Program-made: the position numbers and the translations under genes
The notes under the pieces: model-generated
The model's database searches: none
What the model saw: only the letters and a program-made list of their open reading frames with translations
What the model was told of the DNA's origin: nothing
Shown: positions 1 through 33,238 of the stretch, one piece after another
Layout: each line of letters opens with the position of its first letter
Numbering within the stretch: position 1 is the stretch's first letter
Assembly: GCA_018823045.1 (NCBI GenBank)
Contig: JAHJIX010000022.1
Span: forward strand, 65,508 to 98,745
Direction of reading: 5' to 3'
DNA: 33,238 bases
From: Patescibacteria group bacterium
Lineage (GTDB): Bacteria; Patescibacteriota; Patescibacteriia; Magasanikbacterales; UBA922

Positions 1-205
1 TCCAAGACATCTTTTTTTCTTGTTTTACCCAAGAAGAAAAGGATACTAAGAGCACTATACCCAAAGATAATAGCACTAAAGAACGAAAAGCCAAAACCTT
101 TGGCACAATAAAGGGAAAAATGAAATTTTCAGGCATTACAATAAGAGGCACAAAAAATGTAAGTCCAATCAGTACTTTGAGTGCAAATTTTAATATATCT
201 TTCAT
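1..205 (-). CDS. Partial membrane protein, O-antigen ligase/polymerase-like N-terminus
   Basis: The ORF starts at the ATG whose complement lies at 203-205 and runs off the window start, so only about 68 N-terminal residues are visible. It is too short for the ORF track. The translation begins MKDILKFALK and contains two hydrophobic stretches (about residues 7-22 and 42-60) separated by a FPFIVPKVLAFR segment. In my recollection a 'PFIVPK.L.FR' segment between the first two membrane spans is typical of Wzy/O-antigen-ligase-like proteins of Patescibacteria, but that is family knowledge applied to a fragment. The start is preceded by TTTTT with no Shine-Dalgarno. It lies just downstream, in the same orientation, of the S-layer-like gene, behind that gene's terminator. 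Any other polytopic membrane protein is possible. Confidence 0.5.
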   Translation of the reverse strand, partial: MKDILKFALKVLIGLTFFVPLIVMPENFIFPFIVPKVLAFRSLVLLSLGIVLLVSFSSWVKQEKKMSW

Positions 206-293
206 AAAAACAGTCCAAAAATAATATAGTCTATTATACTAGACTGAGGGATTTATATCAAGAAGAATTTCATCTTACTCATATATAAACAAA

Positions 294-319
294 AACCCCT
301 CGCTTGTAAGCGAGGGGTT
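294..319 (-). terminator. Rho-independent terminator of the S-layer-like gene
   Basis: The arms AACCCCTCGC and GCGAGGGGTT form a perfect 10-bp hairpin. Read on the minus strand it is followed by TTTTTGTTT. It sits 39 nt past the stop of the large surface protein gene. Confidence 0.85.
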
Positions 320-358
320 CATTGTAATTACACTTTTATAGTATTTATCTACAAAAGA

Positions 359-3300
359 TTATAATTTTTCAGATACTTTAGTTCCCGCAATAGTATCAAC
401 ATCTAAGAATAGATAATCAATATTACTTGCAGTTGCATAAGCAGTATCATATCCGTCGAACCAATCGATATTATTGTTAGCATCATTGACACCACCAGTA
501 ACATCATCAAGACCTACACGGACCCAATCAGCAACACCTGTTGTTGCATTAAGACCACTTACAGTAGCTACGATTTCAAAGTATGCTGTAGTACCTGCAG
601 GGATGTAAGAATCAACACCTAATGTACTTGTTGCAGCAGCAAATGTCCAATCACCAGATGTTTCAGTATCTCCATCAGCACCAGAAACATTAAGAGCTGC
701 AGCAGCTTGAGTACCACCAATTCTATCAATAGTAGCACCACTAATTGTTGTACTTGCAAACTTAGTTACATCAAATATTAAACCATTAATAGCTGCAATT
801 AATGCATTACCCTCTGCATCTGTATTACTATTACTTTCATTTGTAATAGCAAGAATAGCTACAGTATAGGCACCTGTACTGATAATATCAGTATCTACAG
901 TTTTATCACAATTAGCACCATTTGAATCACAATTGTATCCATCTACTAATTGCACATTACTAATACGTGAACCAGCAACATAGAAAGATTTTCCTGTTGC
1001 AGTACCACCAGCATCAGCAGCTTCATCAAATGTTCCGTTTAAGTTAAGATCAAATACAATTTCACCAGCTTCTGGTGTCGCAAGATCACCATATGCAAGT
1101 TCTGTATTTGAATCCATACCACGAGCTGTCAAATGACCAGTAGTTGTTGTTATCTTCATTGAGATAAGATCACCAGTGTCAGCGGTGCCTAAAGCACCAT
1201 TGCTCATTGCACGTGTTTTTGCATAAACATATACATCTTCAGTTCCTTCTGAAACGATGTAATCTAAACCAGTAAAAGATGCAATGTCATTTGTATCAAG
1301 AGTTGTACAACCAATAAGATTTTCAGCTGAAGCAACTTCTGCAGTATAAAGACATATTTCTTCTACAGAATCTTCATCATCAGAAGAATTATTAGTTAAT
1401 TTCAAATCAACTAATTTCACATCTTCATATTCTGCTTTAAGGCGCAATTTTGCAACCCAAGCTCCATCACCAGCAAGAACTACACGATCTTTGTTGTATC
1501 CAGTATCAGCATTACGTAAAGCAACGTATAAAATACCAGTACCACCAAGAGTATATTTAGTAGTTGTTTCAAGTTCAGTAGCATTTGCAATAGTTGTACC
1601 TGCAGAATTTTTTGCAAGACGACTATCACCATCAGAATCTTTTACAGTTACTGTATCAAGTTGTGCATGAACAGTAGTGTTAGGACCATCAGTATCAAGT
1701 GTTGCACTTACAGTACCTTTTACAGCAAACGTTACTTTGTTTGCTGAACCAGCAGGAATATCTAAACTAAATGAGTTAAAGTCTACATAACCTGTAGTAA
1801 GATCAGCGTAGTTTACATTTTGTACTAAAGTGTAAACACCTTCACTACTTACAGTGTATAATCCAAGATTTGACCAGTTATCACTGTCAAGATTTGCTAC
1901 TGTTAAAGTAACATCACCTGCAGTAGCATGTCCACCTTCAAATTTCAAACGTGAAAGTGTAATAGTATCAGAAACAGCTTCAAGTGTTCCTTTGAAGATA
2001 ACAACATCTTCTTGGTTCACAACAGCTTTTAATGTACTATTCATGTCAATAGCTTTCACAACAAGGTAAGGAGTCTTTACAGTTACTAATTTACCATTGA
2101 AACTTCCAATAGAGAAACTAGCTACAGCATCTCCAGCAGGAACAGTTTCTGCAACTAAATTAGTTGTATTAACTGTCATGGTTACTTTGTATGAATCTTC
2201 AGCACCAATACCATCTGGTAAATCACCTCTCATAGTAAGCTCAAGAGTTTCTCCAGCATTAAGGTAAATTTCATCAGAGAACGTCCATACCTCAGCATTA
2301 GCATTAGCATCTCCATCAGCACCAACAACACCACTATATGTAGTACCATCAGCAGCTACCAACTCAAATTCATCAACATCTAAGTTATCAGTTACATCAC
2401 TGTTTCCATCAGTCTCAGTAACAGTCAATTTCAATGTTGTGATTTTAACATCAGTATTACCTGCGTTAAGAGTAAGTGAACCAAATTCTACATCAGTTTT
2501 ATCATCAGTAGTCTCAAGTGGTGCACCAGTGTATGCGATGTTTAATTGTGACCCTTCAATAGTCACAATAGAACCTTTTGTAGCTGCATCATAAGCAGTT
2601 GCAGTTACGTACAATTGACTATTATAATTTTCACCAATCATTGTAATATCAGTTGTAGCATCTAATACAAATTCAATTGTATTATCTTTACCATCAACAA
2701 TATCACCAATCACTTTAAAGTCAGCATTTTTGCTTTTTTTGATAAGGAACCACGCATCTTCGCTAATATCGAAGGTGATTTTATCGCTTACCATACTTAC
2801 AGGACCTGCAAGCATTGTTGTTCCTTGATAGAGATATACATTTGCAATATCACCATCAGAAGCATTGTTTGATGCTGCTTTATTTTTTAATGTAATAGAG
2901 CGAAGTTTTGCGTCTTCTACACTATTAACAGCGAGTCTAAACTCAGCAAGTGTTACATCATTTGACCCTATTTTTTTGCTTAAAGTAGCAGAACCTTGGT
3001 TTGTTACAGTAACACGACCAACAGTTACACTTACAGCAGACATTTGACCAGCATATACAGGTACGCCACTTACAGTTCCAGATGCTAAAGTAACACCAGC
3101 AACACCAAGTGCATTGTATGTATTAGCAGTAGAAATATTTGCTACAATAGTCAATTCTTTACTTGTTCCAGCAGAGATTACCCAACCACCAGAAATATTG
3201 TAATTCATTGTACCATCAGAAGCCCAAGATGATTTAGTTGTACCAAGTTTAGTAGAACCATCATACAAGGTAATTGAAGCAAAATCACTAGTAGCACCTA

Positions 3301-4228
3301 AACCAGCGCGACCAATTTTTACTGTATTTACTTTTACATCAGCATCACTGCCGGCTGCAAACATAAATTTAGCCACTTCAACATTTACATCTTTGATAAC
3401 ATTTCCACCTGCAGGTGAATTAGCACTCAAACTTACAGAAAGAGCACCAGGAATCACCACAGGTTCTTCTGGATCAACAGGTGCAGCAACGCCAGCAGCT
3501 CCTTGTGAAGGATCAGCTGTGATTTCAGCAACTGTCATAGTTTCTGCAGCAGGAGCAGGAAGCATAGCTAATTCGCCATCAACTACCATAGCTGCAAGAT
3601 GACCTAAATCACCAGTTACTTCGTATGCACCGTCTGCCATGATGTAATAAACTACACCATCAACACGTACAAGCATACCTTCTGGGTACATACTTGCATC
3701 TAAATCAGAAGCACCATCTGCATGGTAGTTTGCCCAATGGTATGTATGAATACCACGAACACGTGTTGCCCAATCATCACCGAAAAGTGAACGAGCATCA
3801 GCTTCACTACCAACGTATTGTACTGAATTGTCAAAACCTACGTAGTAAACACGAGGACTTGACGCAACTTTTACCAAGCTTCCTGGAGGGAAGTTGATAC
3901 CAGCTTGTGCAGAATCTTGTTCATAAGCACCAGTACAAGCAGCTGCTAAATGATGGATAGTTCCATCGTAGCTACCAGCACCAACACCGTACCAAGCTTC
4001 AAATACTTGCCCATTTGGGAAGTAACGTCCTTTTCCATCTTCTGTAAGATAGAATACTGCAGAATCACCAGGAACCATGTATAGGTCACCTGCTGACAAT
4101 GTAGGACAAGTGTCTTCGACAGCACTCACTGCGAGTGGCGCTAGTGCAGCTGCACCAACACTCCACAAGATAGTTGTAAGAACAACTGACCATGTGAATG
4201 CTTTTTTTGCCATTTTCATTGCTTTCAT
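359..4228 (-). CDS. Giant secreted S-layer-like surface protein
   Basis: About 1289 aa from the chosen ATG (complement of 4226-4228). The track start at 4270 adds a basic extension in front of what looks like a complete signal peptide, MKAMKMAKKAF...PLAVSA, with cleavage likely after AVSA. After the signal come about three imperfect repeats (residues ~35-230) of the form 'G(D/S/M)L(V/Y)xV...V(F/Y)Y', one with RYFPNGQVFEAWYG. I associate these with Patescibacterial surface-layer proteins. The rest is a long series of Thr/Ser/Asp/Gly-rich beta-sandwich-like segments, with almost no Cys and no obvious C-terminal anchor. Size, export signal, repetitiveness, own terminator and long leader suggest an abundant surface-layer or stalk protein. 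An ECF sigma and membrane partner lie immediately upstream. Function is inferred; an adhesin is the main alternative. Confidence 0.8.
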   Translation of the reverse strand: MKAMKMAKKAFTWSVVLTTILWSVGAAALAPLAVSAVEDTCPTLSAGDLYMVPGDSAVFYLTEDGKGRYFPNGQVFEAWYGVGAGSYDGTIHHLAAACTGAYEQDSAQAGINFPPGSLVKVASSPRVYYVGFDNSVQYVGSEADARSLFGDDWATRVRGIHTYHWANYHADGASDLDASMYPEGMLVRVDGVVYYIMADGAYEVTGDLGHLAAMVVDGELAMLPAPAAETMTVAEITADPSQGAAGVAAPVDPEEPVVIPGALSVSLSANSPAGGNVIKDVNVEVAKFMFAAGSDADVKVNTVKIGRAGLGATSDFASITLYDGSTKLGTTKSSWASDGTMNYNISGGWVISAGTSKELTIVANISTANTYNALGVAGVTLASGTVSGVPVYAGQMSAVSVTVGRVTVTNQGSATLSKKIGSNDVTLAEFRLAVNSVEDAKLRSITLKNKAASNNASDGDIANVYLYQGTTMLAGPVSMVSDKITFDISEDAWFLIKKSKNADFKVIGDIVDGKDNTIEFVLDATTDITMIGENYNSQLYVTATAYDAATKGSIVTIEGSQLNIAYTGAPLETTDDKTDVEFGSLTLNAGNTDVKITTLKLTVTETDGNSDVTDNLDVDEFELVAADGTTYSGVVGADGDANANAEVWTFSDEIYLNAGETLELTMRGDLPDGIGAEDSYKVTMTVNTTNLVAETVPAGDAVASFSIGSFNGKLVTVKTPYLVVKAIDMNSTLKAVVNQEDVVIFKGTLEAVSDTITLSRLKFEGGHATAGDVTLTVANLDSDNWSNLGLYTVSSEGVYTLVQNVNYADLTTGYVDFNSFSLDIPAGSANKVTFAVKGTVSATLDTDGPNTTVHAQLDTVTVKDSDGDSRLAKNSAGTTIANATELETTTKYTLGGTGILYVALRNADTGYNKDRVVLAGDGAWVAKLRLKAEYEDVKLVDLKLTNNSSDDEDSVEEICLYTAEVASAENLIGCTTLDTNDIASFTGLDYIVSEGTEDVYVYAKTRAMSNGALGTADTGDLISMKITTTTGHLTARGMDSNTELAYGDLATPEAGEIVFDLNLNGTFDEAADAGGTATGKSFYVAGSRISNVQLVDGYNCDSNGANCDKTVDTDIISTGAYTVAILAITNESNSNTDAEGNALIAAINGLIFDVTKFASTTISGATIDRIGGTQAAAALNVSGADGDTETSGDWTFAAATSTLGVDSYIPAGTTAYFEIVATVSGLNATTGVADWVRVGLDDVTGGVNDANNNIDWFDGYDTAYATASNIDYLFLDVDTIAGTKVSEKL

Positions 4229-4607
4229 AATTAAAATTTTTCTTTGTCTTACCCTGGCGCGCATGATCATTTTAAATAATGCTCACGTCGACAAAATAAG
4301 AATTGTATATGACCGCCTTAACCCCTACATTTGTAGGTACGACCTTTCTGGTCAAGCAGACGCGTACATAATATACGCGATTTTATTTCATCGCCTGGTA
4401 TCATTGAATAATACCGAAGCGACCCCTAGACTGCCTCAAAATAATGGGAGACATACCATATGGCATGAGCCGTTCATATCTTATTGTAGAGATATAAACG
4501 ACCGGTGCCACAGAGTATGCCATGCTAGGGACATGTAATACATAACCTACGTGTTTTTCAACACGAGAGATAACATAACTTTTTTATGCTATCTACGTAT
4601 AGAAAAA
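4229..4607 (-). other. Long leader/intergenic region of the S-layer-like gene
   Basis: About 380 nt with no credible ORF. It contains three consecutive short hairpins: CCTACA/TGTAGG (4324-4337), GACC/GGTC (4341-4353) and CGCGTA/TACGCG (4361-4379). A fourth hairpin, CGTGT/ACACG (4550-4565), lies just past the upstream gene's stop and lacks a U-tract. The clustered hairpins could form a stabilising 5' leader for a highly expressed surface-protein mRNA, which is inference. I saw no convincing -35/-10 pair or copy of the ECF-type promoter found upstream of the sigma gene. Confidence 0.4.
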
Positions 4608-5825
4608 TTATTCTTGTCCTTTTTCTTCAACAACTTCTTCACTCTTTTCTTCTTCAATCATTACTTCTTTTTCTGCTTCAACTTCTTTTACAAGATCTGT
4701 TTCTTTTGCAACTTCCGCTTGCGTATCAACATCTTTTGATACCTCCGCTAATACTTCTTCAGCATCTGAGGCTGCATCTTGAAATTCTTGTGCTTTTTTT
4801 ACCATTTCTCCAACATCATCACCAACAAGTAGTTCTCTTAACTCTAGGGCGAGCTTGTCTACCTCTTGCACTGATGTATCTGCCTTTTTTACCCGATCTT
4901 CAAGTGTTTCTTCTCCAGGAGTATATTCACCTTCTCCTATTTGCTCTTCTGCCTCTTCTTTTGACGTACTTAATGCCACCGCATCTTCAATTTTCTTTGT
5001 ACTTGATGCTACTCCAACCATATCTACAACCACCAACTTCATTTCTTCGGCTCCAATCAATATTTCTTCTACTTGCTCTTGCACTAACTGTTTTACTTCT
5101 TCCGCATCTTCTGTCGTATCTGAGCTTTCTTCAGTAAGAAGAATAACTGCCTCAAGCCCGGCTTGATTTACTTCTTTTTTAATCGCCATCATTTCTTTTT
5201 CAATACCAGTTTCTTCTTCATCAGTGACTTCTTTTAATGACTGTGAAATTTCTTTTGTTTTCTTTGTGATATCTTTTGCAATATTTCTTGCTTCTGGATC
5301 ACCATCTTCTTTTGCCTTTTTTAATGTTTCTTTTGTTGACTCAATTGATTTTTTCAACTCAGCCGCTGCCACTTCTACTTTTTGTGGTTCTTTTTTTACT
5401 TGGATAATTTCTTTTGATCGTTTTTCTACCGCCTCTAAATGATATTTTGTTACGGCTTGTGTATTTCCAGTGGCACCAGCAACGATTACTTTTGTTTTTT
5501 CTGTTGCTAATTTTACTTTATACAAGGTATCTCCTGGCAGACTATCTGACGATGCACTCACACTAGCAAGCCAGCCGCTTCCAGCAAGGGCAATGACTAA
5601 AAACACCACTGCAAAAGAACGAGCAAACACAAAAATCTTTGTTGGAACAAAGATATCAAATAGACCAGAAAGACGCTCTTTAAAAGAACGGCTCATACGA
5701 ACATCAACAGTATTACTAATTTGTGTCAGTAATTGCGCACGGTTTTTTGCCACCCAAGAAGTATCAGGGGACATAACATCCTGATCTTTCATTTGTGCAA
5801 GTAATTGTTCTACACCGTGTTTCAT
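4608..5825 (-). CDS. Membrane-anchored DUF5667-type protein, probable anti-sigma factor
   Basis: 405 aa. Residues 1-65 are cytoplasmic and polar. One membrane span lies at about residues 66-90 (FARSFAVVFLVIALAGSGWL). The motif SDSLPGDTLYKVKLATEK follows directly, the signature I associate with DUF5667 domains of sigma-linked membrane proteins. The remainder is a highly charged Glu/Lys-rich helical or coiled-coil region ending in an acidic tail (EEEKSEEVVEEKGQE). It starts 8 nt after the ECF sigma stop and must be cotranscribed with it, the classical sigma/anti-sigma arrangement. The short N-terminal cytoplasmic domain would bind sigma and the long outer helical domain could sense the surface. 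It lacks a recognisable zinc anti-sigma HxxxCxxC motif, so the anti-sigma role rests on position and topology. The ATG is embedded in TATATATG without a Shine-Dalgarno. Confidence 0.75.
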   Translation of the reverse strand: MKHGVEQLLAQMKDQDVMSPDTSWVAKNRAQLLTQISNTVDVRMSRSFKERLSGLFDIFVPTKIFVFARSFAVVFLVIALAGSGWLASVSASSDSLPGDTLYKVKLATEKTKVIVAGATGNTQAVTKYHLEAVEKRSKEIIQVKKEPQKVEVAAAELKKSIESTKETLKKAKEDGDPEARNIAKDITKKTKEISQSLKEVTDEEETGIEKEMMAIKKEVNQAGLEAVILLTEESSDTTEDAEEVKQLVQEQVEEILIGAEEMKLVVVDMVGVASSTKKIEDAVALSTSKEEAEEQIGEGEYTPGEETLEDRVKKADTSVQEVDKLALELRELLVGDDVGEMVKKAQEFQDAASDAEEVLAEVSKDVDTQAEVAKETDLVKEVEAEKEVMIEEEKSEEVVEEKGQE

Positions 5826-5833
5826 ATATAGAT

Positions 5834-6397
5834 TTAGACAAGTCGATCATCGTATAATGATTGGAGTTTTTTTTGTGCCCGATGAAGGAGCACGCGTACG
5901 TTTGTTGGTTTTTTTTGTAAAATTTCTGCAATTTCTTTTAAGCTCATGCCATCAATATATCTGAGCAGTACCACTTCTTGATACTCTTGCTTTAATTGTT
6001 TGATTGATTTGAGCAAAGTGGCAATCTCTTGTTTTTGTGCTAACTCTTCCATGCCATCATTATGCACCAATGTTTCTGCATATTCTATTGAGCACGTCTT
6101 TTGCTTTGCGCGCATACGATAGGTATCAATCACCAATCGTCTGGCAGTCGCATAGAGTAAACCACTCATGCTGCTAATATCTTTTTTTTGCGCATCAATG
6201 AGATAATGCCATACTTTGAGAAAGACTTCACTGGTCACATCTTGTGCCTCTTCTCTATTATCAATTTTTAATAAGACAAAGCGAAAGATCTTTTCTACAT
6301 AGAGATCATATAACGCCGCAAATGCTTGCGGGTCTTTTTTGGCCATGACCAAATAAAGATAACGCTTTTCTTGTAAATTTTTTTTTAAGTCCTTCAT
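5834..6397 (-). CDS. ECF-family RNA polymerase sigma factor
   Basis: 187 aa from the ATG at 6395-6397. The track's longer form begins at a TTG and would extend past a candidate promoter, so the shorter form is preferred. Region 2 is recognisable as DPQAFAALYDLYVEKIFRF followed by EEAQDVTSEVFLKVW. Region 4 is the C-terminal helix-turn-helix, YIDGMSLKEIAEILQKKPTNVRVLLHRAQKKLQ. Length and two-domain layout are typical of extracytoplasmic-function sigma factors, which direct polymerase to envelope or stress promoters. It is the first gene of a two-gene unit with the DUF5667-type protein, upstream of the surface-protein gene, so a regulon centred on the cell surface is plausible but not shown. The start context is TTATATG. 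Confidence 0.93.
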   Translation of the reverse strand: MKDLKKNLQEKRYLYLVMAKKDPQAFAALYDLYVEKIFRFVLLKIDNREEAQDVTSEVFLKVWHYLIDAQKKDISSMSGLLYATARRLVIDTYRMRAKQKTCSIEYAETLVHNDGMEELAQKQEIATLLKSIKQLKQEYQEVVLLRYIDGMSLKEIAEILQKKPTNVRVLLHRAQKKLQSLYDDRLV

Positions 6398-6402
6398 ATA
6401 AG

Positions 6403-6430
6403 AAGACGAAGTTTTAATCAAAATGTTACA
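6403..6430 (-). promoter_or_regulatory. Candidate ECF-type autoregulatory promoter
   Basis: On the minus strand, TGTAAC (complement of 6425-6430), a 16-nt spacer and CGTCTT (complement of 6403-6408) match the general ECF pattern (TGWAAC, 16-17 nt, CGTC). The -10 element ends 5 nt before the ATG of the sigma gene, so transcripts would start at or very near the start codon. This is a pattern match only. Confidence 0.45.
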
Positions 6431-6658
6431 CTTTTAATTATTTTTCGCTTATTTAAGCCAAAAATAATTCAGTCCATCTCTGGTATCTATCGCACTGTAA
6501 TATACTCGTAAATAACAAATAATAGCCCCAATATTTACCGTCTATTATCTCGTCGCCCCATAGAGAAAACCCTATAAAACTAGCGCTAATTATAGCACAA
6601 TATACAAAAAAAAGAAAGCCCTACGTACTCTACTATATCCTCCTTTTTTTAATAAAAC
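6431..6658. other. AT-rich intergenic region without visible genes
   Basis: The spacer between the minus-strand sigma gene and the plus-strand promoter at 6659. I see no ORF, tRNA or strong hairpin in it, only A/T-rich sequence. Confidence 0.4.
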
Positions 6659-6687
6659 TTGACAAAATGCTCAAAATATGGTATATT
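6659..6687 (+). promoter_or_regulatory. Sigma-70-type promoter of the HTH gene
   Basis: TTGACA (6659-6664), 17-nt spacer and TATATT (6682-6687). The 16-nt block ACTTGACAAAATGCTC is repeated exactly in the promoter at 10367. The leader to the ATG at 6820 is about 125 nt. Confidence 0.75.
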
Positions 6688-6819
6688 TGTCTACAGTATA
6701 TTATCCAAATGTGTACATTCAAACTATACCATATGTTACTATTTTAGTGACATATAATATATCAGTACGCCTAAATATATGACCCTCATAACTCTAGTAA
6801 AGAGGGATACAAAACTCCT

Positions 6820-7131
6820 ATGGAAACAAACATCCAAACACAGCAAGAAGACAAAAAAGAGATCGTTCGTGTCTCAGTATCTGAAGCAGCACGCCTATTT
6901 GGTGTCAGCCAACAAACAATCCGCCGAGCGATCAAACTACAAGAAATTACCTATGTTGTGGTCGCTAGCAGGTATAAAATCAACTTTGAAAGCCTTGTTG
7001 AATGGTCACAAGCCAAAACAACAGTGAAAAACAAATCAAATACTCAAGGTATCGGCCAATTTGTCGACAAATGGAAAATCAGCAACACCCTCTACTCTCC
7101 GAGTAAAAAAAGTGTTCTCATTAAAGAATAA
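6820..7131 (+). CDS. Small helix-turn-helix DNA-binding protein (excisionase/MerR-like fold)
   Basis: 103 aa. Residues 17-50 (VSVSEAARLFGVSQQTIRRAIKLQEI) match the winged-helix HTH of the MerR/excisionase 'HTH_17' type: a Ser-x-x-Glu-Ala-Ala-x-x-x-Gly-Val-Ser start, the recognition helix QQTIRRAI, then a short wing ending in the VVASRYKINFESLVEW segment. The C-terminal 45 residues are basic and without motif. It has its own promoter and a strong terminator 16 nt downstream, so it is monocistronic. A weak Shine-Dalgarno-like AGAGGG lies upstream. The overlapping 82-aa ORF at 6779 is a shadow frame. Targets are unknown; the adjacent palindromic element (7193-7289) could be one, which is speculation. 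Confidence 0.85.
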   Translation: METNIQTQQEDKKEIVRVSVSEAARLFGVSQQTIRRAIKLQEITYVVVASRYKINFESLVEWSQAKTTVKNKSNTQGIGQFVDKWKISNTLYSPSKKSVLIKE

Positions 7132-7142
7132 TTTTTTTTTAT

Positions 7143-7174
7143 AAAACCCCCATCAAATATTTGATGGGGGTTTT
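7143..7174 (+). terminator. Strong bidirectional-looking terminator
   Basis: A perfect 24-nt palindrome CCCCCATCAAATATTTGATGGGGG flanked by AAAA and TTTT, immediately after the HTH gene. Confidence 0.88.
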
Positions 7175-7192
7175 GATTTAATAAAATAATAC

Positions 7193-7289
7193 GAGTAAAA
7201 TGTATGGATAGAGGCTCTTTAGAGCACCACGAAACAGCTACCCAGTAAAGAAACAGTTCTCGAAGAACATCTATTCATACATTTTACTC
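7193..7289. repeat. 97-nt branched inverted-repeat element
   Basis: Outer arms GAGTAAAATGTATGGATAG (7193-7211) and CTATTCATACATTTTACTC (7271-7289) pair over 19 positions with one G-T wobble. Two inner hairpins sit between them: GCTC-TTTA-GAGC (7214-7225) and GTTCT-CGA-AGAAC (7256-7268). A direct GAAACAG repeat (7231-7237 and 7250-7256) flanks the central single-stranded part. The element lies between a terminator and the next promoter, so it is not obviously part of either neighbouring mRNA. It may be a structured small RNA, a cruciform DNA site or a miniature mobile element. I do not recognise the family. Confidence 0.75.
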
Positions 7290-7306
7290 AAGTCATACAA
7301 AAATCA

Positions 7307-7335
7307 TTGCCAGTACGACAAAGAATCGGTATAAT
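7307..7335 (+). promoter_or_regulatory. Promoter of the adhesin-like gene
   Basis: TTGCCA (7307-7312), 17-nt spacer, TATAAT (7330-7335). The likely start site is about 35 nt before the ATG at 7377. Confidence 0.7.
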
Positions 7336-7376
7336 AGATATACTATTATATGCAAGCACTTGAATAATTAGCTTCT

Positions 7377-9206
7377 ATGAAATTTGTTCAAAAACATTTT
7401 ACCCGCCATCATCTCTTTCATAAACCACATGCATGGTTTTTGGCATTACTCATCTCGCCTATTCATGCAGCAGAAATGCACTACAAAAAACGCTACCATT
7501 TATCATTTCGCCACGCAAAAAAACTTTTTGTCTTTGACATGATTCTTTTGCTCTCTACTGGTATCATTGCAGCCCTGACCCTCTTTTGGTTATTATATAA
7601 CCCAACGGTCACTGATCTTGTTTCTATGACACTTGAGCCATCACAAGATCGTATTCGCAGTGGAGACCATGTAACCTATACTATTTCTTATCATAATCAA
7701 AACGACATTACTCTCAATGACCCAATACTCTACGTCGAGCTTCCACAAGGATTTATTTTAGACACACCAGTAGCAGATAATTTCATAGAAGAACAACGTG
7801 CTTTTGATTTAGACGACCTTCCACCACAAACACAAAGAACCGTTTCATTTACCGGTTACTTTTTTGATCAACCAGATACAGATATTGATATATTTTTAAA
7901 ACTCAGCTACATCCAAGAAGGCAAAAAGAGAAGAGAAATGAAAACACATAGAACTATTAATATTTTACGTGAATCAACACTCGTGACAACACTTCATACT
8001 TCTTCTGATACACTCCTTGGTTTTGGTACGACTCCTCTTGAGATTCAATTATTTAATGATGGAACTATTCCACTAGAAGGCATTACACTACCACTTCAAA
8101 CAAACTCAAATCAATATAGCATTCAACCAACAGACACAACACTTAATGATGGGCATGTTTTTATTGATTCTCTTGCCCCAAACACTTCTACCACTATATC
8201 AAGTCTATTACACACAAACCTACCACATGGTATAAATACCTTTAACCTATCACTTACTCCAACAGTAACCGTCAATGAACAAGCTATTGCTCAAGAACCA
8301 GGAGTCTATGCTTTTACCGTTATTCATCCAGAAATTTACCCGACATTTACTTGGGAGAAAAATGCCATTGCACCAAATACCGAAACAAACTTGACTATTT
8401 CTCTACAAAATACCGGCGATGTCGCTTTATCAAATATTGTCATCAATATTCCTCTCCCAACAGATAAAGTAGCTCTTACAACATTTCGCACAAAAAACAC
8501 AGCACTCGTCTCAAATAATACCGCTATTCTCTCAGGAAAAACGCATGCAGGTCTTGTTACCCTTGCACCAGGAGAACAACGAGATATTGTACTCACAGTC
8601 CCAATCAACTATGCACCAGCAGGCATTCAACCAACACTCGTACTTAATCCAACAATGAGTGCACAAACAACAGGACAATCCAGTACATATAATCTAACAA
8701 CAGAAACAGAACCACTTCAAATAGGAACACAAGTCATTACGCATGGGATTCTTCGCTATTATACAGCCGAAGGTGATCAACTTGGACGCGGACCACTTCC
8801 ACCTCGAGTTGGGGAAGAAACAAAATATTGGGCAACCTTTGAATTCCAAAATACATCAAATGCTATTGGAGATCTTGTTTTTAAAGCAACACTCCCTCCA
8901 TATGTCACATGGACTGGCCGCACGAGTGTGAGCCATGGTAATGATTTAGTATATCATGCAGCAACACGACAAATTACTTGGACACATACACGTCTGGAAG
9001 CCCGAAGTACTGCTGGTATCTATATGGAACTTGGGCTTACTCCCACAGCAGCACAACAAGCGACAAGCCCTATCATAATTCAAAACATATCTCTTCAAGC
9101 AAAAGATTTACTCTTAGGAGAAACACTTACAAGAAGCATGCCAGCACTCAATATTACTCTTCCTCAAGACAAAAAAGGACAGTACAAAGGTGTGACTGTC
9201 GAGTAA
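7377..9206 (+). CDS. Membrane-anchored extracellular protein with DUF11/CARDB-like beta-sandwich repeats
   Basis: 609 aa. A His-rich basic N-terminal cytoplasmic region (1-50) is followed by one membrane span at about residues 53-74 (FDMILLLSTGIIAALTLFWLLY). The rest is an extracellular region of successive immunoglobulin-like beta-sandwiches. Recurrent phrases such as 'DHVTYTISYHNQNDITLNDPILYVELPQGF', 'TNLTISLQNTGDVALSNIVINIPLP' and 'FEFQNTSNAIGDLVFKATLPPYVTW' are typical of DUF11/CARDB-type repeats. No enzymatic motif or cysteine pattern is seen. The topology (short cytoplasmic head, single span, long outer rod) suggests a surface scaffold or adhesin. It has its own promoter and no clear terminator; the convergent glycosyltransferase gene ends only 12 nt away. 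Exact ligand unknown. Confidence 0.8.
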   Translation: MKFVQKHFTRHHLFHKPHAWFLALLISPIHAAEMHYKKRYHLSFRHAKKLFVFDMILLLSTGIIAALTLFWLLYNPTVTDLVSMTLEPSQDRIRSGDHVTYTISYHNQNDITLNDPILYVELPQGFILDTPVADNFIEEQRAFDLDDLPPQTQRTVSFTGYFFDQPDTDIDIFLKLSYIQEGKKRREMKTHRTINILRESTLVTTLHTSSDTLLGFGTTPLEIQLFNDGTIPLEGITLPLQTNSNQYSIQPTDTTLNDGHVFIDSLAPNTSTTISSLLHTNLPHGINTFNLSLTPTVTVNEQAIAQEPGVYAFTVIHPEIYPTFTWEKNAIAPNTETNLTISLQNTGDVALSNIVINIPLPTDKVALTTFRTKNTALVSNNTAILSGKTHAGLVTLAPGEQRDIVLTVPINYAPAGIQPTLVLNPTMSAQTTGQSSTYNLTTETEPLQIGTQVITHGILRYYTAEGDQLGRGPLPPRVGEETKYWATFEFQNTSNAIGDLVFKATLPPYVTWTGRTSVSHGNDLVYHAATRQITWTHTRLEARSTAGIYMELGLTPTAAQQATSPIIIQNISLQAKDLLLGETLTRSMPALNITLPQDKKGQYKGVTVE

Positions 9207-9217
9207 GTTACTGTCAT

Positions 9218-10285
9218 TTAACGAGCTTTTATCATCTGTTGTACCCGAGCAAGCGCTTGGGTACTTATTTTTTTTCGAAATAGTGGATCTGTTATATATT
9301 GCTCTACCGCATCAACAATTTCTTTTTCTTTTGTTCCGTCAACAAGCAGACCTGTTTCATTATGAATAACCGCCTCTTTGACTCCCCCACTATTTCCAGC
9401 AACAACAGGGAGACCCATAAGCGCCGCTTCTAAAAACACCAAACCAAATCCTTCTTCCTTTCCATCATGCGCTTGTGGTAAGAGGCAAAAGATATCAGCC
9501 ACAGACATATACAATGGAATGTCGCTCTGTGCAAGTGCACCCAAAAAACGTACTTTTTGGATAATACCAGCTTGCGTACACATATCAACATAAGCATTCT
9601 TTTTTCCTCCATCACCAATAATCATCCACACAAGTGATGGATGTTTTTTCATGAGCACAGCCATAGCAGAAATTAACTGCTCAAATCCTTTTCCTTCTAC
9701 TAAACGCGATACAGACAAGACAACAGTTTGACCATGCAAAGAAAGCCGAGCACGCAGTGCCTCTTGCTGTTGAATTACTATTTCTTTTGAAAAAACAGCA
9801 TCTGGTAATGGGTACACTACTGTTACAACCTCTTTTAACTGTGGCCATGCTTCTACTACACGATCTCTAAGTGATTGACTATTTACAACAATACGCTGTG
9901 CCGCTTGCAATACTACAGAAGTAAAACGCTTCTTTTTTGCATACGCAACATCAGTCCCATGTAAATAAACAGTATATGGAATCTTTTTTAATAAACAAAT
10001 AATGTAAGCCACATATCCCATAGGGAGCACATGATGCACTTCAATATGCTTAATATCTTCTTTTTTAATAATATCTAATGCAATATATACTGTTTTTAGC
10101 CATTTTGGCCAAAAAAAACGAAAAAATACCTGTCGTCTATATACTCGATCTTCCTTCCCAACATATGATATGTTTGGTGCCAAAACAATAATATCTTTTT
10201 GTGTATGCACTCGAGCAGCAACGTAGCTTGCAACTCCACCAATATTTGGAGGAAAATCAAGCGTAATTAATAAGGTTTTTGGCAT
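9218..10285 (-). CDS. Glycosyltransferase family 4-like (GT-B fold)
   Basis: 355 aa. The N-terminal acceptor domain starts MPKTLLITLDFPPNIGGVASYV, with the glycine-rich turn (IGGV) of GT4 enzymes. The C-terminal donor-binding domain contains VLSVSRLVEGKGFEQLI and the E-x7-E motif region EGFGLVFLEAALMGLPVVAGNSGGVKEAV, which binds the nucleotide-sugar. There is no signal peptide, so it acts at the cytoplasmic face, transferring a sugar to a lipid-linked or surface glycan. Donor and acceptor cannot be predicted. The ATG lies in AATATG with no Shine-Dalgarno. It is a single gene, convergent with the adhesin-like gene and divergent from the structured transcript at 10367. Confidence 0.92.
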   Translation of the reverse strand: MPKTLLITLDFPPNIGGVASYVAARVHTQKDIIVLAPNISYVGKEDRVYRRQVFFRFFWPKWLKTVYIALDIIKKEDIKHIEVHHVLPMGYVAYIICLLKKIPYTVYLHGTDVAYAKKKRFTSVVLQAAQRIVVNSQSLRDRVVEAWPQLKEVVTVVYPLPDAVFSKEIVIQQQEALRARLSLHGQTVVLSVSRLVEGKGFEQLISAMAVLMKKHPSLVWMIIGDGGKKNAYVDMCTQAGIIQKVRFLGALAQSDIPLYMSVADIFCLLPQAHDGKEEGFGLVFLEAALMGLPVVAGNSGGVKEAVIHNETGLLVDGTKEKEIVDAVEQYITDPLFRKKISTQALARVQQMIKAR

Positions 10286-10366
10286 ATTTAAGCTATTTTT
10301 TTATATAATTATATCAATATCATACGATATTTTACGCTATTTGTCTACCGCATAGGGGTCTCCCAC

Positions 10367-10395
10367 TTGACAAAATGCTCCAAATGATTTATGCT
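10367..10395 (+). promoter_or_regulatory. Strong sigma-70 promoter of the structured transcript
   Basis: TTGACA (10367-10372), 17-nt spacer, TATGCT (10390-10395). It shares ACTTGACAAAATGCTC exactly with the promoter at 6659. Confidence 0.75.
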
Positions 10396-10531
10396 GTTTT
10401 ATCTTAAATAGTTCTTTATACAAAAAAAAGTTTATCAGAGGAAATAATCGCTTAAAGAATACACTTAAGCTACTATTCCCCCTGGTAAACAATAACGGTA
10501 TAGATATAATCTTTCAGGGGGCTAGTAGATT

Positions 10532-10657
10532 ATGTCTATGGGAGTCAAAGAATGGGCAAACATTCAGACAACCAAAAAAGAGGGTGGAGAAAGCCTCCCC
10601 CTCCGAAAACCCCATTCGAAGAGTGGGTTTTCGGAGGGGGGCAGCCGAAGGGGATAA
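10532..10657 (+). CDS. Possible 41-aa small ORF inside the structured transcript
   Basis: ATG at 10532 to TAA at 10655-10657, beginning MSMGVKEWANIQTTKKEGGE. A purine-rich CAGGGGG lies 11 nt before the start and could act as a Shine-Dalgarno, though it also pairs in a helix. The peptide is polar, basic at the end, with no cysteines or membrane segment. The ORF reads through the 16-bp stem and stops in the loop of the alternative stem, so translation would change which fold forms. No homologue recognised; it may be only a chance ORF in an RNA gene. Confidence 0.35.
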   Translation: MSMGVKEWANIQTTKKEGGESLPLRKPHSKSGFSEGGSRRG

Positions 10658-10721
10658 CCACCCCAACGGCCCCCCCCTCATCCTCTCGCCGCTAACAGAT
10701 AATCACTGTTAGCGGCAACAA

Positions 10722-10759
10722 AACCCAGGCACTCTGTGAGCGCCTGGGTTCTTTTTTTT
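10722..10759 (+). terminator. Rho-independent terminator of the structured transcript
   Basis: AACCCAGGC/GCCTGGGTT hairpin (10722-10730 with 10742-10750) followed by CTTTTTTTT. Confidence 0.9.
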
Positions 10760-10775
10760 ATATAAACAAATTTTC

Positions 10776-11579
10776 TTACCAAACATCAGCAATACGCGCT
10801 CGTTGTTTTGTTTTAAGCAAAGACATGTATTGATCAATAAAACTATACGAAAATATGACGTAACCAAAAATCCAAAACAAATCAATATAAATATACGGAC
10901 GTAATGCTTCTTCATATGGAGTATTATATATCCCAAAGAAGATATCTGCCAATAAGAAAAAAACAAAAGCAATCACAATGCCCCGCCAAAATCGAGCAAA
11001 TTTTCCTCCTTTATACATAAATACTCCTACACCTGCAATAATCGCAGCAACAATCAATACCAAATCACCCACACCATAACTCATCGCCATAATATTTTCT
11101 AAAAAAGAAGAGTCCATATCATAAGCACCATAAATGCCAAAGTATGAGACTAAGACAATGGCCAATAATACAATAACTTTATATGGCCAAGCAACAAATG
11201 CTCTTAACTGTTTTGTGGTAATATCAAGTAAGCGAAACTTTTTTAATAATGCCATCAATAATAACGGATATCCTAAAAGAAAAAACACGTCGGCAGAAGA
11301 AGGAAATGGATCAACCGCAAGATATTGCTCAAACATATACCAAATGGTTTCACCGAGTGTCCAACAAACAAGACCTGCAGTAAACAATAATAAAATTTGA
11401 CCATTTTTATTTTTCACCCCATACATACGCGCCAACATAAATCCAGAAACAATTGCTAACACAGGAAAAAACAAATATGCTGTTGAGCGAACGATAGAAT
11501 CAATATCTGCAATATACGACCATACAATTAACAAAAAAAGTATACTCATAGGTGCAACAATATACCCATTTATTCTCAT
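10776..11579 (-). CDS. Polytopic membrane protein of unknown function
   Basis: 267 aa from the ATG at 11577-11579 (MRINGYIVAPMS). The track's TTG start would overlap the upstream small gene. About eight hydrophobic spans are visible, e.g. SILFLLIVWSYIA, AYLFFPVLAIVSGFMLA, ILLLFTAGLVCWTLGE, VFFLLGYPLLLMALL, IVLLAIVLVSYFGIYGA and VFFLLADIFFGIY. Conserved-looking polar residues sit in 'WTLGETIWY' and 'PFPSSADVFFLLGYP'. The latter resembles the 7-TM sensory input domains found in front of histidine kinases and GGDEF proteins, but no output domain follows. It might be a stand-alone sensor or transporter-like protein. It is preceded within 8 nt by the 66-aa gene and ends facing the terminator of the structured transcript. 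Confidence 0.75.
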   Translation of the reverse strand: MRINGYIVAPMSILFLLIVWSYIADIDSIVRSTAYLFFPVLAIVSGFMLARMYGVKNKNGQILLLFTAGLVCWTLGETIWYMFEQYLAVDPFPSSADVFFLLGYPLLLMALLKKFRLLDITTKQLRAFVAWPYKVIVLLAIVLVSYFGIYGAYDMDSSFLENIMAMSYGVGDLVLIVAAIIAGVGVFMYKGGKFARFWRGIVIAFVFFLLADIFFGIYNTPYEEALRPYIYIDLFWIFGYVIFSYSFIDQYMSLLKTKQRARIADVW

Positions 11580-11586
11580 ACGATTT

Positions 11587-11787
11587 TTATTTAATCCCAA
11601 ATTTATGTAATTGTTTTTTTGCAACTGTTTCTCCTAAATATTCCGTCAACAATTCAACAACTGACTCTCCAATTATTTCTGCTGGCTTATCTTCATAAAA
11701 ATTATTATATATTTTTGCCATGTCCTCCCCAAAGTAGATAGTAATAATATCTACGGCTTTACTCCTTATATTTCTCGTATTATTCAT
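11587..11787 (-). CDS. Conserved-looking 66-aa small protein
   Basis: 66 aa starting MNNTRNIRSKAVDIITIYFGE. It is soluble, with predicted helices and a repeated 'YFGEDMAK...YLGETVAKKQL' pattern: two copies of Y-(F/L)-G-E-x-(M/V)-A-K about 30 residues apart, suggesting an internal duplication. It ends 7 nt before the membrane-protein ATG, so the two are likely cotranscribed. No family recognised. Start context TTATG, no Shine-Dalgarno. Confidence 0.65.
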   Translation of the reverse strand: MNNTRNIRSKAVDIITIYFGEDMAKIYNNFYEDKPAEIIGESVVELLTEYLGETVAKKQLHKFGIK

Positions 11788-11875
11788 AACAAATATTTAT
11801 ATAATCATCTCTATTATAACACAAGTATTTTTATCTGCATATATTAAAAAACAAATAACCCCTCCTATCTGTTTT

Positions 11876-13573
11876 TTATTTTGTCACTCGTATCAACTGA
11901 CCTAACTCTGCCCCACAAGCCATGACTGTAATCTTTCTGTGATTATGCTCTCGCTTTATTGCATAATACGTTCTCTCATCAGTACCTTCTTTAGGATCAA
12001 TAGGCATAATTGGTACATAATTTGCCAAGTCGGCAACAATATCAATACACGCGGCTTCAGTTACAAATGATTCTTCTGATTGTTCTGTTTGCCAAATTTG
12101 ATAATCATACAATCGGAAAAAAAATCCTGCATTATGTGCTGTAGAAAAACGAATTCGCGATTGCGTTACTACTTGCTCAGCAAAGACAACTTCCACCCAC
12201 GAACGATCATCAAAATCTCCTTGATATGCATCAATCCAATTTCCATCAACAAAAATATCTACATCAACATGAGCGACTTCTGCATTATTGAGGGCATAAA
12301 AACGCAACTTATCATAATTAACCGGAGCATGATTAAAATAAATGAAATCACTCCACTGAGCTCCTCCTATTGGGCGATACCACCGTGTATATGATACCAA
12401 ATTTGCATCGTACCCATTCAATTGAGTTTCCCAACCATTACCACTTGAACTTTGTGGAATAACCCACGCAGCTCCCTGGGTTGCCGTTCGGAGTGTCTGG
12501 TCACCACAACGAACAGTGCTCGTACTGTTTCTAATCTCCATCGTATAATGATAATCAGTATTTCCATTTAAATTGTTCACTAACTCTTGCATAGTGTCTC
12601 CCGTGCTTTGATTTCCTGTCCACGCAGTGCTCCCACCATACTGATTTGTTTCTCCATATAAAAAACGATATTCTACAGGCTCTCCCCCGTCATCAGCTAC
12701 TGCACCATGTAAAATTGCAGAACTTTCACCAACATAGGTTGTTTGCACTTGCCCACATACAGGTGCAACTATCTCATTTGCTGTTTGATATACTTCTAAC
12801 TCATATAGCCAATAAATAAAATTAGCAACTTTATAATTCCACCGAAAACGTACTTGCTCTACACTTCCTTTTGCATATCCAATTTCAACCCAATCAACAT
12901 TCCATGTTGCTTCATCTCCCCCTTGAAATACATCTACCCATACACCATCTCTAAATACATCTACATCAACTTCCGCAATATCTGCATCTGTATAATCTGC
13001 CAAAATACGCAAACGATCTGAAATGGTTGGTTGATCAAGGGTTAACACAATATACTCTCCCCATCCGACAATAAGAGATTCATCACTTGCATAAAGACCC
13101 CAATCACCATCATATGCTCGTGCTTCATTAATCCATTTATTCCCAGGATCTTGAAAACCTGTTGGAGATACCCAACCAGAAAAAGGCGCAGCATATGCAA
13201 CATCTATTTGAAAAAATCCTTTAACAGCTTCAGCAAACTTTGTTGTATCAAATAGCCACGGTTTTTGTTCATCAATATTAATCGTTGCAATAGCAGAAGC
13301 ATTACACACAACACTACAACCATTGGCAGCAGTTCCAATCATTCGTAAACTTCCATCAATTTGAGGAAACCCTCCGCCTTCGTCAATTGTATATAATTTT
13401 ACAGCAGTTGCAATTGCTTCAGCATGAGACCAACGCTCTGCATTGCGACTTTCTGCAAATCGCTGCTCAGGTTTAAGTGCCACAAAAGCAACGAAAACAA
13501 CAATTGCCAAAATAAAAATAACAATCATCATTTCAATGAGTGTAAACCCTCTTTTATTTATAATAAATACCAT
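11876..13573 (-). CDS. Giant pseudopilin-like protein with fibronectin/discoidin-like domains
   Basis: 565 aa from the ATG at 13571-13573; the track start is a TTG three codons upstream. The N-terminus is a textbook type IV prepilin: a short basic leader NKRG, then FTLIEMMIVIFILAIVVFVAFVAL with Glu at +5 of the mature protein, processed by a prepilin peptidase. Residues ~45-75 form the usual amphipathic helix. Where a normal pseudopilin ends at about 150-200 aa, this one continues. There are two similar domains containing 'DRLRILADYTDADIAEVDVDVFRDGVWVDVFQG' (~190-260) and 'DKLRFYALNNAEVAHVDVDIFVDGNWIDAYQG' (~420-490), resembling discoidin-type beta-sandwiches. Between them is a fibronectin-III-like segment (~270-360, 'SSAILHGAVADDGGEPVEYRFLYG'). 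It is probably incorporated in or capping a type IV pilus-like filament and binding an external ligand. Ligand unknown. Confidence 0.88.
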   Translation of the reverse strand: MVFIINKRGFTLIEMMIVIFILAIVVFVAFVALKPEQRFAESRNAERWSHAEAIATAVKLYTIDEGGGFPQIDGSLRMIGTAANGCSVVCNASAIATINIDEQKPWLFDTTKFAEAVKGFFQIDVAYAAPFSGWVSPTGFQDPGNKWINEARAYDGDWGLYASDESLIVGWGEYIVLTLDQPTISDRLRILADYTDADIAEVDVDVFRDGVWVDVFQGGDEATWNVDWVEIGYAKGSVEQVRFRWNYKVANFIYWLYELEVYQTANEIVAPVCGQVQTTYVGESSAILHGAVADDGGEPVEYRFLYGETNQYGGSTAWTGNQSTGDTMQELVNNLNGNTDYHYTMEIRNSTSTVRCGDQTLRTATQGAAWVIPQSSSGNGWETQLNGYDANLVSYTRWYRPIGGAQWSDFIYFNHAPVNYDKLRFYALNNAEVAHVDVDIFVDGNWIDAYQGDFDDRSWVEVVFAEQVVTQSRIRFSTAHNAGFFFRLYDYQIWQTEQSEESFVTEAACIDIVADLANYVPIMPIDPKEGTDERTYYAIKREHNHRKITVMACGAELGQLIRVTK

Positions 13574-13626
13574 GTGAAGCAAATGACAGACTAACTGTAT
13601 ATTAGTATATCATATTTTTACACAAC

Positions 13627-13651
13627 AAAGAACGATATTTTATCGCTCTTT
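13627..13651. terminator. Hairpin at the end of rlmN
   Basis: AAAGAACGATA (13627-13637) pairs with TATCGCTCTTT (13641-13651) with one mismatch. It lies about 20 nt past the rlmN stop; U-tracts are present on both strands but better on the plus strand. Confidence 0.5.
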
Positions 13652-13670
13652 TTATAAATTCTATTCTATT

Positions 13671-14687
13671 TTATGCTTTTTTATTTCTCTTTGTTGCAAG
13701 TTGTCCACAGGCAGCATTGATATCACTACCAAATGCATGACGTTGTGTCACATGCACTCCTGATCGTTGAAGTATCCGTTTAAACTGTTCAATCTTTTCT
13801 GCTTTTGATGGTTTAAATACCCCTGTTGGATTATAACGAATCAAATTTACCATATACAACTTATCTTGCATAAGCTCTGCAAGCTCACGTGCATGCTCAG
13901 GAGCATCATTTATTCCATCAAGCATAATATATTCAAACATCACACGTCTTCCACATTTTTCTCGATAATGCTTCACACTATTCATGAGATCTTTAATACC
14001 ATATTTACGATTAATCGGCATAAGTTGACTACGAAGTACATCATTTGGGGCGTGTAAAGATATTGCTAAATTTACCTGTAATGGCTCATTACTTAAATAT
14101 TCAATACCATCAATAATACCACTTGTTGAAATAGACATATGTCGCGCACCAATACCAAACACATCTGTATTATTCAATAATCGAATCGTTTCCATTACCG
14201 CCTGATAATTCATCATTGGCTCCCCCATACCCATAAACACAATATTGGTGATGCGTTGATGTTTTGCTTTTTTTTCTTTTAAATACCTCGCAAACACAAG
14301 AACTTGCGCAACCATTTCTCCAACAGTCAAATTTCTTTCCATGCCAAGCATGCCCGTTGCACAAAATTTACAACCTAGAGAACAACCAACTTGAGAAGAA
14401 ATACAAGCGGTATTTCGGCCATCACTATGACGTAAAAGCACTGTTTCTACTTTTGCTCCATCTTCAAGCTCAATTAATGCTTTTAAAGCATCTGACTTTT
14501 TAGAATCAGCAAATTCTACAGAAATATCTAAAGAACAAGCTTCTTTTAAATCAGCTCGTGTTTCTTTTGGTAAAGTCGTATTTTCGCTCCAATCAGTAAT
14601 TAAATCTTGAAATACAGATTTATATGCTTGTTTCATACGAAATGCAGGTGCTTTTCCTAAAATATTGTTTAATTCTTCGATAATCAT
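13671..14687 (-). CDS. rlmN: Dual-specificity 23S rRNA/tRNA adenine C2-methyltransferase RlmN
   Basis: 338 aa, near the family's usual length. A radical-SAM enzyme that methylates C2 of A2503 in 23S rRNA and, in some bacteria, A37 of tRNAs. The [4Fe-4S] cluster motif is C102-x3-C106-x2-C109 in SSQVGCSLGCKFCATG. The VFMGMGEPMMNY segment and the SISTSG segment are the SAM-binding GEP and serine motifs. The C-terminal resolving/methyl-carrying cysteine is in FGSDINAACGQL. All key residues are present. It is monocistronic, preceded by CTTTTTATG, and divergent from the tRNA-Asn gene. Confidence 0.97.
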   Translation of the reverse strand: MIIEELNNILGKAPAFRMKQAYKSVFQDLITDWSENTTLPKETRADLKEACSLDISVEFADSKKSDALKALIELEDGAKVETVLLRHSDGRNTACISSQVGCSLGCKFCATGMLGMERNLTVGEMVAQVLVFARYLKEKKAKHQRITNIVFMGMGEPMMNYQAVMETIRLLNNTDVFGIGARHMSISTSGIIDGIEYLSNEPLQVNLAISLHAPNDVLRSQLMPINRKYGIKDLMNSVKHYREKCGRRVMFEYIMLDGINDAPEHARELAELMQDKLYMVNLIRYNPTGVFKPSKAEKIEQFKRILQRSGVHVTQRHAFGSDINAACGQLATKRNKKA

Positions 14688-14845
14688 AAAAAGAAATTAT
14701 ATGAATTATATTATAACACAGATATATCATATTGTCAATATAAAAATAGCTAAAATAAGCGATTCTTTTCTATGCATCTTCCTAGGAATACAAAAACACT
14801 TTTACACACAATGTTTAACCATCCACAAATACTTCGTAATTACGC

Positions 14846-14873
14846 TTGCATTTTTTTTTAGATACTGTATAAT
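14846..14873 (+). promoter_or_regulatory. Promoter of the intron-containing tRNA gene
   Basis: TTGCAT (14846-14851), 16-nt spacer, TATAAT (14868-14873), 40 nt before the mature tRNA 5' end. Confidence 0.7.
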
Positions 14874-14913
14874 AAAGCTGTTATATTTTTTAATATAACC
14901 ATACAATATACAT

Positions 14914-15257
14914 TCGACGGTAGCTCAGTGGTAGAGCAATTGGCTGTCAACAGTGGCAGCTCTTAGTAGGAATACTAAGATGAAAAACAAGGTGAACTGC
15001 AGGAAGCCCAACCTGAGCAATCAGAACGGGTAATCTGCAGCCAAGCTGGATCTATTTTTAATAGATCCAGAAGGTTCAGAGACTATCCCTAACGGGAGTA
15101 GGGTTCAAACATATATTTGAATTCGAAGCGCCTTGCACCCCAAATGCTCTTGATTAAATCAAGTTTTTAGCATGGGTGATGATATAGTCCACGCTTTCTA
15201 GTAATAGGGAGGTAACGTGTAACCAATGGGTCGCCGGTTCGAGCCCGGCCCGTCGAG
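14914..15257 (+). tRNA. tRNA-Asn(GUU) interrupted by a group I intron
   Basis: Exon 1 (14914-14947) plus exon 2 (15220-15257) give a 72-nt tRNA. The acceptor stem is TCGACGG/CCGTCGA. The D-arm is GCTC-AGTGGTA-GAGC. The anticodon stem ATTGG/CCAAT encloses the loop CTGTTAA with anticodon GTT. The variable region is GGGTC, the T-arm GCCGG-TTCGAGC-CCGGC, and the discriminator is G73. CCA is not fully encoded. The splice sites were chosen because exon 1 then ends in U paired to G in P1, the intron ends in G, and the joined loop matches canonical tRNA-Asn. The intron lies between anticodon positions 35 and 36. Reading the DNA without splicing shows GTC, which would be miscalled as Asp. An alternative splice giving UGU (Thr) fits P1 less well. 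Confidence 0.9.
14948..15219 (+). ncRNA. ORF-less group I self-splicing intron (IA-like)
   Basis: 272 nt. P1: exon GGCTGT with the internal guide GCAGCT (14956-14961), ending in the conserved U-G pair. P2: TCTTAGTA/TACTAAGA (14961-14968, 14973-14980) with a GGAA loop. P3: CAAGGTG (14988-14994) with CGCCTTG (15129-15135). P4: CTGCAG (14997-15002) with CTGCAG (15035-15040). P5: CCC/GGG, capped by CTGA-GCAA-TCAG. P6: an 11-bp hairpin (15046-15070). The R element GTTCAGAGACTA and S element GATATAGTCC form P7 (15081-15086 with 15184-15189). P8: CACCC/GGGTG with a nested hairpin. P9: 15194-15211 with a GTAA loop. The terminal omega-G is at 15219. Two extra hairpins between P7 and P3 (CCCT/AGGG and TTCAAA/TTTGAA, 15087-15121) resemble P7.1/P7.2 of subgroup IA. 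No homing endonuclease is encoded. Confidence 0.93.
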
Positions 15258-15260
15258 CAA

Positions 15261-15292
15261 AAAAAATATCGCTAGAATAAGCGGTATTTTTT
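15261..15292 (+). terminator. Terminator of tRNA-Asn
   Basis: The AAAAAATATCGCT/AGCGGTATTTTTT hairpin with one G-T wobble begins 3 nt after the discriminator base; the U-tract is within the 3' arm. Confidence 0.8.
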
Positions 15293-15334
15293 ATACCCCG
15301 GTGGGACGATAGAACCAAATATGTTTTTCAAACA

Positions 15335-15361
15335 AAAAACCACCGTTTATAGGTGATTTTT
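15335..15361 (-). terminator. Weak terminator of the Fic gene
   Basis: CACC/GGTG stem extended by A/T runs around an unpaired C-A position. On the minus strand it ends in GGTTTTTTG, 19 nt past the Fic stop. Confidence 0.5.
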
Positions 15362-15379
15362 GTAAGGATAGGGTATACG

Positions 15380-16330
15380 TTACTCAACGTCTCGTTGTCG
15401 TTCTCGACTGTCCATGTATCTATGTACCGCTTCTTTTGTCGTTACCCAATCACGACCCTCTTTATGAGCTTCAAGTTTTCCTTGTCGTGAGAGAAGATTA
15501 AGATACTTTGCTGAATATGGTGTATCTTTTGCAATGTCTGCTAGTTTCATGTATTTTTCCCTTTTCTTGTTTGTCGGGGTGAGTGTCTTTAGATACAAGT
15601 CAAGCGAGCATTCAACTGTTTGAGCGATGAAACGTACAAACGGTTCATACTTTTCTTTATCTGCCTGTGCAAGAACACGATAGTATTTCTTTCTGTCGTT
15701 TTTCAAGACAATAGACAGGGGAAATCCTGCCTGCATGAGAATAAGATTCATGAGTAGTCGTGAGGTGCGACCATTTCCATCAAAAAATGGATGAATATGA
15801 ACAAACTTATGATGTACAAGAGCCGCAAGCTCTACCACGTGCATGTGCCTCTTTTCTTTAGAAATCCATGTAATAAGATCTTGCATAAGTATGGGTACTT
15901 CAAGTGCGTCTGGCGGTGTATGATCTGCACCACCGATAATTACATTTGAATTTCTGTATCTACCAGCCCAATCTTTATCTGTTTCTTGCAAAATAATCGT
16001 ATGAATTTGCTTTATGAGATATTCTGAAAATGTATTTTTCTTTCCATCCTCAGTAAGCTCATACAGGTATGAAAGAGCACTATAATGATCCTTTGCCTCG
16101 AGGTGGTCTTTCAGTGGTTTTCCTTTGACAGTCAATCCCTCATTAATGACAAGAAACGTCTCTTTTAAAGTAAGAGAATTTCCCTCAATCGCATTTGAAT
16201 TGTAGGTCATTTCAATGCGAAGCTGTTCACGAAGCTTTTCCACTGCCGACTTTGGGAGAGGGCGAAGTGCATTGAGTCGTGTCAGCTTTTCATCGAGACG
16301 ATTTATGAGATTTTGATCTAAATATTTCAT
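15380..16330 (-). CDS. Class II Fic-domain protein with C-terminal winged-helix
   Basis: 316 aa. Fic enzymes transfer AMP or another phosphate-linked group to protein side chains. The catalytic motif HPFFDGNGRTSR (residues 180-191) is complete, with His and both Arg. The autoinhibitory helix motif (S/T)xxxE(G/N) is present at the N-terminus as SNAIEG (45-50), which makes it a class II Fic in which the inhibitory Glu is in the same chain. A C-terminal helix-turn-helix-like region (LADIAKDTPYSAKYLNLLSRQGKLEAHKEGRDW) could bind DNA, as in many solitary Fic proteins. No antitoxin gene adjoins it. It sits alone between the intron-containing tRNA-Asn and the Znu operon, a typical accessory position. 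The ATG is in CATATG. Confidence 0.95.
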   Translation of the reverse strand: MKYLDQNLINRLDEKLTRLNALRPLPKSAVEKLREQLRIEMTYNSNAIEGNSLTLKETFLVINEGLTVKGKPLKDHLEAKDHYSALSYLYELTEDGKKNTFSEYLIKQIHTIILQETDKDWAGRYRNSNVIIGGADHTPPDALEVPILMQDLITWISKEKRHMHVVELAALVHHKFVHIHPFFDGNGRTSRLLMNLILMQAGFPLSIVLKNDRKKYYRVLAQADKEKYEPFVRFIAQTVECSLDLYLKTLTPTNKKREKYMKLADIAKDTPYSAKYLNLLSRQGKLEAHKEGRDWVTTKEAVHRYMDSRERQRDVE

Positions 16331-16554
16331 ATGTCTCTAATATGGTTTAATTCATTTTTTACACTATACCATATTAAGGATAATTTGTCTAGTCTATAGT
16401 ACATAATTTAATTTAGTTCTAATATCTTTCTCATCTTTAACAGAGTAATACCAGTAAGGCAGCATTCAAAGTCTATTAGTCCAGTTTGCATCGGAGGTGA
16501 AGAACTATATTCTTTCTCTATAGTAGTTCTAACGTCGTCCAGCCGCCCGAGCAA
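16331..16554. other. Intergenic region upstream of fic
   Basis: About 220 nt without an ORF. One hairpin, AGAACTA/TAGTTCT (16501-16507 with 16524-16530), precedes a GC-richer stretch GTCGTCCAGCCGCCCGAGC (16535-16553). The fic promoter should lie at its lower end, but I see no convincing consensus. Confidence 0.35.
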
Positions 16555-16587
16555 AAAAAGGAACACTTGTATAAAGTGTTCCTTTTT
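16555..16587 (-). terminator. Terminator of the zinc-uptake operon
   Basis: Perfect hairpin AAAAAGGAACACTT/AAGTGTTCCTTTTT, with U-tracts on both strands, 14 nt past the cupin stop. Confidence 0.9.
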
Positions 16588-16600
16588 ATTTCATCAAATG

Positions 16601-16987
16601 TTATTCTGTGGTCACTCCATCAAAATGCTCTTCTACTTCGTCAGCCTTTATTTTGTGCACTGTTCCATCTTTATGTTCTGGTGGTGTGTAAACTGAATAT
16701 AATTTTAAATTATCTTCACCCACATTAATAACATTATGATCCATACCAGCAGGGATAACAATAGCAACTCCATCACTAAGCTCATGCTCAACACCATCCA
16801 TAATCGCTTTTCCTTCACCTTCTTCTACACGAATAAATTGATCAAGTTCATGCACCTCTGCACCAATTTCATCACCGGGTTCAATACACATTAACACCAG
16901 TTGACTATTTTTTGTCGTATACAATACACGACGATAATCTGTATTAAGCAATGTTTCTTTTTCTAAATCAACGATATATCCCTTCAT
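16601..16987 (-). CDS. Small cupin protein (mannose-6-phosphate isomerase C-terminal-like)
   Basis: 128 aa, a single-domain cupin. Motif 1 is visible as G-x-E-I-G-x-E-V-H-x-L-D-Q-F-I-R-V-E-E-G-E-G (around residues 38-60), with one His and Glu ligands. Motif 2 is PAGMDHNVINVG (around 96-107), with the second His. Such stand-alone cupins resemble the C-terminal half of phosphomannose isomerases, but many have no known reaction. It starts 31 nt after znuB and shares the terminator, so it appears to be the last gene of the zinc operon. A metal-dependent or metal-storage role is possible but only inferred. Confidence 0.85.
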   Translation of the reverse strand: MKGYIVDLEKETLLNTDYRRVLYTTKNSQLVLMCIEPGDEIGAEVHELDQFIRVEEGEGKAIMDGVEHELSDGVAIVIPAGMDHNVINVGEDNLKLYSVYTPPEHKDGTVHKIKADEVEEHFDGVTTE

Positions 16988-17018
16988 ATGAAAATAAAAT
17001 AAATATTATAGTAGTAGT

Positions 17019-17837
17019 TTATCCCTTTTTTACCTGAGATACAAGTGTTTGATACAATAGCGAACAGATAAATAAGCCTGTCCCTACTAAAATAATCATT
17101 GCCCCACTCGGTACATCTAAATAGTATGAACTGATTAAACCCACATAAACAATAATCACTGCACACACAACCGCCAGTATGGTAAATTGTTTAAATGAAT
17201 GGGCAAATAATTTTGCAATCGAACTTGGGGTCACTAATAGTGCGCTCACTAAAATAATTCCCACTAATTTTATACTTAAAATAACTGTTACTGCCGTCAT
17301 GACATACAGTAACATATCATATCTCCCTGGTTTTAATCCTGAAAGATATGCCCCTGTCGGGTCAAAGGTAGAAAAAAGCATCTGTCGATAATACAATGCC
17401 AGTAATAGCACCATGGCTGCTCCAACACTCACAATTGTAATGAGATCAATACTATTAATAAGCAGAATATTTCCAAATAGATAACTAATTAATTCTGGTT
17501 GATAGCCTTCATACGCATTTAGTAGTAATATCCCAATTGCCATGCCTGTTGTAAACATCATCGCAATTGCCATATCACTTGACATATTTGTTTTTTGCTC
17601 GAGCATATAAATACCAAGTGCAATAATAACAGCAAATACCACAGCAACAGGAATAGGTGCCCACCCAACAAGCACAGCCAAAGCAATACCTGCCAAAGAT
17701 GCATGGGCAATACCATCACCAATAAAACTCATTTTACGTGTAACAACAAACACTCCCAACCATCCAAGAAGTACTGCAACAACGCCGCCCGCAATAAGGG
17801 CACGTATCATAAATGGATATGATAAAAATTCTAACAT
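17019..17837 (-). CDS. znuB: Zinc/manganese ABC transporter permease (ZnuB/TroC family)
   Basis: 272 aa with about eight or nine hydrophobic spans, the ABC-3 permease family. Recognisable features are the N-terminal FLSYPFMIRALIAGGVVAVLLGWLGVFVVTRKMSFIGDGIAHASLAGIALA block, where the 'DGIAHASLAG' loop is the family hallmark, and a late KLVGIILVSALLVTPSSIA segment. It forms the membrane channel for metal delivered by ZnuA and powered by ZnuC. It starts 3 nt after the znuC stop, so it is translationally linked. No truncation; length is normal. Confidence 0.93.
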   Translation of the reverse strand: MLEFLSYPFMIRALIAGGVVAVLLGWLGVFVVTRKMSFIGDGIAHASLAGIALAVLVGWAPIPVAVVFAVIIALGIYMLEQKTNMSSDMAIAMMFTTGMAIGILLLNAYEGYQPELISYLFGNILLINSIDLITIVSVGAAMVLLLALYYRQMLFSTFDPTGAYLSGLKPGRYDMLLYVMTAVTVILSIKLVGIILVSALLVTPSSIAKLFAHSFKQFTILAVVCAVIIVYVGLISSYYLDVPSGAMIILVGTGLFICSLLYQTLVSQVKKG

Positions 17838-17840
17838 AGA

Positions 17841-18554
17841 TTAATGTGAATGGTACAGTCCTGCACCATGACCAAATAATGCTGTTAAAGTCTCAGGAGT
17901 AATAACTGTTTCAGGTACTCCATAACAGATCTTCTTTTTATTTAAACAGAGGACCTGCTGTGCATATTTATGCACAATATTTAACTCATGCGACACAATA
18001 ATACAGGTCGTATTATTTTTTTTATTTATATCAACAATCAAATCATAAATCGTTTCTTCACCAGCCATATCAATACCCGTTGAAGGTTCATCAAAAATCA
18101 GTATTTCTTTTTGATGCAAAAGTGACCGTGCAATCATTACCCGTTGAAATTGGCCACCAGATAGTGTTCCTAGTTTTTGATTTTTCACACCCATAGCTCC
18201 TACTTCTTTGAGCACTCTATCGATATTATTCACCCCATGTTTATCTGTACCACAACGATCAAGCGCCATAAATTCATACACCGTTATTGGAATCGATCGA
18301 TCAAAATCAAACTTCTGTGGTACATAGCCAATTGCATGACGCATCTGCTTTGGTGATTTTCCATCAATACAAACACTTCCCTCTTGTGGTGTTTCAATGC
18401 CAATAATATGTTTAAGCAATGTTGTCTTCCCTGAGCCATTGGGCCCAATGATTGCAACAATACTTCCTTTTTGAATATCAAAAGAAACATGATCAAGCGC
18501 AGTTGTTTCATGAAATGTTGCTGTTACATTTTTTACCTGAATATATGCATTCAT
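17841..18554 (-). CDS. znuC: Zinc ABC transporter ATP-binding protein (ZnuC-like)
   Basis: 237 aa from the ATG at 18552-18554 (MNAYIQVKNV); the track's earlier codon is a GTG overlapping znuA. Walker A is GPNGSGKTT, Q-loop VPQKF, signature LSGGQ, Walker B ILIFDEPSTGID, and the H-loop His is in IIVSHELN. Energises metal import together with ZnuB. The start lies 18 nt after the znuA stop within the operon. Substrate class is inferred from the neighbours. Confidence 0.93.
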   Translation of the reverse strand: MNAYIQVKNVTATFHETTALDHVSFDIQKGSIVAIIGPNGSGKTTLLKHIIGIETPQEGSVCIDGKSPKQMRHAIGYVPQKFDFDRSIPITVYEFMALDRCGTDKHGVNNIDRVLKEVGAMGVKNQKLGTLSGGQFQRVMIARSLLHQKEILIFDEPSTGIDMAGEETIYDLIVDINKKNNTTCIIVSHELNIVHKYAQQVLCLNKKKICYGVPETVITPETLTALFGHGAGLYHSH

Positions 18555-18572
18555 ATATCTATTGTACCACAC

Positions 18573-19496
18573 TTACTGCAAGGTATGAATTAACTGATAT
18601 ACATTATACTCCATCAAATCAATATAACTCTCTCGCCCATCTAAACCACCAAGTGGATCAAGAACTCCAACAGAAACATTTAAATCATTTGCAATCGTTT
18701 CAACTGCTTCTCCAGACAATTGTGGCTCTACAAACAAAGCCTTCACCTGATGTGCATCTACTTGTTCACCTAATTCTTTTATATCCTGCGCTGTTGGAGT
18801 CTTCCCCGGAAATTCTTCAAATACAGCAACAATATCTACAGCAAAATAATCTGCAAAATAGTTCCATGCTCCATGAAAAACGACAACTTCTTTTTGTACT
18901 AACTTATTAATAGCTTCTTGCCACTCAATTTCTTTTAATGCAATATCTTGTTGAAATGCGAATGCACGATCTTGATACACATCTCTACGCTCAGAATCAC
19001 GGATACCCAACTCAATAGCAATGTGCTCTGCCATTTTTTCTGCGTTCGCCGGGCTTAACCAATAATGAGGATCAATATCTCCATGATCATGGTGGCCATT
19101 CTCTTCTCCGTGATCATCCAGTTCTTCTTCATGATCTTCAAAAGGAAGCAAATCAACATACTGACTCATATCGATAATAGAAACACCCTCTGGTACAATA
19201 TCAAGCACCCAATCATCCACTCCTGCACCAATGGTAAATAAGATATCAGCTTTAGCAATTTCCTTCATCTGTTTTGGTGTGACATCATAAGTATGAGGAC
19301 TTGCTCCTGGTGGCAATATAAGAAGTGATTCAACGTATTCTCCACCAACTTCTTCTACTAAACTGTGAAGTGGAAAAATCGTTGACGCAACCACGAATTG
19401 ATCAGTTGTATTATTTTCTTCTGCTGTTTGTGTTCCACAACCAGCGAAAATCATAACAAATAAAAATGCAAAGAAACTAAACAATACTTTTTTCAT
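18573..19496 (-). CDS. znuA: Zinc-binding lipoprotein, ABC transporter substrate-binding (ZnuA-like)
   Basis: 307 aa. The signal peptide MKKVLFSFFAFLFVMIFAGC ends in a lipobox with Cys20, so it is predicted to be lipid-anchored outside the membrane. It belongs to the cluster A-I (ZnuA/TroA) fold. Metal-ligand candidates are the His in PPGASPHTYDVTPKQ, the His in DPHYWLSP, and the HGAWNYFADYF segment. A His/Asp/Glu-rich loop DHEEELDDHGEENGHHDHGD (~125-144) is characteristic of zinc-specific rather than manganese-specific members. It is the second gene of the operon after the Fur-type regulator, 8 nt downstream of it. Supplies zinc to ZnuB/ZnuC. Confidence 0.95.
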   Translation of the reverse strand: MKKVLFSFFAFLFVMIFAGCGTQTAEENNTTDQFVVASTIFPLHSLVEEVGGEYVESLLILPPGASPHTYDVTPKQMKEIAKADILFTIGAGVDDWVLDIVPEGVSIIDMSQYVDLLPFEDHEEELDDHGEENGHHDHGDIDPHYWLSPANAEKMAEHIAIELGIRDSERRDVYQDRAFAFQQDIALKEIEWQEAINKLVQKEVVVFHGAWNYFADYFAVDIVAVFEEFPGKTPTAQDIKELGEQVDAHQVKALFVEPQLSGEAVETIANDLNVSVGVLDPLGGLDGRESYIDLMEYNVYQLIHTLQ

Positions 19497-19504
19497 ATAT
19501 CTTA

Positions 19505-19879
19505 TTAATTACATGTTTGGCAAATACCTTCTAAATAAAATGAATGCGTAATTTGACTAAATCCGTCAACACATATCTGCATATGTGTACATGGCACTTT
19601 TTTGGTCAAACCACAATTGGTACAACGGATATGATGATGTGGCTTATCGAGTAAACAATATAACCGCTCATCATCGCGTTGTTCTATATGTGCAATGTTT
19701 AATTCTTCAAACACATGCAGTGCCCGATAAATTGAACTCACATCGACGCCATCAACTTGTGCTGCAATTTCTTGCACAGATAGTGGTGTACAACTGTTTG
19801 TAAGCACAGCTAGGACACGCAATCGCGCTTGTGTAAGACGATACCCATGCTCTTTTAATTGTTTCGTATATTGATTCAT
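19505..19879 (-). CDS. zur: Fur-family metal regulator, probably Zur
   Basis: 124 aa from the ATG at 19877-19879 (MNQYTKQLKEHGYRLTQARLRVL). The TTG upstream in the track would start inside the promoter. The N-terminal winged helix has the family phrase DVSSIYRALHVFEELNIAHI. The C-terminal dimerisation domain has HHHIRCTNCGLTKKVPC and a terminal CQTCN, the two CxxC pairs that hold structural zinc. It heads the znu operon and a matching palindrome covers the promoter. The likely role is a zinc-responsive repressor (Zur) of its own operon. PerR or Fur identity is less likely given the linked transporter. Confidence 0.92.
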   Translation of the reverse strand: MNQYTKQLKEHGYRLTQARLRVLAVLTNSCTPLSVQEIAAQVDGVDVSSIYRALHVFEELNIAHIEQRDDERLYCLLDKPHHHIRCTNCGLTKKVPCTHMQICVDGFSQITHSFYLEGICQTCN

Positions 19880-19888
19880 AGTATATTG

Positions 19889-19917
19889 AGCATACCACAA
19901 TTGCGAATGATTTGCAA
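19889..19917 (-). promoter_or_regulatory. Promoter of the zur-znu operon
   Basis: On the minus strand, TTGCAA (complement of 19912-19917), 17-nt spacer, TATGCT (complement of 19889-19894). Only 9 nt separate the -10 from the ATG, so the leader would be 2-4 nt. Confidence 0.65.
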
Positions 19918-19918
19918 T
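19900..19918. promoter_or_regulatory. Fur/Zur-type operator
   Basis: ATTGCGAATGATTTGCAAT is a 9-1-9 inverted repeat with 8 of 9 matching positions, whose core TGCRAAT-n-ATTYGCA has the 7-1-7 geometry of Fur-family boxes. It overlaps the -35 and spacer of the zur promoter, as expected for a repressor site. Confidence 0.75.
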
Positions 19919-19950
19919 AAGCCATTTATTCTATGAAAAATAATTGTTTG

Positions 19951-19959
19951 TGCTATAAT
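19951..19959 (+). promoter_or_regulatory. Extended -10 promoter of greA
   Basis: TGCTATAAT is an extended -10 element (TGnTATAAT). A second overlapping TATAAT lies at 19959-19964. The ATG is about 30 nt downstream. No good -35. Confidence 0.6.
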
Positions 19960-19991
19960 ATAATCCGCACCTATTTAACAAATACTTTATT

Positions 19992-20504
19992 ATGCAAGTC
20001 CCTATAAGAAAAGGTGGAAAATATACAAATACCCCAAAAGATCCATATATTACTCAAGAAAGATATAATGCCCTTGAAGCAGAAATAGTTTCAATAAAAA
20101 AAAGACGTCCTGCTGTTATTGAAGAAACCCAAGCACATGCTGCTATGGGAGATTTTTCTGAAAATGTAGAATATCAACTCGCAAAAAGAAAACTTCGTGG
20201 CATGAACGGAGCAATAGAGCGTATTGAAAAAGAATTAAAAAATGCGATTATCATTCCAAAAGATGCAAAAACTGACCAAGTACGAATTGGCCATACAGTT
20301 GATATTCTTTTTAATGGCAAAGAAAAAACATTTACCATCTTAGGAGCAAACGAAGCTGACCCAGCTAAACGCATCATCTCTCACCTCTCCCCTATTGGGG
20401 AATCGCTGTTGGGAAAAAAAGTTGGAGAAACATTTGATGCACAAATTAACGACAAGATTATTCCATGCGAAATTGTGCACATCAACTCATATATAAAAAA
20501 ATAA
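19992..20504 (+). CDS. greA: Transcription elongation factor GreA
   Basis: 170 aa, slightly longer than the usual ~158 because of a 15-residue N-terminal extension. The coiled-coil N-terminal domain carries the tip motif GDFSENVEYQ, with the acidic Asp and Glu that coordinate the catalytic Mg2+ for transcript cleavage by backtracked polymerase. The C-terminal FKBP-like domain includes VDILFNGKEKTFTILGANEADP and ISHLSPIGESLLGKKVGE. It is monocistronic, transcribed divergently from the zur operon, and ends at a terminator overlapping its stop codon. Confidence 0.96.
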   Translation: MQVPIRKGGKYTNTPKDPYITQERYNALEAEIVSIKKRRPAVIEETQAHAAMGDFSENVEYQLAKRKLRGMNGAIERIEKELKNAIIIPKDAKTDQVRIGHTVDILFNGKEKTFTILGANEADPAKRIISHLSPIGESLLGKKVGETFDAQINDKIIPCEIVHINSYIKK

Positions 20505-20528
20505 TTCTCCTATGAGAATTATTTTTTT
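20500..20528 (+). terminator. Terminator of greA
   Basis: ATAATTCTC/GAGAATTAT hairpin followed by TTTTTTT; the stop codon is inside the left arm. Confidence 0.88.
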
Positions 20529-20544
20529 ATATTCCAAAAGTATT

Positions 20545-21996
20545 TTAATACCGTCCTAAATCAAGTTCTTTTGTAAATGTAATCTCATCAACAAACTCTT
20601 TCATGTGACTAATCAATATAATTGTTCCTTCATATTTATTAATTGCGCGAGCAATCACTGGAATATGACGGAAATTAATATGATTTGTTGGCTCATCTAA
20701 AATAAGAAGCCCTGGTTCCATAAGTACTAATCGTGCAAATGAAAGTAATCCTTTTTGTCCTTCTGACAAATGTGAAATCTTTGTACCCATGATTTCTCCT
20801 GTTAACAAAAATCCTGCAGCGACTGAACGCATATCTTGCACATCAAAACCATCAGTCATAGCATCTTTAAGAGAATCAAATACCGTTTGATCATAATTTA
20901 ATGTTGCAAAGTCTTGGCTATAATACCCAATTCGAGTATTCTCAAGTATTTCGATTCCTTCTGTTGTATTTACTAACAATGAACGAAGTAACGTACTTTT
21001 ACCAACACCATTTGGTCCTGAAATCAATAAACGATCTTTTTGTCTTAGAAGCATCTCAACCTCTTGCATATGTGGCTCATGATTTTTGATCACTTTGACA
21101 CTATGAATTTTTACCACATCACCAACAATATCTTGAGCTTCAATAGTAAAATCTCTAATCGTTTTGTCTTCTCTTCGCACATCTACTTTATTTTCTTCCA
21201 TTTCACGCACTTCTTCTTTTAACTTACTTGCAAGCTTACGCATTTTTCCACCTTTATGTGCAAAAAAGTTTACCTTATCTTTATTATCTTGTATTTCTTT
21301 TTTTAATTGAGCATTTTTCTTTATTTCTCTATCAATTCTCTTTTGAATTTCTTCTACCACAGAATAATAGTCCCCAACATAGGTTTCTACTTTTTTCGTA
21401 AAGACATCTAAATAGATAACTCCTTCAGTAAAACAGTTTAAAAAATCAGCATCATGAGAAATAACAATCACTGTTTTGTCATACATGACCAAAAACTGAA
21501 TCAAACTATCAATTCCTTCTTTATCTAAATTATTTGTTGGCTCATCTAACAACAAAATATCTGGATTTTGAATAAGGGCGTACGCAAGCAATAACCTGGC
21601 TTGTTGCCCACCAGACAACTCCCCTACTTTTCTCTCAAGAGGAACCGTTAAATTAACAGCCTCCATTACTTTATGAATCTGACTTTTAATATTCCCAGGT
21701 ACGCTCACAAAAGCTTTTGAAAAATATTCTTCAATATCTAAGCCAATATCTTCTTTACTTACCACCTGCAGTGCTGTACCAATAGTAATATCATCATCAA
21801 TATGCACTTTTCCACTTTTTGGCTTTATTTCTCCTTTAATCAATTTAAAAATAGTGCTTTTCCCAGCGCCATTTTGCCCCATGAGTGTTATTTTAGATCC
21901 TGTACGCACACTAAAAGAAGCCTCTTCTAAGACAAGCTTTTTGTTAACGTACTCAAAATCAACATTATCAAAGCGTAAACAAACATGTTCTGACAT
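20545..21996 (-). CDS. ABC-F family ATPase
   Basis: 483 aa, two ABC domains and no membrane span, the ABC-F layout. Domain 1: Walker A GQNGAGKST (~40), signature LSGGQQARLLLAYALIQ, Walker B DILLLDEPTNNLD. A charged interdomain linker helix (~220-290, KKNAQLKKEIQDNKDKVNFFAHKGGKMRKLASKLKEEVREM) is the P-site-tRNA-interaction motif region. Domain 2: Walker A SGPNGVGKST, signature LSEGQKGLLSFA, Walker B GLLILDEPTNHINF. ABC-F proteins bind the ribosomal E site and act in translation control or antibiotic protection. The second domain has HIN in place of the usual HLD after EPTN. The ATG sits in ATATATG. Monocistronic. Confidence 0.93.
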   Translation of the reverse strand: MSEHVCLRFDNVDFEYVNKKLVLEEASFSVRTGSKITLMGQNGAGKSTIFKLIKGEIKPKSGKVHIDDDITIGTALQVVSKEDIGLDIEEYFSKAFVSVPGNIKSQIHKVMEAVNLTVPLERKVGELSGGQQARLLLAYALIQNPDILLLDEPTNNLDKEGIDSLIQFLVMYDKTVIVISHDADFLNCFTEGVIYLDVFTKKVETYVGDYYSVVEEIQKRIDREIKKNAQLKKEIQDNKDKVNFFAHKGGKMRKLASKLKEEVREMEENKVDVRREDKTIRDFTIEAQDIVGDVVKIHSVKVIKNHEPHMQEVEMLLRQKDRLLISGPNGVGKSTLLRSLLVNTTEGIEILENTRIGYYSQDFATLNYDQTVFDSLKDAMTDGFDVQDMRSVAAGFLLTGEIMGTKISHLSEGQKGLLSFARLVLMEPGLLILDEPTNHINFRHIPVIARAINKYEGTIILISHMKEFVDEITFTKELDLGRY

Positions 21997-22196
21997 ATAT
22001 ACACATTAAATTTCTAAAATATATAGTAGCCCTATCATACATGAATATTGCTAAAATATCAAGTATCTTAATACATAGTTCCATAATAAACCATTGTAAC
22101 CTCTTGAATTACCCTAAGAATCACTTTAATCAACTTGATAAACAAAAAAACACTATTTAAAGCATTTTTTTAGAGAGTTTAGACTCTCCCAATCTG
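21997..22196. other. Intergenic region between tRNA-Gln and the ABC-F gene
   Basis: About 200 nt of AT-rich sequence with no ORF. Just past the tRNA, AGAGAGT/ACTCTCC forms a hairpin (around 22171-22189), but on the minus strand it is followed by A's rather than U's, so termination is doubtful. Confidence 0.4.
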
Positions 22197-22267
22197 CTCG
22201 GAGACAGGGATTCGAACCCCGATAGCCAGGACCAAAACCTGGAGTCCTACCGTTAGACGATCTCCGA
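22197..22267 (-). tRNA. tRNA-Gln(UUG)
   Basis: Acceptor TCGGAGA/TCTCCGA, anticodon stem CCAGG/CCTGG with loop TTTTGGT (anticodon TTG), T-arm CGGGG-TTCGAAT-CCC(T)G, discriminator G. CCA is not encoded (GCA follows). It lies 11 nt after the ftsX stop in the same direction and may be cotranscribed with ftsEX. Confidence 0.95.
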
Positions 22268-22278
22268 ATGTTGCGTAA

Positions 22279-23187
22279 TTATACTCTCAAATACTTCCTC
22301 ATGGCAAGGCCACTAGTGATGATAGTTAAAAGCAAAACAACTATAAATTGTGAACCGATCAGCAATAGTATATTCGATTCGAAGTAATTTGTCAAGAAAT
22401 ATTGTCCACCGAAAATAACACTCACATATGGGTCAAGAAATTTTGTGGCCATGTACACTAAGCCATAACTACTAGCAACACTCACACAAGTAAAGAAAAA
22501 GGCTTCCATAATGTATGGCCCTTGAATAAACCAGTTTGTGGCCCCTACAAGTTTTTTAATACCAATCTCTATTCTCTGTGTATAAATAGCAACACGGATT
22601 GTATTAAATATCACAAAAAAGGCAATCACAAGAAATAGACCACTCAGTACCCATACAGCCTTTTCAACTTGTGCTGTAATCACACTAATTCTATCAATTG
22701 CTTGCTCAGTATCGCCAAAAGTCTTGGCTTCAATCACATCTTCATACTCTGGAATGGTGAGGGCAGTAATTAATTTTTGATAATCAGAAGGTTCCCGTGT
22801 TTTTACAATCATAGTTGGCCCCAATGGATTTTCATCTAATTCATCAATTGACGCAATAATATTTTCATTTTCTTTATGTGTTTCTTTAAATTGTTCGAGT
22901 ACTTTATCTTTATCTAAAAATGTGAGTGAAACTACTTCAGGAAATGAACTTACATATGCTTTAACCTCTTCTACTTGCTCGTCTGTTGCCGTTGGCACAA
23001 AATAGACACTTACATCAATTTGATTTTTAACAGTGCTCACAGCCTCTTGAGTGAGCGCTCGTACAACAATGACAGTATTCATTGATAATAACATCAATAT
23101 CAAAATAACAACGGTCATTAAAGAAAGACTGAAATTTCTTCCCATGTCTTGAAATGCAAATTTTATAACCCGAAAAAATGACAACAT
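22279..23187 (-). CDS. ftsX: Cell division protein FtsX
   Basis: 302 aa, normal length. One N-terminal span (about 20-45, SLSLMTVVILILMLLSMNTVIVV) is followed by an extracellular loop (~50-170) and then three further spans (~175-200, 225-250, 270-295), the FtsX topology. The outer loop has the family phrases IDVSVYFVPTATDEQVEEV and SLTFLDKDKVLEQF. Together with FtsE it relays the division signal to peptidoglycan hydrolases. The segment IEIGIKKLVGATNWFIQGPYIMEAF matches the coupling region. It starts 3 nt after the ftsE stop; the ATG lies in ATATATG. Confidence 0.96.
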   Translation of the reverse strand: MLSFFRVIKFAFQDMGRNFSLSLMTVVILILMLLSMNTVIVVRALTQEAVSTVKNQIDVSVYFVPTATDEQVEEVKAYVSSFPEVVSLTFLDKDKVLEQFKETHKENENIIASIDELDENPLGPTMIVKTREPSDYQKLITALTIPEYEDVIEAKTFGDTEQAIDRISVITAQVEKAVWVLSGLFLVIAFFVIFNTIRVAIYTQRIEIGIKKLVGATNWFIQGPYIMEAFFFTCVSVASSYGLVYMATKFLDPYVSVIFGGQYFLTNYFESNILLLIGSQFIVVLLLTIITSGLAMRKYLRV

Positions 23188-23190
23188 ATA

Positions 23191-23871
23191 TTATAATTGA
23201 TATTTTCCTTCTTTTTTATCTGATATAATTTTACCATCATGAATAGTAACAACTCGTCCATTTAATTGATTTACAATATCTTTATTATGTGTCACTAATA
23301 CAATCGTTGTTCCAAATTCATTAATGCGTTGTAAAATATCTACAATTTCTTGTGTGTTAATTGCATCAAGATTACCTGTTGGCTCATCTGCAACCAAAAT
23401 CTTTGGCCGATGTACCAATGATCTAGCAATAGCAACACGCTGTCGTTCTCCACCAGACAATTGAGATGGGTAATGATGTATTTTATCTCCAAGTCCTACA
23501 ATCTCAATAACTTTTGGAACAACTTGTCGAATACGGCGAGTGCTTTCTCCTGCCACCTGAAGCGCAAATGCAACATTTTCTTTTACCGTTCTTTTTTCTA
23601 ACAATTTAAAATCCTGAAAAATCACCCCAATTTGCCGACGAAGTAATGGAACATCTCTATGAGAAATACGGGTAATATCCCAACCACCTATTTCGATATT
23701 ACCATCGGTTGGCCGCTCTTCTGCAATCAATAATTTTACTAAGGTTGTTTTCCCCGTTCCACTTTGCCCAACAATTGAAACAAATTCTCCTGATTCAATA
23801 TGAAGATGAACATCGTGAACACCGATGCTCTTTTTTGTATACCACTTTGTAACGTTTGTTAACTTAATCAT
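23191..23871 (-). CDS. ftsE: Cell division ATP-binding protein FtsE
   Basis: 226 aa from the ATG at 23869-23871 (MIKLTNVTKWY); the track's earlier TTG start is unlikely. Walker A GQSGTGKTT, Q-loop VIFQDFKLL, signature LSGGERQRVAIARSL, Walker B ILVADEPTGNLD, H-loop His in LVTHNKDI. Peripheral membrane ATPase of the FtsEX complex controlling septal wall hydrolysis. The LLEKRTVKENVAFAL phrase is FtsE-typical. Confidence 0.96.
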   Translation of the reverse strand: MIKLTNVTKWYTKKSIGVHDVHLHIESGEFVSIVGQSGTGKTTLVKLLIAEERPTDGNIEIGGWDITRISHRDVPLLRRQIGVIFQDFKLLEKRTVKENVAFALQVAGESTRRIRQVVPKVIEIVGLGDKIHHYPSQLSGGERQRVAIARSLVHRPKILVADEPTGNLDAINTQEIVDILQRINEFGTTIVLVTHNKDIVNQLNGRVVTIHDGKIISDKKEGKYQL

Positions 23872-23988
23872 AATTATATATTGCAAACTTTCTTATAGTA
23901 TATCACATTTTTTCTATACAAAAAAGAAGTAGTATAATAACCTTTACATCACACTGTACTTGAAGAAAACTTGTCTCAATATCTATCG

Positions 23989-24061
23989 AGCCACCTTGGA
24001 GGATCGAACTCCAGACCTATACGTTACGAGTGTATCGCTCTACCAACTGAGCTAAGGTGGC
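23989..24061 (-). tRNA. tRNA-Thr(CGU)
   Basis: Acceptor GCCACCT/AGGTGGC, D-arm GCTC-AGTTGGTA-GAGC, anticodon arm ATACA-CTCGTAA-CGTAT with anticodon CGT and an A-C mismatch closing the loop (positions 31/39), T-arm TGGAG-TTCGATC-CTCCA, discriminator U. CCA is not encoded. The mismatch at 31-39 is tolerated in some tRNAs. Confidence 0.92.
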
Positions 24062-24078
24062 ATATATATAATACGTAC

Positions 24079-24108
24079 ATACTAACATAGAGTTAAATAT
24101 TTCGTCAA
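24079..24108 (-). promoter_or_regulatory. Possible promoter of tRNA-Thr
   Basis: On the minus strand, TTGACG (complement of 24103-24108), 18-nt spacer, TAGTAT (complement of 24079-24084), 17 nt before the tRNA. Confidence 0.45.
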
Positions 24109-24113
24109 TAAAA

Positions 24114-24137
24114 AATCCAAAGATATTTCTTTGGATT
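24114..24137 (-). terminator. Terminator of the PPIase transcript
   Basis: AATCCAAAG/CTTTGGATT hairpin with a U-tract on the minus strand, 23 nt past the stop of the PPIase gene. Confidence 0.85.
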
Positions 24138-24159
24138 TTTATCAATGTTATTATTAATA

Positions 24160-25152
24160 TTATTGTTCTAATGGATTTGCTACAGGAATGTTAATATCTA
24201 CATTTGCCGTCATAAATTGTTCTTGCATATAACTTGCAAAATCATTTACCGTTCGCTTTTCATCGACTTGTACGATATGATACCCAAATTGTGTTTGTAC
24301 TAATTCTTGTCCTAATTGACCAGCATCAAGCACAAAGATAGCATCTTCAAACTCAGGAACCATCATTCCACGACCAAACCAACCTAAATCACCACCTTGT
24401 TCAGCTGTACCATCACTTCCAAATTCTTGTGCAAGTGTTGCAAAATCTTCTCCCGCTTTAATACGATCAAGTACTGATTGTGCTTGCTCTTTTACTAATG
24501 CGTCTTCCGCCTCATCTTCTACTAAAAATAAAATATGTCGTGCACGCACTTCTTCTATGGCATATGCATCATCTACATCAGCAGATTCAAATACTTCACG
24601 TAATTTTTCTTCAAGTAATAATGGACGAACAACTTTTTTTACAAATGTTTCAATAGTCCATCCATATTTTTCTTGAATATCTGCAAGAAGTAATTCTTCT
24701 GAACCAACCTCTGCAATCAATGCATCCGTTCTTGTTTTAATATCTTCTTCTGAAATTTCAATTCCTTCTTGATCGACTAAATACTCTACTAATGCCGTTG
24801 CAAGTAAACGACTCACCACACCTTGTTCAATTTCTTCTTCACTTACCTCTTCATTAGCACCTTCTGATTCATAAAAAGATAATAATGCATATTTATCCTC
24901 AAGAAAATCACTATACAATATACGTTGACCATTAATCTTAGCGGCAGGCACTTGTAACACAGTTGCGGCTTTCACAACAAGTTGATGTTCTGACCCTTTT
25001 GATACTTGTTGATTTACAATCAAATACCCGACGATAAATACAAGAGCTATAGCCCCTAAAAATCCACCTACTAACACAAGCGCTGTTGATTGCCCTGCTT
25101 TTTGTGCTTGAACAGGTGCTAATTGGACATCTTTCTTTTGTGTTTCTTCCAT
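24160..25152 (-). CDS. Membrane-anchored parvulin-type peptidyl-prolyl isomerase (PrsA/SurA-like)
   Basis: 330 aa. Signal-anchor at about residues 24-46 (TALVLVGGFLGAIALVFIVGYLI). A SurA-N-like helical chaperone region (~70-200) contains 'INGQRILYSDFLEDKYALLSFYESEG'. The parvulin rotamase domain (~205-310) has VRARHILFLVEDEAEDA, LAQEFGSDGTAEQGGDLGWFGRGMMVPEFEDAIF and TQFGYHIVQVDEKRT. It helps fold exported proteins outside the membrane; in this window the S-layer-like and adhesin-like proteins are plausible clients. It begins 1 nt after the upstream FtsB/DivIC-like gene, so the two are cotranscribed. Confidence 0.94.
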   Translation of the reverse strand: MEETQKKDVQLAPVQAQKAGQSTALVLVGGFLGAIALVFIVGYLIVNQQVSKGSEHQLVVKAATVLQVPAAKINGQRILYSDFLEDKYALLSFYESEGANEEVSEEEIEQGVVSRLLATALVEYLVDQEGIEISEEDIKTRTDALIAEVGSEELLLADIQEKYGWTIETFVKKVVRPLLLEEKLREVFESADVDDAYAIEEVRARHILFLVEDEAEDALVKEQAQSVLDRIKAGEDFATLAQEFGSDGTAEQGGDLGWFGRGMMVPEFEDAIFVLDAGQLGQELVQTQFGYHIVQVDEKRTVNDFASYMQEQFMTANVDINIPVANPLEQ

Positions 25153-25153
25153 A

Positions 25154-25567
25154 CTATTCTTCTGTTAAGGATTTATGTGTGAAATAATACCACCATTTTA
25201 CTGGATTTGGGATATACTGTCCAGTTGATATCTTTTGCTCTACTTCTTTTGCTTCTTCTTTTTGTGCTTGTTCAATATACACCACCTGCTCACCAGGCTT
25301 CTTCATATTTAACTCTGTTCGCGCTTTTTCTTCTACAAAGGCATCACTCATGACATATTGTAAAATCTCCATTGACTCCAATGTTTCAACCTCTAAATGA
25401 TCAGCTTCTTCTTTTAAACGTGTAATTTCTTGCTCTATTTGATAATGCTGATAATATGCCCGAATATAACTAAACGTGATTAACCCCAATACAATAAATC
25501 CAACAATTAAAAACAAACGAGAAGAAAACAACCGTTTTAATACATTTCCTTGTGTTTGTTTTGACAT
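25154..25567 (-). CDS. Septum formation initiator, FtsB/DivIC-like
   Basis: 137 aa from the ATG at 25565-25567 (MSKQTQGNVLKRLF). The track's longer start would include the promoter. One membrane span (~17-37, FLIVGFIVLGLITFSYIRAY) is followed by a coiled-coil (QIEQEITRLKEEADHLEVE), then an EEKARTELNMKKPGEQVVYIE segment. The pattern 'E.AR..L...KPGE.v..' after a coiled coil is the FtsB/DivIC hallmark. Bitopic divisome scaffold bridging FtsQ/FtsL-type partners. The promoter is 7 nt before the ATG, implying a leaderless mRNA. Confidence 0.9.
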   Translation of the reverse strand: MSKQTQGNVLKRLFSSRLFLIVGFIVLGLITFSYIRAYYQHYQIEQEITRLKEEADHLEVETLESMEILQYVMSDAFVEEKARTELNMKKPGEQVVYIEQAQKEEAKEVEQKISTGQYIPNPVKWWYYFTHKSLTEE

Positions 25568-25574
25568 ATAGAGT

Positions 25575-25603
25575 ATTATATCACAACTCGTTATATACAC
25601 CAA
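25575..25603 (-). promoter_or_regulatory. Leaderless-type promoter of the FtsB-like gene
   Basis: On the minus strand, TTGGTG (complement of 25598-25603), 17-nt spacer, TATAAT (complement of 25575-25580), then 7 nt to the ATG. Confidence 0.72.
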
Positions 25604-25630
25604 TTATATATACATAACTTACTCGATATA

Positions 25631-26959
25631 TTATTTCAAAAATAACACATCTCTCACCTTTTTTCTATCATCATGTGGAATAATTTTACCCTTGACTACC
25701 ATCCCTTGTTCAGAACCTTTACCCGTAATAAGAATAATATCACCTTTTTTTGCCAAAGAAACCGCTTGAGCAATCGCTTCTCCACGGTCAAGAATTTTCC
25801 ACAGATCTTGTCCTTCTTTCTTCCCCACCTTGATAGCAGCACTCGAAACATCTTCGATAATTTTCATTGGATCATCATCATAGGGGTCTTCGTCTGTCAC
25901 AATAGCAATATCTGCATGCTTACCAACAAATTCACCCACAGAAAACCTACGAGAAATATCTCTTCCTCCTCCAGTTCCACCAAAAACATGAATAACACGT
26001 TTTGGCTCCAGAAGCTCTACAACATCATAGAGTGCTTTAATAGCAATAGGTTCGAAAGCATAGTCAACAATTACCTCAAAACCTTTTTCCTTTGCTTCGG
26101 GAATAAATTCTAATCGCCCCGGTACGGAATGAAGACTTTTGAATGCTTTTTTTATTTTTTCTTTTGGAATATCGAGCGCCTGAAGAACTGCATAAACCGC
26201 CATGAGATTCATCACGGTAAATTCTCCATAGAGCGGTGCTTCAAATATATCTTCATCCACAGAAAAATTTAACCCTTTTTTGGCTACTTGAACTTTATCA
26301 GCAATAAGAAGTTCTAAATTGTCAGTTTTTTTAACATGACCATCTCTATCACCACGAAAAAACACATACTTTTCATCAAAATCTTTATCGAGAAATTCAT
26401 TAGCATATTCATTATTTCCATTTACTATAGCCACTTTTTTATCAAAAGCTTTTTTCTTTTTGCATGTACTTACATATTCAAAGATCCCGAGCTTTGCTGC
26501 TTTATAATTTTCAAAACTTCCGTGTGATTCTATATGCTCAGGATAAAGATTTGTAAGCATCATTATATCATAATTGATAAACGCATGACGATATTGTAAA
26601 AATCCTTCTGAAGTGGTCTCAACGATTGCAATCTCACATTTTGCCTCTACCATCTTGCGAAGATACTGCTGAATTTGTGCAAGTCCAAGCATCGTCATCT
26701 TCTGATCATTCATTTTTTGCTCTCCAGCGACATAAAAGTCTACGGTAGAAAGTGATCCTACCCGAAGACCACAAGCCTCAAGTGACTGACGAAGATAGTC
26801 CGTAATACTTGACTTCCCGCTTGTTCCGGTGATTCCAATAACAATAAGTTCTTCAGATGGAAAACCATATTTTTTTGCTCCTAAATATGCAAAAAAGAAA
26901 TGCCGAGCATTCAATATCTTTTTTGGTACTATTTTTTTAATTATTTGCTTTACATTCAT
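25631..26959 (-). CDS. Mur ligase family protein (MurE-like)
   Basis: 442 aa. The ATP-binding P-loop GTSGKSS is at about residues 45-51. The central ligase domain shows ETTSEGF and MMLTNLYPEHIESHGSFENYKAAK, the MurE-type T-N-L-x-x-E-H motif. The C-terminal domain (~300-442) has the family PGRLE, VDYAFEP and FGGTGGGRD-ISRR segments. It lacks the ~90-residue N-terminal UDP-binding domain of canonical MurE; its first 40 residues are a short basic helix. It should add an amino acid to a UDP-MurNAc precursor or a related acceptor; the acidic/basic substrate specificity is not readable. Monocistronic, start context AATTATG. Confidence 0.88.
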   Translation of the reverse strand: MNVKQIIKKIVPKKILNARHFFFAYLGAKKYGFPSEELIVIGITGTSGKSSITDYLRQSLEACGLRVGSLSTVDFYVAGEQKMNDQKMTMLGLAQIQQYLRKMVEAKCEIAIVETTSEGFLQYRHAFINYDIMMLTNLYPEHIESHGSFENYKAAKLGIFEYVSTCKKKKAFDKKVAIVNGNNEYANEFLDKDFDEKYVFFRGDRDGHVKKTDNLELLIADKVQVAKKGLNFSVDEDIFEAPLYGEFTVMNLMAVYAVLQALDIPKEKIKKAFKSLHSVPGRLEFIPEAKEKGFEVIVDYAFEPIAIKALYDVVELLEPKRVIHVFGGTGGGRDISRRFSVGEFVGKHADIAIVTDEDPYDDDPMKIIEDVSSAAIKVGKKEGQDLWKILDRGEAIAQAVSLAKKGDIILITGKGSEQGMVVKGKIIPHDDRKKVRDVLFLK

Positions 26960-27044
26960 AATTGTTTATTAACTACAGAAAAAACACCTCCTGCATCATA
27001 TTCCTTAGTTTACCATAAAAAATCACTCTAAATCAAGATGATTC

Positions 27045-27073
27045 TTGTGTTTTTTCTCTTATTACTGTATACT
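27045..27073 (+). promoter_or_regulatory. Promoter of the first microprotein gene
   Basis: TTGTGT (27045-27050), 17-nt spacer, TATACT (27068-27073); the start site would be ~20 nt before the Shine-Dalgarno. Confidence 0.68.
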
Positions 27074-27102
27074 TGTGCTAATTCAAAAATAAGGAGGGCT
27101 GC

Positions 27103-27312
27103 ATGACCGCCAACCCAACCACCTTTAACTGGATCACCCAATTCCTCCAACAAGGAAAACCCGGGTACTATTATCCAGTAAGTCCTTTCTCACCACCACT
27201 TCGATGCGGTTGCCGCATCCACCTGAGCCCACAACAAACGGGCTTTCTTAAACACACCCCGGAGGGAACACTTATTCACACTCATTGTGGTAAGAGAGTT
27301 GATAATCATTGA
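27103..27312 (+). CDS. 69-aa microprotein with zinc-ribbon-like Cys/His motif
   Basis: 69 aa, MTANPTTFNWITQFLQQ at the start. A consensus Shine-Dalgarno AAGGAGGG lies 4 nt before the ATG, unusual for this window where nearly all other genes lack one. The second half has RCGC and, 21 residues later, HTHCGK, giving C-x-C and H-x-H-C as possible metal ligands. It shares the (L)RCGC...H-x-x-CG pattern with the ORF at 27615. It has its own promoter and terminator. No family recognised. Confidence 0.75.
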   Translation: MTANPTTFNWITQFLQQGKPGYYYPVSPFSPPLRCGCRIHLSPQQTGFLKHTPEGTLIHTHCGKRVDNH

Positions 27313-27332
27313 TGATCATCAATGCCCTTTAA

Positions 27333-27362
27333 AGCGCACCCCACCAGGTGCGCTCATTTTTT
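27333..27362 (+). terminator. Terminator of the first microprotein gene
   Basis: AGCGCACC/GGTGCGCT hairpin (27333-27340, 27347-27354) followed by CATTTTTT. It is preceded by the 18-nt palindrome CATTGATGATCATCAATG (27307-27324), which overlaps the stop codon. Confidence 0.88.
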
Positions 27363-27416
27363 GATAAATTATTACATAATATATATAAAAAAACACAGAT
27401 AAATCAACACAAGTTC

Positions 27417-27444
27417 TTGACTTTTCAAATATGTTGTGTATACT
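27417..27444 (+). promoter_or_regulatory. Promoter of the second microprotein unit
   Basis: TTGACT (27417-27422), 16-nt spacer, TATACT (27439-27444). Confidence 0.7.
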
Positions 27445-27513
27445 AAAGACACAATCAACTACTTGGTAGAAAGGAATATTGTCTACAACACACCTAATAT
27501 CAACATTTAAACG

Positions 27514-27618
27514 TTGGTTAAAACGACTTCCTTCACAAAAACGAAACGGGCATTCTGCCCACACTGCAATCGTTGCTTAGATCGAGCAACAACAAACCCT
27601 AGAGGAAAAACCTTGTGA
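27514..27618 (+). CDS. Possible 34-aa CPHCNRC micro-ORF
   Basis: A frame from TTG 27514 to TGA 27616-27618 encodes a 34-residue peptide containing FCPHCNRCLDRATTNPRGKTL. It has the look of half a zinc ribbon and ends by a 4-nt GTGA overlap with the next ORF's GTG start, a typical translational-coupling junction. It has no Shine-Dalgarno of its own. A different frame with an AAGGA Shine-Dalgarno (TTG 27479 to TAG 27578-27580, MSTTHLISTFKRWLKRLPSQK...) overlaps it, so either a frameshift joins them or one is spurious. Confidence 0.35.
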   Translation: MVKTTSFTKTKRAFCPHCNRCLDRATTNPRGKTL

Positions 27619-27797
27619 AAAAGACACCTACTACTACGACTACTACAAACAACACAGTGCCACTGACCCACTATCCAAAGACATATCTGAGGTGTGGATG
27701 TGAAGCAACAAAAGGAGGGGCATTAATCATACAAGATGATGGTGCCCACTGCCCCCAGTGTGGAGAACTGATCTGTCGATCATCAAGAAAGAAGTAA
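27615..27797 (+). CDS. 60-aa microprotein with C-x-C / C-x2-C zinc-ribbon motif
   Basis: 60 aa from a GTG start preceded at 8 nt by AGAGGA. A Thr-rich N-terminus (MKKTPTTTTTTNNTV) is followed by LRCGCEATKGG and AHCPQCGELICRSSRKK. C-G-C plus C-P-Q-C is a compact four-Cys zinc-ribbon-like set. It is similar in pattern to the 69-aa ORF at 27103, so both may come from one small family. Probably cotranscribed with the micro-ORF upstream and ending at the terminator at 27888. Function unknown; small nucleic-acid-binding or rubredoxin-like roles are possible. Confidence 0.72.
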   Translation: MKKTPTTTTTTNNTVPLTHYPKTYLRCGCEATKGGALIIQDDGAHCPQCGELICRSSRKK

Positions 27798-27887
27798 ACA
27801 AACCGTAAAAAACCAAGGGGGGCCTCTACACCACTACTATCGTGGTATAGAACATATTCCTTAAGAACAACCCAAGGAGATCCCCCC

Positions 27888-27917
27888 GAAAACGCCCCCA
27901 AGCGTTTTCTTTTTTTT
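27888..27917 (+). terminator. Terminator of the second microprotein unit
   Basis: GAAAACGC/GCGTTTTC hairpin followed by TTTTTTTT. Upstream, GGGGGG (about 27820) and CCCCCC (about 27882) could close a larger folded 3' region containing CCAC/GTGG. Confidence 0.88.
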
Positions 27918-27926
27918 CTTTACTAT

Positions 27927-28514
27927 TTATGCAATACGATCACTTTGTCGCAAAGATAGTTCATATTGCACAATTTCTAATTTGTTTCTTGCTTGTTTTG
28001 CTTGATCAAACTTTACACGCAAATATTTGGTAAAATCAAACTCAATAAGTTCTCCAATAATCTCTTCTGCCCCTAATACGCATTTTTCTACCATTTCATA
28101 ATCTTTTTCTGATGCTGATCGAATAGCATAACGATACAACTCTCCTGGAACATCACAAAGTCCAGCAAGATATACTTCACTTTCTACCGAAAAACTTATG
28201 ACCTTTCCAATTTTTCCTGTCTTAATAAATTGATAAAATAAACTGGCTTCCACGTATTCTTCTACCGCGGCTTTATATGATCCCTCTTCAAATACCTTTT
28301 TATTCCTTGAATATTTTTTGTATATATTTTTTAAGATTTTTTCTGCTTTTGATATTTTTTCTTTTGCTTCATTGAGATCACCCCGATGCATATCAAAAAT
28401 TGCCCGTTTTGAGATATGAAGTGCATCTCCACAGTTTTTGATAAGTTCAAGACGAATTTCTGCAAATTCATGTAAATCTTTTTGAATTTTTTTGATATAT
28501 TGAGTATTGAGCAT
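27927..28514 (-). CDS. Translin-like all-helical protein
   Basis: 195 aa, entirely helical. The N-terminal half (EIRLELIKNCGDALHISKRAIFDMHRGDLNEAKEKISKAEKIL) and the later phrase VYLAGLCDVPGELYRYAIRSASEKDYEMV match the translin superfamily pattern (E-R-E-x-x-x-L-R-x-I-H-R, then G-L-x-D-x-x-G-E-L-x-R). Translins of eukaryotes and their archaeal/bacterial relatives bind single-stranded RNA/DNA and some are RNases (TRAX). The catalytic Glu/Asp residues of TRAX cannot be confidently assigned here. The start context is ACTATG. No operon partner is seen; a 63-nt gap separates it from the unknown gene upstream. Confidence 0.72.
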   Translation of the reverse strand: MLNTQYIKKIQKDLHEFAEIRLELIKNCGDALHISKRAIFDMHRGDLNEAKEKISKAEKILKNIYKKYSRNKKVFEEGSYKAAVEEYVEASLFYQFIKTGKIGKVISFSVESEVYLAGLCDVPGELYRYAIRSASEKDYEMVEKCVLGAEEIIGELIEFDFTKYLRVKFDQAKQARNKLEIVQYELSLRQSDRIA

Positions 28515-28577
28515 AGTTTTTTATTTATTGAATAGAATTCTTTTGCTTATTATAGCATATTTTAGGGAGTTGTTACA

Positions 28578-30338
28578 TTATTCTATTTCCTCTTTTGTAA
28601 TTCGAAAACGCCCTTTATCATCTAATCTTCTTGAAATTATTTCATTATATTTCTCTTGAGGAAAAAACTCACTAGCAAAAGAAAATGCTTTTATAGCAGT
28701 CTCTTCATCACCCTGTTTTCTCGCTTCCTCACCAAAACCATAGATATGAAAAGCATACATCCCTAATAATTTTTCTCTAAAAGGATTATCAGGATCTTCT
28801 TCTATTTCTTTTTGTAATAATAATAATACAACTCTCATACCATCTAAATAATCATCAAGCGTATTTAATTTTCTTCCTAAATCAACAGAATATAAACCTA
28901 CATTTATATTCTGTTGATATTCTTGTCTACCAATCACATCTATATTAACATAATCCCTTCCTTTATAAGCTTGTTCCCTTATTATCTTATCATTTTGTAA
29001 AAAATATCTTATAAGAACTGAAGGAGATTCCACTTCTGATAGCAATACGACAGAATCACCTTGTTGAAAACACACTTGCCCAACGCACTGTTTATCTTGA
29101 TAATATATTACTTCTTTACCGCTTCTAGGCTGAACAATTTCTATATATGTTTGATTCCCCGTTGAACGACTGTCAACATAACTTACTTCTGGTGACTCTA
29201 TTTTAAATGGAGAATCTGTCAAAATTTCATCTACTAACTCATTTCTTTCTTCTCCTGATATATTATAGGTTATACCAAGCATTTCTTCAGGAGAAATTTT
29301 TTTTCCTTTAATAAGTATGTTACTTTCATTATCATACTCTGCTTCATACATTTCTCCGTATTCTAATACAAATAAAGGCATTCCAAGTTTTTGTGTTCCA
29401 GAATAAATTTCAGAAAAATCCACAAGATCATTTTTTTCTCCACCTATATTTTCTGTACAGACAAAAAAACCAGATACCCCAGGCCTTTCTAGTACGAATT
29501 CATTATAAGTCACCCTGTCTAAAATGGCACTATCAATATCAGAAGCAATATCTCTTTTATCTACAAGCCCAACCCGATTATTGAGAGAAGTTGCCTGAGT
29601 CCCGGCATCAGAATGATGTGCAGCCGCAATACGACCACCATTCAAAACAACACCCATACGAGACCAAATATTTCCGTGTGTATCACCTGCTTGTGTTGTA
29701 GACGTCGACAATGATGGCTCTAAACTCAAAAGAATCTTTAATTTTGTTTGCCAATCTACTTCTCTTGTCAACATTGAATTATATAATGGAACAAATTTTG
29801 GATGAATTCCATGAAGAAAATAAACATTATGCTTTCTAATAATTTCTTCGACATTTCTTACTTTTTCTTCTTCTTGATATTCTTGTAAGCGTTCATTTTC
29901 TCCATGATAAAATTCATCCAAACGTTCTTTTGCTTCATCTAGCTCATGTCTATTTTCTCTTTGCTGATATAATTCAACTAATAATTCTTTCATTTTTCCG
30001 TAAACTTCTAATAAACCTTCTCTTTGCTGTTCTTTTTCTCGAAGACTTTCTTGAATACGCTTTATTTCAAAAAACTTAAGAAATCTTTGAATAACAGAAC
30101 TTTCTATATTTGATATGTTCTTTCCATATCCTTCAATTTCTTCTACTACCTGTTCTATATTTAATTCCTTTTGTTTTATTTGTTCTAACAATTCTTGAAT
30201 AGCATCATGAATTTGCTGTTTTCTCTCAAAATATTTTTTTCTCTTCTCTCGCAGTTCTGTAGCCATTTGCTCTCTTCCTTCTTGATTATGTTCCATAGAA
30301 AAATTTCGAACATCAGGTCTTCTTCTTATTTGTTCCAT
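28578..30338 (-). CDS. Large protein of unknown function with N-terminal coiled coil
   Basis: 586 aa. Residues ~15-170 are a Glu/Lys/Gln-rich coiled coil (REKRKKYFERKQQIHDAIQELLEQIKQKE). Then comes a globular region starting NVYFLHGIHPKFVPLYNSML (~170-190), with WSRMGVVLNGGRIAAAHHSDAGT (~225-247), GVSGFFVCTENIGG (~285-298), and a C-terminal region (~380-586) with 'TYIEIVQPRSGKEVIYYQDKQCVG' and a helical tail. There is no signal peptide, so it is cytoplasmic. The His-rich 'FLHGIHP' and 'RIAAAHHSD' segments could be active-site residues, but no known family is recognised. The pattern of coiled coil plus conserved globular domain recalls hypothetical proteins of Patescibacteria. Start in AATATG. 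Confidence 0.8.
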   Translation of the reverse strand: MEQIRRRPDVRNFSMEHNQEGREQMATELREKRKKYFERKQQIHDAIQELLEQIKQKELNIEQVVEEIEGYGKNISNIESSVIQRFLKFFEIKRIQESLREKEQQREGLLEVYGKMKELLVELYQQRENRHELDEAKERLDEFYHGENERLQEYQEEEKVRNVEEIIRKHNVYFLHGIHPKFVPLYNSMLTREVDWQTKLKILLSLEPSLSTSTTQAGDTHGNIWSRMGVVLNGGRIAAAHHSDAGTQATSLNNRVGLVDKRDIASDIDSAILDRVTYNEFVLERPGVSGFFVCTENIGGEKNDLVDFSEIYSGTQKLGMPLFVLEYGEMYEAEYDNESNILIKGKKISPEEMLGITYNISGEERNELVDEILTDSPFKIESPEVSYVDSRSTGNQTYIEIVQPRSGKEVIYYQDKQCVGQVCFQQGDSVVLLSEVESPSVLIRYFLQNDKIIREQAYKGRDYVNIDVIGRQEYQQNINVGLYSVDLGRKLNTLDDYLDGMRVVLLLLQKEIEEDPDNPFREKLLGMYAFHIYGFGEEARKQGDEETAIKAFSFASEFFPQEKYNEIISRRLDDKGRFRITKEEIE

Positions 30339-30368
30339 ATTATTTTACTTAAAAAATATAATTTATAA

Positions 30369-33017
30369 TCATTTTACTCCCTTCCTCACCACCACAAACC
30401 ACTTGATCGTCTCAATAAGCGCCATATTAAAGAAGCCAAAAACAAGCATCAGCATCCAATGATGCCATTCTAATGAAACTGTCTTCAATAGAAACTGCGC
30501 AAAGGGAGCATATACACCGACAAAAAGCATAGTCCAACCAAAAGCAACTGCAGCGAGCAAATATTTATTACTAAAGAAATTAATTTGCCAGATCATTCTC
30601 TTCAAACTACGCACTGAGAAAATAAGAAAGAGTGAATCTACTGCAAAACCAACAAATACAAGTGTTCTGGTCAGTGCAATGTCTCCGGTTGTTTTCCAAA
30701 AATACACAAAAATTGTAAATAAAAAGACATTGGACAAAATACTTTTGAGAATAATAATCAAACGCATTTCTTTATCAATCAAAGCTGCTCCCTTTTTCCG
30801 TGGTGGATCATCGAGATAATGTTTATCTGCGTTATCAAAAGCAAGCGTAATATTCATAGATGAATCTTCAATAATATTCACCCACAAAATTTGTGCAGGG
30901 AGCGCTGCAACTGGGAGGCCTGCCATAATACTCCCCACAATCATCACCACTTCTGCAAAACTTCCTGAAAGTAAATACACCACCACTTTACGAATATTTT
31001 CGTAAATGCGTCGCCCCTCATTTACAGATGAGGCAATCGTTGAAAAACTATCATCTAAAAGCACCATATCTGAGGTTTCTTTTGCCACATCTGTTCCTGA
31101 CCCAAGTGCAATTCCAATATCAGCTCCTTTGATAGCAGGTGCATCGTTAATTCCATCCCCTGTCATTGCTACGACGTCACCACGCGCTTTAAACGCTTGC
31201 ACAATACGAATCTTATGCCGTGGTTCTACCCGAGCAAACACCGTGGTTTGTTTAATTTTTTCAGACAATTCTTCATCTGAATAAGTCTCTAATTCTTCTC
31301 CAGTACAAATATAATTCCCTTTTGCTTCAAGACCAAGTTGCTCTGCAATCGAAGCTGCCGTTTTTGCATGGTCTCCCGTAATCATCACCACCTGAATACC
31401 AGCTCTTTGTGCCTCAATAATGGTTTCTTTTACATCTTTACGCAATGGATCAGAAATAATAGTAAAGCCCACAAACACTAAATCTTTTGCATCGTTTACT
31501 GTTAATTTTCTCCCGGTTTTTTCATCTCGTTCTGCAAAAGCAAGCGTGCGATATCCTTTCATTGCATATTCTTCTATTCTTTTTTGGAATGCTTTTCTTT
31601 CTTTTACGCTCATTTTTTTTGCTTTGCCATTTACCAATGCATATGTTGATCGTGCTAAAATCTTTTCTGGTGCTCCTTTAATAAATACTTTTTTCTTTCC
31701 ATCTATGTCATGCTCAGTCATCATGAACTTATACTTACTCGAAAACGGAAGCGTTGCTGTTCGTGTATAAATTTTATCATACGCATTTTTATCCATGCCA
31801 AAAATCATTCCTGCATGAAGCAATGCCATTTCTGTCATATTTCCTGACAACTTCCAATCTTTTTCTGCTCGTCCTTCTGCTTCAATACTTGAGTCATTAC
31901 ACAAAAGCCCTGTTAAAATCAAATGCTTTTCATCATCAGTTAATTCATGTGTATCAAAAGAAAAATGTTTCCCTGAAGCAGTCACACATGCCGACACACG
32001 CATTTTTCCTTCCGTAAGCGTTCCTGTTTTATCTGTACAAATAACAGAAACAGAACCAAGCGTTTCTGCAGCAACTAATTTTCGTACAATTGATTTCTTT
32101 TTTAAAATATGTTGCATGCCAATTGCCAAAATAATGGTCAGAGAAATAACCAAACCTTCTGGAATTGCGGCCACTGCCACAGCAACTGCCGTTTCAAATA
32201 ATTGCAACATACTATAATCTGCACGATCATAGAGCATACCTATAACAAAAATTCCAATAGCAATCACGACGACAACCATACTCAACATTTTTCCGAGTTT
32301 TGACAATTGTTGCTGCAATGGTGTTTCTTCTTCCTCAGTATCTTCAACTAACGATGCTATTTGTCCTAACTCTGTCTTGTTTCCAATCGCAGTTACCACG
32401 ACAATAGCAGTCCCTTCTGTCACTGCTGTTCCGCGATAAACCATGTTTTTTCTCTCCGCAAGAGTCAAATCATCTACTAATTTTTTTGTCACCTTTTTAA
32501 TCGGCTCAGACTCTCCGGTAAGCGCTGCTTCATTTACTTCAAAATCAAATCCCTCTAAAATACGCCCATCAACTTGCACTTTATCTCCAGCAGTTAAAAA
32601 AAGAATATCACCTGGCACAAGTTCTTTACTTGATATGACTTGTTTTTTCCCATCACGAAGAACAGTGGCTTCATATGCCACCATCTTTTGTAATTGTTCA
32701 AGTGCTCGGTTTGCTTTATATTCTTGAAAAAATCCAATAAACACATTAATAATTGCTGTCACGTAGATAATCCACATATCCACATATTCATGAAGCACAC
32801 CACTAATAGTCCCCGCAACAATCAAAATCAAAATAAGTGGACTTTTCCACTGTGATATAAATATTTTCAATCCATTATATTGTTCTTTTTTGCCCTCTAA
32901 TTCGTTTTTCCCGTATTTTTTTTGTGCTTCAAATACCTTTTGTGCTGAAAGCCCTTTGAGTTTATCCACAGAAAAGAACTCGAGTACCCCTTTTGGTGAT
33001 TGATTAAAGAATGACAT
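30369..33017 (-). CDS. Cation-translocating P-type ATPase (P2-type, calcium-like)
   Basis: 882 aa from the ATG at 33015-33017 (MSFFNQSPKGVLEFF). The track start at 33062 is also an ATG, but a candidate promoter (-10 at 33053-33058) lies inside that extension. An N-terminal cation-ATPase domain (~10-75) precedes M1-M2. The actuator domain has LTGES. M4 carries VAAIPEGLVISLTI, like the Ca2+-ATPase PEGL motif. Phosphorylation site is ICTDKTGTLTEGK, nucleotide domain KGAPE, and hinge MTGDGINDAPAIKGADIGIALG. Four further spans at the C-terminus complete the ten. It transports a cation (Ca2+ or similar, by the P2A-type motifs) at the cost of ATP; exact ion not determined. Confidence 0.94.
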   Translation of the reverse strand: MSFFNQSPKGVLEFFSVDKLKGLSAQKVFEAQKKYGKNELEGKKEQYNGLKIFISQWKSPLILILIVAGTISGVLHEYVDMWIIYVTAIINVFIGFFQEYKANRALEQLQKMVAYEATVLRDGKKQVISSKELVPGDILFLTAGDKVQVDGRILEGFDFEVNEAALTGESEPIKKVTKKLVDDLTLAERKNMVYRGTAVTEGTAIVVVTAIGNKTELGQIASLVEDTEEEETPLQQQLSKLGKMLSMVVVVIAIGIFVIGMLYDRADYSMLQLFETAVAVAVAAIPEGLVISLTIILAIGMQHILKKKSIVRKLVAAETLGSVSVICTDKTGTLTEGKMRVSACVTASGKHFSFDTHELTDDEKHLILTGLLCNDSSIEAEGRAEKDWKLSGNMTEMALLHAGMIFGMDKNAYDKIYTRTATLPFSSKYKFMMTEHDIDGKKKVFIKGAPEKILARSTYALVNGKAKKMSVKERKAFQKRIEEYAMKGYRTLAFAERDEKTGRKLTVNDAKDLVFVGFTIISDPLRKDVKETIIEAQRAGIQVVMITGDHAKTAASIAEQLGLEAKGNYICTGEELETYSDEELSEKIKQTTVFARVEPRHKIRIVQAFKARGDVVAMTGDGINDAPAIKGADIGIALGSGTDVAKETSDMVLLDDSFSTIASSVNEGRRIYENIRKVVVYLLSGSFAEVVMIVGSIMAGLPVAALPAQILWVNIIEDSSMNITLAFDNADKHYLDDPPRKKGAALIDKEMRLIIILKSILSNVFLFTIFVYFWKTTGDIALTRTLVFVGFAVDSLFLIFSVRSLKRMIWQINFFSNKYLLAAVAFGWTMLFVGVYAPFAQFLLKTVSLEWHHWMLMLVFGFFNMALIETIKWFVVVRKGVK

Positions 33018-33052
33018 AGATAAAATAAATGACTTGACAAATCTGTAGCTGT

Positions 33053-33082
33053 AGTATATCATATGTGCATTATCCTATACAA
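33053..33082 (-). promoter_or_regulatory. Promoter of the P-type ATPase gene
   Basis: On the minus strand, TTGTAT (complement of 33077-33082), 18-nt spacer, TATACT (complement of 33053-33058), ~35 nt before the chosen ATG. Confidence 0.55.
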
Positions 33083-33105
33083 AAAAGTAGGGATAAACAC
33101 TAGTA

Positions 33106-33179
33106 ATGACCCGGTAGCTCAGCCGGTAGAGCAGTCCCGACACTTTAGTGTCTGGAATGGTCGTAGGTTCGAACGTATT
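33106..33179 (+). pseudogene. Broken tRNA copy (5' half intact)
   Basis: GACCCGGTAGCTCAGCCGGTAGAGC (acceptor 5' strand plus complete D-arm) starts at 33108. A later GTAGGTTCGAA has the look of the T-arm 5' strand and loop. Between them no 7-nt anticodon loop closes properly: GACACTTTAGTGTC makes a 4-nt-loop hairpin instead. Neither the T-stem 3' strand nor the CCGGGTC acceptor 3' strand is present. It looks like a degenerate tRNA or a tRNA-like remnant. Confidence 0.55.
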
Positions 33180-33213
33180 TTGAACCAAATATACAATTCA
33201 AACTTTTCTTTAT

Positions 33214-33238
33214 GACCCGGTAGCTCAGCCGGTAGAGC
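33214..33238 (+). tRNA. Partial tRNA, cut by the window end
   Basis: GACCCGGTAGCTCAGCCGGTAGAGC is the acceptor 5' strand and D-arm of a tRNA, identical to the copy at 33108. The anticodon is outside the window. Confidence 0.6.

Follow-up and report, generated by a model that had tools for sequence, protein, structure and literature searches.

A hairpin-rich block between two minus-strand genes

The stretch of DNA analysed here (the window, 33,238 nucleotides) corresponds to positions 65508-98745 of contig C22 in a genome of 1.16 Mb and 24 contigs. The small size of the genome, its genes and a group I intron in a tRNA point to a bacterium of the Patescibacteria type. An intergenic stretch of about 390 bases in this window separates a gene for a family 4 glycosyltransferase (9218-10285, minus strand; PF00534, E 1e-37) from one for a 282-aa membrane-type protein without family match (10776-11624, minus strand). 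We refer to this stretch as the hairpin block; the glycosyltransferase gene is the next gene downstream of it on the minus strand. Orthologues of the glycosyltransferase were found in 39 of 39 relatives, and the membrane-type protein in 3 of 59 genomes, its own genome counted.

A promoter-like sequence on the plus strand, TTGACA-17-TATGCT (10367-10395), opens the block and would be expected to start a transcript near 10402. An earlier note, made from the DNA letters, had called it a consensus promoter; its −35 element is indeed perfect, but only 4 of the 6 positions of the −10 element agree, giving a total of 10/12. Back to back with it lies TAGACA-17-TATGAT on the minus strand (10319-10347, 10/12), which is probably the promoter of the glycosyltransferase gene. 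A third site, TTGGCA-18-TATAAT (10923-10952, minus strand, 11/12), is situated inside the membrane-protein gene and reads into the block. Sites of at least 10/12 occur in the contig at 0.38 per kb per strand, 17 sites of the 11/12 type are present in 98.7 kb when both strands are counted, and the promoter scan returned 2 promoter-like sites where 2.1 would be expected from shuffles. A site of at least 10/12 was found in the upstream regions of 10 of 28 genes on the right strand versus 4 of 28 on the wrong strand, and the motif is therefore mildly informative in this contig.

The supposed transcript had also been described as GC-rich. This applies to 10516-10759 (53% GC versus 34% for the contig) but not to the first 114 nt (10402-10515), where GC content is 28%. 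GC richness concerns 10516-10720, the early part of the supposed transcript being AT-rich, and the most GC-rich 200-nt segment of the contig is located at about 10551.

Fold strength and competing stems

The region 10402-10759 was predicted to fold with −153 kcal/mol, compared with about −92 kcal/mol in dinucleotide shuffles (z −11.3 and −10.2 in two runs), and the excess persisted when the last two hairpins were left out (z −8.5). The block is the most stable region in the 98.7 kb of the contig; its best 120-nt segment reaches −84 kcal/mol, and the next region of the contig −52 kcal/mol. Fold strength does not distinguish the strands, with z values of −10.3 for the minus and −10.2 for the plus strand.

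Along the block we distinguished hairpin A (10430-10490), hairpin B with a 13-bp stem (10500-10539, inverted repeat I4, pair probability about 0.98), hairpin D (10580-10603), stem E (10597-10640), stem F (10634-10679), hairpin G with a perfect 11-bp stem (10688-10716, seen both as an inverted repeat and in the fold) and the terminator-like hairpin T. In its long form, E is the perfect 16-bp stem of the earlier note, and its two arms (10597-10612/10625-10640) pair exactly as claimed. The second stem said to compete with it is likewise present as an 8-bp helix (10634-10641/10672-10679), the outer helix of F, which encloses two inner helices. Stem E thus shares 7 nt with D (10597-10603) and 7 nt with F (10634-10640). 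Neither a 16-bp helix nor such a competing pair appeared in any of 1000 dinucleotide-preserving shuffles, so that the competing stems exceed chance. On the plus strand, folding was predicted to end in the three-hairpin form (about 93%), which is 3.8 kcal/mol more stable than the long stem. The two minus-strand states hardly differ in energy (−65.0 versus −65.6 kcal/mol, within 0.6 kcal/mol).

Small open reading frames

A 41-codon ORF (10532-10657, plus strand) runs through the first of the competing stems, and its stop codon (10655-10657) falls in the loop of the second, as had been reported together with the proposal that translation could toggle the fold. We found a longer overlapping frame that had been missed, a 47-codon ORF (10552-10695, plus strand) with a Shine-Dalgarno-like GGGAG, 7 nt upstream of the ATG, that is better placed than that of the 41-codon ORF. 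We therefore considered a small-protein gene, in which the 47-codon ORF (MGKHSDNQKRGWRKPPPPKTPFEEWVFGGGQPKGITTPTAPPSSSRR) would be translated and the GC content of the block would come from its proline and glycine codons. The position of GGGAG is what such a gene would show, and ORFs of at least 47 codons appeared in 4-9% of shuffles (P about 0.04-0.09 for the longest ATG ORF). Codon usage points the other way. It scored −0.56 bits per codon for the 41-codon ORF and −1.03 for the 47-codon ORF, compared with a median of +0.22 and a minimum of −0.35 for the genes, which places the longer frame far beyond the range of the organism's genes. Nor did the 47-aa peptide have a relative by tblastn or by pattern search in the genome and viral contigs; weak tblastn matches in relatives proved on inspection to be due to chance or low complexity. 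No Pfam or NCBIfam match was obtained for the 41-codon ORF and no family for the 47-codon ORF, so that neither organism-like codon usage nor a conserved peptide speaks for a small protein. In addition, perfect stems run through the frame, and by a crude count only 12 of 75 genes have an SD-like motif in front of them. Both ORFs are thus probably not coding, and a small-protein gene is the least probable of the explanations we weighed. With codon usage unlike that of the genes and a 47-aa peptide without relatives, the proposed toggle by translation is therefore unsupported.

Comparison with known RNA families

The block had been taken for an undescribed RNA resembling no housekeeping RNA, and it is indeed undescribed in Rfam and unlike the housekeeping RNAs. 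In an Rfam 15 scan no family reached its gathering score, and the best match at E<=10 was sX11 (32.2 of 70 bits). The match to sX11 sRNA (RF02230; 32.2 bits, E 2.6e-4) involves hairpins G and T on the plus strand; however, it lies far under the gathering score of 70 bits and covers the last 69 nt only, which are mostly terminator. The ylbH leader (RF00516) gave a weak minus-strand match at 10646-10757 (24.4 bits, E 0.0039), but this too is under the gathering score (50 bits), comes from GC-rich hairpins and precedes a different gene, the next gene here being the glycosyltransferase. Identities with RNase P RNA, 6S RNA and tmRNA were considered and dropped. RNase P RNA lies elsewhere in the genome (C11:81637-82164), the 6S family model had no match in the genome, and ARAGORN detected no tmRNA in the window. 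The block is not a housekeeping RNA; such RNAs would also be conserved, and the block is not.

Screens for GC-rich intergenic structured RNAs (GC-IGR) use GC-rich structured intergenic stretches of AT-rich genomes as a signature (PMC6429828). The block resembles these candidates in being such a stretch in an AT-rich genome, but differs in having no homologues, whereas the candidates of the screens were judged from homologue alignments (PMC6429828).

Absence of relatives and the site in a sister species

BLASTN with the core of the block returned its own genome only, among 380 phylum-wide genomes and 86 genomes of the order; matches in other genomes concerned T-type terminator sequences or AT-rich stretches only. 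In 46 family genomes and 381 class genomes, a covariance model of the core matched nothing beyond the core itself and its reverse strand. The genomes searched at the level of class (381), phylum (380) and order (86) yielded no homologue that would place the block in a conserved class of structured ncRNA. No DNA similarity to the block was detected in phages and plasmids, and its DNA patterns were found neither in viral contigs nor in genome contigs. As positive controls, RNase P RNA (E 3e-25) and the tRNA intron (E 2e-89) were both found in the sister species G001; an orthologous RNA evolving at the rate of either would therefore show there.

No counterpart was located by synteny, whether via the membrane protein (loci L032 and L033) or via the glycosyltransferase. 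As the glycosyltransferase gene mostly lies directly behind another gene in relatives, no leader is conserved. The gene order in the sister species is sigma factor, HTH, DUF11 protein, glycosyltransferase, tRNA with intron, and cupin. In the window, the glycosyltransferase and the tRNA-intron locus are set apart by a segment at 10286-14900 that contains the hairpin block, the orphan membrane protein, a pilin-like protein and RlmN; the corresponding site in the sister species (L064, G001:C27) is without this segment. The segment with the block would thus have been gained here, or lost or moved in the sister species. The tRNA at this locus is a tRNA-Thr (TGT; 14914-15258, plus strand), the anticodon loop of which is split by a group I intron about 272 nt long (Rfam Intron_gpI, 87.4 bits); the sister species has the same arrangement with about 80% identity.

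These results bear on whether the block might be a hairpin-rich DNA element (a palindrome cluster, a mobile-element remnant or a chance relic in a recently rearranged spacer), the transcripts of which would have no regulated function. Its location in a segment absent from the sister-species site, its occurrence in a single genome and an AT-rich inverted repeat at its ends (10407-10430/10751-10774, 83%) are consistent with such an element. By contrast, the block is present as a single copy in its own genome, with no adjoining transposase, and U-tracts lie exactly behind three hairpins on one strand, which argues for transcription signals. We consider a DNA element unlikely.

Terminator-like hairpins and the question of strand

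The strong terminator proposed for the plus strand was recovered as hairpin T (10722-10750), followed by CTTTTTTTT (−19.6 kcal/mol; 10722-10759 with the U8 tail). T is also terminator-like when read on the minus strand (−22.2 kcal/mol, tail UUUUGUU), where it is probably the terminator of the 282-aa membrane-protein gene as well, because a very similar sequence lies directly behind a Clp-type ATPase gene in a relative (L002, about 1505-1544). Among relatives, closely similar terminator hairpins of the AACCCAGG type turn up in different gene contexts (L002, 1501-1544; L005, 1501-1538).

Two further hairpins end in U-tracts on the minus strand. Hairpin D, followed there by UUUUUU (10574-10603, −15.8 kcal/mol, tail score 4.19), is a candidate terminator and was also picked up by the scan that returned the promoter-like sites. 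Hairpin A, followed by UUUUUUUUG (10421-10490, −25.6 kcal/mol, tail score 5.48), has both the lowest energy and the best tail among all minus-strand terminator-like candidates in 98.7 kb. On the minus strand, a U-tract thus follows immediately on 3 of 8 hairpins (T, D and A), compared with a single hairpin (T) on the plus strand. In the U-tail search, about 1.5% of minus-strand positions qualify, or at most about 4.5% with offsets of +/-1, and by post hoc arithmetic 3 U-tailed hairpins in 8 would arise by chance with a probability of about 0.5% or less.

The block may alternatively contain a lineage-specific sRNA gene on the plus strand, running from about 10402 to T (about 358 nt), with a product that would act in trans or as antisense to transcripts of the membrane-protein operon. 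A promoter is followed by a U8-tailed terminator, that strand carries no gene here, the fold is strong, and the promoter is back to back with the likely glycosyltransferase promoter in a common divergent layout. However, the promoter matches at just 10/12 (0.38 sites of at least this quality per kb per strand), and D and A would be terminators on the other strand only. Without a relative in the genomes searched, the supposed sRNA gives no sign of selection, and upstream of 75 contig genes no 6- or 7-mer was found that would be complementary to its 9-nt unpaired pyrimidine stretch at about 10680. The signals expected of an independent sRNA are, on the plus strand, a 10/12 promoter and T; the minus strand offers an 11/12 promoter together with T, D and A. 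An independent plus-strand RNA appears to fit these signals no better than a transcription-stop block read from the other strand, and we regard the sRNA gene, the main rival to the reading favored below, as possible, if somewhat doubtful.

A two-way RNA switch would combine both strands. The plus-strand RNA from the 10367 promoter and the minus-strand RNA from the 10923 promoter would overlap completely, each with its own terminator, an arrangement we judge very unlikely. In such a switch, it would depend on duplex formation or transcription collision between the two whether transcription of the minus strand gets past D and A to reach the glycosyltransferase gene.

A putative minus-strand terminator/attenuator

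We tentatively favor a reading, at somewhat short of an even chance, in which the block is a lineage-specific minus-strand terminator/attenuator before the glycosyltransferase gene, either regulated or merely insulating. Its main job would be stopping or switching minus-strand transcription headed for that gene. Polymerase arriving from the operon of the membrane protein, or starting at the 11/12 promoter within that gene, would move toward the glycosyltransferase gene and encounter T, D and A as successive intrinsic terminators. On the minus strand the stems come in the order F, long-form E and D, with overlaps of 7 nt each and the U6 tract right after D. This is the arrangement of an attenuator, with overlapping alternative stems of which the last is followed by a U-tract. 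F, the candidate anti-antiterminator, would form first and keep E from adopting its long form, so that D could terminate at the U6 tract. If F were held open by some signal, the long form of E, the candidate antiterminator, could form and take the 5' arm of D, and polymerase would pass. Plain insulating tandem terminators without regulation are included in this reading.

Several features argue modestly for the minus-strand terminator/attenuator: the U-tailed hairpins T, D and A; the order of F, E and D; the near-equal states on that strand; the 11/12 promoter reading into the block; and the position of the glycosyltransferase gene as the next gene on that strand. Competition among D, E and F would have a visible output on the minus strand (the U6 tract after D) and none on the plus strand. 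A lean in G-U pairs, of which the two folds contain 9 on the minus versus 3 on the plus strand, is in the same direction but not significant (two-sided sign test, about 0.15). Against this reading is the arrangement of the leader itself. A clean leader would have no promoter or terminator before its gene; here D is separated from the glycosyltransferase gene by both A and the 10/12 promoter (10347-10319), and read-through at D would still meet A. Also against it are the lack of relatives, with which no conservation or covariation is seen and no conserved leader is found, the neat framing of the block by the plus-strand promoter and T, and the equal z values of both strands; nor did a ligand, protein site or leader peptide emerge from the analysis.

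The closest parallel is the B. subtilis rplJL leader, where an anti-antiterminator, antiterminator and terminator layout has been demonstrated, with overlaps of 8 and 5 nt (L10(L12)4 attenuation; PMC4538822). The block read on the minus strand is similar in having three successive nucleotide-sharing stems, the last of which is followed by a U-tract, with overlaps of 7 and 7 nt, its strand and transcription being putative. It differs from the rplJL leader in its downstream gene, the glycosyltransferase, in the extra strong terminator A before that gene and in its lack of conservation. We do not claim membership among attenuators, because the leader is not cleanly placed with respect to the gene and its signal dependence is putative; on paper, the block is attenuator-like. 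By anatomy, it is a new orphan of known kinds (attenuator, terminator block or sRNA) and as it stands a well-formed yet orphan candidate. If transcribed and regulated, it would be an element of transcription attenuation from a lineage with small genomes that has been little studied.

Other structured RNAs of the lineage

Little literature on structured RNAs in this lineage was found among open papers, and a 2024 review describes even basic expression tools as lacking (PMC11665869). Among 20 genomes of the family scanned for 6S RNA, none had a match above threshold, and one sub-threshold match was recorded (L067, G002:C2:449-546); RNase P RNA was found in 18 of the 20. The RNase P RNA of the genome analysed here (G000:C11:81637-82164; L074 and L093) measures about 528 nt, versus roughly 375-450 nt in most relatives, and carries extra sequence that is partly AT-rich.

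Follow-up and report, generated by a model that had tools for sequence, protein, structure and literature searches.

Between two minus-strand genes, for a Mur ligase and a translin-family protein, the plus strand of a Patescibacteria contig holds two compact units, unit 1 at 27045-27361 and unit 2 at 27417-27912. The first codes for a Cys/His-rich protein of only 69 amino acids, the second for one of 60. All positions refer to the window, i.e., the whole 33,238-nucleotide stretch of DNA that was analysed; the genome is a reduced one of 1.16 Mb (1,161,138 bases as rebuilt from its stretches). The first-pass annotation, made from the letters alone, had placed ORFs of 69, 34 and 60 amino acids in two plus-strand units, and the ORF list bore out both the strands and the lengths. 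The locus comprises the following features:

25631-26959, minus strand: Mur ligase gene (Pfam PF08245/PF02875), which borders the gap and adjoins the translin-like gene in most relatives
27045-27073, plus strand: weak unit-1 promoter, TTGTGT-17-TATACT (8/12, found by eye, under the scan threshold)
27091-27098, plus strand: Shine-Dalgarno (SD) site AAGGAGGG of the 69-aa gene, 4 nt before the ATG
27103-27312, plus strand: 69-aa ORF, with LRCGC...HTHCG after an N-terminal helix (predicted with low confidence)
27333-27361, plus strand: unit-1 intrinsic terminator, an 8 bp stem and a T run (27333-27354 in the terminator scan; z -3.9)
27417-27444, plus strand: unit-2 promoter, TTGACT-16-TATACT (10/12; passes the promoter scan)
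27514-27618, plus strand: possible 34-aa ORF with CPHCNRC (TTG start without SD; translation uncertain)
27601-27606, plus strand: SD-like AGAGGA of the 60-aa gene, 8 nt before the GTG
27615-27797, plus strand: 60-aa ORF with a GTG start, a Thr-rich N terminus and then LRCGC...HCPQCGELIC
27817-27887, plus strand: three-way junction in the 3' UTR, closed by GGGGGG/CCCCCC and preceding the terminator (z -2.6 for the 80-nt stretch, modest)
27888-27912, plus strand: unit-2 intrinsic terminator (27888-27909 in the terminator scan)
27927-28514, minus strand: translin-family gene (Pfam PF01997, E 1.7e-15), the other border of the variable gap

Each unit had been credited with its own promoter and terminator. 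Both terminators and the unit-2 promoter were confirmed, whereas the unit-1 promoter proved weak; five terminator-like sites were found by the terminator scan versus 0.9 expected. Integron cassettes were rejected as a model for the locus, since the units carry their own promoters. The 34-aa ORF is supported solely by its CPHCNRC motif and by the GTGA in which it overlaps the start of the 60-aa gene. The overlap of its stop codon with the GTG suggests that translation of the two may be coupled, the 34-aa ORF itself having a TTG start without SD.

Both longer proteins carry two knuckles at ribbon spacing, CGC and HTHC in the 69-aa protein, CGC and CPQC in the 60-aa protein. The first knuckle is of the non-classical CxC type in both, and the second, C/H-x-x-C-G, comes 19 or 24 residues after the Cys-Gly-Cys knuckle, in the C-terminal half. 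In shuffles that preserved dinucleotides, an ORF of at least 55 aa with C-x1-2-C...[CH]-x2-C arose in 0.4% of cases for unit 1 and 1.4% for unit 2, and two together in 0 of 2000, which places the knuckles beyond chance. The earlier description of the products as small Cys/His ribbon-like proteins is supported. Small ORFs as such are common, about two of at least 55 aa being expected by chance in the stretch according to the shuffles. Both this expectation and the lack of homologues would fit spurious ORFs, whether in intergenic sequence or in an insertion undergoing decay. Two adjacent units nonetheless each combine SD, promoter, terminator, composition and knuckle spacing, and we regard spurious ORFs as very unlikely.

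LRCGC is common to the two proteins, and BLASTP of one against the other aligned this motif alone (E = 0.015); the spaced C/H-xx-CG is common to them as well. The synonymous codon differs at five of the five LRCGC positions (CTTCGATGCGGTTGC versus CTGAGGTGTGGATGT), an indication that the likeness stems from the protein rather than from copied DNA. Single-sequence AlphaFold2 models were poor, with short strands only and a pLDDT of 60 for the 69-aa and 51 for the 60-aa protein. Judging from the sequence, the products of both genes are probably small zinc-binding proteins.

Almost all other genes had been described as lacking such SD sites, and the counts agree. An SD-like site precedes 1 of the 25 longer genes of the window and 56 of the 905 longer genes genome-wide, 29 of these sites being strong; the genome-wide count took ORFs of at least 120 aa with a simple start-codon rule, and its absolute numbers are approximate. 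Despite this rarity, the 3' end of the 16S rRNA keeps an intact anti-SD (GGATCACCTCC). Among the 19 ORFs with GC > 0.45, several of which look lipoprotein-like or radical-SAM-like, nine have an SD, versus 47 of the 886 others (Fisher p = 4e-7). SD thus goes with foreign-looking genes in this genome, and the genes that it marks appear to be GC-rich and were probably acquired.

The two genes also are more GC-rich than their host, as had been claimed, with 0.48 for the 69-aa ORF and 0.46 for the 60-aa ORF versus 0.36 (0.361) in host genes, the GC3 of which is 0.235. GC3 exceeded the expectation from host codon use in the 69-aa ORF (0.45 vs. 0.22, z 2.8), in the 60-aa ORF (0.38 vs. 0.21, z 2.2) and in the 34-aa ORF (0.41 vs. 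0.21), which means that amino acid content accounts for only part of the GC excess. The proposal of unusual expression signals, and of a composition that points to a different origin or expression class, is upheld. GC-rich composition alone was weakened as a marker, as amino acids give part of the excess and some comparison genes were chosen by GC.

Elsewhere in the genome, gene GC reaches up to 0.67 (genome 0.36) in GC-rich islands at G000:C9 about 26300-42100, G000:C15 65185-69303 and G000:C14 about 8530. These islands include SD-led genes for radical-SAM-like proteins and for lipoproteins with Asp-rich, calcium-binding-repeat-like sequence, as well as a 119-aa ORF with a GC3 of 0.88.

Protein searches with the 69- and 60-aa sequences found no homologue in 86 genomes of the order, in genome contigs, in viral contigs or in phages, and none was found in plasmids with the 60-aa protein. 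Pfam and NCBIfam gave no homologue and, even at weak E-values, no zinc-ribbon match, and PHROGs gave no convincing match, so that neither protein could be assigned to a curated zinc-ribbon family of these three collections. A sequence search of solved structures returned chance matches only, the defence library matched neither protein, and the whole 1.16 Mb genome held no sequence paralogue of either. A match of the translin-like protein to ZorB in the defence library was weak and not credible. On the DNA side, both units stayed below threshold in Rfam without matching a family, and unit 2 had only short chance matches in relatives. With no homologue in any of these collections, the suggestion of an undescribed sequence family was not borne out. 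The refutation proposed along with it paired a lack of homologues with conserved Cys and a dN/dS near 1; its first half applies, as the searches brought up none. What turned up instead were different Cys-knuckle mini-proteins that correspond by position in three relatives (G001, G013 and G019), and a few similar SD-led ribbons elsewhere in the genome.

The translin-like gene was found in 44 of the 46 family genomes, mostly beside the Mur ligase gene, and the distance between the two genes ranges from overlap to 1969 bases. The two window units are missing at this site in relatives, where the gap is absent or otherwise filled; the cases that follow were picked out post hoc, partly by GC. In G001, which belongs to the same genus, the gap encodes a 58-aa MQRCPKC...ICPRCNEKK protein on the strand opposite to the flanks, with a TTGACA promoter (read from sequence), a GGAGGG SD and a terminator; the protein has no clear homologue, and its match to TIGR04104 in NCBIfam is far below the cut-off. 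Also opposite to the flanks lie an 88-aa CPKC protein after GAGGGAGGG in G013 and a 98-aa LPCGC...CDRCG protein with a TTG start and AGAGGA in G019. These three proteins likewise lie above their own hosts in composition; the other mini-genes in this comparison were picked partly for GC and are not independent evidence. The gaps of G039 and G047 hold SD-led ORFs without Cys, again opposite to the flanks, and those of other relatives hold same-strand genes; DUF3800-like and PDDEXK-like genes are among the contents.

These positional cases bear on a further reading, in which one fast-evolving family would comprise the G001, G013 and G019 proteins as well as the two genes, the latter as diverged paralogues; its members would be true positional orthologues that have changed too far to be recognised. 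Shared gap, orientation, similar size, SD and knuckles would fit such a family, as would the CGC...CxxCG of the G019 protein. We nevertheless hold it to be distinctly unlikely, because there is no alignable similarity outside the knuckles, and the gaps of other family members hold DUF3800-like genes, PDDEXK-like genes and structured RNAs.

The structured RNAs come from G042, G043, G057 and G058. Each of these gaps carries a GC-rich RNA with a long closing stem formed from paired ends and a terminator, and the folds excluding the terminator have z values of -3.7, -6.8, -4.4 and -6.2, in that order. One stem pair differs between the G057 and G058 RNAs in a compensatory manner, and the G058 RNA was otherwise found in G057 only. 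At L166, L172, L167 and L175, structured RNAs of the gap run opposite to the translin-like gene; they measure about 180-270 nt, have long closing stems and match no Rfam family at the gathering score.

If the gap is a site of solo structured RNAs, the units of the window might themselves be non-coding or dual-function RNAs in which the ORFs are incidental. Besides the RNAs of the four relatives (z -3.7 to -6.8), z values of -2.6 and -2.7 for the window units without their terminators are in line with this reading, as is a GATGCGG/CCGCATC hairpin that spans the RCGCR codons of unit 1; the unit-1 ORF is slightly more structured than typical coding sequence (z -2.2 versus -0.4 +/- 1.0 in host coding stretches). 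Against it, the 60-aa ORF alone folds as an mRNA would (z -0.1 versus the same -0.4 +/- 1.0), both ORFs are led by SD sites of a kind missing from other genes, LRCGC is shared through different synonymous codons, two ribbon ORFs arose in none of the 2000 shuffles, and no Rfam family was matched. The window units are mRNA-like with mildly structured ends, unlike the strong folds of G043 and G058, and coding is therefore preferred; RNA is the main rival, although an unlikely one.

Two further stretches of the window drew attention as RNAs. The plus-strand sequence at 10392-10735, in a unit at 10286-10775, has a TTGACA-17-TATGCT promoter, a very strong fold (z = -10.5; MFE -161 for 10392-10775) and a terminator. 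It matched nothing in Rfam and had no substantial DNA match in the 46 family genomes; it is a strong candidate for an orphan non-coding RNA, and the small ORFs there are probably incidental. At 14938-15211, also on the plus strand, an intergenic stretch was assigned by Rfam to a Group I intron (87 bits).

A census of the genome yielded 35 SD-led intergenic ORFs of 30-119 aa versus 12-26 with a displaced SD, a modest excess. Ribbons made up 4 of these 35, as opposed to 5 of 156 (p = 0.06, not significant). The 35 include three further ribbon-like ORFs: C15:146874 (63 aa) and the pair C20:44973 (60 aa, CNNC...CQNNQC) and C20:45152 (65 aa, three knuckles), the two of which overlap in an ATGA, much as in unit 2. 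Their matches to Pfam zinc ribbons are weak. Adjoining SD-led ORFs of 83 aa on the minus strand at G000:C17:79520 and 79958 resemble paralogues of each other.

A wider proposal would divide the genome into two initiation classes, SD-less core genes and GC-rich, SD-led solo genes, many of the latter being tiny zinc-ribbon genes. The solo genes would make up a mobile, hitherto undescribed pool of mini-genes that turns over fast at preferred chromosomal sites; the translin-Mur gap would be one such site, receiving solo structured RNAs as well. We put this forward as speculative and rather improbable. Among the openly accessible papers searched, we found none that treats SD usage in Patescibacteria or mini-genes for zinc ribbons in these bacteria.

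Altogether, the explanation that we favour, with somewhat more confidence than doubt, is that the two units are solo genes of a moron-like kind, specific to this lineage and lodged at a variable site, and that they encode small zinc-ribbon proteins which probably serve as accessory binding factors. Two solitary units would have been inserted on the plus strand into the variable translin-Mur gap; solo units were likely either acquired at such a site or born there. Each would be transcribed from its own promoter into a short mRNA that stops at the unit's terminator and is translated from a canonical SD, which sets the units apart from most core genes of the host. The CGC and C/H-x-x-CG knuckles would most likely hold one zinc ion per protein, and the products, most likely recently acquired or fast-evolving, would be accessory factors whose binding partner is nucleic acid or protein. 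We observed the ORFs, SD sites, terminators and composition, the lack of homologues and the recurrence of other solo units in the gap; translation, zinc binding, acquisition and function of both units' products are what we infer here. New here are that unrelated solo units repeatedly occupy the gap and that SD sites go with foreign-looking genes.

Should they be real, these proteins of 60-70 residues are specific to their lineage, escape naming by homology-based annotation and are expressed through signals rarely used in the rest of the genome. In a host whose core genes mostly lack SD, the link between SD and foreign-looking genes could help to detect small proteins and acquired genes, also in other reduced genomes of this kind, and the variable gap gives a fixed point at which their gain of tiny genes and structured RNAs could be followed.

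Among known systems, the products resemble zinc-ribbon and double zinc-ribbon proteins (Zn_Ribbon_1, DZR, TIGR04104 cxxc_20_cxxc), which are likewise short and carry a pair of Cys/His knuckles at a distance of about 20 residues; the first knuckle is CxxC in those families and CxC in the 69- and 60-aa proteins. The RNAs of the TTGACA type in the gaps of G042, G043, G057 and G058 share with the units the site, the strand, GC-richness and a terminator of their own, but fold far more strongly and have no SD-led ribbon ORF. Phage morons are single accessory genes with their own promoter and terminator and a foreign composition. The units are like them in their solo layout, their own promoter and terminator (the unit-1 promoter being weak), their aberrant GC and their site between conserved genes. 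In contrast to morons, they are chromosomal, flanked by the Mur ligase and translin-like genes without adjoining phage genes; as no prophage surrounds them, each unit is better said to work like a moron than to be one.
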